From Candidatus Brevefilum sp. (GTDB lineage: Bacteria; Chloroflexota; Anaerolineae; Anaerolineales; Anaerolineaceae): DNA of 57,745 nt. The stretch spans positions 1 to 57,745 of the forward strand of contig JARGGB010000010.1 in assembly GCA_029210815.1 (NCBI GenBank), given 5' to 3'. The notes under the pieces were generated by a model. It did not search any database. It saw only the letters and a program-made list of their open reading frames with translations, and had not been told where the DNA came from. A program made the position numbers and the translations under genes. Positions 1 to 57,745 of the stretch are shown here, piece by piece; within the stretch, counting starts at the first letter, position 1; every line of letters starts with the position of its first letter.

Positions 1-1899
1 GTGATTTCGGATGATTATGTGGACCGCGAGTTTGGCACAGGTGCGCTGAAGATCACCCCTGCACATGACCCCAATGACTACGAGATCGGCATGCGTCATA
101 ACCTGGAATTCATCAACGTTCTCAACAAGGATGCCACGATCAATGCGAAGGGTGGACCTTATGAAGGCATGGATCGCTTTGAATGCCGCCAGAAATTGTG
201 GTCGGATATGGAAGAAGCGGGTTTGGTGATCAAGGTAGAGCCCTATTTGATGAAGGTGCCGCGCTCACAGCGCGGCGGTGAGATCGTCGAACCGATGATC
301 TCTACCCAATGGTTTGTGGACGTTCAGGAGATGGCGGGTGCCGCATTGGGGGCTGTCAAGGACGGCAGGATAGAGATTATCCCTGAGCGCTTTAAAAAGG
401 TGTATTACAACTGGATGGAAAACATCCGCGACTGGTGCATCAGCCGGCAGTTATGGTGGGGGCATCCGATCCCGGTCTGGTACTGCGATGAATGTAATGA
501 GATGACGGTGTCACGTGAAGACCCGGACAAATGCCAGAACTGCGGGAGCACAAAGCTGCGCCAGGACCCGGATGTGCTGGACACCTGGTTCTCATCAGCA
601 CTGTGGCCTTTCTCGACCCTGGGATGGCCGGATCAAACCCCTGACCTGGCTTATTTTTATCCAACCACAGTGATGGAAACAGCCTATGACATCCTGTTTT
701 TCTGGGTGGCACGGATGATCATGGCAGGCCTGGAATTCACCGGTGAGGTGCCATTCCACACCGTCTATCTTCACGGGCTGATTCGCGATGAGAACGGTCA
801 GAAAATGAGCAAGACCAAGAACAACGTCATCGACCCGCTTGAGGTGATGGATGAATTGGGCACGGATGCCTTACGGTTCACGCTGCTGGTCGGGTCAACA
901 CCCGGGAACGATACGAACCTTTCCCTGAAAAAGGTTGAAGCTAACCGTAACTTTGCCAACAAGCTCTGGAATGCCGGACGCTTTTTAATCGGCAATATCG
1001 ACAAGATGCCCGCTGAGATGGAAGGTGAACCGAATTGGACCCTCCCGGACAGTTGGATCTGGGCTCGCACCAAGCAATTGAGCGAGACAGTTAATCGCTT
1101 ATTTGAGACGTATCAGTTCGGCGAAGCGGGGCGCCAGATTTATGACTTCTTCTGGACGGAATTTGCGGATTGGTATTTGGAAATCGCCAAGGACCAGATT
1201 GCTGAGGGCGGTGACCGGGCTTACACGACCATTCAAACTTTGGTAAAAGTCTTTGATATCTGCCTGCGGTTTTTGCATCCCTTTACACCCTTTGTGACCG
1301 AAGCCTTGTGGGGGCACTTGAAGGAAGCAGCCCGGGAGGTCTCACCAGAACTGGCACCTGAGGGTGGCTGGGAAGATGCCCTGATCATCGCGCAATGGCC
1401 TGAAAGGATGGCATTTGAGGGATGGGAAGGCCAGGCTGTGGAAGACTTTACGCTGATCCAGGAGATGGTGCGCGCGATTCGTAACATTCGTGCGGAGTAT
1501 AAGGTTCAACCCGGTCATAAAATCGCCTGCATGATTAGCGCAGGAGAAAAGTTTGAAATGATCAAGGCACAGCGGCAAAGCTTTGTGTCATTGGCTGGGA
1601 TAGACCCGGACAATTTGAAGATTATTGTTGAACCATTGGCCCCAAACGATGACGCGATCAGCCTGGTGGTCACGCCGGTTGAGATTTCACTGCCCTTAGC
1701 TGGTTTGGTGGATGTTGAAGCAGAACGCGAAAGGCTTGAGAAAGAGCTTGAAGAAGCTGAAGGTCAGATCAAACGATTGGAGAAATTACTCGCCAGTCCC
1801 TTTGTTAAAAAAGCCCCCGCTGAAGTTGTTGAAAAGGAACGGCAAAAATTGGCGACTTACCGGGACACTGCGGAGAAGATCAGGCAGCAATTAGGGTAA
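1..1899 (+). CDS. valS: Valyl-tRNA synthetase, 3' part (5' end outside window)
   Basis: Charges tRNA-Val with valine in the cytoplasm (class I aminoacyl-tRNA synthetase). The 632 visible residues begin inside the editing (CP1) domain; the GTG at position 1 is only an internal codon. The catalytic KMSK signature is at about residues 268-271, followed by the anticodon-binding helical domain. The last ~60 residues form the charged coiled-coil arm typical of ValRS. The HIGH motif and roughly 250 N-terminal residues must lie upstream of the window. A strong terminator follows directly. Identification is secure; only the 5' boundary is unknown. Confidence 0.97.
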   Translation: MISDDYVDREFGTGALKITPAHDPNDYEIGMRHNLEFINVLNKDATINAKGGPYEGMDRFECRQKLWSDMEEAGLVIKVEPYLMKVPRSQRGGEIVEPMISTQWFVDVQEMAGAALGAVKDGRIEIIPERFKKVYYNWMENIRDWCISRQLWWGHPIPVWYCDECNEMTVSREDPDKCQNCGSTKLRQDPDVLDTWFSSALWPFSTLGWPDQTPDLAYFYPTTVMETAYDILFFWVARMIMAGLEFTGEVPFHTVYLHGLIRDENGQKMSKTKNNVIDPLEVMDELGTDALRFTLLVGSTPGNDTNLSLKKVEANRNFANKLWNAGRFLIGNIDKMPAEMEGEPNWTLPDSWIWARTKQLSETVNRLFETYQFGEAGRQIYDFFWTEFADWYLEIAKDQIAEGGDRAYTTIQTLVKVFDICLRFLHPFTPFVTEALWGHLKEAAREVSPELAPEGGWEDALIIAQWPERMAFEGWEGQAVEDFTLIQEMVRAIRNIRAEYKVQPGHKIACMISAGEKFEMIKAQRQSFVSLAGIDPDNLKIIVEPLAPNDDAISLVVTPVEISLPLAGLVDVEAERERLEKELEEAEGQIKRLEKLLASPFVKKAPAEVVEKERQKLATYRDTAEKIRQQLG

Positions 1900-1917
1900 T
1901 ATCCAATCAAAAGTCAT

Positions 1918-1960
1918 AAAAGCCAGAGCAGTTTTATTTCTAACTGCTCTGGCTTTATTA
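1918..1960 (+). terminator. Intrinsic terminator after valS
   Basis: A near-perfect inverted repeat (arms 1918-1933 and 1942-1956, AAAGCCAGAGCAGTT and its complement) begins about 20 nt after the valS stop. The loop is short and T-containing. A short T/A-rich run follows, so it could also serve the convergent gene ending at 2001. Confidence 0.85.
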
Positions 1961-2000
1961 GTTTAAAGAATGGATTGTCATTCAGAAAAAGATCCGTTAT

Positions 2001-3734
2001 TTACCGATGATTGGTCACCCGGTCATATTCCCGCTGCATGATGCGCCGAAGGATTGCCAGGGAAGTAGCATAGGTTGAATCGACGCCAAAGTATGACAGG
2101 GTGCCTGCACCCAGGTTTTCACCCTTGGTAAGGGGGGTGTCCGATGCATAATGCAGGATGCCCATATCAAATGGTAAGCCATAAAGATTGACGATCTCAT
2201 CAACCGGGTGGCGTTTTGGGCGGAAGAGTTCATAAACAGCTGACATATAAGGGCCAGATTCCATTTCAATATCGGTGTAACCTTCACGGTAAATGACTTC
2301 CATCACACCGGCGTTTTGCAGGTAGGTACCCAAAACCGAGACGGATTTCTGATTGTCAAGCACGGTGCCGTAAACCAAATAGGGGCTGACATCTGATGCT
2401 GCAAAACAATTGTTATAGATAAAGGTATTGTGGGAGTGCTCATCGTAGGTCACATTAGGGATGATCACATCACCCCGTCGTCCGTTCAATGTGGCTGCTT
2501 TGCCCATGATGTAAATGCCCAGCATGGGGCAGGTATGCTCAGCGATCTTCACCAGCAGGTTATATGCCGCCAGACCAAGGGGATAGTCAATATTGAGAAT
2601 TAAAGCATCGCTTTGGGCAAGAAAGGACCAGTCGGCATCCTCGCCAACAAAGGTTTCTGGTGTCAGGCGGGGATCGATGGTATTCGGGTTGAGGTCGGAT
2701 AAGGCGATGATTTGCGCTTCAACGTCAAAGGCATGTTCGCTCGGGATGCGGTGGATACCGTACTCTTTTTCATAGTCTGCCTGTGCCTGGATTAAATCCT
2801 TTCCCCGGGAGGTGGACTGGTATTTCTTCAATATGTAATAAAGGAAGTTTTCAGGGCGTGAAGGAACTTCTTCCTGGCTGATATCCCGCCATTCTGCCAG
2901 CAGATCTTCATCACCTTCCGTTTGGAGAAATTGCGTTAATCGGTCCTGCTGGATCAGGGCAAAACCTGAGAGCAGATTGGGGATGCTGTGTGGGTTGCTG
3001 GAGATGAAATAAACGGGGCGTTCGGTAATATCAGCAAAATTGACTTCAATGTTGTCCCACCAATACCGGGTTGCACGCCGATATTCATTCAAGGAACCGC
3101 TGAAAAGCTGTACTTCCAGATCTAATTTTCTAGAACGAATATCATGCAGCATGGGGATGAAGCGATCGCCCCAAATTGTCTTCAGCCGAATCAGATCTTC
3201 CAGGGATATACGCAGGCGTTCTGCCAGCTTTTCCAAATCCTCTGCCGATTCAGGCGATAGTTGGTTGAATTCTTGTTCAGGCCAATCCAATAACAAAGCA
3301 TTCAATTTGTTCCATTCAATCTGGTAGGCTGTCATAATTGGGATGACGTCATCAATGTCCGATCGGGATGCGATGTAACAGGCAAGTAAGCCGCTTCCGT
3401 TATAAAAACACCGCCGTCGGCGTGCCCTTGCCGCAACTTCTTGCCAATCTTCAATATTCTTGAGGCCAGATTGCTCAAAGACTGTTGCGCTTTGACCAAG
3501 GAGTACCGCCTGCACCTGCGGCATACATTCGGGAAGACGGAGATTGGCATAGATGAAAGAAGAGACATCGGGGGTTTCTGTTCGCGCCAGGATGTGCAGC
3601 GAAGAATTGATCCCGGCATGAACTTCTTCCAGTGTGCGAATGCGCACACGTGTGGTTGAGCGCAGCAGGGAATAAATCGTGCGGATATAAAGATCGATTT
3701 CTTCTGATGCCAGTGTTGGGACGGTTCTTTCCAT
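2001..3734 (-). CDS. Conserved protein of unknown function with a nucleoside-phosphorylase-like C-terminal part
   Basis: A 577-aa soluble protein with no signal peptide or membrane segment. I cannot name it with confidence; it may belong to a family catalogued as DUF6909. The N-terminal ~350 residues look mostly helical. The C-terminal third contains GKAATLNGRRGDVIIP and later DIEMESGPYMSAVYE. These resemble the phosphate/base-site and 'ME' ribose-binding segments of purine nucleoside phosphorylase and MTA/SAH nucleosidases. A nucleoside- or nucleotide-cleaving activity is therefore possible, but this is inference. The start at 3734 is supported by a GAGGA ribosome-binding site about 5 nt upstream. 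The gene is monocistronic, convergent with valS and divergent from the HAD-rsmI pair. Confidence 0.8.
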   Translation of the reverse strand: MERTVPTLASEEIDLYIRTIYSLLRSTTRVRIRTLEEVHAGINSSLHILARTETPDVSSFIYANLRLPECMPQVQAVLLGQSATVFEQSGLKNIEDWQEVAARARRRRCFYNGSGLLACYIASRSDIDDVIPIMTAYQIEWNKLNALLLDWPEQEFNQLSPESAEDLEKLAERLRISLEDLIRLKTIWGDRFIPMLHDIRSRKLDLEVQLFSGSLNEYRRATRYWWDNIEVNFADITERPVYFISSNPHSIPNLLSGFALIQQDRLTQFLQTEGDEDLLAEWRDISQEEVPSRPENFLYYILKKYQSTSRGKDLIQAQADYEKEYGIHRIPSEHAFDVEAQIIALSDLNPNTIDPRLTPETFVGEDADWSFLAQSDALILNIDYPLGLAAYNLLVKIAEHTCPMLGIYIMGKAATLNGRRGDVIIPNVTYDEHSHNTFIYNNCFAASDVSPYLVYGTVLDNQKSVSVLGTYLQNAGVMEVIYREGYTDIEMESGPYMSAVYELFRPKRHPVDEIVNLYGLPFDMGILHYASDTPLTKGENLGAGTLSYFGVDSTYATSLAILRRIMQREYDRVTNHR

Positions 3735-3859
3735 TCGGGTCCTCTTCCTTCAGCAGTTATTTTTTGTCTTTGATGCTGATAATTTTACCTGTTTTTATGA
3801 ATCTTTTCTGATAATTTACAGCGTTTTGGTATGATTTTTGGTTTTATCGACCCCACAAC

Positions 3860-3868
3860 TGATATAAT
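3860..3868 (+). promoter_or_regulatory. Extended -10 promoter of the HAD-rsmI pair
   Basis: TGATATAAT matches the extended -10 consensus TGnTATAAT. Transcription would start near 3875, giving a leader of about 37 nt before the GTG start at 3912. No good -35 box is visible, as is usual for extended -10 promoters. Confidence 0.55.
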
Positions 3869-3911
3869 TAGCATGATTTTGGGTTTATTCTTATTGGTAA
3901 GGGAATTAGCT

Positions 3912-4532
3912 GTGATCAGGACGATAATTTTTGATTTTGGCGGCGTGCTTTACAACATGCCTGATTCAAAACGTGTCAACAAGTGGATGAAAATTTTTGG
4001 ATTCAACCAGGATCCTGAAGTTTTGGAAATGTTAGCCAACCCGAATGAGTCCCGGTTGGTTAATGACATATGTTTGGGAAAGATCTCAGAGGACGCGGCG
4101 TGGCGAATGATGCATACCAAATGGCGCATCAAACCGGAAACCATTCGGCGTTTTCGAAATCATTTTTTCTCCAAACGGCATTTAAATCACCAATTGGTTC
4201 GATTTATGAATGAACTGCATAAAGATTATCAACTGGGAATTTTGAGCAATGCGGGTGATCAATCGCGTTCCTTGATGACGGATATTTTTCATTTAGATCA
4301 AGTAGTTGATGAAATTATCATCTCTGCTGAGGAGGGCGTTATCAAACCGGATATTGAGATTTATCAAATTGCTATGGCGCGTTTGGAAACCAAACCGGAA
4401 GAATCCCTTTTTTTGGACGATTATGACAAAAATGTTAAAGCTGCTTTTGATTTTGGAATGAAAGCCATCCAGTTCAAAGATAATGAGCAAGCTATTACCA
4501 TGATCCGCGAGCTGCTCAGGGAGGAGGGCTGA
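3912..4532 (+). CDS. HAD-superfamily (subfamily IA) hydrolase
   Basis: A 206-aa cytoplasmic phosphatase-like protein of the haloacid dehalogenase superfamily. Motif I is FDFGGVL at the very N-terminus, with the second Asp replaced by Gly as in many YihX-like members. Motif II is ILSNAG, motif III is the Lys of IKPDIEIY, and motif IV is LFLDDYDKN. The reading frame is open further upstream, to 3831. GTG at 3912 is preferred because AAGGGA lies about 7 nt before it and because it places motif I at the N-terminus. The substrate is unknown. It sits 3 bp upstream of rsmI and is probably co-transcribed with it. Confidence 0.88.
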   Translation: MIRTIIFDFGGVLYNMPDSKRVNKWMKIFGFNQDPEVLEMLANPNESRLVNDICLGKISEDAAWRMMHTKWRIKPETIRRFRNHFFSKRHLNHQLVRFMNELHKDYQLGILSNAGDQSRSLMTDIFHLDQVVDEIIISAEEGVIKPDIEIYQIAMARLETKPEESLFLDDYDKNVKAAFDFGMKAIQFKDNEQAITMIRELLREEG

Positions 4533-4535
4533 AAT

Positions 4536-5204
4536 ATGCTTTATCTTGTTTCTACACCGATTGGGAACCTTGGGGATATCACTATGCGCGCTTTAGAGGT
4601 TTTACGTGCTGTGGATTTGATTGCCAGTGAAGACACTCGCAAGACCTCCATTTTGTTGAATCATTACGATATCCACAAACCGCAGAAAAGTTATCATGCT
4701 TTCAATGAGAAGAAGGTTGTCCCCAAGCTGATTGAGAAATTGCTTGAAGGAGAATCGATCGCTGTTGTGACCAACGCCGGCACACCAGCAATATCTGACC
4801 CGGGCTATTCCCTCGTTCGGGCTGCGATTGATAATGACATCAAGGTTACAGCAATCCCGGGACCATCAGCCGTGATTATGGCACTGACTTTGTCGGGCTT
4901 ACCTGCGCACAGTTTTACTTTCAAAGGTTTTCCTCCGCGCAAGTCAGGTGCGCGTCAGCGTTTTATCGCTGATGATGGGGAGTCAGCCCATACTCAAATT
5001 TTTTATGAAAGTCCTTACCGCATTCAAGCCTTTTTAGAAGACGCTCTCATTGTACTTGGTGATAGAGAGGCTGTTGTGGCAAACGATCTGACCAAAAAAT
5101 TTGAAAGTCTTTATCGTGGAAAATTGAGTGACTTAATTGAAATATTCAAAGCAGAACAGCCGCGGGGTGAGTATACCGTGGTTATTGAAGGCAAAAGGGA
5201 TTAA
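4536..5204 (+). CDS. rsmI: 16S rRNA (cytidine-1402-2'-O)-methyltransferase RsmI
   Basis: Uses SAM to methylate the ribose of C1402 in helix 44 of 16S rRNA, in the decoding site. The 222-aa protein has the canonical tetrapyrrole-methylase-fold signatures: [15 protein letters not shown] at the N-terminus, [22 protein letters not shown], and PGPSAVI. A strong GGAGGAGGG precedes the start. It is convergent with the yhhQ-like transporter, 5 bp away. A second, diverged RsmI family member is encoded at 12591-13292; this copy is the one with all the family-typical motifs. Confidence 0.96.
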
Positions 5205-5209
5205 GTTCT

Positions 5210-5941
5210 TTAAAATTTAAAGGGGTTCAGGTTTTGGGGTTCTTCGAAAACGTCGATCCCTTCAGAACGCTTAAGGGTGTTGACGAGAAGGTAGGTGAAG
5301 GGTGTGACCAGGGCTTCAAAGGTGACTTTGAAGATATAATTGGTGATCGTCAAGCTCCAGAAAAGGCTCCATGGAAATACACCGACGAGAGAAGCAACTA
5401 AAATGAAAGTAAAAGTATCGACGGCTTCCCCGACGATCGTACTGCCGATGGTTCTGGTCCAGAGATGTTTGCCCTTAGTCAAGACCTTTAATAAAGCCAT
5501 CAATATGGCGTTTGAAAAGGAGCCTGCGAAATAGCCGGCAAGGCTGGCAAGGATGATGCCGCCAGAACTCATGCTCCCCAGAATCTGGTTGTATGTTTCC
5601 TGCCCTACCTGATTTTGCCAGGTGGCTTCCCCAGGTAAGACCTGTACCAGCCAAAACACAAGTGCGCTGAAGATGAGTGCCCCAAAGCCGATCCAGATGA
5701 TCCTTCGGGAGCGTTTGAAGCCGTAAACTTCGGTGATGACATCGCCCAGGATATAACTGATTGGGAACAGAAGCGTACCAGCATCAAAGCTTAAAGGGAC
5801 TCTTCCAATGCTGACACCCCAATCGATGATTTTAGCGGATGAAGCAATGTTGCTCAGGACAAGCACGGTGACATAGGTCACCGTGATAATATCGAGGAAT
5901 TTGAAACCCGCTATTTGTGATTTTGCTTTTTCTTGATTCAT
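5210..5941 (-). CDS. yhhQ: Queuosine precursor transporter, YhhQ/VUT family
   Basis: A 243-aa integral membrane protein with about six hydrophobic segments. It carries the family signature GDVITEVYGFKRSRR between the second and third segments. YhhQ-type proteins import queuosine precursors (preQ0/preQ1 in E. coli). No de novo queuosine genes (queC, queD, queE, queF) are seen in the window, so import could feed the TGT homologue encoded at 11495-12589; that link is inference. The gene has its own promoter, with a TATAAT only 7 nt before the ATG. Confidence 0.92.
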   Translation of the reverse strand: MNQEKAKSQIAGFKFLDIITVTYVTVLVLSNIASSAKIIDWGVSIGRVPLSFDAGTLLFPISYILGDVITEVYGFKRSRRIIWIGFGALIFSALVFWLVQVLPGEATWQNQVGQETYNQILGSMSSGGIILASLAGYFAGSFSNAILMALLKVLTKGKHLWTRTIGSTIVGEAVDTFTFILVASLVGVFPWSLFWSLTITNYIFKVTFEALVTPFTYLLVNTLKRSEGIDVFEEPQNLNPFKF

Positions 5942-5948
5942 GTGAATA

Positions 5949-5954
5949 ATTATA
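5949..5954 (-). promoter_or_regulatory. -10 box of yhhQ, predicted leaderless
   Basis: On the minus strand TATAAT ends 7 nt before the ATG at 5941, so the transcript would start at or within a base or two of the start codon. No ribosome-binding site fits in the remaining sequence. Confidence 0.5.
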
Positions 5955-5989
5955 TAACGATGGACTGATTAGGTAAAGTAGACCCGGAT

Positions 5990-6733
5990 ATGAACCGTTT
6001 CTTTTTAGAGCCGTATCTAATAACAGATGAGCGTGTTAATTTTCCTGAAGCTGTTGAACACCAGATCATTTCTGTGCTGCGTTTGCGATCAGGCGATGTT
6101 GTGGAAGTGCTGGACAACCAGGGCTGCCTTTATCGCGTATCCCTTGAAGTCGATTTAGAGAAGAGATCGGTTATAGGACTAGTGATGACTCAAGAAGTTG
6201 CTTCGGCGGAACCTGCTGTAAAGATTATTTTGTGCTTCGGTATGACAAGCCGGGATAAGGTGGAATGGATTTTGCAAAAAGGGACTGAAATCGGCGTCGC
6301 TGAATTTTCGCCATTCATTTCTTCACGAACCCTGGTTCAGTCTGCAGCTATATCAGAAAAGAAATTGGTACGATGGGAAAGGATCATCCGTGAAGCAGCA
6401 GAGCAATCCCATCGGGGACGATTACCGAAGCTCAATCAACCGCAGGATTTTGAGGCTTGTTTGTCTTCAAGTGCTGCAGCCAACAGCCTCTCCTTAATTG
6501 CCTGGGAAGGTGATGATTCAGATCAGATGAATATCGCTCAAAGTCTTCTTGGTTTTGAGGGAAGTTCAATCGCTCTTTATGTTGGACCCGAAGGTGGATT
6601 TTCTAATGAGGAAATTCTTTTGGCAAAAGCGTTTGGCTGCCGTGTGGTGACTCTGGGTGACCGGATTTTGCGAATGGAGACCGCTGCGATTGTTTTTCCG
6701 GTAATTGTACTTCATGATTTGGGCGAGCTGTAG
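5990..6733 (+). CDS. rsmE: 16S rRNA (uracil-1498-N3)-methyltransferase RsmE
   Basis: Methylates N3 of U1498 in helix 44 of 16S rRNA (SPOUT family, trefoil-knot fold). The 247-aa protein has an N-terminal PUA-like RNA-binding region starting MNRFFLEP. The family motifs ILQKGTEIGV, REAAEQSHRG, YVGPEGGFS and LGDRILRMETAA build the SAM-binding knot. Length and motifs match the family fully. It is divergent from the yhhQ-like gene, 48 bp away. It is one of several genes in the first 18 kb whose target lies in the ribosomal decoding region. Confidence 0.96.
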   Translation: MNRFFLEPYLITDERVNFPEAVEHQIISVLRLRSGDVVEVLDNQGCLYRVSLEVDLEKRSVIGLVMTQEVASAEPAVKIILCFGMTSRDKVEWILQKGTEIGVAEFSPFISSRTLVQSAAISEKKLVRWERIIREAAEQSHRGRLPKLNQPQDFEACLSSSAAANSLSLIAWEGDDSDQMNIAQSLLGFEGSSIALYVGPEGGFSNEEILLAKAFGCRVVTLGDRILRMETAAIVFPVIVLHDLGEL

Positions 6734-6818
6734 TGGTTTACAATTAGAATGTGTTACGATTTTACAGCTTAGCCAGCGGCTTACAGGTATCTTAATTAAT
6801 TGTTGACAGGAGAATGAT

Positions 6819-7742
6819 TTGTCCAAACATTGTATAATCGTCAATCCGATTGCAGGCAGAGGCGCTGGTAAAAAGGCGATCCCTGAAATTGAATCCTATT
6901 TGAATGCCCTGGGCATAGATTACGATTTGCTGGTGACAAATGAACCCGGCCATGGCATCAAATTGGCTGAAGAAGCGGGTTCGAATGGGTACCAGACTGT
7001 GGTCGCTGTGGGTGGCGATGGCACAGCAAATGAGGTCATCAACGGCTTAATGCATGCAAAGAACAGCGGTAAACTTTCATCACGCCTGGCTGTATTACCC
7101 GTTGGCAGGGGCAATGATTTCTCTTTTGGGATGGGTGTGCCGCAAGATCTTGAAGCAGCCTGTAAGCTTTTAGGGGATGGGCATACCAGAATGATTGATG
7201 TGGGATTTGTTAAGGGGGGCGATTACCCTGAAGGACGCTATTTTGGGAATGGGGTTGGCATTGGTTTTGATGCTGTGGTTGGCTTTGAAGCAGAGAAATT
7301 GCCTCGTTTTATTACCGGTATGCCGGCTTACCTGATTGCCGCGTTAAAAACGATATTTTTGTATTTTAATGCGCCCGATTTGCGGGTAGATATTGATGGG
7401 CAGGTCATAGAACAAGCCTGCCTGATCGTCTCATTAATGAACGGCAAACGGATGGGCGGCGCGTTTATGTTTGCACCCGAGTCTGAACCGGATGACGGCT
7501 TGTTGAATCTATGTATTGCGGGACAGGTGTCACGAATTGGTGTTTTGGGCTTGTTCCCAAAGGTGATGTCAGGCACACAAAGGGACCACGAAGCTATCCT
7601 TATGCCGGTTGGCAAGACTATCCGTATTGAAGCCATTACTGGCAGCTTACCGGTGCACGCTGACGGTGAAACCATATGCGTTGCAGGTAAAAATTTAGAA
7701 GTGACAATATTGAAACAACAATTAGAAATGGTTTGCGAGTAA
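6819..7742 (+). CDS. Diacylglycerol kinase-family lipid kinase (YegS/DagK-like)
   Basis: A 307-aa cytoplasmic lipid kinase with the ATP-binding motifs NPIAGRGAGKK (residues ~8-18) and VGGDGTANEVINGL (~66-79). The C-terminal beta-sandwich domain is typical of DAG/sphingosine kinases. It starts with TTG at 6819, preceded by CAGGAGA at a good spacing, and no upstream ATG is available. It ends 4 bp before the plsC start, so the two probably form a phospholipid-metabolism operon. The exact lipid substrate cannot be read from the sequence. Confidence 0.9.
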   Translation: MSKHCIIVNPIAGRGAGKKAIPEIESYLNALGIDYDLLVTNEPGHGIKLAEEAGSNGYQTVVAVGGDGTANEVINGLMHAKNSGKLSSRLAVLPVGRGNDFSFGMGVPQDLEAACKLLGDGHTRMIDVGFVKGGDYPEGRYFGNGVGIGFDAVVGFEAEKLPRFITGMPAYLIAALKTIFLYFNAPDLRVDIDGQVIEQACLIVSLMNGKRMGGAFMFAPESEPDDGLLNLCIAGQVSRIGVLGLFPKVMSGTQRDHEAILMPVGKTIRIEAITGSLPVHADGETICVAGKNLEVTILKQQLEMVCE

Positions 7743-7746
7743 TTCA

Positions 7747-8415
7747 ATGCTTCTTTGGGTAGTGAATAAAATTATCAAGTGTATTACTAATTTGATATTG
7801 AAAATTGATGATGCTGAGCTGGCAAAGGTGCCCAGGGAAGGCCCATTAATTGCAGCAGCGAATCACGTCAATTTTCTAGATGCCCCGGTTCTAATTACCC
7901 ATCTTTATCCGCGAAAGACTACCGGCCTAGTCAAAAAGGAGACATGGGACAAACCATTTTTAGCCTTTTTGTTTAATTTATGGGAAGGCATCCCAATTGA
8001 TCGGGACATTGCAGATTTTGTAGCATTCAAACAAGCCAAACAAGCACTGAAGGATAAGAAAATCCTGGCAGTCACACCGGAAGGCACACGCAGTGAAGAT
8101 GGTCAACTAAAACGGGGGAAACCCGGTATATCGATTCTCGCCAGTAAGACTGATGCACCAATTATTCCGATCGCTTATTGGGGACATGAAAATTTTATTC
8201 GGAATATCAAACGCTTAAAACGAACCCCGATGAACATCAAGGTTGGCAAAACGTTCCGGCTAAATTTCAGCGGCAAAACAAAGAGTAAAGAATTGATGCA
8301 GGATGCAGCAGATGCCGTTTTGCTTGAAATTAAAAAATTATTACCTGAAAAATACCATGGGGTGTATTCTGAAATCAGCATCGAAGACGAAAGTTTGATC
8401 CAGTTCTTAGATTAG
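7747..8415 (+). CDS. plsC: 1-acyl-sn-glycerol-3-phosphate acyltransferase (PlsC family)
   Basis: Transfers an acyl chain to lysophosphatidic acid at the membrane, giving phosphatidic acid. The 222-aa protein has the acyltransferase block I NHVNFLD (HX4D), block III-like PEGTRSEDG, and a proline block (PIIPIAYWG). An N-terminal hydrophobic stretch probably anchors it. It is 4 bp downstream of the lipid kinase gene. Its 3' end overlaps the end of the convergent RsmF-like gene by 9 bp. Other acyl acceptors are possible within the family. Confidence 0.9.
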   Translation: MLLWVVNKIIKCITNLILKIDDAELAKVPREGPLIAAANHVNFLDAPVLITHLYPRKTTGLVKKETWDKPFLAFLFNLWEGIPIDRDIADFVAFKQAKQALKDKKILAVTPEGTRSEDGQLKRGKPGISILASKTDAPIIPIAYWGHENFIRNIKRLKRTPMNIKVGKTFRLNFSGKTKSKELMQDAADAVLLEIKKLLPEKYHGVYSEISIEDESLIQFLD

Positions 8416-9870
8416 CCCTCTTGGGAGCATGTTTCGCAGCCGTTTTGGCAGCAATTTTCCCAAGCCTAAATTTCTTCCACCCTGATCGTTAACCAATAAA
8501 TACTGACCTTTTGGGATCATTTCAGTTTGTAGGTACCGGATATCCCGACCTGAAACCCACATTCCCACAAGGGATTCTTCGATGACGATTTTCCCTCGGG
8601 TGAATTCTCTCCCAAAGCGGCTGGCAAAGGCATGTGATGGGATCAGGGTATTCTGGTGCCACTGACCCAGGGGCATGCCGATGTATTCGTATGGCAGGGT
8701 GCTGAAGTGCTCCACATATTTTTGGGGGATCAAGAACAACTGGTCAAACCGCTGGAATAATTCTAGAGAATGAGCATCTAGAACTTTCTCCAGGTCCAAT
8801 CCATAATTTGTTTCTATTTGATCAAGAATTTCAAATTCAACATCTTTCTTAAGCGGTTCAAGGTGCGTTGACGAGAACTCACGATTGGGCGGCGTTTCCC
8901 TGCTTGTTTCCATTTCTCCATGTTTCGTCAATAATGCGCAGAAGAAGCCGGACATATTTGTCAGGTGCGGCCAGAGTCGCAGTGCTTTGATAATCTGTGG
9001 GTGATAGGTTTCCCCTTCAAAGGCTGTCAAACCGGGTGCTTTGAATTGAAACTGCTTTGATACATCCTCGATTTCAAAAGTATCTGGATATTTATTGAGA
9101 AGAGCGTTAATAACAGCTTCGTCCTCTTCCGGAGCAAGGGAGCAAGTTGCATAAACAAGCTGCCCGCCAGTTTTGAGCGCTTGTAAACCGCTGGTTAACA
9201 ATTGGATTTGTCGTTCTTTCAGGCGTAGACGTTCATCGGTGCTTGTTTCTCGAAGCGGGTGGTTGGGGGTTGGGCGCAAATTTTCCATACTGCAAGGGGC
9301 ATCCAGAAGGACGATGTCAAACGTCTCGGGGAACCATTCCCCAAAGGATTCTCCAGGGTAGTTGGTGATCACCTGGTTGATGCCTCCCCACGTCTCAAGC
9401 ACCGCACGCAATGCCGGAATTCGTCCCTGGCTGGCGTCATTGGCAATAATTAAACCCTTGTCCCCTGATCGATCAATCAAATGGGTCGTTTTTCCACCTG
9501 GAGATGCTGCTAAATCAAGAATTAATGGCTCGGGTTGATTGACTTCAAACAAACTTACCGGCACCATCGATGCAGCGTCCTGCAGATAATAAGCGCCCAT
9601 GCGATGCTCAATCGTCCCGCCAGGCGAGGTTTCGGCACCAAGGATTTTCCATGCATTATTGCAGAAGTGAATCGGTTCAATCTTCCAACCATAGCGCTCG
9701 CTCAAATTTCTGATTGCTTCATCCGGCGATGTTTTAAGGGGATTTAAACGGATGCCTGTATGAAGGGGTCCTTCTCGAATATCGAGAATGGCTTGAATAT
9801 CCGCCTGTGAGAGAATATGTGAAAATCTTTGCAAACTCTGATTGAGCTTATTGGATGCGTCAAGCGCCAT
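8407..9870 (-). CDS. RsmF-like rRNA m5C methyltransferase (RsmB/RsmF/NSUN family)
   Basis: A 487-aa SAM-dependent RNA cytosine-C5 methyltransferase. It has an N-terminal helical RsmF-type region, SAM motif I DLAASPGGKT (residues 119-128), and two catalytic cysteines: C193 in DAPC and C243 in ATCSLAPEEDE. The C-terminal ~110 residues look like the PUA-type RNA-binding domain of RsmF (YebU). E. coli RsmF makes m5C1407 in helix 44; the same target is likely but not proven. It is the last gene of the decoding-site operon, 4 bp after the preceding methyltransferase gene. Confidence 0.9.
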   Translation of the reverse strand: MALDASNKLNQSLQRFSHILSQADIQAILDIREGPLHTGIRLNPLKTSPDEAIRNLSERYGWKIEPIHFCNNAWKILGAETSPGGTIEHRMGAYYLQDAASMVPVSLFEVNQPEPLILDLAASPGGKTTHLIDRSGDKGLIIANDASQGRIPALRAVLETWGGINQVITNYPGESFGEWFPETFDIVLLDAPCSMENLRPTPNHPLRETSTDERLRLKERQIQLLTSGLQALKTGGQLVYATCSLAPEEDEAVINALLNKYPDTFEIEDVSKQFQFKAPGLTAFEGETYHPQIIKALRLWPHLTNMSGFFCALLTKHGEMETSRETPPNREFSSTHLEPLKKDVEFEILDQIETNYGLDLEKVLDAHSLELFQRFDQLFLIPQKYVEHFSTLPYEYIGMPLGQWHQNTLIPSHAFASRFGREFTRGKIVIEESLVGMWVSGRDIRYLQTEMIPKGQYLLVNDQGGRNLGLGKLLPKRLRNMLPRGLI

Positions 9871-9874
9871 GATC

Positions 9875-10696
9875 TCAAGCCTGGCCTTTCCTGATCAAAA
9901 AGACAATCTCATTTTCAATGACGATTTCTTCAACATTATGTCCCTCAGTCAAGTTGTCAAGGACGAGCGTACGGTGCTGCTCTAAAAGGCTGTGGGTCCC
10001 TGAAAGGTCCTGAGTGGGAAGTGAGACTGCCAGGGTTTTTACATCCAGTTCTGCCCATAAACCACGGTTGCAGCCTGGCTGGCGTTTCTCCATACGGTGG
10101 GCTTCTTTGAAAATCAAAGCAAGATCCGCTTTGATATCAGGAGGATTCACCAAAATATCCCGGTTTTCCGCAAGGGGCGCCACCCCGATTGTTTCGAAAA
10201 AATCATTAATGAAATCAACACGCGGCTGGATGATGTCATAGGCGTGGTATTTAACGCTGAGAGGCAGTCCCATCCAGGGGAAAGCCAGTGGCTGCAGTCC
10301 ACATGCCAGGTCTAAAATTGTATGAGGGATGCCTGTTTGCTGAAAAAGCTGAATGTAGAAAGCTTCCATATAGGGCAGGCGCTCCGCAGTCGAAGCATGT
10401 TCTGACAGGACCGTTTCGCAGAATGATTTTATTTCTGGGGAATCAGGAGTGGTGTTTATTATTTGTTTCAGCTCATCCCTCAGTTTTTCATAATCCGGCT
10501 CGCCCAGGTAGGGAGCAACGATATTATGAAGTTTGCGTTTGACGAATTTAAGCAGTTTTTTGGATGAGGTTTGGTGTGGTGCTTCCTGGAGGATCAGATC
10601 ACGGATGGTATCCGGGTTGAGACCTGAGTCCCGGTATTTTTTCATGTCAAGGATGCGCTTGATCAGCGTATCTATATCGAAATCACTTGTGTTCAT
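9875..10696 (-). CDS. FmrO-family (ArmA/Rmt-like) 16S rRNA methyltransferase homologue, diverged copy
   Basis: A 273-aa homologue of the 16S rRNA m7G1405 methyltransferases and a paralogue of its upstream neighbour. Shared features are the helical N-domain with a KKYRDSGLNPDTIR segment, HASTAERL (100-107) and SAM motif ILDLACGLQPLA (127-138). The family's late loop, normally SFP..SLGGR.KGM, is changed here to VSLPTQDLSG (224-233) without the GRxKGM part. It may therefore have a different target nucleotide or be weakly active. Its start overlaps the upstream stop by 4 bp (ATGA), implying translational coupling. Homology is clear; exact function is inferred. Confidence 0.82.
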   Translation of the reverse strand: MNTSDFDIDTLIKRILDMKKYRDSGLNPDTIRDLILQEAPHQTSSKKLLKFVKRKLHNIVAPYLGEPDYEKLRDELKQIINTTPDSPEIKSFCETVLSEHASTAERLPYMEAFYIQLFQQTGIPHTILDLACGLQPLAFPWMGLPLSVKYHAYDIIQPRVDFINDFFETIGVAPLAENRDILVNPPDIKADLALIFKEAHRMEKRQPGCNRGLWAELDVKTLAVSLPTQDLSGTHSLLEQHRTLVLDNLTEGHNVEEIVIENEIVFLIRKGQA

Positions 10697-11502
10697 TTGG
10701 TCACCAGGAAAGCCATCTCGGTTTGAAATGTAAATTTATTTATCTTCCAGGTTTTGCCCGAGATCATTTCGTAAAAATGATCCTGGTAATAGTCTAGCAT
10801 GCCTTTATTTCGCCCGCCCAGACTCTGCACAGGGAAAGACACCAGGATATGCTCTGCCTGAACCTTTTCTAACAGCATCAAGCCGATTTCTTTATCGACC
10901 TGTTCAAGGCAGGGGATGGATTTGAGCAAGAAGGCAATTTGTGCAGGTTTTGTGGGAACTTCACCAACCAGGTCACAGGCTTCAGTCGTGCCGTCAATCC
11001 CCAGGTGATCAAAAAAGGATTGAACCAGGCTTAACATATCCATGTAGATATCGCAGGCGTGGTAGGTAAAGCCAGTTTGTAAAGGCATCCATGGGATTGC
11101 CAGCGGATTCAATCCGCAGGCTAAATCCAGGATGCTTTTGACGGGGGCAATCGGTGCGAGGCAGGTCTTGAAAAAATCCTCAAGAATGGGCAGTCGCTCA
11201 GCTGTAGAGGCATGCAAGCCCATCATCATGGTGCAAAATTGGCGAAGCTGATCAGAATTAAGGTTTTTGTCGGTTTGTTTGAGGTCTTTCAGCCATTGGG
11301 AATAATCAATTCTTTGTTTGAAGTAAGCGCCGCCGATTTGGTGCAATTTATTCCGAACGTCTTTGACGGCTGATTTTCCGCTGAAACCTCTGGCAAGCGC
11401 AGATTTAGAAAGCCTCCTGACCAGGTTGGGCGTGATTGCTTCGTATTTTTTGTTTGCCTGGACTTTTTTTACCAGATTTTCAACGTCAGGTCGATCAATC
11501 AT
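10693..11502 (-). CDS. 16S rRNA (guanine-1405-N7)-methyltransferase homologue (ArmA/Rmt/FmrO family)
   Basis: A 269-aa SAM methyltransferase strongly resembling the Arm/Rmt family that makes m7G1405 in the 16S A site. Matching features, in order, are: NKKYEAITPNLVRRL near the N-terminus; LHASTAERL (97-104); ILDLACGLNPLA (124-135); a CDI acidic SAM-ribose motif at 150-152; and SFPVQSLGGRNKGM (222-235). The family is best known from aminoglycoside producers and resistance plasmids. Here the gene lies in a housekeeping-like RNA-modification operon with normal-looking base composition, so it looks intrinsic. It overlaps the upstream tgt-like gene by 8 bp. Confidence 0.87.
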   Translation of the reverse strand: MIDRPDVENLVKKVQANKKYEAITPNLVRRLSKSALARGFSGKSAVKDVRNKLHQIGGAYFKQRIDYSQWLKDLKQTDKNLNSDQLRQFCTMMMGLHASTAERLPILEDFFKTCLAPIAPVKSILDLACGLNPLAIPWMPLQTGFTYHACDIYMDMLSLVQSFFDHLGIDGTTEACDLVGEVPTKPAQIAFLLKSIPCLEQVDKEIGLMLLEKVQAEHILVSFPVQSLGGRNKGMLDYYQDHFYEMISGKTWKINKFTFQTEMAFLVTK

Positions 11503-12589
11503 TGTTGCGGAGCCGTTCTGTCAATTGCGTCATGAACCGCAAATTATGCAGGGTTGCCAGGCGCTGATAGAGCCAATCCCCTGTTTTGAAAAGGTGATGA
11601 AGGTAGCCCAGGCTGTAATGAGAGCACACGGGACAATCGCAATATTCTGAAATTGGACGGCTGTCTTTGATGTGTTTTTTATCCTGCATGTAGACATATT
11701 CAAGCCATTTATTCCCGGAGAGAGCTGTTCCAGGGGGTACCGTATAACGCATCAAACGCCCGTGGCGTGCATCCCTTGTGGGAAGAGCGCAATCGAAGAT
11801 CTCATACCCTAACTCATAAGTGCGTTTTAGATTGAGGGGGTGACCGATGCCGAGGGCGTGCATGGGGAATTCTTCCGGTACCAAACTTCGTGTGAGTGAG
11901 ACCATATCCGCCAGGAGATTACCCTGTGAATCCAGCGGCCAACCGCCGTAACCAAAACCGTCAAAGCCAATTTCCAAAAGGCCTTCCGCACACTTCTTCC
12001 TTAAATCAGAATAGCCGCCGCCCTGGATGACGCCGAAGATGAGCGGACGTTTGTCATCAGCGACTTGCCGCTGATCCATTTGATGCAGGTATTCTTTTTT
12101 GCAGCGGGCTGCCCAATTCAGGGTGCGCTCTACTGAAAGTTCCTGTTCCTCCCGGGAAGCATCGACATGGGTGCAATCGTCCAGGCAGATGACCACATCA
12201 GTATCATAGCTGACCTGGAGCTGGACACTTTTCTCCGGGGAAAGTATGAATTTGCGGTTTTTGCCTTCGGGGCGAAAGATGATGCCGCGATCGCTGAGTG
12301 TGCCAAATTGATCGGATTGATGGATCAGGGAGTAGGCTTGAAAACCGCCCGAATCGGTCACAATCACACCAGGCCAGTTTGCAAATCGGTGCAGTCCATT
12401 GAAAGCCTGGATGGTGCTTGAACCAGGTTTTTGCATCAGGTGGAAGGTGTTCATTACGAGGGCTTGAATATTCACACTCTGAAGATCCTGCGAGTCGACA
12501 GCGCGAACATAACCGGATGTGGCGTCTGGCAGGAAGGCTGGCAGTTTTAAGGTCTTACTTCGGATGTTCAGGAATTCGCGGTTAATCAT
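11495..12589 (-). CDS. tRNA-guanine transglycosylase family protein with atypical substrate pocket
   Basis: A 364-aa base-exchange enzyme. Canonical bacterial TGT swaps G34 for preQ1 in tRNAs with GUN anticodons. Conserved here are D79 of DSGGFQ, D137 and C139 of LDDC, Q189, the nucleophile D266 of IFDCALPTR, and the zinc ligands C317, C319, C322 and H348. The loop normally reading GGLAVGE is GGWPLDS (215-221), and the canonical MGVG reads LGIG. These positions contact the 7-substituent of the base, so a different 7-deazaguanine may be used. It starts 1 bp after the RsmI-like stop and is co-operonic with rRNA methyltransferases. A tRNA or an rRNA target are both open. Confidence 0.87.
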   Translation of the reverse strand: MINREFLNIRSKTLKLPAFLPDATSGYVRAVDSQDLQSVNIQALVMNTFHLMQKPGSSTIQAFNGLHRFANWPGVIVTDSGGFQAYSLIHQSDQFGTLSDRGIIFRPEGKNRKFILSPEKSVQLQVSYDTDVVICLDDCTHVDASREEQELSVERTLNWAARCKKEYLHQMDQRQVADDKRPLIFGVIQGGGYSDLRKKCAEGLLEIGFDGFGYGGWPLDSQGNLLADMVSLTRSLVPEEFPMHALGIGHPLNLKRTYELGYEIFDCALPTRDARHGRLMRYTVPPGTALSGNKWLEYVYMQDKKHIKDSRPISEYCDCPVCSHYSLGYLHHLFKTGDWLYQRLATLHNLRFMTQLTERLRNND

Positions 12590-12590
12590 C

Positions 12591-13292
12591 TTAGTGATGC
12601 CGTTTCCCTTTGTTCATATTAAGTATCAGGATGAATTCCCGTTTTTGCCCGGACACTTTTGGTAAAATTTCTGAAACGGGACCGCGAAAGATGGCTTCTT
12701 TCTTTAGTGTCATGTCGCAGGCCAGCAGGATGTCCTGGTTTTTACCAAATACTGATGCCACTTCTTCCAGAAGTTTGGTCAACCGATAGGGTGTGTCCAT
12801 CAGGACGACGGGTACTGATTCGCTGCGGTATTTTGCCAGGAATCCTTCGCGATGTTCGTTTTTTCGGGGAGGAAAACCTGCAAAGATAAATCGTTCGATT
12901 GAAAAATCGCATAGAGAAAGCGCTGAGGTCAGTGAGGCAGGCCCGGGCACTGGCGAAACAGGGATCTTCATCTGGTAGAGCAGTTCGAGTAAGTGCTGCC
13001 CGGGATCGGCAAACACCGGGGTGCCGGCGTCTGAGATGATCGCCATTGTGTCGCCTTTTGCCAGCCGCACCATGATGTTTTGGGCTTCTTCAGCTTCGTT
13101 GTGTTCGTTGAGGGGGATCAATTCGTTCTCAATGTCCAGTTTGTGCAGCAGACGGCTGCCCTGACGAAATTCTTCGCAAATGACAGCATCAACCTTCTTG
13201 AGCACGTCCAGTGCCCTGAGGGTGATGTCTTTCGGATTGCCGATGGGCGTGGCGACGATATAAAGTTTGCCTGATTTGCTCTGTTTTTCCAT
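12591..13292 (-). CDS. RsmI paralogue (SAM methyltransferase, tetrapyrrole-methylase fold)
   Basis: A 233-aa second RsmI-family protein, first gene of the minus-strand operon. It keeps the YIVATPIGNPKDIT start, SDAGTPVFADPG, PGPASLTS and FAGFPPRK motifs. The family's SEDTR segment is replaced by CEEFRQGSRLL, and the C-terminal region is short. Because a canonical RsmI is encoded at 4536-5204, this copy may act on a neighbouring nucleotide or a different RNA. No ribosome-binding site precedes the ATG; an extended -10 lies 7 nt upstream. Confidence 0.88.
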   Translation of the reverse strand: MEKQSKSGKLYIVATPIGNPKDITLRALDVLKKVDAVICEEFRQGSRLLHKLDIENELIPLNEHNEAEEAQNIMVRLAKGDTMAIISDAGTPVFADPGQHLLELLYQMKIPVSPVPGPASLTSALSLCDFSIERFIFAGFPPRKNEHREGFLAKYRSESVPVVLMDTPYRLTKLLEEVASVFGKNQDILLACDMTLKKEAIFRGPVSEILPKVSGQKREFILILNMNKGKRHH

Positions 13293-13299
13293 TTTGTTA

Positions 13300-13308
13300 A
13301 TTGTAACA
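13300..13308 (-). promoter_or_regulatory. Extended -10 promoter of the decoding-site operon, predicted leaderless
   Basis: On the minus strand TGTTACAAT (TGnTACAAT) ends 7 nt before the ATG at 13292. The expected transcription start therefore coincides with the start codon, and no Shine-Dalgarno sequence is present. Confidence 0.5.
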
Positions 13309-13421
13309 TCCCCAGCTTTAATAAGAAAAGTGATTTATGTGGAGAGTTGGGAAGAGGATATCTTGCTGTTGAAATCATAGTTGAACTACATTTTGCTTAG
13401 CGATCCTGATACTTAATTTTT

Positions 13422-13450
13422 ACCTGCCCCCTCCCTGAAGGGAAGGAGCT
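13422..13450. repeat. Small C/T-G/A hairpin repeat, copy A
   Basis: The segment around CCCTCCCTGAAGGGAAGG forms a short imperfect hairpin. A similar element (CCCTCTCTGAAGAGAAGG) lies 73 bp downstream. Both are in the 323-bp gap between 13292 and 13616, which otherwise holds only the two divergent promoters. Function unknown. Confidence 0.4.
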
Positions 13451-13494
13451 TTAAGCCTAATGTTTTTTCCAATGTGGATGAAAGACAAATTATG

Positions 13495-13530
13495 AACCTC
13501 CCCCGGGTCCCTCTCTGAAGAGAAGGGGAA
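13495..13530. repeat. Small C/T-G/A hairpin repeat, copy B
   Basis: Second copy of the element at 13422-13450. CCCTCTCTGAAGAGAAGGGG folds into a hairpin with a TCTCT/AGAGA core, preceded by a C-rich run. It may be an interspersed genomic repeat; copy number elsewhere cannot be seen. Confidence 0.4.
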
Positions 13531-13571
13531 TTTGCTGCAATTTTGCAGTACTGGTCAGTCAATCAGGATTA

Positions 13572-13580
13572 TGGCATAAT
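13572..13580 (+). promoter_or_regulatory. Extended -10 promoter of murJ
   Basis: TGGCATAAT fits TGnTATAAT with one mismatch and lies 35 bp before the murJ ATG. It leaves room for a short leader containing the AAAGGG ribosome-binding site. Confidence 0.4.
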
Positions 13581-13615
13581 CTACATATTGTAAGGTATTG
13601 ATTGAAAGGGTATCT

Positions 13616-15157
13616 ATGAAGAAAACCAGCCGGCTGACGCGCATCTCATTGATGCTGGCGATCCTGTTTGGCGCAGATAAATTATTGGGGGTTTTGCGAA
13701 CGGTGATCATTGGCCGTCAATTTGGTCTTTCGGAAGAGTTGGATGTGTTCAACGCAGCCAATAATCTGCCTGACATGTTGTTTGCGTTGATCTCGGGCGG
13801 TGCACTGGCGATTGCTTTTATCCCGGTTTTATCAGAGGTCTTATCGAAAGAGGGTCGTGAGTCCTCCTGGCGCTTATTCTCCGGTGTGGCAAATTTAGCC
13901 TTCATCGTTACAGGTGGGTTAGCAATCCTTGTTGGTTTGCTTGCGGGACCCTTGGTGCGCGGTCAATTAGGGATTGCACCTGGGTTCAGCCCAGGTCAGC
14001 AAGATTTAGCGATCGAGTTGATGCGTTTGAACCTAATTTCGACTTTATTATTCTCGATCAGCGGCCTTGTTATGGCAGGTCTTCAGGCAAATCAACATTT
14101 TTTACTGCCTGCTTTAGCACCGCTCCTTTATGACCTGGGACAAATATTTGGCGCCATCATTTTGGCACCAGCGGAAGGATACCAGATTGCTGGTATTCAG
14201 CTGCCAGCTTATGGTCTGGGCATCCATGGACTGGTCTATGGGGTGATCATAGGCGCAGCGTTACACTTGCTGGTCCAGATGCCAGGTTTGATTAAATATC
14301 GTTTTCGCTGGTTTGCGAAAATTAACTTTAAGGATGCGGCATTTCAAAAGGTGCTGCGTTTGATGGGACCGCGCCTGGTGAGTATGGGATTTATCCAACT
14401 GATCTTTTTAGCAAGAGACAATTTGGCGTCCCGGCTGCCGGTCGGTTCTGTCACAGCTTTGAGTTACGGCTGGTGGATTCAACAGGTACCAGAGACCCTG
14501 ATCGGCACAGCGATTGCCACCGCTTTATTACCAACACTCTCGGAGCATATTGCTTCAGAAGATCACGGCAGGTTCAAAGATACAATTGAACGATCCTTAA
14601 AAGTGATGATTGCATTGTCTCTTCCGATCACCGTTATCCTTTCACTGGCAAGTTTGCCTTTAATACAGTTTGCCTTTGGATTTTCAATCGAAGATGCCCA
14701 AATGATCTTATGGGCAAGCCAGGGATATCTGGTCGGCTTGTTAGGCCACAGCCTTGTTGAATTAGGCGTACGCTCGTTTTATGCGAGGCAGAATGCAAGT
14801 GTGCCGATGATGGTTTCAGGTTTGGGTTTGTTGATGTATATTGGCCTGGCTGTTGTGCTAATTTCACCTTTAGGGGCAGGGGGGATTGCTCTGGCGAATT
14901 CTATTTCGTATAGTATTCAAGGTTTGTTATTATTTCTCTTATTAAACAAGAAACTCCCTCAAAAATTCACCCTGGGAAGCACCATATTCCGCAGCTTATT
15001 AAGCGGAATCGGGGCTGGATTAGGCGTTTGGCTGCTGGTTTCTGTGCTGCCGATTCCCCTTTCACCGCTGTTGTTGTCCATTGTGGGGATGGTGATAGGG
15101 TGTCTGATCGGCGCAATCCCGATCTGGCCTGAGATTCGATCCCTGGTGAATTTATAA
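13616..15157 (+). CDS. murJ: Lipid II flippase MurJ (MviN family)
   Basis: Flips the peptidoglycan precursor lipid II across the cytoplasmic membrane (MOP superfamily). The 513-aa protein has about 13-14 hydrophobic segments. The family features are GADKLLGVLRTVIIGRQFG near the N-terminus, followed by ANNLPDMLFALISGGAL. ATG at 13616 is chosen over the TTG at 13598 because AAAGGG lies about 5 nt before it. The gene stands alone between the decoding-site operon and the next membrane protein. It implies a peptidoglycan wall or at least retained wall-precursor transport. Confidence 0.93.
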   Translation: MKKTSRLTRISLMLAILFGADKLLGVLRTVIIGRQFGLSEELDVFNAANNLPDMLFALISGGALAIAFIPVLSEVLSKEGRESSWRLFSGVANLAFIVTGGLAILVGLLAGPLVRGQLGIAPGFSPGQQDLAIELMRLNLISTLLFSISGLVMAGLQANQHFLLPALAPLLYDLGQIFGAIILAPAEGYQIAGIQLPAYGLGIHGLVYGVIIGAALHLLVQMPGLIKYRFRWFAKINFKDAAFQKVLRLMGPRLVSMGFIQLIFLARDNLASRLPVGSVTALSYGWWIQQVPETLIGTAIATALLPTLSEHIASEDHGRFKDTIERSLKVMIALSLPITVILSLASLPLIQFAFGFSIEDAQMILWASQGYLVGLLGHSLVELGVRSFYARQNASVPMMVSGLGLLMYIGLAVVLISPLGAGGIALANSISYSIQGLLLFLLLNKKLPQKFTLGSTIFRSLLSGIGAGLGVWLLVSVLPIPLSPLLLSIVGMVIGCLIGAIPIWPEIRSLVNL

Positions 15158-15317
15158 AACATTGCTTAACAAGATGGATTTCCACAAAACATTCGCAGAA
15201 AAATTATTCACTGTTTACCAATCACCATTCACTTGTCCTTCCGCCTCAACATCGAATCTAATTAGGTACATGACTTTCATGCAATCCCCCCTGTTTCACC
15301 TTTCCGTTCAATAAAGG

Positions 15318-15323
15318 TATAAT
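15318..15323 (+). promoter_or_regulatory. -10 box, predicted leaderless transcript
   Basis: TATAAT ends 8 nt before the ATG at 15332, so the transcript probably starts at or within 1-2 nt of the start codon. Confidence 0.45.
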
Positions 15324-15331
15324 TTCACCCT

Positions 15332-16492
15332 ATGGACGAAAAAGAGATTGAGAAAACAGATACTGTTTCTTCCGAATCAGTGGACAGAAAAAAGAAAAAA
15401 TTCCTTGAACGGCGTTCCTCATGGTATGTATTGGGATTTCTTCTCGCCCTTTTGATTGTTTTAATTGGGGCGATTGCAGGCATTCAACGCGGCATTAACC
15501 AAAGGGTAAATTTGGCAGAGACACAGGCCGCGCCAAAAATTCAGTCGCAGTTGACGAATGCCAAACAAGATATTGAAGAAGGTCGTTACGAAGTAGCCCT
15601 GGATCGATTGGATTGGATCCTGGAAGAAATGTCCCCTTACCTCAGCGAGGAAGAAGCGAAGGAAGTTGGCGAATTATACAGCCAAACCTTGCTTCGAATT
15701 TCAACTTATCGCACACCAACACCAGAGCCATCACCAACACCAACAGAGCCTCCCTTTACACCAACGCCAGACTTAAGGGGCGAGGAAGATTTGTTCGATA
15801 CTGCAAAACAACTGCTTGCTGAAGAATCCTGGGACGAAGCAATAAAAACATTGGAAATATTAAGGCAAAAGAATTTATCATATCGTACGGTGCAGGTGGA
15901 TGGGATGCTTTATGTCGCATTGCGCAATCGGGGCTTGGATAAGATCCTTATTGAAGGAAATCTTGAGCCGGGAATCTACGATTTGACATTAGCTGAAGGT
16001 TTTGCACCCCTCGATTCAAGTGCAGAAGGCGTACGGACATGGACCCGGATGTACTTGACAGGTGCAAGTTATTGGAATGTGGATTGGGCACAGGTCATTT
16101 ATTATTTCGAACAGGTTTATCCCCAATTGCCGTACTTGCGTGACGGGACCAACATGACCACTATCGACCGCTACCGGATTGCCCTGTATGAATACGGCAC
16201 ACAATTAGCAAATAACGGTAAGGTGTGTGAAGCGTTAGAATATTTTGAACTGTCCTTTGAGATTGCACCGGATCCGGTAGTTCAACCAACAGCACAATGG
16301 GTTGCTGAGGAATGTGAGGAAGAAAGCAAGCCTGAGCGTGAAGAGCCGAAAAATACCCCCTCACCGGCACCAACGACAGCCAATCCGACGGCAGTGCCTA
16401 CCCAGGAGCCCACAATTGAACCAACAGCGGAACCTACTTTAGAACCAACGGTAGAACCGACAGCAACGCCAACGCCAACAATAACGCCATAA
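15332..16492 (+). CDS. Membrane-anchored TPR-like protein with Pro/Thr-rich stalks
   Basis: A 386-aa protein of unknown function. A short charged cytoplasmic N-terminus is followed by one membrane segment (about residues 31-52), so most of the protein should be extracytoplasmic. After it come alternating helical segments (e.g. KQDIEEGRYEVALDRLDWIL and AKQLLAEESWDEAIKTLEIL) typical of TPR-like repeats. The two helical blocks are separated by a Pro/Thr stalk (about 127-147). A second stalk of PTxEPT repeats ends the protein (about 350-386). Such stalks often span cell-surface layers. A scaffold role is a guess. Confidence 0.78.
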   Translation: MDEKEIEKTDTVSSESVDRKKKKFLERRSSWYVLGFLLALLIVLIGAIAGIQRGINQRVNLAETQAAPKIQSQLTNAKQDIEEGRYEVALDRLDWILEEMSPYLSEEEAKEVGELYSQTLLRISTYRTPTPEPSPTPTEPPFTPTPDLRGEEDLFDTAKQLLAEESWDEAIKTLEILRQKNLSYRTVQVDGMLYVALRNRGLDKILIEGNLEPGIYDLTLAEGFAPLDSSAEGVRTWTRMYLTGASYWNVDWAQVIYYFEQVYPQLPYLRDGTNMTTIDRYRIALYEYGTQLANNGKVCEALEYFELSFEIAPDPVVQPTAQWVAEECEEESKPEREEPKNTPSPAPTTANPTAVPTQEPTIEPTAEPTLEPTVEPTATPTPTITP

Positions 16493-16510
16493 GCTGAAAT
16501 TCCCAAAATA

Positions 16511-16545
16511 AAAAGCCATCCAGTGAAATCGGATGGTTTTTTTAT
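16511..16545. terminator. Terminator between convergent genes
   Basis: CCATCC and GGATGG arms (16516-16536) are flanked by an A-run on the left and seven T on the right. The hairpin can therefore stop transcription from both the TPR-like gene and rimO. Confidence 0.75.
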
Positions 16546-17897
16546 TAACTTTGGATTACCAGTTCACCAACCAGGTCATGGGTTATTGCACTGTTGATTT
16601 TTACAGGCACGATCTCACCAATCGGTGCCAATCCTTCAACGACCACCAAGCCATCGATTTCTGGTGCATCACGATAAGATCGCCCAATTGAAATCTGGTT
16701 TTCTTCATCCATGCCTTCGATCAATACATCCATTGTTTTGCCAATAAACCGCTGGTTGCGGTCCAGTGATATTTCACCCTGGATTTGCATCAGGTGTTCA
16801 AGACGTTCAATTTTGACATGCTCCGGGATGGGATCGCCAAGGTGTTCTGCAGGTGAACCTGGTTCGAAAGAATAAGGAAAGACGCCCATGTGATCAAACC
16901 TGACTTCTTGAACGAAGTTGACCAGGTTTTGAAAAGCCTTTTCATCTTCACCAGGATATCCGACGATAAAAGTCGTTCGCAATGTGATATCCGGCATAAT
17001 CGAGCGAATGTGTGATAGGGTTTTCCTGACACCCATAATATCGCTTGGACGGCGCATTGAACGAAGGATATCCGGATTGGCATGCTGCAAAGGCATATCA
17101 AGGTAGGGCAAAATTTGAGGCTCATCATGCATCAACTGGATCAGTGGTTCAGTCACATAACCCGGAAAGGTGTACATCAGGCGAATCCAGGGGATGTCCG
17201 GAACCGCTTTGAGGATGTTTTCAAGCAGGGTTGTTATCCCATCCCGCATGTTGAGGTCATGTCCGTAGTCTGTGATATCCTGTGCAATCAGGATGATTTC
17301 TTTCATCCCGCTATCCTGGAGGGCTTTTGCGTCACGCAGAATTTTTTCGACAGGGCGGCTGATGAGGCTTCCCTTTATTAGCGGGATCATGCAGTAAGCG
17401 CAGCTTCGCCGACAGCCGTCGGCAATTTTTAAGTACGCACTGCCGCCCTGAACAGCAGCCCGGTTCGTGCCTTTTTCGTCCTGTCCAACAGTTGAACCCT
17501 CAGGAAAATAGGTGTAAGGAATTTGCTGGCGTTTTTCGTCCATCTTTTTGATCAGATCAATGATATCCATCCAGCGTCGGGTTCCAATCAGGCCATCGAT
17601 TCCGGGTACGGCTTCGAGGATTTCATCTCGATGAAGTTCAGTCATGCAGCCTGCAGCAATCAATTTTTGCCAGGGTAATTTTTCACTGGCTAAGTCCGTC
17701 AGAACCATGATGGCTTCTTCTCGAGCAGCTTTCAAAAAACCGCAGGTGTTTACAATCAGGTAAGCGGCATCTTCCGGGTTGCTGGCAGGGACATACCCCT
17801 CCCTGTTGAGAATTTGAGCCATAGACTCCGAATCAACCAGGTTCTTAGGACATCCAAGGGATATCAGGTGATAGGTTCCTTTTGCGCGTTTTGTCAT
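16545..17897 (-). CDS. rimO: Ribosomal protein S12 methylthiotransferase RimO
   Basis: Radical SAM enzyme that adds a methylthio group to a conserved Asp of ribosomal protein S12, close to the decoding centre. The 450-aa protein has an N-terminal UPF0004 domain with cluster-binding cysteines C16, C52 and C84. The radical-SAM motif CRRSCAYC gives C162, C166 and C169. A C-terminal TRAM domain follows. The sequence LGCPKNLVDSE separates RimO from the tRNA enzyme MiaB. It lies 1 bp downstream of the RodZ-like gene, an arrangement also common in other phyla. Confidence 0.95.
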   Translation of the reverse strand: MTKRAKGTYHLISLGCPKNLVDSESMAQILNREGYVPASNPEDAAYLIVNTCGFLKAAREEAIMVLTDLASEKLPWQKLIAAGCMTELHRDEILEAVPGIDGLIGTRRWMDIIDLIKKMDEKRQQIPYTYFPEGSTVGQDEKGTNRAAVQGGSAYLKIADGCRRSCAYCMIPLIKGSLISRPVEKILRDAKALQDSGMKEIILIAQDITDYGHDLNMRDGITTLLENILKAVPDIPWIRLMYTFPGYVTEPLIQLMHDEPQILPYLDMPLQHANPDILRSMRRPSDIMGVRKTLSHIRSIMPDITLRTTFIVGYPGEDEKAFQNLVNFVQEVRFDHMGVFPYSFEPGSPAEHLGDPIPEHVKIERLEHLMQIQGEISLDRNQRFIGKTMDVLIEGMDEENQISIGRSYRDAPEIDGLVVVEGLAPIGEIVPVKINSAITHDLVGELVIQS

Positions 17898-17898
17898 A

Positions 17899-19320
17899 TT
17901 ATTCCGTTGGTGTTTGTGTGGGCATCCTCGTTTGGGTTGGTGTTGGCGTTGCTGTGGGTGAGGGGGTCGCTCTCGGTGTTTCTGTTATGGTTGGCGTGTT
18001 GGTGGGCGTTGGCAAAACTAAACCTGATTCTGTGAAAACCAGGTTGATCACCTGTCCAACTAACCCCGGTGATCCCATGTCCTGGTCGTTGAAATAAATT
18101 TGCAGGGCGCCAGCGTTGCCTGTTAAAATTTCAACTGAATCATCACCTGAAAAATCATAAACATTTCCTGAGATCAATCGTCCCTCAAAGGTAATTTGAC
18201 CGTCCGCTGTGATTTGAACCCAGGTTCTTTGTCTTGGGATGATAACAATGTTGATTTGATTGTTACCGGGCAGTGAGGTGAAGATAGGTGTTGGTTCAAT
18301 TTCGGATGTTTCAATTATTTCTTCATCAACCTGATCGCCATCTGTGGTTATGGTGATTTGAGGTGTGGGCGACACGGTGGCAAGCAGGACATCTGCTACC
18401 TCCGGGATGTCCGTTGCTTCGATATTGGGGTTTTCTGTATTCATGATGCGATTTACACCCCAGATTAAAAATCCTGCAAAGCCAAGGAATAACCCGGCAA
18501 TGACAAGTAAATCAAGTGAAAAGAAGTTCTTCAAGCGGAGACCCGTTGGTGTTAATTCTTTTGCGGTTTTTTTGTTTTGTGACTCTTCCTGACTTTGTTT
18601 CTCCAGCCTTTTCACCTGTAAGCCATCCGCGTATTCCAGCAAGATTGCATCGACATCCAGGTTGAGAAACTCCGCATAATTTGCAAGCATCCCTCGAGCC
18701 TGCACAGGCGAAGGCAGTGCCTCGAAGTCACCAGCATCAAGTGCCTCTAATAATGGTTGACGTATATGAAGATGATCAGCAAGGTCCTCGTAGGAAAGGC
18801 TCAGTAACCTTCGTCGAGCCTGCAATTTTGCCCCGATGGCTTTGAAAATAGCGGTCGCATATTCTGTTTTTTGGGTTTCTGGTTGTGCCAGGGGCTCAAA
18901 ATTGGGAATGTTAGTTTCGCGTGATTTTGGTTTGGGGTGGGATTCATCTTTGGTGTCTTGAGAGATTTCTTCTTTAGTTGCATCTTCATCGTCGCTATCG
19001 AAGCTTTTCTCAATCTCATTTTCACGTATGGTTTCTTCATCCTGTGGGGCAGATAAATCTTCCGAAGGTTTGGATGAATCGCTTGCAGTTTCCTGGTAAT
19101 CTGCATTTTTCTCAAGTTCCTCCAGGTTAATCCCCAACTCAGCGGCATAAAGCCGTAAGAAACCGCGCTTATGAACCCTGGAAGGCAGTGATTCGTCATC
19201 ATCAGTTTCAATTGCTTCGAGATAGTTCAAACGTATGCGCGTCTTTTGGGTGATTTCCTCAAGGGAAATCCCCAGGGACTCGCGTATTTGTTTTAATTTT
19301 TTTCCAGGTGTCTGTGACAT
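17899..19320 (-). CDS. RodZ-like membrane protein with two helix-turn-helix domains
   Basis: A 473-aa single-pass membrane protein. RodZ proteins link the actin-like MreB to the membrane and affect cell shape. Two cytoplasmic HTH_25-type domains are visible (about residues 8-70 and 162-225), each ending in a 'LPS.V..RG.L..YA' pattern. An acidic linker separates them. One membrane segment lies at about 270-293, followed by an external DUF4115-like beta domain (about 350-430) and a Pro/Thr-rich tail. RodZ normally has a single HTH, so the duplication is unusual. It is coupled to rimO, 1 bp downstream. Confidence 0.85.
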   Translation of the reverse strand: MSQTPGKKLKQIRESLGISLEEITQKTRIRLNYLEAIETDDDESLPSRVHKRGFLRLYAAELGINLEELEKNADYQETASDSSKPSEDLSAPQDEETIRENEIEKSFDSDDEDATKEEISQDTKDESHPKPKSRETNIPNFEPLAQPETQKTEYATAIFKAIGAKLQARRRLLSLSYEDLADHLHIRQPLLEALDAGDFEALPSPVQARGMLANYAEFLNLDVDAILLEYADGLQVKRLEKQSQEESQNKKTAKELTPTGLRLKNFFSLDLLVIAGLFLGFAGFLIWGVNRIMNTENPNIEATDIPEVADVLLATVSPTPQITITTDGDQVDEEIIETSEIEPTPIFTSLPGNNQINIVIIPRQRTWVQITADGQITFEGRLISGNVYDFSGDDSVEILTGNAGALQIYFNDQDMGSPGLVGQVINLVFTESGLVLPTPTNTPTITETPRATPSPTATPTPTQTRMPTQTPTE

Positions 19321-19326
19321 GAGTGT

Positions 19327-19332
19327 ATTATA
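19327..19332 (-). promoter_or_regulatory. -10 box of rodZ-like-rimO, predicted leaderless
   Basis: On the minus strand TATAAT ends 6 nt before the ATG at 19320, leaving no space for a ribosome-binding site downstream of the transcription start. Confidence 0.5.
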
Positions 19333-19341
19333 TTCTAAATG

Positions 19342-19383
19342 AAAACCGGCCTGAAGAATCGATTGTTCAAAGGCCGGTTATCG
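19342..19383 (-). terminator. Terminator after rplI
   Basis: Inverted repeat AACCGGCCT / AGGCCGGTT with a ~20-nt loop, read on the minus strand after the rplI stop and followed by TTTTC. It separates rplI from the rodZ-like gene. Confidence 0.65.
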
Positions 19384-19405
19384 TTGAAGTTTGAAATGCG
19401 ATGAA

Positions 19406-20011
19406 TTATTCGGCTTCGGTGCTCTCTTCTGCTTCCGTTTCTTCGACGCTCTCCTCAACAATGCCAACATTTTCGATGGCGATGGAGTCGGATTCCTCCA
19501 AAACGGTGGTGGTTTCAGCGTTTTCAGGCATTGCTTCTTTGGTTTCCTCCTGATCTTCAGGGGCTTCACCTTCTCGGTGGACAATGACGGTGATTTCCGG
19601 CATCAAGTCCATTGTCAGGTGAATCGGAACTTTATAGGTGCCTAACTGACGGATGGGTTCTGTTTCCACCTGTCGTTTTTCAAGCTCAATTTCGAAATTC
19701 GCTTGAATGGCTTCAATGATGTCCTCATCACTGACTGAGCCGTATAATCGACCTGTTTCGCCTGCTTTGACGGCAAATGTGAGCTTCTTGCCATCGAGAA
19801 CTTCTGCAACATCGCCAAGTTCTTCATTGAGGGCAGCACGACGTTCTGTGGCTTTTACCTTAATCCGGTCAGCTTGCTGGAACGCACCCGGCGTAGCTGG
19901 GAGTGCAAAGCCCTGAGGGATCAGGTAGTTGCGGCCATAGCCAGCAGCAACTTTTTTGATTTCACCAGCTCGACCTAATTTATAAACATCTTTGATTAAC
20001 AATACTTTCAT
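19406..20011 (-). CDS. rplI: 50S ribosomal protein L9 with acidic C-terminal extension
   Basis: Binds 23S rRNA near the L1 stalk. The N-terminal domain MKVLLIKDVYKLG...GYGRNYLIPQGFA is canonical, followed by the long connecting helix and the C-domain with GRLYGSVSDEDI. From the MKVLL start the protein is 201 aa, against about 148 in most bacteria. The extra ~50 residues are Glu-rich. The frame is open to 20062, but the MKVLL start has an AAAGGGC site upstream and matches the family. It is followed by a terminator and is divergent from the mutase gene. Confidence 0.95.
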   Translation of the reverse strand: MKVLLIKDVYKLGRAGEIKKVAAGYGRNYLIPQGFALPATPGAFQQADRIKVKATERRAALNEELGDVAEVLDGKKLTFAVKAGETGRLYGSVSDEDIIEAIQANFEIELEKRQVETEPIRQLGTYKVPIHLTMDLMPEITVIVHREGEAPEDQEETKEAMPENAETTTVLEESDSIAIENVGIVEESVEETEAEESTEAE

Positions 20012-20220
20012 TTTTTCAAGCCCTTTCTTCTTTCGTAGATTAGTCTTGCCCGAAGGGTACAACGGACAAGCTAAAAGATTTTACCCTTAATGCAAGTGAT
20101 CGGCAATCTTTTTGTAGAATTCTGTAATAGGGAAAATTTTGGATTTTGAATTTGCTTCAAGAGAGAATGTTGAATTCGGGTATACTATTTGGGAATTCAC
20201 TGATTTAATTTGAGGTGCAA

Positions 20221-21873
20221 ATGTCATTGGAAAAAGAACAACAACGTTGGGAAAAAGAAACCTATGATCCCCTTGTGGAGCGGTTTCCTGAAAGGAAGCC
20301 AGCTTTCACAACCTCTTCTGGTATTGAACTGCCGCCAGTATTGGTCCCGTCTGGGGCTGAAGATTATCTTGAGGATTCTGGCTTTCCGGGGGAATATCCT
20401 TTCACCCGCGGTGTTCAAGCAAATATGTTCCGCGGTCGTTTGTGGACCATGCGGCAATACGCGGGTTATGCAACGGCAGAAGAATCAAATGAACGGTATC
20501 GCTACCTCTTGGACCAGGGTCAAACAGGCCTGTCCGTTGCTTTTGACCTTCCTACCCAGATAGGCTATGACGCCGATGATCCCATGGCGCAGGGTGAGGT
20601 CGGCAAGGTTGGTGTTTCCATTTCTTCCGTGCGAGACATGGAAACGCTCTTCAAGGACATTCCACTGGATAAGGTCTCGACGAGTATGACCATCAATGCC
20701 CCCGCATCAATTCTTCTGGCATTTTATATTGCTGTTGCAAAGAAACAAGGTGTATCTCTGAATAACCTGCGGGGAACCATTCAAAATGACATTCTGAAAG
20801 AATATGTCGCCAGGGGAACCTATATTTTCCCACCTGAACCATCGATGCGTTTAATCACAGATGTGTTTAAATTCTGCAAGGACAATGTCCCTCGATGGAA
20901 TACGATCAGTATCTCGGGGTATCACATTCGTGAGGCTGGTTCGACGGCAGCACAGGAGGTCGCGTTCACATTGGCAAACGCCATCGCTTATATTCAGGCT
21001 GCAATCGATGCAGGTTTGGCTGTGGATGACTTCGCCGGTCAACTCTCCTTCTTCTTTAATGCACATAATAATTTCCTCGAAGAAGTTGCAAAATTCAGGG
21101 CAGCGCGGCGTTTATATGCCAGGATCATGAAAGAGCGGTTTAATGCGCAGGACGAAAAATCATGCCGACTGCGTTTTCACACCCAGACTGCCGGTTCAAC
21201 ACTGACGGCGCAGCAGCCAGAGAATAATATTGTTCGTGTTACATTGCAGGCGCTAGCCGCTGTTTTAGGGGGAACGCAATCTCTACATACCAATAGTATG
21301 GATGAAGCCCTGTGGCTGCCAACCGAAAAATCGGTGCGGATCGCGCTGCGCACCCAACAAATCATTGCCCATGAATCTGGAGTTGCTGATACTGTTGATC
21401 CCCTCGGTGGTTCTTATGTGATTGAATCGCTCACAGACCAGATCGAGTCGATTGCCAATGATTATATTGAGAAAATTGATACGCTTGGCGGCGCTTTGGC
21501 TGCGATAAAACATGGATTTATGCAGCGTGAAATCCAGGAGGCGGCTTACCTCGCACAGCGAGCGATTGAAAAAGGGGAAGATATCGTTGTTGGTGTTAAT
21601 GATTTCCAGGTGGATGAAGAAATTGAACTCGAAGCACTGAAGGTGGACCCCAAGGTCGAAGAAAACCAAAAACAGAAATTAGCAGATTTACGTGAAGCCC
21701 GGAATGAACAAAAAGTTAAAGCCCTTCTCTCACAACTGGAATCGGCTGCAAGAGGTGCTGATTCACTAATGCCGCTGTTCATTATCTGTGCGGAGAACGA
21801 TGTAACACTGGGCGAAATTTGCAATGTTCTCAGGGATGTTTGGGGACAATACCACCCACCAACATTTATTTAA
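20221..21873 (+). CDS. Methylmalonyl-CoA mutase, large (catalytic) subunit without B12 domain
   Basis: Interconverts methylmalonyl-CoA and succinyl-CoA. The 550-aa protein covers the acyl-CoA-binding TIM-barrel domain, with family landmarks [47 protein letters not shown] and [15 protein letters not shown]. It ends without the DxHxxG cobalamin-binding domain, so it needs a separate small subunit, which is not in the window. ATG at 20221 is preferred over GTG at 20215 because GAGGT then sits at normal spacing. The epimerase gene follows after 16 bp, supporting a propionate/succinate pathway. Confidence 0.93.
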
Positions 21874-21889
21874 CAGGGAGTATTCATTT

Positions 21890-22297
21890 ATGCCACAAAT
21901 AAAAAAGGTGAATCATATCGCGATCGTTGTTGAAAACATTGAGAATGCTCTTGCGTTTTGGCAGGGTCAGCTCGGTTTGACGTTGGATCATATCGAAGAA
22001 GTCCCATCTCAAGCTTCTAAAGTTGCATTTTTACCGGTCGGGGAAGGTGAGGTAGAGCTGGTTGAACCCACGAATCCAGATTCCGGGTTGGCGAAATATC
22101 TTGAAAAACGCGGTGAAGGCATGCATCATTTGTGTTTTCAAGTCGATGATATCGAGGCTATGCTTGATTTGATGAAAGAAAAGGACGTCAGGCTGATCAA
22201 TGAAAGACCGGTGGATTTGCCTGGGCGGCGAATGGCTTTTATTCACCCAAAAGCTGCCAATGGCGTTCTGATAGAATTGTATGAAATTATTGAATAA
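21890..22297 (+). CDS. mce: Methylmalonyl-CoA epimerase
   Basis: Converts the (S) and (R) forms of methylmalonyl-CoA, supplying the mutase encoded just upstream. It is a 135-aa VOC-superfamily metalloenzyme with [15 protein letters not shown] at the N-terminus, [15 protein letters not shown] in the middle and GVLIELYEI at the end, covering the metal-ligand His, His and Glu positions. Start 21890 has ACAGGGAG upstream; the longer open frame to 21824 overlaps the mutase and is unlikely. Confidence 0.93.
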
Positions 22298-22335
22298 GAC
22301 CCTACTCTCAACCCAAATTACTACGAAAGGTTATT

Positions 22336-22854
22336 ATGCTGAATGGAAAGAAAAGGTGGTCGAACCCGCCGGAAATGATTATTGATCCTGAAAAAGACTA
22401 CAAAGCCATGTTCCACACAGAAAAGGGTGATTTTAAAGTCGATTTATTTCAAGACAAAGCGCCAATGACTGTCAACAATTTTGTGTTTTTATCACGTGAG
22501 GGATTTTACGACAACACAATATTCCATCGTGTTATTATGAACTTTATGGTACAGGGCGGCGATCCCACAGGCACGGGATCTGGCGGTCCCGGATATCGTT
22601 TCAAGGATGAATTTCACCCTCACTTGCGGCATAACAAACCGGGAATCCTTTCAATGGCGAATGCAGGGCCGAATACGAACGGCTCACAATTTTTCATTAC
22701 CCATGTGCCGACGCTCTGGTTGGACGATAAGCATGCGGTGTTTGGTGAAGTCATCGAGGGAATGGAAGTTGTTTTTTCAATTCCTCAACGTGACCCCACT
22801 CACCCTGAATATGAGGGCGTAACGATTGAATCCATTGATATTATCGAAGAATAA
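22336..22854 (+). CDS. Cyclophilin-type peptidyl-prolyl cis-trans isomerase
   Basis: Catalyses proline isomerisation during protein folding. The 172-aa protein has no signal peptide, so it should be cytoplasmic. Core signatures are [33 protein letters not shown] with the catalytic Arg, [19 protein letters not shown], and [15 protein letters not shown]. It lies 38 bp after the epimerase gene and may be co-transcribed. A strong terminator follows. Confidence 0.95.
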
Positions 22855-22880
22855 TCGATTTTTCGAATAGGTTGAAATCA

Positions 22881-22920
22881 AGAGAGACATCACACGCAGT
22901 CATGTCTCTCTTTTTTTTGT
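22881..22920 (+). terminator. Intrinsic terminator after the cyclophilin gene
   Basis: AGAGAGACAT (22881-22890) pairs with ATGTCTCTCT (22902-22911), followed by a run of eight T. Confidence 0.9.
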
Positions 22921-23060
22921 GTTTCATCAACCAGAATTGTTCTTTCCCGAGTTGAGGATCCATAGATAATAACCAATTCTTGTTGGATTTTTATAGAAAT
23001 GATTTTGATCGAAAAAAATTCTGCGTGCGTTGTGGAAATTGTTACAATTTGAATATCATC

Positions 23061-23174
23061 GTTGGAGTGAGGGGCTTCAGCCCGAATTGATTTCGAAAAA
23101 ACGAATATTTTATAAATCCGCAGGAGTGAATTATCAGATTTTTGTTCGGTCGGCCTAAAGGCCTCACTCCAAAT
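23061..23174. repeat. MITE-like element with terminal inverted repeats
   Basis: The ends TTGGAGTGAGG (23062-23072) and CCTCACTCCAA (23162-23172) are inverted copies. Each is joined to a small internal hairpin: GGGCTTCAGCCC on the left and GGCCTTTAGGCC on the right. The element spans about 112 bp and has no coding capacity. It sits in the 500-bp gap 22855-23354 between convergent genes; apart from it and the terminator I see no gene or promoter there. Mobility is a guess from shape alone. Confidence 0.5.
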
Positions 23175-23354
23175 TTCCAGTGAAAAATCAATCGGCATTA
23201 AGAACCTGAGTCTATCAATTTTCGTATTTTCAATATTCTTTAGGAGGAAAAATTATTTTGAGTAACAAACTCAAGTGAAAATTAACGAAGATTTGACTGA
23301 ATGTTTGTTTTGTTTTATTACACCATGCCTAAAAACAGCAAATGATGAGTTTTG

Positions 23355-24545
23355 CTAATCGATAACAATTAATTCCGTTTGCGGCGGCGAGAGGAACTCA
23401 GCGCCATTCTCAGTGACAAGGATGTCTTCTTCCAAACCAATGTATCCATAACCTGGCACCAGTAAACCGGGTTCAATGGTGTAGACCTGGTTCACCTCAA
23501 CAGGCATAAAAGGTGTGCTCCCGTACCTCGGCCAAGCTGGGCCAAGCAGTCCGCCGCCGTCGTGGGCAAGGCGTCCTAATTGGTGCCCTGTGGCGTACTT
23601 GTATTCTGGATAACCGGCGTCAGTAACTACCTGGCGTGCTGCCGTATCCACTTCGATACCCGTTATGCCCGATTTGATGCTTGAACAGGCAGCCTGGACA
23701 GCTTTGACTACCGTATCAAATCCTTTTTTAACCGGGTCGGGGACATGTTTTTCACCAGGTTTGGGGAAATAAACCATGCGTTGAATATCTGCGCAAAAGT
23801 CATTTTCTTTAACACCAAAATCAAAATGCAGTAAATGACCCGGTTCAATACGCAGATCAGTCGGTGCGTTGTGACCTACCGGGGAATCGGGACCGGTGTT
23901 CACTGCTGGGTTGTTGTTTTTTGACCAGGCATAATCCAGGCCAAGCTTTTCGACTTCATCTTGCATTAATTCAGCAACGTCTATTTCTCGCATTCCTGGT
24001 TTAAGTTTGGTGAAGGTGTTTTCATAAATTTCAAGGGTTGAACCGATGGCTTTTTTGATTCGCTCAATTTCGGACTTTGTCTTTTTCCCTCGAAGGGAAC
24101 GGATGATCGATTCAGCTGACACGATTCGATCTCCAAAAGGTGTGCTTTCGAGCATTTCCATCAATACCAGGTACATGCCGTGTGAAAGGCCGTCAGCCAG
24201 TACGTCATTCTTTGAAATGTTGACGGCGATTTTTTGGGGATTGATACGATGAAGTTCCTTTAACAAAACTGATTGGATTCCTTCATCATAAGGAATTACG
24301 CGGTCGAAAGCACCTGTATTTTGAGCGGTCTCAAGCTCAAAACGGCCGACAATGGCAAGCCTATCACCTTCAGGGGTGAAAAGCAGTGCGCTCTGCCAGG
24401 TCAGATCCGAATCCCCATAGATCAATGGCAGGATAGGGTCCATATTTGCGCTGGTCTCGCGCACAAATGTCAGCCATAGATCAATATCCAATTCAGCAAG
24501 GATGGATTTGATTTGATTTGTTTTTTCTAAGACGATCTGGTTCAT
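23355..24545 (-). CDS. M24-family metallopeptidase (Xaa-Pro aminopeptidase-like)
   Basis: A 396-aa protein of the pita-bread (creatinase/aminopeptidase P) fold, probably cleaving X-Pro peptides. Metal ligands can be matched: Asp in HFDFGV, Asp in FCADIQR, His in GHQLGRLAHD, Glu in TIEPG and Glu in GLEEDILV. The N-terminal half is the creatinase-type domain. ATG at 24545 has GGAGGT at good spacing; the frame is open to 24563. It is the third gene of a peptidase cluster, 21 bp after pcp. Confidence 0.9.
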   Translation of the reverse strand: MNQIVLEKTNQIKSILAELDIDLWLTFVRETSANMDPILPLIYGDSDLTWQSALLFTPEGDRLAIVGRFELETAQNTGAFDRVIPYDEGIQSVLLKELHRINPQKIAVNISKNDVLADGLSHGMYLVLMEMLESTPFGDRIVSAESIIRSLRGKKTKSEIERIKKAIGSTLEIYENTFTKLKPGMREIDVAELMQDEVEKLGLDYAWSKNNNPAVNTGPDSPVGHNAPTDLRIEPGHLLHFDFGVKENDFCADIQRMVYFPKPGEKHVPDPVKKGFDTVVKAVQAACSSIKSGITGIEVDTAARQVVTDAGYPEYKYATGHQLGRLAHDGGGLLGPAWPRYGSTPFMPVEVNQVYTIEPGLLVPGYGYIGLEEDILVTENGAEFLSPPQTELIVID

Positions 24546-24566
24546 TACATACCTCCAGCTCAAGGA

Positions 24567-25205
24567 TTATTTTGGGTCATTATTTAGAAGCGTGATTTCT
24601 TCATATAAACATGTGATCATGATCTTTGCCGCCTTAAGCATCAAATCCAAACTCATTGATGGAATCGGCTTCTTGTTTTGTGCTGCGGCTTCGGGCAATG
24701 TGGGGAGGTGTATGAAACCCGCTGGAATATCCCACTTGTTGATGGCAATTTGATGCATGATTGAATAAAACACCTGGTTGCAAAGGAATGCGCCAGCGCT
24801 CAAGGATAGGCTCGCCGGTATCCCAGCATTTGTAAGTTTATTGAGCAATTTACGAACGGGGAGCGTGCTGAAGTAAGCTGCAGGTCCATTGGACACCACA
24901 GCTGCGTCAGAAATGCTTGCACCCGTGTTGTCAGGAATTTGAAAGTCCATCAGGTTGAGTGCAACGCGTTCAATGGATATATCTGTCCGTCCAGCTGCCA
25001 ATCCGAATGCCATCACCCCGTCTGGCTTCTCCTTATCCATTACCTGCTGCACAATCTCAGGGGCTCGTTTTTCGTCAACGGGCAGGATCAATTTTTGAAG
25101 ATGTATGTTTTCATTGAGGGTAATGGGAAGCGCTTCTACTAATCTTTGGCTTGCGTTGATTGGGTTTTCTCCGAAGGGTTCGAAGCCTGTTAAAAGGATT
25201 TTCAT
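24567..25205 (-). CDS. pcp: Pyroglutamyl-peptidase I
   Basis: Removes N-terminal pyroglutamate from peptides (cysteine peptidase C15, cytoplasmic). The 212-aa protein begins with the family motif ILLTGFEPFG. The catalytic residues are visible: E79 in SIERVALN, C142 in AGAFLCNQ and H166 in FIHLPTLP. It overlaps the upstream DUF309 gene by 4 bp and precedes the M24 peptidase, suggesting a peptide-scavenging operon. Confidence 0.94.
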   Translation of the reverse strand: MKILLTGFEPFGENPINASQRLVEALPITLNENIHLQKLILPVDEKRAPEIVQQVMDKEKPDGVMAFGLAAGRTDISIERVALNLMDFQIPDNTGASISDAAVVSNGPAAYFSTLPVRKLLNKLTNAGIPASLSLSAGAFLCNQVFYSIMHQIAINKWDIPAGFIHLPTLPEAAAQNKKPIPSMSLDLMLKAAKIMITCLYEEITLLNNDPK

Positions 25206-25591
25206 TTTGTGCTCATTTCTGATTTATCAAGCAGATGCAGCAATTCTTTTAGTTTTTGGATATCCAGGTATCCATTTTCGATTTCAAGGATGATCTTTTG
25301 AATATCTTCCATGAGGATATCCGTATTAAAACCGAGGTGTGGGCTTGGAAAAGGCGCCAACCATTTTAGGGCGTGCGTGAAAAATTTCCTTGCAGCTTGA
25401 GGATTGCCCTGACTTAATCGAAAAAAGCCGCCGCTGACCTGCAGCAAAGCGCGATAAAACTCTCTCGAAGGGTCTTGCGTCCTTCGCCATGCCGTCTCAA
25501 AGGCTTCATGCGCTTCATAAAATTGGTCTTGATTGAGAAGTTTGATCCCATCGTTGACTTCTTGTGGAATTTCTTCTTTTCTTTTTGTCAT
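25202..25591 (-). CDS. DUF309 family protein
   Basis: A 129-aa helical cytoplasmic protein with the DUF309 signature FYEAHEAFETAWRR, followed by YRALLQVSGGFFRL and a second helix pair. The biochemical role of the family is not established. It is first in the DUF309-pcp-M24 operon. Its ATG has AAGGA at about 6 nt and an extended -10 promoter 26 nt upstream. Confidence 0.88.
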   Translation of the reverse strand: MTKRKEEIPQEVNDGIKLLNQDQFYEAHEAFETAWRRTQDPSREFYRALLQVSGGFFRLSQGNPQAARKFFTHALKWLAPFPSPHLGFNTDILMEDIQKIILEIENGYLDIQKLKELLHLLDKSEMSTK

Positions 25592-25616
25592 AGAAATCCT
25601 TGATTTTGTTTTTTTG

Positions 25617-25625
25617 ATTATAGCA
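25617..25625 (-). promoter_or_regulatory. Extended -10 promoter of the DUF309-pcp-M24 operon
   Basis: The minus strand reads TGCTATAAT, a perfect TGnTATAAT, 25 nt upstream of the ATG at 25591. It is divergent from the ssnA promoter, which has the same sequence. Confidence 0.6.
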
Positions 25626-25696
25626 TCCTAAGCGGTACAGGAAGGATCTTTTGGACACTTTTGAGCTGTGGAATTTCAAATGTCTTATTGGGCTTG

Positions 25697-25705
25697 TGCT
25701 ATAAT
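25697..25705 (+). promoter_or_regulatory. Extended -10 promoter of the ssnA/F420/hydroxylase operon
   Basis: TGCTATAAT is a perfect extended -10, 51 nt before the ssnA ATG. The leader of about 45 nt contains the AGAGGAGA ribosome-binding site. It is the only clear promoter seen for the 16-gene run to 43134. Confidence 0.6.
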
Positions 25706-25756
25706 TTTCAAATATCCAAATCGTCACTTGCGACCATTTGTGAACAAGAGGAGATT

Positions 25757-27118
25757 ATGCTCATTATCAATGGAAAATTGATCACCTGGGGGAAGGCAAA
25801 CCAAATATTAACGGATGATTGGGGATTGCTGGTTCGGGACGGTATCATTGAGAAAATCGCGCCGCAATCAGACTTGATTAAAGCATATCCCGATGAGGAG
25901 CAGCTTGATGCCGAAGGGCAATATATTATGCCTGGGAATATTTGTGCGCATACGCATTTTTATGGGGCGTTCTCCCGGGGATTGGGCATTCCAGGCGATG
26001 CGCCGCGGACATTTACTGAGATCCTCGATAAATTGTGGTGGAATTTAGATAAGGCTTTAGATCCGGACGGGGTCCGTTATTCTGCCCTGGTTTTCCTTGT
26101 TGATGCCATCCGGCATGGCACAACGACATTGATTGACCATCATGCCTCACCAAATGCGATTGAAAATTCACTGGACATCATCGCGGACGCGGTCAATCAA
26201 TCGGGCTTGCGTGCGTCGCTGTGTTACGAGGTCACGGATCGAGACGGTCCAGAAAAGGCAGAAGCGGGTATCCAGGAAAACCTCCGATTTATTCACAGAA
26301 TAAAGGAGAAAAAAGCACCGTCAGATGGGAATCTGAGGGCGCATTTTGGGCTTCATGCAAGCCTGACACTTTCCGATGAAACATTGGCGCGTGTTGCTGA
26401 ACTTTGCCCTGAAGGCATTGGGTTTCACATTCATGCTGCTGAAGGCAAGGCAGATCAGGCGGATAGTCTTGAGAAGTCTGGAAAGCGTGTTCTTCACCGA
26501 TTGGACCAATTTGGCATTTTACGTCCGCAGACAATCCTTGCCCACGGCGTCCATCTAGATCAGGGCGAGATTGAACGCCTTGCGGAAAGGGGTTCCTGGT
26601 TAACACATCAACCCAGATCGAATATGAATAATGCTGTGGGCGTTGCTCCAATAGAGCAAATGCTTGACGCTGGTGTTCGGGTTGGCATGGGAAATGACGG
26701 CTTTTCGAATACAATGTGGCAGGAATGGAAGGCAGCTTATTTGCTCCACAAGAGTGCGCATCGTGATCCTCGGCGAATGGGCGGCTATACCGTTCGGAAA
26801 ATTGCGGTTGAAAACAATGGGGCTTTGATCACCGGCATTTTTGATGGATTACCAGTTGGTGAGATCAGTGAGGGGGCTGCCGCTGACCTGATCTTTGTTG
26901 ATTATTCACCCTTTACCCCAATAAACGCAGATAATTTACCGTGGCATATTTTGTTTGGTTTCCAGGAAAGCATGGTCACCGCCACGATTGTGGCTGGCAA
27001 ACCTTTGATGTATCGCCGAGAATTATTGACTCTTGATGAGAAAGAAATTATGGCAAATGCCCTGGCGATTTCCGAAAAAACCTGGGAACATTTTAGAATG
27101 ATTGCAAATGAGAAATGA
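25757..27118 (+). CDS. ssnA: SsnA-type amidohydrolase
   Basis: A 453-aa metal-dependent amidohydrolase/deaminase resembling E. coli SsnA. Shared landmarks are MPGNICAHTHFYGAFSRG (HxH metal site), LWWNLDKALD, TTLIDHHASP, FHIHAAEG, RSNMNNAVG and GNDGFSN. In E. coli ssnA lies next to ygfM and xdhD, and the same neighbours occur here after an inserted F420 block. Its substrate is not established; hydrolysis of a purine- or hydantoin-like ring is plausible. ATG 25757 has a strong RBS. It heads the long plus-strand operon. Confidence 0.87.
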   Translation: MLIINGKLITWGKANQILTDDWGLLVRDGIIEKIAPQSDLIKAYPDEEQLDAEGQYIMPGNICAHTHFYGAFSRGLGIPGDAPRTFTEILDKLWWNLDKALDPDGVRYSALVFLVDAIRHGTTTLIDHHASPNAIENSLDIIADAVNQSGLRASLCYEVTDRDGPEKAEAGIQENLRFIHRIKEKKAPSDGNLRAHFGLHASLTLSDETLARVAELCPEGIGFHIHAAEGKADQADSLEKSGKRVLHRLDQFGILRPQTILAHGVHLDQGEIERLAERGSWLTHQPRSNMNNAVGVAPIEQMLDAGVRVGMGNDGFSNTMWQEWKAAYLLHKSAHRDPRRMGGYTVRKIAVENNGALITGIFDGLPVGEISEGAAADLIFVDYSPFTPINADNLPWHILFGFQESMVTATIVAGKPLMYRRELLTLDEKEIMANALAISEKTWEHFRMIANEK

Positions 27119-27128
27119 GGATCTATAA

Positions 27129-27815
27129 ATGACAGAAGACACGAAACAATTTTATCGGATTGGCATTGTCGGCGGCACGGGTAAGGAAGGCAAAGGTCTG
27201 GCGTACCGCTGGGTACTGGCAGGGCATGAGGTGATTATCGGTTCCAGGCAGTTCGAGAAGGCACAAAAAGCTGTCGCAACTGTCAATGAACTATTGGGTG
27301 AAGAATCAGAATTATTAAAGGGGATGGAAAATCGAGACGCTGTTGAAGCTTGTGATATTGCGGTGATTACGGTGCCTTATTCAGCACACAGGCCGACACT
27401 TGAATCATTAAAAGATGTTTTAGCCGGAAAAATCGTGGTTGATGTGGTTGTACCGATTGTCCCACCCAAGGTGACCAAAGTTCAAATGCCGCCGGAAGGG
27501 TCAGTTGCCCAGGAAGCACAGGCGATATTGGGAGAAAGCTGCAATGTGGTCGACGCCTTCCAAAATATTTCTCATGAGCGATTGTTATCTGGTGGCAATG
27601 TGGATTGTGATGTGCTGGTTGCTGGCAAGGGCAAAGCGGCACGGGAAGTGGTTCTTGGGTTGGTTGAAGACACCGGCTTGAAAGGCTGGGATGCTGGCGT
27701 CATTGAGAACTGTGTCATTGTTGAGGGCTTAACATCGGTTTTAATCGGCTTGAATATTCAATATAATGTGCATGCTTCTGGCATTCGTATAACGGGCATC
27801 CCGGATCAGGACTGA
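27129..27815 (+). CDS. npdG: NADPH-dependent F420 reductase (F420H2:NADP oxidoreductase)
   Basis: Transfers hydride between coenzyme F420 and NADP in the cytoplasm. The 228-aa protein has a Rossmann motif GIVGGTGKEGKGLAYRW and an NADP phosphate-site GSRQFEKA. Later family motifs include VITVPYSAH, VVDVVVPIVPP and VDAFQNISHERL. It is the first gene of the F420 block, 10 bp after ssnA and 1 bp before cofE, so it is expected to be made together with F420 itself. Confidence 0.92.
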   Translation: MTEDTKQFYRIGIVGGTGKEGKGLAYRWVLAGHEVIIGSRQFEKAQKAVATVNELLGEESELLKGMENRDAVEACDIAVITVPYSAHRPTLESLKDVLAGKIVVDVVVPIVPPKVTKVQMPPEGSVAQEAQAILGESCNVVDAFQNISHERLLSGGNVDCDVLVAGKGKAAREVVLGLVEDTGLKGWDAGVIENCVIVEGLTSVLIGLNIQYNVHASGIRITGIPDQD

Positions 27816-27816
27816 G

Positions 27817-28584
27817 ATGACATTGAGTTTGATCCCTTTACAGAGATTTCCATTAATTCATCCCGGGGATAAGCTGCCAGAAATTATTGCTGGGGCTTTG
27901 GAAAATAATGGATTGGCATTACAGGATGGCGACATCCTTGTTCTTGCTCAGAAGATTGTCTCAAAATCTGAAGGGCAATTGGTTAACCTGACAAGTGTTG
28001 AACCGTCTGAGGAAGCTCGCCATTATGCAGAGATTACGGATAAAAATCCCCGTTTGATCGAGTTGATATTGTCTGAGAGTCAGGAAGTTCTGCGCGCACA
28101 AAAGGGCATCATCATCAGTGAGCATCGTCTGGGCTTTATCAGCGCCAATGCCGGCATTGACCACTCCAATGTGGATGGTCCCTGGGGCGACCCAGATGAC
28201 TGGGTACTGCTGCTGCCTCAAAATCCAGACGCTTCTGCACAGGTGATCCGGCAAACGCTTGAAGACCGTTTTGGGGTGAAAATTGGGGTTCTGGTCATTG
28301 ATTCCCATGGGCGTGCCTGGCGAAATGGCACCGTTGGTGTGACCATCGGCTTATCAGGTATGCCAGCACTGGTGGATTTGCGTGGGGAATCAGACCTGTT
28401 CAATTACCGCCTGCGGGTAACACAGGTCGCTGTGGCGGACGAGTTGGCAGCTGGTGCATCCTTGATGATGGGGCAGGCACATGAGGGCACACCGGTTGTT
28501 TTAGCAAGGGGTTTCCCTTATCCCTTGCGTGATAGCCAGCTGAGAGAACTGATTCGACCAAAGGAGAGGGATTTGTTCAGGTGA
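27817..28584 (+). CDS. cofE: Coenzyme F420-0:L-glutamate ligase CofE
   Basis: GTP-dependent addition of gamma-linked glutamates to F420-0. The 255-aa protein shows IHPGDKLPEII, DGDILVLAQKIVSKSEG, SEHRLGFISANAGIDHSN and VLVIDSHGRAWRNGTVGVTIG, all typical of CofE and of the FbiB N-terminal domain. The FbiB C-terminal nitroreductase-like domain is absent, so a separate dehydro-F420 reductase would be needed if the precursor is made from PEP. It lies 1 bp from npdG and 3 bp from the 2H phosphoesterase gene. Confidence 0.94.
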   Translation: MTLSLIPLQRFPLIHPGDKLPEIIAGALENNGLALQDGDILVLAQKIVSKSEGQLVNLTSVEPSEEARHYAEITDKNPRLIELILSESQEVLRAQKGIIISEHRLGFISANAGIDHSNVDGPWGDPDDWVLLLPQNPDASAQVIRQTLEDRFGVKIGVLVIDSHGRAWRNGTVGVTIGLSGMPALVDLRGESDLFNYRLRVTQVAVADELAAGASLMMGQAHEGTPVVLARGFPYPLRDSQLRELIRPKERDLFR

Positions 28585-28587
28585 GAT

Positions 28588-29127
28588 ATGTACGCAATTA
28601 TCAGTGAAATTGACAATCAATCAGGTGAAAAAGTCGACCAGATTTGGCATAAATTATGCGAAGCATGCGGTCTGGGTGCCATTTATGCAACACCAACACC
28701 TCATTTTACATGGCTTGTTTCTGAAGAACTGGACGTTGAAAAAAGCAAGTTAATTTTATCAGAAATCGTCAAAAGTTCACCGGTTATCATCACCCACACC
28801 TTTGGCCTGGGTTTATTCTCTGGCGGGCACCCGGTTTTGTTCCTCCCGATGGTCAAAACGATTGCGATGATTAAGCTTCAACAACATATTTGGAATAAAA
28901 TATCACCTTACGCCAAAGACCTGAACAAATATTACTCCCCGGAGTTTTGGCTGCCTCACATCACTCTGGCACTTAAGGATATCAACAGGGAAAATCTCGC
29001 CTGCGCAATTAATGAAATTGGATTTGAGAAGATTGAGTTAAATGTTTCAATGACCAGCTTAGCAGTTGCAGAACACCAGGATGAAAAAATTGGGACCATC
29101 CTCGAGCGGTTCCCGGTGAAAAACTAA
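28588..29127 (+). CDS. 2H phosphoesterase superfamily protein (2'-5' RNA ligase-like)
   Basis: A 179-aa protein with two HxT motifs, PHFTWLV (about residues 38-44) and PHITLAL (about 119-125), that define the 2H phosphodiesterase fold. Family members hydrolyse or form 2'-5' bonds or cyclic phosphodiesters of RNA or small nucleotides. No member is a known F420 biosynthesis enzyme, yet it sits tightly between cofE and cofD (gaps of 3 and 12 bp). It may act on an F420-related phosphodiester or on pathway by-products; this is inference. Confidence 0.83.
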   Translation: MYAIISEIDNQSGEKVDQIWHKLCEACGLGAIYATPTPHFTWLVSEELDVEKSKLILSEIVKSSPVIITHTFGLGLFSGGHPVLFLPMVKTIAMIKLQQHIWNKISPYAKDLNKYYSPEFWLPHITLALKDINRENLACAINEIGFEKIELNVSMTSLAVAEHQDEKIGTILERFPVKN

Positions 29128-29139
29128 AGGCAGGGTCAT

Positions 29140-30084
29140 TTGAAAATTGCGGCTTTAGCAGGTGGTGTCGGCGGCGCAAAATTAATCCATGGACTGGCAA
29201 AGCTCTTATCGCCAGATGAATTAAGCGTGATCGTCAATACCGGGGACGATTTTGAATACCTGGGATTGAAAATCAGCCCTGATCTGGATACGGTTTGTTA
29301 CACCCTGGCGGAGCTGGCTAACCCGGCAACTGGCTGGGGAAGAAAAAATGAATCCTGGACAAATTATCAAGAAATAGCCGCGCTAGATGGTCCGAATTGG
29401 TTTCATATTGGCGATAAAGACCTGGCAACACACATCCTTCGAACTTATAAACTAAATCAAGGTCTCACATTATCAGAGATTACTGCTGAATTTTGCAGTA
29501 ACTGGGGTGTAAAGCACCCTGTTTTCCCAATGAGTGATCAGTCGGTGCGGACGGTGGTCCATACTGTGGGGGGTGAGGCTTTGGGATTTCAAGAATATTT
29601 TGTGCACCAGTCGTGTGAGCCGGTGGTCGAGCATTTTGAGTTTGTGGGAATTGAAGATTCCCGCCCTCTTACCAAAGCCTTCAGTGCAATCGAGGCATGC
29701 GATGTTGTGATCATCAGCCCATCCAATCCATGGGTGAGCATCGACCCGATTTTGAAGATTCCTGGATATGTCGAAGCGATTCGAGAAAAACCGGTGGTTG
29801 CTGTGTCCCCCTTGATCAGCGGCAAAGCACTAAAAGGGCCTGCCGCGAAGATGTATCAAGAATTGGGTGTGACGCCTTCAGCAGGGGCTGTTGCGGCACA
29901 TTATAAAGACATCCTGACAGGTTTTGTTTTTGATGAACAAGACCGTCATGAATTGGAAAAAATTGAGCGATGGCGTATAATTGCTTTAGTTACTGACATA
30001 TTAATGAAGAATGATCAGGATCGGGTTCGTTTAGCTGAAGAGTTACTCAGGTTTTGCGAGACGATCCTCAACAGGAGCCGATAA
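29140..30084 (+). CDS. cofD: 2-phospho-L-lactate transferase CofD
   Basis: Joins the activated phospho-lactyl (or phosphoenolpyruvyl) group to FO, making F420-0 or its dehydro form. The 314-aa protein opens with the family motif IAALAGGVGGAKL and contains VNTGDDFEYLGLKISPDLDTV and ISPSNPWVSIDPIL. It starts with TTG; GCAGGG upstream is a modest ribosome-binding site. CofC follows after 4 bp. FO synthase genes (cofG/cofH) are not in the window. Confidence 0.95.
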   Translation: MKIAALAGGVGGAKLIHGLAKLLSPDELSVIVNTGDDFEYLGLKISPDLDTVCYTLAELANPATGWGRKNESWTNYQEIAALDGPNWFHIGDKDLATHILRTYKLNQGLTLSEITAEFCSNWGVKHPVFPMSDQSVRTVVHTVGGEALGFQEYFVHQSCEPVVEHFEFVGIEDSRPLTKAFSAIEACDVVIISPSNPWVSIDPILKIPGYVEAIREKPVVAVSPLISGKALKGPAAKMYQELGVTPSAGAVAAHYKDILTGFVFDEQDRHELEKIERWRIIALVTDILMKNDQDRVRLAEELLRFCETILNRSR

Positions 30085-30088
30085 CCAA

Positions 30089-30703
30089 ATGAGCCTTTGG
30101 GCAATTGTCCCCGTAAAACCCCTTCGTCGGGGGAAGTCCCGACTTTCAGAAATTTTATCAGAAGACGAGCGTTACCAACTTAATCACTTTTTATTTATTC
30201 ACACAATTGATGTACTGAAAAAAGTGGAGGGTATTTCCGATATCCTTGTCGTCAGCCGCGATTCTGATGTGTTGACAGACGCAAGGGATCTGGATGTGCG
30301 AACAGTCACAGAAAATGGAACACCGGAATTAAACAACGCGTTAAGGCGTGCCTCGTTATTTTCAACGGTCTTTTCAACGGAAGGTGTTCTGATCGTTCCA
30401 GCTGACTTACCTTTGCTCACACCTGATGACGTTAAAGGCTTTTTGGATAGCAAGCCAGCACCGCCAACTGGCGTAATTTCACCTGATCGTAGGCGAGAAG
30501 GCACAAATATGCTGCTGATTGACCCGGCGGATTTGATAACCTTCTCTTTTGGGCAGGCATCCTTTGATATTCACTGTGCTCTTGTGAAGGAAAAGGGGGC
30601 AAGGCTGGTTGTTTACGAAAACGAGCGAATAGCTTTAGATCTGGATGTTCCGGAAGATTACACTATTTTAAGGGAAAAAGCGGTCCTACCGGTTTTCCCC
30701 TGA
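30089..30703 (+). CDS. cofC: 2-phospho-L-lactate guanylyltransferase CofC
   Basis: Activates the three-carbon acid with GTP for CofD. The 204-aa nucleotidyltransferase has IVPVKPLRRGKSRL at the N-terminus, VPADLPLLTPDDV in the middle, and EGTNMLLIDP...FSFGQASFDIH near the end, which matches CofC. Whether 2-phospholactate, PEP or 3-phosphoglycerate is used cannot be decided by eye. It is 4 bp downstream of cofD. Confidence 0.94.
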   Translation: MSLWAIVPVKPLRRGKSRLSEILSEDERYQLNHFLFIHTIDVLKKVEGISDILVVSRDSDVLTDARDLDVRTVTENGTPELNNALRRASLFSTVFSTEGVLIVPADLPLLTPDDVKGFLDSKPAPPTGVISPDRRREGTNMLLIDPADLITFSFGQASFDIHCALVKEKGARLVVYENERIALDLDVPEDYTILREKAVLPVFP

Positions 30704-30736
30704 TGATTGGTCTCTAGTTAAAAGGATAATGTCGAA

Positions 30737-31735
30737 ATGATCGAGAGAGTTGCTTTATATTTGCAGGATGCGCATGACCTTCGAGATGGATTGGATTATG
30801 TCAAGTATGCTGAAGATCGTGGATTTGAAGCTGTTTGGCAGGCTGAAAGCCGGCTGGTCCGCGATGCAATTGTCCCCATGGCAGCATATGCTGCGGTAAC
30901 AGATAATATCCAGGTTGGCTCTGGCGTGATCAATAACTGGACTCGCAATATTGGCTTGCTGGCTGCGACCTTTTTGACGCTGGATGATCTTGCGCCTGAC
31001 CGAATTATTTGCGGGATTGGTGCTTGGTGGGATCCTTTAGCAAAAAATGTGGGCATCATCCGGGAAAGCCCCTTAACAGCGATGGAAGAAACAGTCGTAG
31101 TTTTGCGTCGTTTATTAAATATGGAGCGTGTGAGTTTTGACGGCGATTTCATCCATGTCAATGGCATTGAGTTAGATGTCGTTCACGGACGAAGAGAGCC
31201 CCGGAACGTACCGATCTATATTGGTGCAACCGGTCCTAAAATGCTGCAATTAACAGGCAGGATTGCGGATGGCGTTGTCCTGAATTATTGTGTGCCGCCT
31301 GAATATAACGAAAAAGCAATTGATGAATTGAAAAAAGGCTTAAAAGAAGCTGGACGAAACTTTGATGATCTCGACCGCCCACAGCTCGTTGTGTGCTCAG
31401 TTGATGAGGATGGTGATAAGGCAATTGACACCAGCCGGGAATTGCTCACCCAGTATTTAGCCCAACAGCCTCATATTGCAAAAGCATCCGGTGTTTCAAT
31501 GGATGTCGTAAAAGAAATTCAATCGATCCTCGGCTGGCCTGCGACTCATGAGCAAATTCAAAAGGCGAAGTATCTTGTGCCTGATGATCTTGTGCATCGC
31601 ATTACAGCCAGCGGTACCCCGGATGAGGCAAAAGCGAAGGTTCAGCAGTATATTGACAATGGTGCAACCTGCCCAATTCTTTACCCGGTAGGCGGCAATG
31701 TGAAAGTATTAATCGATACATTTGCCACAAAATAA
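30737..31735 (+). CDS. LLM-class F420-dependent oxidoreductase
   Basis: A 332-aa luciferase-like monooxygenase-fold TIM barrel, close in style to F420-dependent methylenetetrahydromethanopterin reductase and related dehydrogenases. Visible features are [13 protein letters not shown] at the N-terminus, [23 protein letters not shown], and [22 protein letters not shown]. It follows cofC by 33 bp with AAAGGA before its ATG. Its place between the F420 genes and the molybdenum hydroxylases suggests a redox step in the same pathway. Substrate unknown. Confidence 0.88.
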
Positions 31736-31736
31736 A

Positions 31737-32210
31737 ATGGCTAAAAAACAACCCGGCTCTAAAAATTGTTTTGTATGCGGCAGGGAAAACCCTGCGGGAT
31801 TAAAGCTGGAATTTTTTACCACTGCACCAGGACAGGTGCGAACGGAGATCCTTGTCCCTATTAAGTATGAGGGATATCCTGGCATTGTCCACGGGGGAAT
31901 CATTGCCGCAATTTTGGATGAAACTGGAGGCAGAGCCTATATGGATGGTTCGCACCCTTTTATGGTGACAGGTCAATTAAATATTCGCTATCGTAAGCCT
32001 GTCCCGATTAATACGCCGCTGACTGTTTTCGGGAAAGCCACCGGTCGGAAGGGCAGGGTTTCAAAAGCGCATAGTGAGATTCAAACATTAGATGGTGATG
32101 TGCTTGCGGAAGCGGATTTAGTTCTGGTGGATATCCCCGAGAAAAAGTTTGAGGGTATTGACCCCGAAGAATTAGGTTGGCGTGTTTATCCTGATAAGGA
32201 GGAAGCATGA
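31737..32210 (+). CDS. PaaI-family thioesterase (hotdog fold)
   Basis: A 157-aa hotdog-fold protein with the signature GIVHGGIIAAILDETGG, where the His and Asp/Glu are the usual catalytic positions. It probably hydrolyses an acyl-CoA thioester; the substrate is unknown. A short N-terminal Cys motif (CFVCGRENPAGL) is common in this subgroup. ATG 31737 lies 1 bp after the preceding stop. It overlaps the downstream ygfM-like gene by 4 bp. Confidence 0.85.
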   Translation: MAKKQPGSKNCFVCGRENPAGLKLEFFTTAPGQVRTEILVPIKYEGYPGIVHGGIIAAILDETGGRAYMDGSHPFMVTGQLNIRYRKPVPINTPLTVFGKATGRKGRVSKAHSEIQTLDGDVLAEADLVLVDIPEKKFEGIDPEELGWRVYPDKEEA

Positions 32211-32980
32211 TCGAAAAATATTTTCGACCTCAAAGTATGGATGAGGCATTGGATTTATTAGCAGATTCTAAAAAGGGGTTAGTACCCCTTGGTGGTGGAA
32301 CCATTATTAGCCGACAGCGTCACGACTATCAAGGTGTTGTTGACTTACAGGAGACTGGTCTCGACCAGATCAAAATTCAGGGACAAAGGATCCTGGTTGG
32401 CGCTATGGTGCGCCTTAACGACCTGGTTGGTCACCCTGACATTCACCCTGAAATTCAACGTGCCATCATGATAGATGCCAGTGAGAACATCCGTAATATG
32501 GCGACACTGGGCGGCTGGTTGGTCAGCTCAACAGGGAGGTCAATTTCAGCGAGCCTTTTGCTTGCTTTGGACACAAGCTTAACATGGGAACCGGGAAACA
32601 ACCGGGTTCGTATGGGGAATTGGCTGCCATTGCGGGAAATGGAATCGCCAGGTGTACTGATGACCGAAGCAGAATGGTGGCTTCGACCGCATCTTGCGTT
32701 TGAATATGTTGCCAGGTCACCCAAGGACAAGCCGATATTGATTACCGCCGTTGCCCAATGGGGATCGGGAAGGACGAGGGTTGTTCTTGGCGGTTATGGA
32801 AAAATACCGATTGTGGCGATGGACGGACCGAATGACCTGGGTATGGATGTTGCTTGTCGGGATGCTTATTCTAAAGCGGAAGATGAATGGGCTTCAGCGC
32901 AGTATCGTATGCAAGTCGCGGCTAAGCTGGCGCTTCGGTGCCTGGACCGAATTGATGCGATAAAGGAAAGCGAGGTTTAA
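32207..32980 (+). CDS. Molybdenum hydroxylase FAD-binding subunit, YgfM-like
   Basis: A 257-aa FAD-binding (CO dehydrogenase flavoprotein-like) subunit of a xanthine dehydrogenase-family enzyme. It starts MIEKYFRPQSMDEAL like E. coli YgfM. The FAD pyrophosphate-binding region is LVPLGGGT (26-33), and the second flavin motif is NIRNMATLGGWL. It overlaps the thioesterase gene by 4 bp and precedes the XdhD-like gene by 1 bp, the same ygfM-xdhD order as in E. coli. The electron acceptor side is therefore separate from the fused Fe-S/Mo polypeptide. Confidence 0.88.
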   Translation: MIEKYFRPQSMDEALDLLADSKKGLVPLGGGTIISRQRHDYQGVVDLQETGLDQIKIQGQRILVGAMVRLNDLVGHPDIHPEIQRAIMIDASENIRNMATLGGWLVSSTGRSISASLLLALDTSLTWEPGNNRVRMGNWLPLREMESPGVLMTEAEWWLRPHLAFEYVARSPKDKPILITAVAQWGSGRTRVVLGGYGKIPIVAMDGPNDLGMDVACRDAYSKAEDEWASAQYRMQVAAKLALRCLDRIDAIKESEV

Positions 32981-32981
32981 G

Positions 32982-35900
32982 GTGAAGATCACCCTGAATA
33001 TTAATCATAAGGATTATCCTTTGAAAGTGCCAGAAAGTGAACGATTGTTAGACACTTTGCGGCGGTTGGGCTTTTTCAGCATTAAGAGCGGCGGCTGCGA
33101 AAAAGGGGAATGCGGTGCCTGTACGATTTTATTTGATGGACGTCCGGTCAACAGCTGTACGATGTTAACTGCGCAGGCTGAAGGGCATCGTATTGAGACC
33201 GTTGAAAACATGGGTGAACATCCTCAACACGGATGGAAGGAATCAGAAGGTTTGCATGTCATTCAGCAAGCTTTTGTTGAAACTGGCGCTATTCAATGTG
33301 GTTACTGCACCCCTGCCATGGTGCTTGTCGCCAAAGCCTTGCTTGAAAAAGAACTTTACCCGAGCGAAGAGCAGGTTCGTGATGCGCTGTCAGGTGTTTT
33401 GTGCCGCTGTACTGGTTATCTCAAACCAGTGCAGGCAGTATTGCGTGCGGCGGCAATCTTGCGTGGTGAAGAAGTGCCGCCAATCGATGAACCTTTTGAA
33501 ATTACGGATGTGATTGACTTTAACAAGGATGATGATGGTACCGGAACGCCGGTCAAAGGCAGCAGCGGCGTTTTTACAGAAACAAAGATTTTTCCAAGAT
33601 TGAAAGTTGTTGATCGCCCTGAAAAGCTAAAAACGGTTGGTCATGCCGAACCCAAAGTTGATGCTATTAAACTGGTGCAGGGAAAACCTGCATTTACAGC
33701 TGATTTTGAAAGGCGAGACATGCTGGTCGCCAAGGTTTTGCACAGCCCCCATGCACACGCATTGATCAAGAAAATTGATACTTCCAAAGCGGAAGTGCTG
33801 GAAGGTGTGGCTGCGGTGCTGACCTGGAAAGACCTGCCAAGAGTTGTTTATTCAACGGCAGGGCAATCTCATCCGATCCCCGGTCCATTGGACTCATTTT
33901 CTTTAGATAAAAAAGTCCGTTTTGTTGGTGATCGCGTGGCTTTTGTTGCTGCTGAGACAGCGGAGATTGCCGAAGCAGCTCTAAAGTTGATCAAGGTTGA
34001 TTATGAGGTTTTACCTATTTTATTGGATCCAAGACACGCAATGGAAGAAGACGCAATCATCATTCATGATGAACCCGAATATGTTAATTTTGACGAGTCG
34101 GATCCTTCAAAAAATATTGCTGCTCAAATCCGCATCGATATTGGTGATGTTGAAAAAGGGTTTTCTGAAGCGGATCTGATTATTGAAGAGGAGTACAAAG
34201 TTCCAAAGGTGCAGCAAGCGCATATCGAACCTCATGTGGTTGTCACCTATTGGGATGAAGATGATCGCCTTGTCATTCGCACAAGCACGCAGGTGCCCTT
34301 CCATGTTCGTCGACAAATTGCTCCTGTTTTAGGGCTGCCTATAAAGCGGATACGGGTGATTAAACCGCGCATTGGTGGTGGATTTGGCGGTAAACAAGAA
34401 GTATTAGTTGAAGATGTTGCTGCCCACCTGACGATTGCAACGGGGCGACCTGTACTGTACGAAATGACACGCGAAGAGGAATTCACTGCTGCACGCACAC
34501 GCCATCCAATGCGGATTCGGATGAAAACGGGTGTAAAGAATGATGGAACCATTACAGCGAATGAGATGTATAGCCTCAGTGATACTGGTGCATACGGGTG
34601 CCATGCGTTAACGGTTACGGGTAATACAGGCCATAAATCTATGGCATTGTATGTTGGAGATGGTCCTTATCGAAAATCTCCAAATATTCGATTTTATGCT
34701 GATGTCGTATATACCAATACTGTTCCTTCAGGTGCTTACCGAGGTTATGGTGTCCCCCAGGGATTTTGGCCTGTAGAACGTCATATGGAGAAAGTCGCCA
34801 GGCAGCTTGGATTAGACCCAATAACATTTCGTTTGAAGAATGCTGTTCGTCAGGGTGAAATTCATCCCTTTAGTAAGGTATGGAGTGAAGGTAGAGAGCC
34901 GCAACCAGAAACCCTGTTTACAATTGGCCTGGAAGAATGCGTGAACCAGGGTCGAATGGTGATTGGCTGGGATGATAAATTTAACAATGACCAGTGGCAT
35001 ATCGTCCCAGGGAAAAAGTACTTGCGAAAGGGCATCGGCGTAGCCATGGTGATGCAGGGTACGGCAATTCCATACCTGGATATGGCCGGAGCCAGCATCA
35101 AGATGAACGATGATGGTTCATTCAACTTGCTTGTGGGCGCAACGGACCTTGGCACGGGTTCAGACACTGTATTGGCACAGATGGCAGCGGAAACGCTGGG
35201 TGTTCCCCTTGAAGATATGGTTGTGTATTCATCAGATACGGATTTCACACCTTTTGACAAGGGTGCATACGCTTCAAGCACGACATACATTTCAGGAACA
35301 GCAACGGTTAAAGCCGCTGAAAAAGTGGCTGAGAGAATCAGGGTTAGGGCAGCGGTAATGCTGAGTGAAGAAGGCATTGAAGTTGATCCATCGGAAATTG
35401 TTTTGGAAGACCGAAAAGCAATTGCACCAAACGGAAAATTTTTCACTTTGGAAGAAATTGCACTTAATGCACTTCATCAAACGGATCAGGAACAAATTAT
35501 GGCTGTTGCCTCCCATGTTTCACCGGTTGCGCCGCCGCCGTTTGCCGCACAATTTGCAGAGGTGACTGTTGATACAGAAACCGGGATGGTAAAGGTTGAT
35601 AAATTGGTGATGGCTGTGGATTCTGGTGTCATCATTAATCCTGTGACAGCTTCCGGCCAGATCGAGGGTGGGATGGCGCAGGCTTTGGGTTATGCTGTAA
35701 GTGAGGAAATGGTTTATAACGAAAAAGGGCAGCCGAGAGAAAAAGATTTTGAAAACTATCACATTTTTAGATCGGATGAAATGCCAGATTTAACCACAAT
35801 TTTTGTGGAAACCTATGAGCCTTCCCACCCATACGGGGCGAAAGCTGTGGCAGAGATTCCTTTGGATGGTGTTGCCCCGGCAGTAGGAAATGCGATTCTT

Positions 35901-35984
35901 GATGCTTGCGGCGCATCTCTGACCAAAATCCCTGCGATACCTGAAAGGATTTGGCGGAAGTTGCGAGGTTTGGAAGATAATTAA
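32982..35984 (+). CDS. xdhD: XdhD-like molybdenum hydroxylase: fused 2x[2Fe-2S] and molybdopterin subunit
   Basis: A 1000-aa fusion. The N-terminal ~165 residues carry two [2Fe-2S] clusters: C39, C44, C47 and C59 (plant-ferredoxin type), and C106, C109, C141 and C143. An a/b hammerhead and the molybdopterin-binding domain follow, with RIGGGFGGKQE, SGAYRGYGVPQG and the C-terminal active-site Glu in AKAVAEIPLDG. E. coli XdhD has the same domain fusion. It starts with GTG. With yqeB/yqeC downstream, it is likely a selenium-dependent hydroxylase of purine-like substrates; substrate not proven. Confidence 0.9.
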   Translation: MKITLNINHKDYPLKVPESERLLDTLRRLGFFSIKSGGCEKGECGACTILFDGRPVNSCTMLTAQAEGHRIETVENMGEHPQHGWKESEGLHVIQQAFVETGAIQCGYCTPAMVLVAKALLEKELYPSEEQVRDALSGVLCRCTGYLKPVQAVLRAAAILRGEEVPPIDEPFEITDVIDFNKDDDGTGTPVKGSSGVFTETKIFPRLKVVDRPEKLKTVGHAEPKVDAIKLVQGKPAFTADFERRDMLVAKVLHSPHAHALIKKIDTSKAEVLEGVAAVLTWKDLPRVVYSTAGQSHPIPGPLDSFSLDKKVRFVGDRVAFVAAETAEIAEAALKLIKVDYEVLPILLDPRHAMEEDAIIIHDEPEYVNFDESDPSKNIAAQIRIDIGDVEKGFSEADLIIEEEYKVPKVQQAHIEPHVVVTYWDEDDRLVIRTSTQVPFHVRRQIAPVLGLPIKRIRVIKPRIGGGFGGKQEVLVEDVAAHLTIATGRPVLYEMTREEEFTAARTRHPMRIRMKTGVKNDGTITANEMYSLSDTGAYGCHALTVTGNTGHKSMALYVGDGPYRKSPNIRFYADVVYTNTVPSGAYRGYGVPQGFWPVERHMEKVARQLGLDPITFRLKNAVRQGEIHPFSKVWSEGREPQPETLFTIGLEECVNQGRMVIGWDDKFNNDQWHIVPGKKYLRKGIGVAMVMQGTAIPYLDMAGASIKMNDDGSFNLLVGATDLGTGSDTVLAQMAAETLGVPLEDMVVYSSDTDFTPFDKGAYASSTTYISGTATVKAAEKVAERIRVRAAVMLSEEGIEVDPSEIVLEDRKAIAPNGKFFTLEEIALNALHQTDQEQIMAVASHVSPVAPPPFAAQFAEVTVDTETGMVKVDKLVMAVDSGVIINPVTASGQIEGGMAQALGYAVSEEMVYNEKGQPREKDFENYHIFRSDEMPDLTTIFVETYEPSHPYGAKAVAEIPLDGVAPAVGNAILDACGASLTKIPAIPERIWRKLRGLEDN

Positions 35985-36052
35985 ATTTTGAAGTTTTTTT
36001 TCTCGCAATGTTGTCACAATATTTGAGCCCATGGGTTCTATGAAGGATTGGT

Positions 36053-36838
36053 ATGGAAATTCTTGACCTATTAAAAAACGCGGTTGCTGAAGGTACGCCT
36101 GTAGCCTTATGTACGGTTGTTAATACAAAGGGAGCTGTTCCGAGGCATGCCGGAACAAAAATGATTGTATACAGGGACGGCAGTACAGATGGTACTGTCG
36201 GCGGGGGCGAGCTAGAAAACCTTGTTCATAAGGAAGCGCTTGCTGCTATAAAAGATGGCAAAACCCGGTTCTTGAATTATGATTTGATCAATGTAGAAAA
36301 GGGTGACCCGGGCTTATGCGGTGGATCGGTTTCAATCTTTGTGGAACCTTATTTGCATCCAGCGACAGTGGTGGTTGTGGGCGCTGGTCACGTGGGAAGA
36401 GCTGTTGCCCATCTAGCTTCCTGGTTGGGGTTTCGGGTTGTGATCTCCGATGATCGCAAGGAGCTGTGCACGCCGGAACGATCACCTGGCGGCGATGTCT
36501 ATCTACCTGTTTCAATGGCTGATCTTCCCGATGAAATGACGATCGATTCACAGACTTATATGGTGCTTGTGACACGCTGTGTGGATGTGGACCTTGCCGG
36601 TTTGCCTTCAATCTTAAAAACAGACACACCTTACATTGGTTTAATAGGGTCGAACCATCGTTGGTCTCACACGAAAGAAAAATTACTTGAGATCGGCATA
36701 TCGCAAGAAGATATCGGACGGATTAAATCTCCGATAGGGATCGATATTAATGCTGAAACGCCGGAGGAGATTGCAGTCAGCATCATGGCTGAAATTATCA
36801 ATTGGCGAAATGAAGACAAACGCCATTTGCGCAAATAG
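36053..36838 (+). CDS. xdhC: XdhC-family molybdenum hydroxylase maturation factor
   Basis: A 261-aa protein of the XdhC/CoxI family, which brings (sulfurated) molybdenum cofactor to xanthine dehydrogenase-like enzymes. The N-terminal XdhC domain includes VVNTKGAVPRHAGTKM and GTVGGGELE. The C-terminal Rossmann-like domain has VVVVGAGHVGRAVAHLA and LIGSNHRWSHTKEKL. It sits between the two hydroxylase gene sets and could serve either. It starts 68 bp after xdhD with AAGGA before the ATG. Confidence 0.92.
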   Translation: MEILDLLKNAVAEGTPVALCTVVNTKGAVPRHAGTKMIVYRDGSTDGTVGGGELENLVHKEALAAIKDGKTRFLNYDLINVEKGDPGLCGGSVSIFVEPYLHPATVVVVGAGHVGRAVAHLASWLGFRVVISDDRKELCTPERSPGGDVYLPVSMADLPDEMTIDSQTYMVLVTRCVDVDLAGLPSILKTDTPYIGLIGSNHRWSHTKEKLLEIGISQEDIGRIKSPIGIDINAETPEEIAVSIMAEIINWRNEDKRHLRK

Positions 36839-36861
36839 TTAAAATTTGGAGTACATCAATT

Positions 36862-38289
36862 ATGTGGCAGAATTACCATTTAGCTGAATCAATTGACGAA
36901 GCCGTCACAATACTTGCGGAAGCCGGTGAAAAAGGGCGCATCATCGCAGGTGGAACCGATCTGATTTTGGAACTGAAACGCGGCACGCGTAAAGGAATCT
37001 CCAAGATCATTGACATCACGAAAATCCCGGGGTTGGACAGGATCTGGGAGGATGAAGATGGTCTTATTCATATTGGACCGCTTGTCACTCACAATCATAT
37101 TATTGCTTCGCCCCTGATCCGCCAGAAAGCCTTTTGCTTGTTACAAGCCTGCTGGGAGATCGGCTCGCCGCAAATCCGCAATCGAGGTACCGTTGTTGGC
37201 AACCTGATCACAGCTTCACCAGCGAATGATGCTATCAGCCCTTTGATGGCATTGGATGCAAAGCTGGTTTTACAATCTGTGCGTGGTGAACGGATTGTTG
37301 CGCTGGATGATTTTTACCTTGGCGTGCGAAAAACAGTAATGGAAGCGGATGAAATTGTCACCGATATGTTCTTTGATGCACCAGGTCCATCTGTGCATTC
37401 TTATTTTATTAAGACTGCATTGCGCAAAGCGCAGGCAATATCCGTTATCAACATCAGCATGCTGGTGGATCTCGAAAACGGAATAACAAAGGATGCAAAA
37501 ATCACTTTAGGTGCTACTGCACCCACAATCATCCATGCTGAGGAGGCAGAAGAATTCGTGCTCGGAAAAGCCCTGACGGCTGAAGTCATTACCGAAACTG
37601 CCGCACTGACAGCCCAAGCAGCCAGCCCGATTTCAGATTTGAGGGGATCTGCGGATTATCGAAGTTACATGGTCGGGGTGATTGCGAAGCGAGGGCTGAA
37701 AGCCATTCAAAAAGGTATCGATAAGGGCGAGATTCCAGATAATCCAGTCCTTTTAATGGGGACAGGTGTGGAAACAAAATCGCTCAAAGAGCCCTGGACT
37801 GGCAAAGAAATTCATACATGGATTAACGGTCGAGAATTTCGCTTCAAAACCGGTTTTAACAAAACGCTGTTGAATTTGATCCGTGACGAAGCTGGCTTTT
37901 CCGGCACAAAAGAAGGCTGCGGCGAAGGTGAATGCGGCGCCTGTACCGTATTTCTTGATGGACGTGCTGTGATGAGCTGCCTTGTACCCGCTGAAAGAGC
38001 TCACGGTTCTGAAGTCATCACGATTGAAGGACTGCGTTCGGAAGATCAACTGCATCCAATGCAGGAGGCATTTGTAGAATTCGGTGCGATTCAATGCGGA
38101 TTTTGCACGCCCGGATTTATTATGTCTGCGACAAAACTTCTGGAAGAAAGGCGCACACCTTCACAGGAGGAGATTCGCCTGGCAATTTCAGGCAATTTAT
38201 GCCGCTGTACGGGTTACTACAAAATCATTGAAGCAATCGAACACGCCAGCCAGGCGATGATGGTATCAGAAAAGGATCAAGAGGAGTAA
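36862..38289 (+). CDS. Molybdenum hydroxylase FAD-[2Fe-2S] fusion subunit
   Basis: A 475-aa fusion of two subunits that are usually separate. Residues ~1-285 form the FAD-binding domain (IIAGGTDLILEL and GSPQIRNRGTVVGNL). Residues ~320-465 form the two-cluster ferredoxin domain (GCGEGECGACTVFLDG, CGFCTPG and CRCTGYY). It belongs with the molybdopterin subunit encoded 2 bp downstream. The fusion order (FAD then Fe-S) differs from that of the first hydroxylase, so this is a second enzyme rather than a duplicate. Confidence 0.9.
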   Translation: MWQNYHLAESIDEAVTILAEAGEKGRIIAGGTDLILELKRGTRKGISKIIDITKIPGLDRIWEDEDGLIHIGPLVTHNHIIASPLIRQKAFCLLQACWEIGSPQIRNRGTVVGNLITASPANDAISPLMALDAKLVLQSVRGERIVALDDFYLGVRKTVMEADEIVTDMFFDAPGPSVHSYFIKTALRKAQAISVINISMLVDLENGITKDAKITLGATAPTIIHAEEAEEFVLGKALTAEVITETAALTAQAASPISDLRGSADYRSYMVGVIAKRGLKAIQKGIDKGEIPDNPVLLMGTGVETKSLKEPWTGKEIHTWINGREFRFKTGFNKTLLNLIRDEAGFSGTKEGCGEGECGACTVFLDGRAVMSCLVPAERAHGSEVITIEGLRSEDQLHPMQEAFVEFGAIQCGFCTPGFIMSATKLLEERRTPSQEEIRLAISGNLCRCTGYYKIIEAIEHASQAMMVSEKDQEE

Positions 38290-38291
38290 TG

Positions 38292-40502
38292 ATGGCTTAT
38301 ATCGGGAAATCCTTTAAGAGATTTGACGTCAAAGATAAAGCGACAGGCGAAGCCCTTTACCCGGGTGATTACAACTTGCCTGACCAGGTTCATATGAAAA
38401 TTCTTTTTGCCAATCGCCCTCACGCGATCATCAAATCAATGGATATATCTGAGGCAGAGGCGTACCCGGGCGTATTGGCAGTTTTGACAGCCAAAGACGT
38501 CCCTGTAAACGAGTATGGATTGATCATGCCAGATCAACCTGTCTTGTGCGGACCGGGATCCTCCAAACCTTATGCCGATCGGGTGCGGTTTGTTGGTGAT
38601 CAGGTTGCCCTGGTGATTGCTGAAACTGAGGAAATTGCAGAACAAGCGCGAGATCTAATCAAGGTTTCTTACGAAGACCTGCCGATTGTGGACAGCATCG
38701 ATAAAGCGCTTTCAGAAGACCCTGTTTTACTGCATCCAGAATTGGATTCAAATATTTTTTGTCATTATCAAATTCGGAAAGGTGATGTAGATCGGGCTTT
38801 TGAACAATGTGATGTCATCGTTGAAGGTGAATACCATACACCAGTTCAGGAGCATGCCTATCTACAGCCTGAAGCAGGCATTGCATATCTCGATGAACAA
38901 GACCGGATCACCGTTGTTGTAGCCGGGCAATGGACTCATGAAGATCAAGAACAAATCGCGCATGCCCTTGATCTCCCGCATGAAAAGGTGCGTGTAATCT
39001 ACCCAGCCATTGGCGGCGCTTTTGGCGGACGTGAGGATATGTCTGTTCAAATTGTTCTGGCATTGGCGGTGATGCGACTGCATGAACGCGGCATTGATCG
39101 TCCAGTCAAGATTGTGTGGAGCCGCGAGGAATCCATCATTGGGCATCACAAGAGGCATGCCTATCGACTTAAAGGGAAATGGGGGGCAACCAAGGATGGA
39201 AAGATCCTGGCTGCAGAGGTGGATATTTTTGCTGATGGCGGCGCTTATGCCTATACTTCAACAAAAGTCATGGGAAACGCTTTTTTACAGTGCGCTGGCC
39301 CTTATGAAATCCCGAATGTAAAGGTCAATGCGGATGCTATTTATACAAACCATGTCCCAGGTGGTGCTTTTCGAGGATTTGGTGGGCCGCAAGGGGCTTT
39401 TGAGGCAGAGATGCAGGTGAATAAACTTGCTGAAGCCCTTGACATGGATCCTGTGGAACTTCGCATGAAAAATTTAATCGAAGATGGCTCTATCTTATCT
39501 GTAAATACGGAGGTACCGAAGGGTGTAACAATAAAACCGGTAATGAAAGTTTGTGCTGAACACGCAGGGTGGATAGAAACAATTGATGGATGGCTTGCAC
39601 CTCCAAAAATGGAAAATGATGGCGTCATAAAACGTGGACGTGGAACTGCCTGTGCATTTAAGAATGTTGGCTTTTCTTATGGTGCGCCAGAAACAAGCCA
39701 TGCAATTGTTGAGTTGTTCGGTGAGGAAGAAATTGACCGGGTTGTTCTCCATCATGCTGGTGCTGATGTGGGACAGGGTGCGCATTCAGCCTTTAAACAA
39801 ATTGCCGCAGAGACTTTGAGTGTTCCGATCGAGAAAATTGAGTTAATTGCATCGGATACAGCATTTACAGGCAATTCTGGCAGCTCATCGGCTTCTCGGA
39901 TGACATTTATGGGTGGTAATTCTGTTAAAGGTGCAGCAGAAAAGGCACTAGAAAAATGGCGATCTGAGGAACGGCCGGTTATCGTTGAATACACTTATCA
40001 CGCGCCTCCCACAACCCATATGGACCCTTTGACCGGTGAATGTTATCCAAACATCACCTATGGTTATGTGGCTGAGGTGGTTGATTTGGAAGTCGACACG
40101 GAAACTGGAGAAATCCGGCTGTTAAAAGTTTACTGTGCTGATGATGTAGGGAAAGCGATCAACCCAATGCAGGTTGTAGGTCAAATTGAAGGCTGTATTG
40201 TTCAGGCTGCAGGCTATGTTTTGATGGAAAAATTCATCGAAAAAGATGGGTATGTTGTAACGGATATGCTATCTAAATACTTGATCCCAACGGTTAAGGA
40301 TATTCCTTTTGAGGTTGAATCAATACTCTTGGAATTAGCAGACCCACTTGGACCATATGGCGCACGCGGCATGGCTGAGATGCCCTATCTTCCATTAGCC
40401 CCGGCAATCGTTCATGCCCTTTATGACGCGACGGGTGTTTGGTTCCACGATTTCCCGTTGACACCTGAAAGAGTATTACGAGGTTTGGGAAAGATAAAAT
40501 GA
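38292..40502 (+). CDS. Molybdenum hydroxylase molybdopterin-binding subunit
   Basis: A 736-aa large subunit of the xanthine dehydrogenase/aldehyde oxidase family. It has an a/b hammerhead domain (about residues 15-125), then AIGGAFGGRED, GGAFRGFGGPQGAFE and DVGQGAHSAFKQIAAET. The active-site Glu lies in ARGMAEMPYLP near the C-terminus. Two ATGs overlap or follow the upstream stop; 38292 is preferred because GAGGAG is then 5 nt away (38289 would leave 2 nt). The substrate is unknown; a purine or N-heterocycle is likely from context. It overlaps yqeB by 4 bp. Confidence 0.9.
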   Translation: MAYIGKSFKRFDVKDKATGEALYPGDYNLPDQVHMKILFANRPHAIIKSMDISEAEAYPGVLAVLTAKDVPVNEYGLIMPDQPVLCGPGSSKPYADRVRFVGDQVALVIAETEEIAEQARDLIKVSYEDLPIVDSIDKALSEDPVLLHPELDSNIFCHYQIRKGDVDRAFEQCDVIVEGEYHTPVQEHAYLQPEAGIAYLDEQDRITVVVAGQWTHEDQEQIAHALDLPHEKVRVIYPAIGGAFGGREDMSVQIVLALAVMRLHERGIDRPVKIVWSREESIIGHHKRHAYRLKGKWGATKDGKILAAEVDIFADGGAYAYTSTKVMGNAFLQCAGPYEIPNVKVNADAIYTNHVPGGAFRGFGGPQGAFEAEMQVNKLAEALDMDPVELRMKNLIEDGSILSVNTEVPKGVTIKPVMKVCAEHAGWIETIDGWLAPPKMENDGVIKRGRGTACAFKNVGFSYGAPETSHAIVELFGEEEIDRVVLHHAGADVGQGAHSAFKQIAAETLSVPIEKIELIASDTAFTGNSGSSSASRMTFMGGNSVKGAAEKALEKWRSEERPVIVEYTYHAPPTTHMDPLTGECYPNITYGYVAEVVDLEVDTETGEIRLLKVYCADDVGKAINPMQVVGQIEGCIVQAAGYVLMEKFIEKDGYVVTDMLSKYLIPTVKDIPFEVESILLELADPLGPYGARGMAEMPYLPLAPAIVHALYDATGVWFHDFPLTPERVLRGLGKIK

Positions 40503-41311
40503 CATCCTTTGTCCTGATATGGGGCGGCGGTGATCTTGCCACTGGGGTAGCTCTGAGGTTACATCGTTCAGGCATTCGAGTGCTGGTGGTTGAAACAAAT
40601 CAACCTTTGGCAGTCCGGCGTTCTGTATCCTTTGCACAGGCTGTTTATGATGGTGAAACACAAATTGAAGGCGTGAAAGGTAAACTGATTGGGGAGCCGT
40701 CGGAAATGTCTGCATATTGGGATGCGGGTATTATCCCGGTGATCGTTAACCCGGCATTAGATTTGTTAGAAGAATTTCAACCGCTTGTAATCGTCGACGC
40801 CCGGATGCGGAAAAGGTTTGTTGACCTGCCTCTGGATATGGCGGAAATGGTTGTTGGTCTTGGTCCGGGGTTTGTGGTTGGGGAGAACTGCCATGCGGCT
40901 GTTGAAACCAACAGGGGACATTTTTTAGGGCGTGTTTACTGGGAAGGCAGCCCAGAAGCGGATACGGGGATCCCCGGCAAGGTTGAGTCATACACGAAGG
41001 AACGTGTTTTGCATGCGCCGGCAGAAGGGAAAATCGCAGCCCATGTCAAAATTGGCGAAGCTGTTAAGCAGGGGAATGTCATTTTATCCGTTGATGGTGT
41101 GGCAGTGCCTGCACCCTTTGATGGCGTTGTCCGGGGGCTGATTCATGAGGGTATTAGAGTCCGAAAAGGAATGAAGGTCGGCGATGTTGACCCGAGGCCT
41201 GAGACCTTTCGCTGCTGGACTGTTTCTGAAAAATCCCTTGCTATCGGCGGCGGTGTTCTGGAAGCGATTCTGTCCAGAGAAACAATTCGATCGAAAATTT
41301 GGAACAGGTAA
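40499..41311 (+). CDS. yqeB: Selenium-dependent molybdenum hydroxylase maturation protein YqeB
   Basis: A 270-aa member of the EF2563/YqeB family, which co-occurs with selenium-dependent molybdenum hydroxylases. It begins with a Rossmann-like VLIWGGGDLATGVALRLH motif. The C-terminal half has a biotinyl/lipoyl-like beta repeat region (VLHAPAEGKIAAHVKIGEAV). Its exact reaction is not established. Its presence is the main reason to infer that at least one hydroxylase here uses a labile selenium ligand rather than sulfur. It is coupled by a 4-bp overlap to the preceding gene. Confidence 0.9.
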   Translation: MTSFVLIWGGGDLATGVALRLHRSGIRVLVVETNQPLAVRRSVSFAQAVYDGETQIEGVKGKLIGEPSEMSAYWDAGIIPVIVNPALDLLEEFQPLVIVDARMRKRFVDLPLDMAEMVVGLGPGFVVGENCHAAVETNRGHFLGRVYWEGSPEADTGIPGKVESYTKERVLHAPAEGKIAAHVKIGEAVKQGNVILSVDGVAVPAPFDGVVRGLIHEGIRVRKGMKVGDVDPRPETFRCWTVSEKSLAIGGGVLEAILSRETIRSKIWNR

Positions 41312-41317
41312 TTTTCG

Positions 41318-42658
41318 ATGAAGCTTGCCAAGGCATTGAATCTAAGCTCTGGCGACTCGGTTGCCTTCGCAGGTGCAGGCGGCAAAACAAGCGCCATGAT
41401 TGCCCTTGCAAGAGAGCTTGATCCGCCAGTTGTCCTGACAACAACAACTCATCTGGGTGTGTGGCAGGCTGGATTTGCCGACATCCATATGGTCGTCACT
41501 AAACCGGAAGAAATCCGTTCTGATCTTCTCAATGAAAAGAAAATCATTCTTGTCACCGGTCCGGCAGGGGATGATGATCGTCTGCGTGGTTTGAGCGGGA
41601 AATCTTTAGAGAAATTGCAATTCTTGTGTAAGCAATCCCAGGTGTATTTATTAATTGAAGCCGATGGTGCCAGGCTGCGGCCTGTAAAAGCCCCGGCGCA
41701 TTATGAACCTGTCATTCCCACGGATGTGGATCGAGTGGTCGTGCTTGCAGGTCTGACAGCCTTAGGTAAGCCGTTAGACGAGATTCTTGTTCACCGTCCT
41801 GAAATATTTACAGAAGTTACTGGTCTAAAAGAGAACGAAATTATCAATGCGGAGAATCTTGTGACCTTGTTGGGTTCTGAAGAGGGTGGTTTAAAAGGGG
41901 TACCAGATGATTGCAAGAAGGACTTATTTCTCAACCAGGCTGATGACCTGGTTTTGCAGTTGAATGGCGGTTGGATTGCAAGGAAACTCTTAGATAGATT
42001 TGACCGGGTTCTTGTAGGGTCGATAGAGAAACCCGGATCTTCAGGTGAGATCTTTAGCGTTTTCAGCCAAACGGCAGGTGTAATCCTGGCGGCAGGTGGA
42101 AGCGAACGCTTGAACACCCCCAAGCAGCTCTTAGATTGGCAGGGGAAACCCTTTATTCATCAAGTGGCACAACAAGCCTTAGAAGCCGGCTTAGAGCCGC
42201 TAATCGTGGTCACAGGCGCTTACCACGACCAGGTTGTGCAAGCCCTAGCTGGTTTACCGGCAGAAATTGTTCACAACCCTGATTGGCGGAAAGGACAATC
42301 GACATCGATGAAAGCAGGATTGAAGGCGCTCCCTGAGGCATGTGGCAGTGTGATGTTTTTGTTGAGTGACCAGCCGCAAATCTCATCTGAATTAATTCGA
42401 CAATTAATGGATCGCTATTTCCAAAACAGAAATGCCATAACCGCACCGATGGTGAACGGTCAGCGCGGAAATCCTTTATTATTTGACCAGGCTGCTTTCT
42501 CAGCCCTTGCTGAGGTCAAGGGCGATCGGGGAGGGAGGGCAGTGATCAACCGGTTTGAGGTGGATTGGCTGCCCTGGGTAGACAGGCGGATTTTGCTGGA
42601 CGTGGACCGTGAGGGGGATTACGAGCGGCTCTTGAAAGCATATTCTTTATCCGAATAA
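41318..42658 (+). CDS. YqeC-MocA fusion: selenium-cofactor protein plus molybdenum cofactor cytidylyltransferase
   Basis: A 446-aa two-domain fusion. Residues ~1-240 match YqeC (P-loop-like FAGAGGKTSAM, then TTTTHLG and LIEADGARLRPVKAP). Residues ~250-446 match MocA-type NTP transferases (VILAAGGSERLNTPKQLLDWQGKP, FLLSDQPQIS and QRGNPLLFD), which make molybdopterin cytosine dinucleotide. In E. coli these are separate genes (yqeC and mocA). The fusion suggests the selenium-related step and the cytidylylation step act on the same cofactor. It lies 6 bp after yqeB. Confidence 0.9.
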   Translation: MKLAKALNLSSGDSVAFAGAGGKTSAMIALARELDPPVVLTTTTHLGVWQAGFADIHMVVTKPEEIRSDLLNEKKIILVTGPAGDDDRLRGLSGKSLEKLQFLCKQSQVYLLIEADGARLRPVKAPAHYEPVIPTDVDRVVVLAGLTALGKPLDEILVHRPEIFTEVTGLKENEIINAENLVTLLGSEEGGLKGVPDDCKKDLFLNQADDLVLQLNGGWIARKLLDRFDRVLVGSIEKPGSSGEIFSVFSQTAGVILAAGGSERLNTPKQLLDWQGKPFIHQVAQQALEAGLEPLIVVTGAYHDQVVQALAGLPAEIVHNPDWRKGQSTSMKAGLKALPEACGSVMFLLSDQPQISSELIRQLMDRYFQNRNAITAPMVNGQRGNPLLFDQAAFSALAEVKGDRGGRAVINRFEVDWLPWVDRRILLDVDREGDYERLLKAYSLSE

Positions 42659-42672
42659 GGAGGGTACTAATT

Positions 42673-43134
42673 TTGAATTTTGAAATCAAAGAACTGTCAC
42701 CAAAATATGTTAAGGGTGCTGCTGCGGTAGCTGAATCTCTGCCAGCCTGGTTTGATGCGGATTCTCGCCGACGGGCAATTCCTATCGATTTAAGGTATCA
42801 GGATGGTTTTGTTGCGCTGGATGGTGAGCAGGTGATTGGGTTTATCACCCTGTTCATTGCGGAAGGGCGTGTTAATATCGGCTGGATGGGGGTTCATCCT
42901 GACTGTCACCATCAGGGTGTGGGGAGTGCCCTGATAGGAGCAGCACAGGATTATTGTAAGCAAAAAGGGATTGAAGAATTAGTTACTTATACTCTTGGTG
43001 ACTCGGTGGAATATGAGCCCTATAATTCAACCAGAGCTTTTTATTATTCTCTTGGTTTTGAAATCTATCAACGTTCGCAAACGGATAACCCGAGCTGTCC
43101 AGAGGAAATTAAGTTGAAAAAAGCAGTTGATTAG
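42673..43134 (+). CDS. GNAT-family N-acetyltransferase
   Basis: A 153-aa acetyltransferase-fold protein with the acetyl-CoA-binding region IGWMGVHPDCHHQGVGSALI and the following ALGDS/FYYSLGF-type C-terminal elements. The substrate is unknown. It starts with TTG preceded by GGAGG at 9 nt. It is the last gene of the plus-strand run, 14 bp after the yqeC-mocA fusion, and convergent with the S41 protease. Confidence 0.85.
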   Translation: MNFEIKELSPKYVKGAAAVAESLPAWFDADSRRRAIPIDLRYQDGFVALDGEQVIGFITLFIAEGRVNIGWMGVHPDCHHQGVGSALIGAAQDYCKQKGIEELVTYTLGDSVEYEPYNSTRAFYYSLGFEIYQRSQTDNPSCPEEIKLKKAVD

Positions 43135-43143
43135 CTGATAAAG

Positions 43144-44292
43144 TTATTCATCTCGAAGAATTTCGACTGCCTTTTGCATTGCGGCAATACCAGAAGGATC
43201 CTCTGTCACGGGGTAATCGGGCGCCAGGGGAAAGCTCACCCCGGGTATCCACCAGCGACCGCTTGTAACATGGATGCTGGCGCCATCTTGCAGATCGAAG
43301 ATGTACTGAATACTGGTCTTCCCGTAGGTTGACGTCCCAATAATTAGTGCACGCTCGTGTTTTTTCAAAGCGCCTGCGACGATTTCGGCAGAACTGGCAG
43401 TGTTCCCATTCACCAGGAGAACCATTGGCAATTTGGAAAATTCACCTTCATTGCTCACTTTGAAAATTTCCACCTTTTGATCATTAAATTGCTGATAGAG
43501 CACCTCGCCGTCCATCAGGAACAACTTCACTATTTCAACGCCAGCTTCAACCAATCCGCCGCCGTTATCCCTCAGGTCAAGAACGAGATATTCTGCCCCA
43601 CGATCCTGAAGATCTTTAATTGCGTCACGCATCTCATCGGCCGTGGTTTCAGCAATTCGATTAACCTTTATCAAACCGATATCTGCAGCTTCTGGCAAGA
43701 GATTCCAGCTGACCGTGGGTAGAGGGAAGTCCTGCCGATCAATGCTGAAATTTAATGTTTGCGATCCTCGTCTGACAGAAATTTGGACCTGCTCGCCGAT
43801 TGGACCGCGAAGGGCAGCAAGTAAATTGATGTCATCTGTGCTTGTTGTGATGGTAAGGTCGTCAACCTCTATCAGGATGTCACCATCCTGAACACCCGCT
43901 TGCAGCGCCGGGGAGCCAGAAAACGGGTAAAGGCGCCAGTTCAGTTCGGTATCTCTTTCCAGACGTACACCAATGCCGCCAAAGCTTCCAGCCAATTCAT
44001 CTGTTTGAATTTCGTGAACTGCTGGTTCCACAAAAAAGGTATAGGGGTCATTGAGGCTTTCAAGCATGCCGCGCACCATCCCGTGCTGTAATTTTTCATC
44101 CGAAGGTAATTCAAAGATTGCGTTTTCTTCTACAATGCTTCGAGCTTGTTTTAATATGCCCAAATCTTCCTGAGCCTGCAAAATATATCGGTGCCCAAAA
44201 TATCCGATCGCCATGGCTAGAAGCACGATCATCACCTGCAGCCCCATGAAAAGCCATTGTCTGACGTTCTCTGGAAGATTTACTTTATTCAT
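43144..44292 (-). CDS. S41-family C-terminal processing protease (CtpA-like)
   Basis: A 382-aa membrane-anchored serine protease acting outside the cytoplasm. It has an N-terminal membrane segment (about residues 14-32), a PDZ domain (about 100-180, with GGIGVRLE and QAGVQDGDILIEVDD), and the S41 catalytic domain. The Ser/Lys dyad is visible as VNGNTASSAEIVAGAL (Ser at about 300-301) and YGKTS (K325). Length is close to the family norm. It is single, divergent from glmS. Confidence 0.92.
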   Translation of the reverse strand: MNKVNLPENVRQWLFMGLQVMIVLLAMAIGYFGHRYILQAQEDLGILKQARSIVEENAIFELPSDEKLQHGMVRGMLESLNDPYTFFVEPAVHEIQTDELAGSFGGIGVRLERDTELNWRLYPFSGSPALQAGVQDGDILIEVDDLTITTSTDDINLLAALRGPIGEQVQISVRRGSQTLNFSIDRQDFPLPTVSWNLLPEAADIGLIKVNRIAETTADEMRDAIKDLQDRGAEYLVLDLRDNGGGLVEAGVEIVKLFLMDGEVLYQQFNDQKVEIFKVSNEGEFSKLPMVLLVNGNTASSAEIVAGALKKHERALIIGTSTYGKTSIQYIFDLQDGASIHVTSGRWWIPGVSFPLAPDYPVTEDPSGIAAMQKAVEILRDE

Positions 44293-44322
44293 CTCTTAAC
44301 TTTCTTGTTTTTCTGAATCAGG

Positions 44323-44328
44323 TATAAT
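44323..44328 (+). promoter_or_regulatory. -10 box of the glmS transcript
   Basis: TATAAT is placed so that transcription would start near 44335, about 60 nt upstream of the ribozyme cleavage site. The -35 region is T-rich but weak. Confidence 0.45.
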
Positions 44329-44393
44329 GTTTTCATTCCATTATACTGATGCTTGAACACGGTGCATAATAATGGATAAATCATTGGGATAAA

Positions 44394-44521
44394 AGCGCCT
44401 GGCCAATCTATTGAAGGATTGGTGACGAGGATGGAGGTTCCCTGGTGCGAACCAGGGCTAACTGGAATAGCTCCAGGAAAATCGAGAGATCGGCGGATGC
44501 CTCCCGCTGCAACGTGCAGCT
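44394..44521 (+). ncRNA. glmS self-cleaving ribozyme
   Basis: A GlcN6P-responsive ribozyme in the glmS leader, recognised by conserved core pieces in order. AGCGCC (44394-44399) has the expected cleavage after A44394. P1 hairpin arms are CCAATC and GATTGG. TGACGAGG follows, then GGAGG (44433-44437), ATCGAGAGATCGGCGG, and GATGCCTCCCG. CGCC at 44396-44399 can pair with GGCG at 44492-44495 (P2.2). GGAGG can pair with CCTCC at 44500-44504. A GCTGCA/TGCAGC hairpin closes the 3' side. About 38 nt forming two extra hairpins lie between GGAGG and the ATCGAG segment, and no clear P4 is seen. It should lower glmS expression when GlcN6P is high. Confidence 0.88.
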
Positions 44522-44623
44522 GTATTCCCATAGCAATAAAAAATAAAAAAAGTCTGAAGCGGTCAATGTGTTTATTGATTTTTAGATCTTAAGCTCAGTT
44601 GTGAGTATTGGAGGCATGCATCT

Positions 44624-46465
44624 ATGTGCGGTATTGTTGGTTACATTGGTGAACAAGATTCGACCCCGATCATTTTAAACGGATTGAAACGGCTTGAATA
44701 CCGTGGGTATGATTCAGCGGGCATTGCTGTTTTGGCTAATGGGCATATCGAGATCCGGCGTGATGCTGGTAAGTTGGCCCACCTGGAAGCCCTGGTAAAC
44801 GAAACACCACTGCATGGCAAAATTGGGATCGGTCACACACGATGGGCGACTCACGGCGAACCCAACGCCAGAAATGCGCACCCGCATATCGGCAGCACGG
44901 GCGATTTTGTTGTCGTCCACAACGGCATTGTTGAAAATTATCTTGCCCTTAAAGAAGAATTGGTCGCTGAAGGCACGATTTTTAAATCTGAAACGGATAC
45001 TGAGACCATTGTCCACCTGGTTGAAAAGTTTTATTCAAACGAGGGGTCCCTGGTTGAGGCTGTCAGGAAAACGTTGCGGCAGTTGAAGGGCGCGCACGGC
45101 ATCGTCGTGATGTCTTCGCGCGAGCCGGACAAAATTGTTGCTGCTCGTGTTGGAAATGCAGGCGGTGTTGTGATTGGACTGGGCGAGGGAGAAAATTTTG
45201 TGGCTTCGGATTTACCTGCCATCCTCGAGCATACACGCCGCGCTGTCTTCCTTGAATCACACCAAATGGCTTTGATCACGAAAAATAAAGTGGAGGTTTC
45301 GGATATTCAAGGCAATCCTGTTAAATTGCAGGTACATAACATTGCCTGGGATCCGGTAGCGGCTGAAAAAGGCGAATACCGACATTTTATGCAGAAGGAA
45401 ATTCATGAGCAGGTTCGCTCACTGACCGATACCCTAGCTGGCAGGGTGGATTTTGATCGGGGCGAAGTTTATCTTCACGAATTAAATCTGGATACGGAAA
45501 AAGCAAAGCGCATAAAAAAGATCATTATCACCGCCTGCGGGACAGCAGCACATGCAGGTATGGTCGGTAAGATTTTAATTGAAAGAATTGCCAGGATACC
45601 CGTTGAGGTGGCAATTGCCTCAGAGTTTCGCTATGCGGACCCAATTGTGGATGAAAATACCGTCGTGCTTGCCATCAGTCAATCAGGTGAGACGGCAGAT
45701 ACCCTGGCGGCGATGGAAGAGGGGCGTAAGAAAGGCGCAATCCTGTGGTCGAATGTCAACGCAATTGGTTCCCAAGCAATGCGTGTTGCAGACGGCTGCA
45801 TATCGATGCAGGTCGGACCGGAGATTGGGGTCGCATCGACCAAGGCATTCACGGCACCGTTAATTGACATGTACTTGCTGGCGGTTTACCTGGGCGACAA
45901 ACGCGGGGTCCTGGATGAGGACAGACGTTATTCATTGGTGAATGATTTGATCGGAATCCCGGCACTTGTGGGTGAGTGCTTGAGCCGTGAACAGGACGTT
46001 GTTGAATTAGCGCATAAATTCAAAGATACAAGTCACATGCTCTATTTGGGTCGTGGGATCAATATGCCCGTTGCTTATGAAGGTGCCCTTAAGCTCAAGG
46101 AGATTTCGTATATCCATGCGGAGGGGTACCCGGCTGGGGAGATGAAGCACGGACCGATTGCCTTGATTGATAAAAGCATGCCAGTGTTGGCACTTGCACC
46201 GCTGGACCCCTGGTACGACAAGATGATCAGCCAGATTGAGCAAGCCATGGCACGTGGTGGAGAGGTGATAGCGGTTGCTACGGATGGGGATCAACGCATT
46301 CCCGATTTGACGGATAATATTTTGTGGGTGCCGAAAACGCCCTGGCTGTTAAGCCCGGTGGTGACCAGCATCCCCTTACAGCTGTTTGCCTATCACATTG
46401 CTGCCTTGTTGGGGCTGGATGTGGATCAACCACGAAATTTAGCAAAAAGCGTCACGGTCGAATAA
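44624..46465 (+). CDS. glmS: Glutamine-fructose-6-phosphate aminotransferase (isomerizing)
   Basis: Makes glucosamine-6-phosphate from fructose-6-phosphate and glutamine, the entry to peptidoglycan and amino-sugar synthesis. The 613-aa protein begins MCGIVGYIG, where Cys2 is the glutaminase nucleophile. The N-terminal Ntn glutaminase domain (about 1-240, with HTRWATHGEP) is followed by two SIS isomerase domains (ITACGTAAHAG, ISQSGETADT and GYPAGEMKHGP). It ends with the family-typical LAKSVTVE. A GGAGG lies about 10 nt before the ATG. Regulated by the upstream ribozyme. Confidence 0.97.
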   Translation: MCGIVGYIGEQDSTPIILNGLKRLEYRGYDSAGIAVLANGHIEIRRDAGKLAHLEALVNETPLHGKIGIGHTRWATHGEPNARNAHPHIGSTGDFVVVHNGIVENYLALKEELVAEGTIFKSETDTETIVHLVEKFYSNEGSLVEAVRKTLRQLKGAHGIVVMSSREPDKIVAARVGNAGGVVIGLGEGENFVASDLPAILEHTRRAVFLESHQMALITKNKVEVSDIQGNPVKLQVHNIAWDPVAAEKGEYRHFMQKEIHEQVRSLTDTLAGRVDFDRGEVYLHELNLDTEKAKRIKKIIITACGTAAHAGMVGKILIERIARIPVEVAIASEFRYADPIVDENTVVLAISQSGETADTLAAMEEGRKKGAILWSNVNAIGSQAMRVADGCISMQVGPEIGVASTKAFTAPLIDMYLLAVYLGDKRGVLDEDRRYSLVNDLIGIPALVGECLSREQDVVELAHKFKDTSHMLYLGRGINMPVAYEGALKLKEISYIHAEGYPAGEMKHGPIALIDKSMPVLALAPLDPWYDKMISQIEQAMARGGEVIAVATDGDQRIPDLTDNILWVPKTPWLLSPVVTSIPLQLFAYHIAALLGLDVDQPRNLAKSVTVE

Positions 46466-46507
46466 ATTAAATATTTCAAATTGTGACAATTAAACATTGA
46501 AATGCAT

Positions 46508-46535
46508 AAACCTGTGGTATGAACAGGTTTGCCCA
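46508..46535 (+). terminator. Possible weak terminator hairpin after glmS
   Basis: AAACCTG (46508-46514) pairs with CAGGTTT (46524-46530). The T-run after it is short, so termination is uncertain. Otherwise I see nothing in the 177 bp between glmS and the convergent SDR gene. Confidence 0.35.
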
Positions 46536-46642
46536 TGAGTCTATACCCATAGGTACGCCAGGGTGATCTGTTGTATGAATACTTCGTCATCGATAACTTT
46601 TGTCTAGGTTAATCTCTGCTCGCTTGTGTCAGGTTGATTTGG

Positions 46643-47515
46643 CTAAACTGGATATTCAAACCCCGTCATCTCTTCACTGAGCTTCCACAACTGCTTCCAG
46701 CTTTCCTCATTATATGAAGCATTTGATGAGCGTTTTTGTTTTTCATCTGTAAAATACTTCCCGGTAATATCTGAAACTTCCGCTGAGCTGGCAAGATAGA
46801 TGGACGTTTTAGCCCCTTCTTCAGAGGTTTTCCCTGAAATTTTAATCCACAAATTGATCAGTGGTTCCAGAATACCAAAGTTCCGATATAAATTCGAGGC
46901 TACTGCCCCTGGATGCAGCACGTTCACAGTGATATTCGTGCCTTCCAAGCGATTTGCTAATTCATAGGTGAACATGATATTAGCCAATTTCGATTGGGCA
47001 TAGGTCATAAAAGGCCTGTAACCTGTCTGAAAACCAATATCATCAAAACGAATCCCATAGCTGGCTCTGTGTGCATCTGAAGAGACGTTGATGATCCGTG
47101 TAGACGTGTTCTTGTTAATTAAATCTATCAATAAACCTGTTAGCAAGAAGTAACTGAGATGATTGAGGGCAAAGGTTTTTTCAATGCCATCGTCACTCTC
47201 ACGATGTCGGCTGAACCATGCGCCCGCATTATTAATCAGCACATCTAGTTGATCGTAGTCCTGTTTCACTTTTTCTGCTAATTCTCGAATTTCGCGTTGC
47301 GAAGAAAGGTCAGCCACATAATAACGGGCTGATCCTGTTTCACATTTATTATTAATTTCCTCAACAGCCTGCTTGCTATGTTCTTCATCATGGCTGACGA
47401 TGATTACATGGGCACCTTTTCCCGCTAAACCCAGGGCTGTGAAAAAACCAATTCCCTGACTGCTGCCTGTAATTAGAATATTTTTGTCTTGTAATGACCA
47501 ATGATTGTTTTCCAT
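46643..47515 (-). CDS. Short-chain dehydrogenase/reductase (retinol-dehydrogenase-like)
   Basis: A 290-aa classical SDR oxidoreductase. The cofactor motif is TGSSQGIGFFTALGL (TGxxxGxG). DVLINNAGAWFS is the NNAG motif. INVSSDAHR holds the catalytic Ser, and YAQSKLAN the Tyr and Lys. The style resembles eukaryotic retinol dehydrogenase/WW-domain oxidoreductase-like bacterial SDRs. Substrate unknown. The gene is single, and an inverted repeat of TACATGTAC lies 28-60 bp upstream and may be its operator. Confidence 0.88.
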   Translation of the reverse strand: MENNHWSLQDKNILITGSSQGIGFFTALGLAGKGAHVIIVSHDEEHSKQAVEEINNKCETGSARYYVADLSSQREIRELAEKVKQDYDQLDVLINNAGAWFSRHRESDDGIEKTFALNHLSYFLLTGLLIDLINKNTSTRIINVSSDAHRASYGIRFDDIGFQTGYRPFMTYAQSKLANIMFTYELANRLEGTNITVNVLHPGAVASNLYRNFGILEPLINLWIKISGKTSEEGAKTSIYLASSAEVSDITGKYFTDEKQKRSSNASYNEESWKQLWKLSEEMTGFEYPV

Positions 47516-47542
47516 AAATAGTTAATGATCCTTTTTAATAGC

Positions 47543-47575
47543 TACATGTACGATAACTTATTTATTGTACATGTA
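47543..47575. promoter_or_regulatory. Candidate operator: inverted repeat of TACATGTAC
   Basis: TACATGTAC (47543-47551) and GTACATGTA (47567-47575) are perfect inverted copies separated by 15 bp of A/T-rich DNA; each half is itself nearly palindromic. It lies just upstream of the SDR start on the minus strand. In the 331-bp gap 47516-47846 I also see a small CTCGAT/ATCGAG hairpin (47683-47701) and no supported gene. Confidence 0.45.
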
Positions 47576-47846
47576 TATTTTTTGATTGTTTGTGTAAATT
47601 CTACCAAATTAGGAATTCTTATCAAAAATTTTGTCTAAGCTTAGCTTTCCTATCAAAAGGTAGAATTACTTTTAGAGATATTCTCGATTTTGGAGATCGA
47701 GTCAATTATTCGTCTGGATTGGTGTTTTTAATAGGAGTGGGTAAAATTGAGCAGGTATAGAATGCAGAAAATCAAAACGCTTCAGAAGTAATTCTTCTTC
47801 ATTCAAACCAAAATAATCATACATGAATTTCGAAAGGGAATTTTTG

Positions 47847-48884
47847 ATGTCTATCGTGACAAAAGAAGCTGTATTACAAGCCCTGGGGAATGTCCAGGAT
47901 CCGGAACTGCGAAAAGACCTGGTAAGCCTCAATATGATCAAGGATGTTCAGGTCCAGGATTCAAAAGTTAGCTTTACAATCGAATTGACCACCCCCGCCT
48001 GCCCTTTGAAGACACAAATCAAACAAGATGCTGAAAACGCTGTCCTGGCACTTGATGGGGTGGCGTCGGTGGATATTACGATGGGAGCTAAAGTCCCCAA
48101 AGATGAAAAAATCAAGGATTTAGACATTAAAAATATCATTGCTGTTGGCTCCGGCAAAGGTGGTGTCGGGAAATCCACGATTGCCGTTAATTTGGCTGTT
48201 GCACTGGCAAAACAGGGTGCAAAAGTTGGATTAATGGATGCGGATATCTATGGGCCGAATGTGCCGATGATGATGGGTGTTGAGGGATTGCCGCCGACTC
48301 CGCAAAATATGAAAATTCAGCCAGCCTTGGCATATGGCGTAAAAGTGATGTCTATTGGCTTTATGGTCACCCCCGGTCAGCCTTTGATCTGGCGTGGACC
48401 TATGCTTCATTCTGCCATCAAGCAGTTCTTGATGGATGTCGATTGGGGTGAGCTTGATTATCTGATTGTGGATCTGCCCCCCGGAACCGGGGATGTTCAG
48501 CTTTCCTTGGTTCAGACTGTACCCTTGAGCGGTGGTGTGGTTGTGACAATGCCTCAACAAGTTTCTTTTGACGACGCTGCACGTGCAGTATCCATGTTCA
48601 AAAAGATGGATGTCCCAATTTTGGGTGTTGTTGAAAACATGAGCTACCTCGAAATGGAAGATGGCACCAGGCGTCGGATCTTTGGTGAAGGCGGCGGAGA
48701 ACAATTGGCACAAATGGCAGGAGCACCGCTTCTGAGCAATATCCCGATTGATGAGAACATTCGGGCTGGTGGTGACCAGGGTGATCCAGTGGTGATTGCA
48801 ATGCCCGAGTCCCCCGGCGCTTTGGCGATGAACAGACTTGCCCAATCCATTGCCGCGAGAATGAGTATGGAGATCTATCAATAA
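47847..48884 (+). CDS. mrp: Mrp/ApbC (NBP35-like) P-loop ATPase, Fe-S carrier family
   Basis: A 345-aa protein with an N-terminal MIP18/DUF59 domain (about residues 5-80, with NVQDPELRKDLVSLNMI). A ParA/MinD-like ATPase domain follows: deviant Walker A GSGKGGVGKST, DADIYGPNVPMMMG and VDLPPGTGD. Family members bind and transfer [4Fe-4S] clusters using a CxxC motif after ENMSY. Here that stretch reads ENMSYLEMEDGTRRRIFG and has no cysteines, so cluster carriage is doubtful. ATG 47847 is chosen over 47823 because AAAGGGA lies 7 nt before it. Confidence 0.9.
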   Translation: MSIVTKEAVLQALGNVQDPELRKDLVSLNMIKDVQVQDSKVSFTIELTTPACPLKTQIKQDAENAVLALDGVASVDITMGAKVPKDEKIKDLDIKNIIAVGSGKGGVGKSTIAVNLAVALAKQGAKVGLMDADIYGPNVPMMMGVEGLPPTPQNMKIQPALAYGVKVMSIGFMVTPGQPLIWRGPMLHSAIKQFLMDVDWGELDYLIVDLPPGTGDVQLSLVQTVPLSGGVVVTMPQQVSFDDAARAVSMFKKMDVPILGVVENMSYLEMEDGTRRRIFGEGGGEQLAQMAGAPLLSNIPIDENIRAGGDQGDPVVIAMPESPGALAMNRLAQSIAARMSMEIYQ

Positions 48885-48901
48885 TTCGCAGATTAGCTGC
48901 G

Positions 48902-48910
48902 TGTTATAAT
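48902..48910 (+). promoter_or_regulatory. Extended -10 promoter of ricT, predicted leaderless
   Basis: TGTTATAAT is a perfect TGnTATAAT ending 6 nt before the ATG at 48917, so the start site should fall on the start codon itself. Confidence 0.6.
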
Positions 48911-48916
48911 ACTTTC

Positions 48917-49831
48917 ATGACTCAAAATAATATTATTGGTGTTCAATTTGAAGAAGTCGGGAAGATCTATTACTTTGATGCTTCCCGCTATCCTGATTTA
49001 AAGGTCGGCGACCCGGTTGTTGTCCGCACGAGCCGGGGCTTGCAGCTCGCAACGATTTCCCAGGTCAGAATCGACGTTGACGATCTGGACTTTAATTCAT
49101 TTAAATCCGTTGAGCGACCTGCAAGCCCCAGGGATTTGCTGCAGCGAAAGGCGTTGTCGATACAGGAAGAAGAAACCAAAGAGCAAATTCGAAACTATTT
49201 TAACGAAAACAATTTGAGTGCAGTAAAAGTGGTTTCTGCTGAGTATTCACTGGATGGAAATCGCTTATTTGTGCTGATCAATAGTGAATCCTCAATCAAT
49301 TACAACATAAAACGCGTCCACCAGGATATCCAGAAGATGTTGAAGGATGTACAACTTGAACTTCGACAGATTGGTCCCAGGGATGCCGCAAAATTGATTG
49401 GGGGCATGGGCGCCTGCGGAATGGAAACCCGGTGCTGTTCAAAATTCCTGACTGAATTCAGTTCGATTTCAATTCGTATGGCAAAGACCCAGGACATTTC
49501 TCTTACCCCGTCTGAAATTACGGGTATGTGCGGTAGGCTCCGATGCTGTTTGATGTACGAATATGATCAATATGTTGAAGCGATTAAAACCTTGCCAAAG
49601 CGAAAACGCAAAGTCCAAACGCCAATGGGTGAGGGAAGGGTTGTACAGATTTTGCCTTTGCGGCAGTCTGTGATTGTGGACATTCCTGAGATAGGCCCCC
49701 GTCAATTCACCATGGAAGACCTTGATCGTGCAGAAAAGATCGCCAGGGGTGAAACGGTTGAGCCGCTTCCTGATGAAAAACCGAAACATGGGGGTCATAT
49801 AAGTCGACCTGATGATCAAGATGAGGCATAG
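48917..49831 (+). CDS. ricT: PSP1-domain protein RicT (YaaT)
   Basis: A 304-aa cytoplasmic protein of the PSP1 C-terminal family. In Bacillus RicT (YaaT) works with RicA and RicF in a complex carrying [4Fe-4S] clusters that affects RNA processing. The cysteine-rich centre is conserved: GACGMETRCCSKFL and MCGRLRCCLMYEYDQY. The C-terminal tail is acidic and variable. No RicA or RicF homologue is in the window. It follows mrp by 32 bp but has its own leaderless-type promoter. Confidence 0.9.
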   Translation: MTQNNIIGVQFEEVGKIYYFDASRYPDLKVGDPVVVRTSRGLQLATISQVRIDVDDLDFNSFKSVERPASPRDLLQRKALSIQEEETKEQIRNYFNENNLSAVKVVSAEYSLDGNRLFVLINSESSINYNIKRVHQDIQKMLKDVQLELRQIGPRDAAKLIGGMGACGMETRCCSKFLTEFSSISIRMAKTQDISLTPSEITGMCGRLRCCLMYEYDQYVEAIKTLPKRKRKVQTPMGEGRVVQILPLRQSVIVDIPEIGPRQFTMEDLDRAEKIARGETVEPLPDEKPKHGGHISRPDDQDEA

Positions 49832-49832
49832 T

Positions 49833-49847
49833 CCTCCATTAAGGAGG
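49833..49847. repeat. Short hairpin after ricT
   Basis: CCTCC and GGAGG with a 5-nt ATTAA loop begin 1 bp after the ricT stop. In style it resembles the two small hairpins at 13422-13530. There is no T-run, so it is not a classical terminator. Confidence 0.35.
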
Positions 49848-49946
49848 GTGATCAACACTCCTCCCGAAAGCGGCGAGGGCGATCATCCCGGCGATCTAAA
49901 GACATTTAACAAAAAGAAAATTTCCAGCAAAGAGGACTCAAAGCGT

Positions 49947-50675
49947 ATGGAAAATATTGAAGGATGGGTAGGATCTAAAGAAATTCTTGTGATATTAGCC
50001 CACCCAGATGACCCAGAATTTTTTCTTGGCGGCACCATAGCGCGGTGGATTAAAGCTGGGCATCAAGTCCGTTACCTGTTGTTGACGAAGGGGGATAAGG
50101 GAGCAAAGGATATTAACCTTGATTTTGATACCATTACAAGAACTCGAATCACTGAGCAAAATAACGCAGCCAGTTTCCTTGGCGTCAAGTCCGTTGAATA
50201 TCTCGATTATGAAGATGGTTACATCTACCCGGAACTTGCCCTGAGAAAGTTGATCGTTCGTGAAATTCGAAAGCTGCGGCCTGACATCCTGGTTACCTGT
50301 GACCCGACCAATATTTTTCCAAGCGATCGTTATATTAACCATCCAGATCACCGTTATACAGGGCAGGCTGTTATTGATGGCGTCTTCCCTGCAGCGGGGA
50401 ACCATTTCTTCTTCCCGGAACTTTTGTCTGAAGGGTATGACCCTCACGAAGTCGAAGAAGTTTGGATGAGCTTAACGATACAGCCGGATCATGTGCTGGA
50501 TGTTACGGAATACTGGCAGACTCGGCTTGATGCGCTCAAAAAGCATGCATCACAAGTTGGCGAACCCCAGGCATTTGAAAAATATATGCTGGAACGCCTG
50601 GGCATCGCTGAAGGTGAACCATTTACGTATGAGGAAAAATTCAGAGTAATTAAATTCAGGAGAAAACCAGAATGA
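49947..50675 (+). CDS. PIG-L/LmbE-family deacetylase
   Basis: A 242-aa zinc-dependent N-acetyl-sugar deacetylase-like protein. The metal-site motifs are LAHPDDPEFFLGGT near the N-terminus and INHPDHRYTGQ in the middle. Family members act on N-acetylglucosaminyl lipids, mycothiol or bacillithiol precursors; the substrate here is unknown. The frame is open from 49812, but ATG 49947 with GAGGA upstream puts the metal motif at the normal distance. It overlaps the M20 gene by 4 bp. Confidence 0.9.
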   Translation: MENIEGWVGSKEILVILAHPDDPEFFLGGTIARWIKAGHQVRYLLLTKGDKGAKDINLDFDTITRTRITEQNNAASFLGVKSVEYLDYEDGYIYPELALRKLIVREIRKLRPDILVTCDPTNIFPSDRYINHPDHRYTGQAVIDGVFPAAGNHFFFPELLSEGYDPHEVEEVWMSLTIQPDHVLDVTEYWQTRLDALKKHASQVGEPQAFEKYMLERLGIAEGEPFTYEEKFRVIKFRRKPE

Positions 50676-51859
50676 CCTTTCTTGACGAAGCTCTTCAGAT
50701 CAAAGAAGAAATAATTGCGCTGCGACGTGATATTCACAGTCACCCAGAACTGGGATTTGAAGAAAAAAGAACCTCAAAAATTGTCGCTGATAGGCTTGAA
50801 GAACTAGGCTTGACGGTCACGCGAGGTATTGCTGAAACTGGTGTCGTTGGGATTCTGGAAGGCAAAAAGGATTCACCCGTGCTTTTACTTCGCTTTGACA
50901 TGGATGCGCTTCCCATTCTTGAGGAGAATGATGTGGATTATGCTTCACAAAATCCAGGAGCAATGCATGCTTGCGGCCATGACAGCCATGTGGCGATTGG
51001 GTTAAGCGTGGCAAAACTTCTTGCAGCAAAACGAGATACACTCCAGGGAACGGTAAAATTTGTGTTTCAACCGGCTGAAGAGGGAGGCGGCGGGGCAGAA
51101 CGGATGGTTGATGAAGGTGTACTGGAAAATCCAATGCCTGATTATTCCATGGGCGTTCACGTTTGGAATGATAAACCTGTCGGCTGGTATGGGCTTACAA
51201 AGGGTCCAGTTATGGCTGGGGCTCATATATTTTCAGTCAAATTGGAAGGTAAAGGTGCCCATGCAGCTTCACCGCACCAGGGTATTGACCCGGTGGTCGC
51301 CGCTGCACAAATCATAACCGCCTTACAAACGATCCTGTCAAGAAATGTACCGCCTTTAGAAAGTGCCGTAGTCTCCGTTTGCCAGGTGGATTCGGGAACC
51401 GCCTTCAATATCATCCCTCAGCAAGCAAATTTCTCAGGCACAATTCGGACTTTCATGCCGGAAGTCTTTGAAAGGGTCAAACAACGCTTCATATCCATTG
51501 TCAATGATGTCGCCAGTGCATTTGACTGTCAGGCTGAAATTTCTATCAAGCGCATTACCTATCCTGTGGTCAACGACCCGGTACTGGTTGACCTGATGGC
51601 AAATGCTGTCAATAATGTGGACGCTGATGCCGTGATTGATTTTTCACTTCAGACCATGGGTTCGGAAGATTTCTCGTTTATGATGCATGATATTCCCGGT
51701 TGTTTTGTTATGATTGGATCGGCGAATTCTGAGAAGGGTCTGAATTATGGTCATCACCACCCAAAATTCGACATTGATGAAGCATGTCTGCCTTACGCGG
51801 TTGCAATACTTGCAAGTGGCGCCGTTGATATCCTTGAGAAGCATCCAAAATCAATATAG
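50672..51859 (+). CDS. M20D-family amidohydrolase/peptidase
   Basis: A 395-aa zinc amidohydrolase similar to hippurate hydrolase, N-acyl-amino-acid amidohydrolase and IAA-amino acid hydrolases. Motifs are HSHPELGFEE, LLLRFDMDALPI, MHACGHDSHV with metal ligands, QPAEEGGGGAE with the catalytic Glu, and GSEDFSF with a C-terminal His-containing segment. The dimerisation domain lies at about residues 185-295. It is coupled to the PIG-L gene, so a shared deacylation pathway is plausible. A terminator follows. Confidence 0.92.
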   Translation: MTFLDEALQIKEEIIALRRDIHSHPELGFEEKRTSKIVADRLEELGLTVTRGIAETGVVGILEGKKDSPVLLLRFDMDALPILEENDVDYASQNPGAMHACGHDSHVAIGLSVAKLLAAKRDTLQGTVKFVFQPAEEGGGGAERMVDEGVLENPMPDYSMGVHVWNDKPVGWYGLTKGPVMAGAHIFSVKLEGKGAHAASPHQGIDPVVAAAQIITALQTILSRNVPPLESAVVSVCQVDSGTAFNIIPQQANFSGTIRTFMPEVFERVKQRFISIVNDVASAFDCQAEISIKRITYPVVNDPVLVDLMANAVNNVDADAVIDFSLQTMGSEDFSFMMHDIPGCFVMIGSANSEKGLNYGHHHPKFDIDEACLPYAVAILASGAVDILEKHPKSI

Positions 51860-51880
51860 TTAACGTAAAATCCAAAAATT

Positions 51881-51916
51881 GACCTGAACATCTATTCAAA
51901 TGACCGGGTCTTTTTT
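51881..51916 (+). terminator. Intrinsic terminator after the M20 gene
   Basis: GACCTG (51881-51886) pairs with CGGGTC (51905-51910), including one G-U pair, followed by six T. Confidence 0.6.
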
Positions 51917-51939
51917 GTTTTTTGGGTTTACCAAGAGGG

Positions 51940-51945
51940 TATAAT
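51940..51945 (+). promoter_or_regulatory. -10 box upstream of the MOP transporter
   Basis: TATAAT lies 72 nt before the TTG start at 52017. The -35 is weak. Confidence 0.35.
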
Positions 51946-52016
51946 CCTCTTTTGTTTATCGTTTGAAATAATGATTTTTAATACTGATAAATTAATATTG
52001 GACAAGGAAATCATCA

Positions 52017-53351
52017 TTGAATAAGGTTGAGAGCGACCAAATTCCATCTGAACAATTAAGCATAAGAAAAGTATTGGTGACCTGGCTGCCGCTTGTTGCC
52101 AGCTGGACGTTGATGAGCCTGGAAATACCGGTTGTCAATGCGATCATTGCTCGCTTATCCAACCCCGAGATCAACCTGGCTGCCTATGGTGGTTTTGTCT
52201 ATCCCATTGCCCTGACCATTGAAGCACCGATCATCATGCTTCTGGCGGGATCCACGGCTTTAAGCAGAGACTGGCAATCTTATCGCCGACTGCGAAAGAT
52301 CACCATCTGGATGGGTGGGGGCTTGTCTTTGTTACACCTGGTGATTGCACTCACGCCCTTGTTTGATTTTATTGCCAACGTCATCCTGAGAGTGCCATCT
52401 GCCCTTGTGGAACCGGGTCGGTCAGCTTTTCTGATGCTGACGCCCTGGACCTTTTCCATTGCTTTCAGGCGATTCCAACAGGGGGCAATGATTCGTTTTG
52501 GCCATTCGCGTGCAGTGGGGGAAACAACCTTCATCCGTTTGCTAACAGTTTCGATCGTTCTGGCGGTTGGCATCACGACAAAAGCTTTGCCAGGGGCTGT
52601 CCTGGCGGGTCTTGCACAAGGACTGGGAGTAACCTCCGAGGCGATCTTTGCAGGTATAAGAATTCGAAAGATCATTCCAGAAATGAAAACTGCCCCCGAG
52701 CCAGAAAAACAACTGACAATCCAACGTTTCATTGTTTTCTATACCCCCCTGGCTCTCACTTCAACGCTCTGGTTGTTGTGGCAGCCCATCATGAGCGGTT
52801 CATTATCCCGGATGCCAGATCCGATTGAGTCCCTGGCGATCTGGTCGGTGGTCACCGGATTATTGTTTATGTTTCGCAGCCCCGGTGTTGCCTTCAATGA
52901 GGCTGTTGTGGCTTTGCTTGAGGAACCGAAATCCTTTACAGTGCTGAAGAAATTCGCGCGGATAGGGTCATTAGTCTCGATTGGAATCGCGATTTTATTT
53001 GTCGTTACACCGCTGTCTAACCTGTGGTTTACTTATGGCGCAAATATTCAGGCTTCGAATGTGCCTATCGCCAGATATACAATGATATTAGGTCTTCCGC
53101 TGGCATTTCTGCCGTTTTATATTAGTTTTTACCAGGGAATTATTGTTGATCGTGAAAAGACCGGCCCAGTCGCAGAGGCAGTTGCTGTTTTCCTGGCAAC
53201 GATCAGTATCTTACTAATAATTGGCGTAATCACAAACATTGCGAAGGGTGTGTATGTTGCAGCCGTTGCATATTCAGCGGCACACCTGACACAAACCTTG
53301 TGGTTGATGATTCGAAGCCGAAAGCAGCGGCGGCTGCTGGCGGGGGTATGA
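52017..53351 (+). CDS. MOP-superfamily membrane transporter (MATE/ANK-like)
   Basis: A 444-aa polytopic membrane protein with about 12 hydrophobic segments in two similar halves, as in MATE-type and polysaccharide flippase families. Some local resemblance to the ANKH family is suggested by AAYGGFVYPIALTIEAP in the first half and VFYTPLALTSTLWLLWQPI at the start of the second half; this is from memory and weak. The substrate is unknown. It starts with TTG, with AAGGA about 10 nt upstream. It is convergent with the polyprenyl synthase gene, 13 bp away. Confidence 0.72.
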   Translation: MNKVESDQIPSEQLSIRKVLVTWLPLVASWTLMSLEIPVVNAIIARLSNPEINLAAYGGFVYPIALTIEAPIIMLLAGSTALSRDWQSYRRLRKITIWMGGGLSLLHLVIALTPLFDFIANVILRVPSALVEPGRSAFLMLTPWTFSIAFRRFQQGAMIRFGHSRAVGETTFIRLLTVSIVLAVGITTKALPGAVLAGLAQGLGVTSEAIFAGIRIRKIIPEMKTAPEPEKQLTIQRFIVFYTPLALTSTLWLLWQPIMSGSLSRMPDPIESLAIWSVVTGLLFMFRSPGVAFNEAVVALLEEPKSFTVLKKFARIGSLVSIGIAILFVVTPLSNLWFTYGANIQASNVPIARYTMILGLPLAFLPFYISFYQGIIVDREKTGPVAEAVAVFLATISILLIIGVITNIAKGVYVAAVAYSAAHLTQTLWLMIRSRKQRRLLAGV

Positions 53352-53364
53352 AGTTTGATTGATG

Positions 53365-54372
53365 TTAGGAGTTACGATTCAGTAATGTTTCAGTTAATTC
53401 GTTTAAAGCTTTGATGTATTCATTTTCTGTTGGAAAAAGTTCATGGAGTGCTTTGAAGGCTTTTTCTGTGTATTGCTGCGCTTTGGCTTGAATAAAATCC
53501 TGGGCGCCGCAGGCAACCAGCATCTTGGCGAATGTGTCGACATTTTCTGCTGATATTTTTTCCTTATTCCAGATGTTCTTGAAATCTTTACTATGCTTCA
53601 AACCAAATAATATTGGCAGGGACTTTTTTCTGGTCAACAAATCCGTTGCGGCAGATTTTCCAGTCTTGTGGGGGTCACCCCATATGCCAAGGTAATCATC
53701 CTGAATTTGAAAAGCCATTCCTAAACTTGAACCAAACGCCTCCAGTAATTCTAATTGCCTTTCCCCTACATGCGCGGTTAAACCACCCAGATAAGTAGAG
53801 AAACCAATTAAGGCGGCTGTTTTACCCCCGATCATATCGAAATAAGTGCTTACATCAATATCCTGTGATGATTCAAAGGCAATATCCAGGTATTGACCCC
53901 GTGTCAGATGCAGGCAGGTATGATTAAAAGCCTTTGACGCTTTCAGAGCAGTGACTTCATCACAGGTTTCATTCAGGGAAAGGATCGAAAGTTGAGCAAT
54001 GCTGAATAAGGCATCCCCTGCGTTTACTGCCTGGGCTAATCCCCATTTTTGCCAGAGGGTTGGCCTGCCGTGTCGAATAGGTGAATTGTCTTCAATATCA
54101 TCGTGAATCAGGGTGAAATTATGCAGGTATTCGATTGCCACGGCACCGGGCATCGTATTTTGGATGGATCCATTCAAGGCACCTGCACACAGCAAGCTTA
54201 AAAATGGACGAATCCGTTTCCCGTGGCTTCCTCCCTCATCTTCCCAGCCCATGTGGTAGCTGATCATTTCATATAAACGCAGGCTTTGTCCAAAATTCAG
54301 TGACTGCAGAAAGTATTTAAGCCGGTTTTCAATTTCCGGAAGGAGCTGCTTTTGCAAAATGGTCAGGATCAT
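53365..54372 (-). CDS. Polyprenyl diphosphate synthase (GGPP/FPP synthase family)
   Basis: Condenses isopentenyl diphosphate with allylic diphosphates to build isoprenoid chains. The 335-aa helical protein has the first Asp-rich motif in LIHDDIEDNSPIRHG and the second in FQIQDDYLGIWGD, plus GKRIRPFLSLL. Chain length cannot be read with certainty. It lies 12 bp downstream of the type 2 IDI gene, so one unit makes the C5 isomer and elongates it. Confidence 0.92.
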   Translation of the reverse strand: MILTILQKQLLPEIENRLKYFLQSLNFGQSLRLYEMISYHMGWEDEGGSHGKRIRPFLSLLCAGALNGSIQNTMPGAVAIEYLHNFTLIHDDIEDNSPIRHGRPTLWQKWGLAQAVNAGDALFSIAQLSILSLNETCDEVTALKASKAFNHTCLHLTRGQYLDIAFESSQDIDVSTYFDMIGGKTAALIGFSTYLGGLTAHVGERQLELLEAFGSSLGMAFQIQDDYLGIWGDPHKTGKSAATDLLTRKKSLPILFGLKHSKDFKNIWNKEKISAENVDTFAKMLVACGAQDFIQAKAQQYTEKAFKALHELFPTENEYIKALNELTETLLNRNS

Positions 54373-54384
54373 AAATAAAACCTA

Positions 54385-55416
54385 CTAGTTGCGTTCCTGT
54401 ATATTGTCCCGATTGAGGGCTTTCAGGTCTTTTGAACCGGTAGCAAACATTGCAATTCGGATTTGATCAACAATCATCTTCATCACATTAATGGTCGTTT
54501 CAAGATTTTGGTTTGCTGCCTTCAAGAAGACTCCCGCCATCCCGCCCAATGTTGCGCCTAATGCCAGGCATTTTGCAATATCAACACCGGTGCGAAGGCC
54601 CCCTGAAGCAAAAATTAGCCAGTCTTCACTTGCCCAACGGGCATTTTCAATTGAAATTGCCGTTGGAATTCCCCAGTCTCTAAAGGCAGCGGCTGTTTGA
54701 GCCTGGTAAGGGTCTTTCATACGGTGCATCTCAACCTGGGACCAGGATGTTCCGCCTGCACCCGCCACATCAATCGCGTCAACCCCTGCTTCTAAGAGTC
54801 GTTTTGCTGTTTCTCTGGATATGCCCCAACCGACTTCCTTAACGATCAGTGGAACATTCAGGCTTTTTTTAATCTCAGCGATCTTCTTTGCCAAATTGCT
54901 GAAATTGGAATTTCCTTCCAATTGGAGGGCTTCTTGTAAAGGATTGAGGTGAAGCACCAGGGCATCCGCTTCAATCATATCCACGGCTTTCTGGCATTGG
55001 TCGACCCCATAACCATAGTTCAGCTGGACTGCGCCAATGTTTGCAAAACCGAGAATACCAGGGGCATACTTGCGAATGTTGAATGTCTTTTTGACTTTCG
55101 GGTTTTCAATGGCTGCTCGCTGTGAACCCACAGCCATGCAGCAGCCGATTTCCTGCGCTGCTGTGGCGAGATTGCGATTGATTTGGTCTGCCTGGTCTGT
55201 GCCGCCCGTCATCGAGGATATCAGCAAGGGCACAGGAAGAACTTTCCCAAAAAGCTCCTGGCTCATGTCGACATCAGACAGTGAAATCTCCGGCAGTGCC
55301 TGATGAATAATTTGAAATTTTTCAAGTCCTGTAGACAAAGAAGAGTTAACATCCTCTTCTAAATTAATCCGGATGTGGTCGTCTTTGCGCTTGGAAATAT
55401 TCGTATCTTTTGTCAT
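54385..55416 (-). CDS. fni: Type 2 isopentenyl-diphosphate delta-isomerase
   Basis: FMN- and NADPH-dependent enzyme interconverting IPP and DMAPP. The 343-aa TIM-barrel protein begins [14 protein letters not shown] and contains [30 protein letters not shown] with the catalytic Gln, [14 protein letters not shown], and [10 protein letters not shown]. The FMN phosphate site [19 protein letters not shown] follows. Its start lies close to an A/T-rich divergent promoter region shared with acpP. Confidence 0.95.
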
Positions 55417-55446
55417 CTGTCTGTGTTTATTATATATGAATTACGG

Positions 55447-55452
55447 TATAAT
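55447..55452 (+). promoter_or_regulatory. -10 box of acpP
   Basis: TATAAT lies 61 nt before the acpP ATG. The leader contains the TAGGAGG ribosome-binding site 8 nt before the start. Confidence 0.45.
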
Positions 55453-55513
55453 CCTTGACAGTTTTTCAAGGCGCGTTAGAATGTGAGTAACACTTTTCCA
55501 GATAGGAGGCTTT

Positions 55514-55747
55514 ATGTCAGACACATTAAATGAGGTCAAAGAAGTCATAGTTGATGTATTAAAGGTTGATGATGATAATATTACCGCGGAAACCCGTTTC
55601 ATAGAAGATTTGAAGGCGGATTCAATGGACCAGTTTTTCTTGATAGACGGTTTTTGCGAGAAATTTGACATTACCATTACTGATGAGGAAGCAAGGCAAA
55701 TTCAGACGGTTGGAGATGCAGTGACCTTTATAGAAGGTAAGTTGTAA
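55514..55747 (+). CDS. acpP: Acyl carrier protein
   Basis: Carries growing acyl chains on a phosphopantetheine arm in fatty-acid synthesis. It is a 77-aa acidic helical protein. The attachment serine is in DLKADSMDQFFL (canonical DLGADSLD), and the C-terminal GDAVTFIE helix is typical. The residues after the Ser (MDQFFLI) differ a little from housekeeping AcpP (LDTVEL), so it could serve a specialised pathway. A strong GGAGG precedes it. No fatty-acid genes are adjacent; a terminator follows. Confidence 0.9.
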   Translation: MSDTLNEVKEVIVDVLKVDDDNITAETRFIEDLKADSMDQFFLIDGFCEKFDITITDEEARQIQTVGDAVTFIEGKL

Positions 55748-55789
55748 TAATCAATTCGCATTTGAATTAAAAGAGGTTAGCAACCCGTC

Positions 55790-55818
55790 AAAAAGAGAGG
55801 GAGGCTACCCTCTTTTTG
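55790..55818 (+). terminator. Intrinsic terminator after acpP
   Basis: AAAAAGAG (55790-55797) pairs with CTCTTTTT (55810-55817), with a GC-rich interior and T-run. Confidence 0.75.
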
Positions 55819-55938
55819 CATTTAATAATCGAATTTATTCTAGGTAAACATTGAACAAAACCCGGTTGATTATCCCTGACGTATTACTTTTATTATAGAA
55901 ACGTCATCATATGATAATGAGGATGAGTGTTTGAAATT

Positions 55939-55944
55939 TATAAT
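55939..55944 (+). promoter_or_regulatory. -10 box of the sigma-factor operon
   Basis: TATAAT is 68 nt before the ATG at 56013. It overlaps the upstream TTG that would open the frame at 55944, which favours the downstream start for the sigma factor. Confidence 0.35.
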
Positions 55945-56012
55945 TGACACATAATAATAATAATCCGTCACGTTTTTGGTGGGATTACGTTGTAATAAGT
56001 GAGATAGCTGCT

Positions 56013-56549
56013 ATGGAAAAAAACAAAGATCAAATAGTTCAGCTTGATAAGGAAAAACTTATCAAGCTGTATGAAGAAAACAATGAAGCGCTTTATAGAT
56101 ATGCATACCGTTACTTAAGTGACAAGGATCTGGCTGAGGAATGTGTTTCTGAGGTTTTTACGAGATATTTGCAAGTTCTACAGACTGGAAAATCTCCAAA
56201 TGGACACACGAAGGCTTATCTTTATCGAATAGCATATAATTGGATCGTTGACTATTACCGAAAAAGAAAGCCCGATGAAAATGTCGGCGAAGACCTTGTA
56301 CCAGATCAAAAAACAAACCCGGAGCTGCTTTTTTCAAATAAACAAAGGCATGAACGATTACGGAAAGCCCTGCTAAAGCTGCCTGAAGAACAAAGAATGG
56401 TGATCGAGTTACGAATTATGGAAGAATGGTCACATGAAAAAGTGGCTGAACATCTTGGCAAAACAGTGGAAGCAAGCAGAGCAATGCAGTATCGAGCAAT
56501 CAAACGATTGCGAAAAACATTAGATGGTATCGGGAAGTGGAAACGATGA
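56013..56549 (+). CDS. RNA polymerase sigma factor, sigma-70 family (ECF-like)
   Basis: A 178-aa ECF-type sigma factor with region 2 (YRYAYRYLSDKDLAEECVSEVFTRYL, then AYLYRIAYNWIVDYYRKRK) and region 4 (LPEEQRMVIELRIMEEWSHEKVAEHLG). Regions 1.1 and 3 are missing, as expected. The frame is open to 55944, but ATG 56013 fits the family N-terminus and the promoter position. Its stop overlaps the start of the DUF5667-like membrane protein (ATGA), so the two are translationally coupled. That partner may control the sigma factor. Confidence 0.88.
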   Translation: MEKNKDQIVQLDKEKLIKLYEENNEALYRYAYRYLSDKDLAEECVSEVFTRYLQVLQTGKSPNGHTKAYLYRIAYNWIVDYYRKRKPDENVGEDLVPDQKTNPELLFSNKQRHERLRKALLKLPEEQRMVIELRIMEEWSHEKVAEHLGKTVEASRAMQYRAIKRLRKTLDGIGKWKR

Positions 56550-57745
56550 AAGATTACAAGTATCAAAACAATCATGCAGATCTGGAGCTTGAAGCATTGC
56601 TTGTAGAGCTGCGGCAGGTTCCTCAACGTGACCCGGAAAAAGCTGAAAAATCAAAAGCAAGATTTTTATCAGAGATTGACAATATCAATAAAGAAGAGCG
56701 GATTAGTGCTCAAGAAAATCAAACGAATATTGTAAGACAAATAAAGGAGTATTTTAAAATGGCAACACCAAAAATGAAAAAAGTATATCAAACAGCAGCA
56801 ATTGCGATTGTCGTCGTAGCATTTTTGTTCGGCGGCGCAGGGATTACAGCTGCAGCAGCCTCGAATTCTCTACCCGGGGATCGCTTATATGCAGTAAAGT
56901 CTGGCATTGAAAAAGCCAGAGTTCAACTGGCAACTGAAACTGAAGACAAAGTTCAGCTCAATCTCCAATACGCACAGATGCGGCTTGAAGAGATTGAATC
57001 ATTGATCGCTCAGGGAAGATTCAACGACATTGGTAAAGCTGTGAACTCCTATGAACAATATATTCAAAGAGCACTTTCAGAATTAGGAAAACTGAGCCAA
57101 TCAGATCCTGAACGAGCACAAATATTGTTCAGCCAGATAGCCAGTTCATTGAAATCCTTTGCAATGGCTTTCGAGAACGTTTCCGGAAGTTCACAGAGCA
57201 ACCAGCTTCCGTCCTTTGATGATGTTATCCGATTTTCTGAATCTGCTGGTGCCTACAGCGGTGAAATTGAATTCAAGGGCTATGTTGAAAATGTAAGCGG
57301 TAATATTTGGACAATCTCCGGGTATCAAATAATTGTGACATCAGCAACGGAAATTAAAGGGCAAATCAGTGCCGATAATTTCGTAAAAGTTGAAGCCTGG
57401 GTTGATGACCAGGGCACGATATTTGCTAAAGAGATTGAACTTGAAACAGATGATGAAATGTCCTACAAAGGTGAATATGAAGTCAAAGGCATCGTCAGTG
57501 AGGTTGGTGATGGCTACTTCATGATCAACGGAATGCGCTTTGAACTCACACCAAACTCAGAGATTGAAGATGACATTGAAGTTGGCGATTTTGTAAAAGT
57601 CGAAGGCGGCATGCTTGGAAACGGCGTCTTCTATATCGTAGAAATTGAGATCGAGGATGATTACGACGATATGTACGACGAGGATGACGACGACATGTAC
57701 GACGAGGATGACGACGACATGTACGACGATGATGACGACGACATG
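56546..57745 (+). CDS. DUF5667/DUF5666-like membrane protein, sigma-factor partner (3' end outside window)
   Basis: Open for 400 codons to the window edge with no stop. A cytoplasmic N-terminus of ~80 residues, which might bind the sigma factor, is followed by a membrane segment (about 84-104). Then comes a DUF5667-like region (SLPGDRLYAVKSGIEKARV, 109-200), then two DUF5666-like beta repeats (about 227-365, each with a 'G.V..V....W/F.I.G' pattern). The tail is almost pure Asp/Glu/Tyr/Met (MYDEDDDD units). The start overlaps the sigma-factor stop. A role as membrane anti-sigma or cation-sensing regulator is inference. Confidence 0.8.
   Translation, partial: MKDYKYQNNHADLELEALLVELRQVPQRDPEKAEKSKARFLSEIDNINKEERISAQENQTNIVRQIKEYFKMATPKMKKVYQTAAIAIVVVAFLFGGAGITAAAASNSLPGDRLYAVKSGIEKARVQLATETEDKVQLNLQYAQMRLEEIESLIAQGRFNDIGKAVNSYEQYIQRALSELGKLSQSDPERAQILFSQIASSLKSFAMAFENVSGSSQSNQLPSFDDVIRFSESAGAYSGEIEFKGYVENVSGNIWTISGYQIIVTSATEIKGQISADNFVKVEAWVDDQGTIFAKEIELETDDEMSYKGEYEVKGIVSEVGDGYFMINGMRFELTPNSEIEDDIEVGDFVKVEGGMLGNGVFYIVEIEIEDDYDDMYDEDDDDMYDEDDDDMYDDDDDDM
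57671..57745 (+). repeat. 24-bp in-frame tandem repeat
   Basis: A 24-bp unit starting ATGTACGACGA begins at 57671, 57695 and 57719, with a fourth starting at 57743 at the edge. Each encodes MYDEDDDD or MYDDDDDD. Being a multiple of 3, copy changes keep the frame. The full array length is not visible. Confidence 0.9.

Follow-up and report, generated by a model that had tools for sequence, protein, structure and literature searches.

The window analysed here is the whole of a 57,745 nt stretch from Candidatus Brevefilum sp. (contig JARGGB010000010.1), and it carries a glmS gene preceded by a structured leader. The gene, at 44624-46465 on the plus strand, codes for a glutamine--fructose-6-phosphate transaminase of 613 aa (TIGR01135, 785.2 bits, cut-off 418.05). 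A gene for a C-terminal processing peptidase lies divergently at 43144-44292 on the minus strand (TIGR00225, 224.7 bits, cut-off 218.6) and is outside the system described here. YqeB and a YqeC-MocA-like fusion, proteins of selenium-dependent molybdenum cofactor maturation, are encoded upstream of the glmS locus, at 40499-42655.

The glmS leader of the window

A scan of the whole window with Rfam release 15 gave only one match at the gathering level, the glmS ribozyme family RF00234 at 44383-44587 (+), with 43.2 bits against a gathering threshold of 37 and an E value of 8e-7. A first-pass annotation, made from the letters alone, had proposed a glmS ribozyme upstream of glmS in a Chloroflexota-like genome and had named the RF00234 score as the check. 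The score, the TIGR01135 assignment of the downstream gene and the source of the DNA, which belongs to Chloroflexota, all bear it out. The proposed extent of 44394-44521 ends in P3, and the Rfam match continues for 66 nt more. The lineage model R1, built from 23 lineage sequences of glnA type only, scores the window copy at 96.7 bits.

The start codon is placed as proposed, an ATG at 44624 behind a GGAGG Shine-Dalgarno sequence at 44610-44614 (+). The promoter is only half supported, since a -10-like TATAAT, likely that of glmS, is present at 44323-44328 (+) and in 11/11 same-genus glmS loci aligned, the window included, but a consensus scan of 44200-44700 shows no complete sigma-70 promoter. 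The TATAAT box is within GTATAATG (44322-44329), which faces CATTATAC (44339-44346). The two form a perfect inverted pair spanning window positions 44322-44346, with 9 nt between them. Thus each strand has a -10-like box in the interval that separates glmS from the divergent peptidase gene.

The core strings are in the order and pairing first described. The predicted self-cleavage site lies between A-1 at 44394 and G1 at 44395 (+), as placed by the RF00234 alignment and the residue numbering in excerpts of PMC7125110, and it agrees with the cut after A44394 proposed earlier. The P2.2 5′ strand follows at 44396-44401 (+), with C2, G3, C4 and C5, a U6 bulge and G7 in the canonical register, and pairs with 44491-44495. 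P1 is a hairpin of 7 pairs at 44402-44423 (+), formed by 44402-44408 and 44417-44423. The core segment GACGAGG, residues 26-32, is at 44424-44430 (+) and includes the P2.1 5′ strand CGA (44426-44428), which pairs with the 3′ strand UCG at 44482-44484 (+). The P2 5′ strand GGAGG at 44433-44437 (+) pairs with 44500-44504, so that 44491-44504 (+) holds both the P2.2 and the P2 3′ strand. Every one of the P1, P2 and P2.2 pairs claimed to be intact is a standard pair, and those of P2.1 are standard as well. P2.1 is near-invariant, and covariation therefore cannot test it. ACGAGG is invariant in alignment A2, whose 58 rows, chosen from 67 parsed, had been selected for containing ACGAGG.

Two hairpins are inserted in the P2 loop, P2a at 44440-44457 (+), with 7 pairs and a GCGA (GNRA) loop, and P2b at 44462-44476 (+), with 5 pairs; the P3 hairpin, also of 5 pairs, is at 44506-44520 (+). 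Helices equivalent to P2a, P2b and P3 covary in the glnA-type set described below (helices 5, 6 and 7, respectively). An additional helix, P0, joins UGGGA at 44385-44389 (+), on the leader side of the cut, to UCCCA at 44526-44530 (+) in J3/4, and as a helix class it is backed by permutation over many loci. The P4 region at 44531-44609 (+) is degenerate in the window copy.

The window copy shares with the RF00234 ribozymes of the Bacillus and Thermoanaerobacter leaders the cleavage dinucleotide, P1, P2, the P2.1/P2.2 double pseudoknot and the position before glmS. It differs from them by P0, which involves the leader before the cut, and by P2a and P2b. The glmS copies of the genus differ further in that the P4.1 arm is not detected and in having a sister copy at glnA. 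In a simple hairpin search an arm resembling P4.1 and capped by a GNRA-type loop was found in 13/14 same-genus glnA copies and in 0/11 same-genus glmS copies, the window included. Additional core stems outside Firmicutes have a parallel, as McCown and colleagues in 2011 reportedly described Deinococcus-Thermus glmS ribozyme variants with such stems and with changed supporting elements. The P4/P4.1 arm is peripheral, in that a 66-nt core without it has been studied, according to excerpts of PMC7125110.

The score of 43.2 bits exceeds the gathering threshold only modestly, and this, together with the P4.1 arm that was not detected, could mark the window copy as a decayed or inactive relic. Such a reading is hardly credible. 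The core is almost constant in the alignment of 11 same-genus glmS loci despite diverging flanks, the core pairs are all standard, and the 66-nt construct without periphery had measurable cleavage in excerpts of PMC7125110. Taken by itself, this genuine glmS ribozyme is a modest variant. Three things escaped the first-pass annotation: the glnA-linked second ribozyme, the additional helix P0 and the lack of a P4.1 arm.

Gene contexts within Chloroflexota

A second RF00234 match of 46.6 bits, above gathering, is found on another contig of the same genome, in a glnA leader (G000:C88, leader at about 38440-38060, minus strand). Between its end and the start of glnA, which has the same orientation, there are about 90-100 nt. 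A 277-aa ATPase-like open reading frame was considered as the target of this copy and rejected, as the ribozyme is on the other strand and directly before glnA. The genome's second glutamine synthetase gene, 36% identical, has no such element.

The same two contexts recur in the order. All 73 order-level RF00234 matches precede glmS (44) or glnA (29), which, with the E value of 8e-7, rules out a chance match, and 23 order-level genomes have one glmS-linked and one glnA-linked ribozyme. The glnA-linked matches reach the gathering threshold of 37 in 13/29 cases, and the other 16 score 27.8-36.0. The glnA copy of genome G026 has 41.1 bits, and so copies of this kind may already sit in databases, annotated and uncommented. 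Membership in another Rfam family was also considered and rejected, since the six glnA leaders scanned match RF00234 only. In particular the glutamine riboswitch RF01739 gave no match up to an E value of 0.01 in eight loci (the glnA leader of this genome, five other glnA leaders and two glmS leaders).

Firmicutes are where the class is best known, and its presence in Chloroflexota had been put forward as the surprise. The surprise does not hold. RF00234 is found at an E value of 0.001 in 50/61 order-level genomes, and above the family cut-off in 21/61. Model R1 matches 55/60 relatives (85 matches) and 67/301 genomes drawn across the phylum (83 matches, two of which, in G290 and G326, were left out of the loci read). 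A recent acquisition from Firmicutes along with glmS would fit the better known occurrence of the class there. It is very improbable, and the spread of the ribozyme over many families of the phylum, mostly before glmS and with extra helices, argues against it, if weakly. Two genomes of the window's genus, G014 (98% complete) and G005 (70% complete), show no glmS-class ribozyme by either model, an apparent loss.

Among 153 loci read, the downstream gene is glmS in 104, glnA in 33, ada-eamA in 11 and GOGAT in 2; the remaining three loci precede, one each, a DegT-type aminotransferase gene, a gene identified by eye as that of a MOSC-like protein, and an unassigned gene. The ada-eamA loci (family f12) have a fused gene for an AraC-type HTH and a methylguanine methyltransferase, called ada here, and then an EamA transporter gene. 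This identification was by eye for the 11 loci and by Pfam for one, and in two of them a small open reading frame comes first. As a separate target the ada gene was rejected: glnA is 2.2 kb downstream in 2 of 11 loci read further, and it also follows ada in all 6 of the named ada loci whose DNA extends far enough.

Named public genomes, in a collection that may omit records very near the window's own genome, were searched with an exact pattern for the glnA-type core, which gave 108 stretches. With glnA, glmS, GOGAT and ada as queries, the closest match downstream is glnA for 80 stretches and ada for 11; for 8 it is GOGAT, at a distance of 1.3 kb in one case, for 3 none of the four is found, and 6 stretches were too short. 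By taxon name all 108 are from Chloroflexota or from a group or genus belonging to it, and one is from a genus that NCBI places in another class, Candidatus Aquidulcis. The glnA-type copies depart from the glmS association of RF00234, and are linked instead to glnA, to ada-eamA-glnA or to GOGAT.

The glmS ribozyme is the usual illustration of a ribozyme class that goes with a single gene. The 2011 survey by McCown and colleagues is said to place all but two of 463 ribozymes in glmS mRNAs. No report of the glnA link was recognised in the open-access literature searched; the 2011 survey is outside that search.

A few loci have other contexts. In another class of the phylum, L168 (G070:C334, 30326-30516, minus strand) has a glmS-class ribozyme before a DegT/DnrJ aminotransferase gene (Pfam) and an oxidoreductase-like gene (by eye), and the context looks like amino-sugar synthesis. 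L197 (G043:C53, 15279-15448, minus strand) is the third ribozyme of one genome, of nitrogen type (the glnA and GOGAT ribozymes of the following section) and with a terminator-like hairpin; its downstream genes resemble those of a MOSC-domain protein and a DinB-like protein (by eye). L235, L279 and L312, two of them in Longilinea, are nitrogen-type ribozymes followed by a short open reading frame, and the glnA, glmS, GOGAT and ada queries were not found downstream.

Core register, added helices and terminators of the nitrogen-type copies

In the numbering given by excerpts of PMC7125110, P2.2 consists of C2-G56, G3-C55, C4-G54, C5-G53 and G7-C52, with residue 6 bulged. The window copy has this register, and in 47/81 parsed glmS loci A5 is bulged and U6 pairs with A53. 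The canonical arrangement (C4-G54, C5-G53, residue 6 bulged) is not that of the glnA-type copies. Nitrogen-gene loci have purine 4 bulged, with C5-G54 and U6-A53, in 44/48 cases vs 0/81 glmS loci. These counts leave aside 23 of the 153 classified loci, all of them glmS loci and many from other classes, whose P2.2 letters were not parsed, and include a few parsed letters that look like misreadings.

Rescue data in excerpts of PMC7125110 led to the inference that a P2.2 with its bulge moved towards the centre possibly cleaves much better than a mismatched P2.2, and the shifted P2.2 of this lineage is a natural case of this kind of alternative structure. In the same excerpts, mutations at 5-53 cost about 1000-fold in activity, and so cleavage may be slower with the nitrogen-type core. 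The nitrogen type is also relaxed at residue 26, which is G in 23/33 glnA loci and in 0/11 ada loci; A-1 is read in 30/33 glnA loci. A tree of 100 aligned ribozymes unites 44/45 nitrogen-type copies in a single clade (support 0.91); the loci were hand-picked and the alignment was fitted to the glnA-type model, which may favour this clade. The exception is a GOGAT-linked copy with glmS-like P2.2.

Locus L157 (G154:C114, 37952-38125, minus strand) has a glmS-type P2.2 and a terminator-like hairpin, and precedes a gene whose product has a glutamate synthase domain. Lying outside the nitrogen-type clade, this ribozyme probably represents an independent recruitment.

It might be argued that the nitrogen-type ribozymes (glnA, GOGAT) have switched ligand and form a variant class, sensing a metabolite of nitrogen status and marked by the shifted P2.2 and the relaxed residue 26, with the window copy remaining canonical. 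Gene context does change together with the core (44/48 vs 0/81), and the nitrogen type is one clade. However, the strands 43-45 (UCG) and 28-30 (CGA), identified in excerpts of PMC7125110 as the cofactor-pocket and active-site strands, are unchanged in 23/23 aligned glnA-type copies, and glucosamine-6-phosphate (GlcN6P) is already an effector of enterobacterial glutamine synthetase (excerpts of PMC6316151). A switch of ligand is thus unlikely, and GlcN6P is the more probable ligand of both types.

The glnA-type fold was examined in alignment A3, which holds 23 of 29 glnA copies (L061, L063 and L099 were unparsed, and L041, L047 and L055 are near-duplicates). In these 23 sequences 91.8% of cells are paired, against 55% at most in slid versions, and both-side changes are found in 28/44 pairs vs 16.3 +/- 1.9 in shuffles. 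ACGAGG, UCG and UCAGCGG are invariant.

P0, in which the nucleotides just before the cut pair with J3/4 after P3, is absent from the Rfam structure (RF00234 alignment), and in the A3 pair count it is the weakest helix, with 71.7% of cells. It was followed over 119 of the 130 parsed loci. The complementarity of P0 strands from the same locus is 15.71, vs 12.67 +/- 0.21 when strands are exchanged (0/20000 permutations, n=119). Taken by type, glmS loci (n=75) and nitrogen types (n=43) each give 0/20000. In two shifted controls the observed value was reached in 19548 and 1443 of 20000 permutations, and in a smaller run of 67 loci glnA alone gave 94/20000. P0 is an extra covarying helix in both ribozyme types.

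A further pairing, P5, would join CCCUUCC in J3/4 of nitrogen-type loci to GGAAGGG downstream. Both strings are exact in 57/102 nitrogen-type loci. In the remaining 45 the two strands of a locus match each other better than strands taken from different loci (0/5000), and for the 19 of these with a terminator the same test gives 3/5000.

Many nitrogen-type loci of other genera than the window's have intrinsic-terminator-like hairpins just before the gene, 67/102 of the named loci vs 0.35 in shuffles. In the second set of loci the same test gives 15/33 glnA, 6/11 ada and 0/81 glmS loci, and a looser search gives 13/31 glnA loci, 12/13 loci then unassigned and 5/89 glmS loci. In the window's genus the looser search finds no terminator in 14 glnA loci. 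An antiterminator partner was looked for by eye in the alignment and none is visible. Cleavage by itself does not account for the terminator.

These hairpins suggest another possibility, namely that the nitrogen-type element works chiefly as a free-standing or attenuator RNA, in which the terminator would end most transcripts and the ribozyme would process a small RNA instead of an mRNA leader. The counts in both sets of loci would fit this, as would the family in which ada and eamA intervene between the element and glnA. However, the element precedes glnA or GOGAT genes across families, and in the window's genus, with its 0/14 terminators, the glnA match begins 73-94 nt past the ribozyme match. 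This possibility is therefore rather doubtful. Also somewhat unlikely, to about the same degree, is that the nitrogen-type copies are a distinct class of self-cleaving riboswitch, descended from one ancestral glmS ribozyme and with a re-registered P2.2 joined to the terminator via P0 and P5, which would govern glutamine synthetase and glutamate synthase by cleavage and termination and possibly respond to a ligand other than GlcN6P.

GlcN6P as a possible link between amino sugars and nitrogen supply

The preferred explanation, which is probable, is that both copies are GlcN6P-activated self-cleaving switches, one on glmS and one on glnA. GlcN6P is made by GlmS from fructose-6-phosphate and glutamine, and for the ribozyme class GlcN6P as cofactor, self-cleavage and lower glmS expression are established. 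In Bacillus subtilis the cleaved mRNA is degraded by RNase J. Excerpts of PMC7125110 likewise give the cofactor role, self-cleavage and the lower expression of glmS. The present genome has an RNase J gene (TIGR00649, 578.9 bits).

Judged from their sequences, both copies most likely cleave on GlcN6P. The metabolite would bind the double-pseudoknot core and activate the cut between A44394 and G44395. The glmS mRNA on the 3′ side of the cut, now with a 5′-OH, would then be degraded, probably by RNase J. GlmS output would thus drop when its product is plentiful. The second ribozyme of the genome would act likewise on glnA. In this order an old duplicate of the ribozyme was probably recruited, mainly once, to the genes for glutamine synthetase and glutamate synthase, and through this recruitment GlcN6P would also restrain glutamine supply. 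The terminator that follows the nitrogen-type ribozyme in many relatives outside the window's genus may add transcription attenuation as a second output.

That GlcN6P should control glnA makes chemical sense, because GlmS uses glutamine and because GlcN6P is a feedback inhibitor of enterobacterial glutamine synthetase (excerpts of PMC6316151). The metabolite and the target enzyme are the same in both cases, but the enterobacterial inhibition acts on the protein, whereas control here would act on the mRNA. It would be an RNA counterpart of the classical inhibition. The RF01739 glutamine riboswitch of cyanobacteria similarly provides control by an RNA leader in nitrogen assimilation (excerpts of PMC6316151). 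However, its glutamine aptamer belongs to another family than the glnA leaders scanned here.

A second, conserved target in glutamine synthetase, and sometimes in glutamate synthase, would make the glmS ribozyme a sensor that forms a regulon, one which would link cell-wall amino sugars with nitrogen assimilation. The arrangement of glmS and glnA copies in many related bacteria suggests one RNA sensor for cell-wall sugar and nitrogen supply. Together, the window ribozyme and its glnA sister would have a physiological meaning that can be tested. A direct test is possible in named strains, as the nitrogen-type core is found in Ornatilinea apprima P3M-1, Levilinea saccharolytica KIBI-1, Pelolinea submarina MO-CFX1, Bellilinea caldifistulae GOMI-1, Longilinea arvoryzae KOME-1 and Thermanaerothrix daxensis GNS-1.
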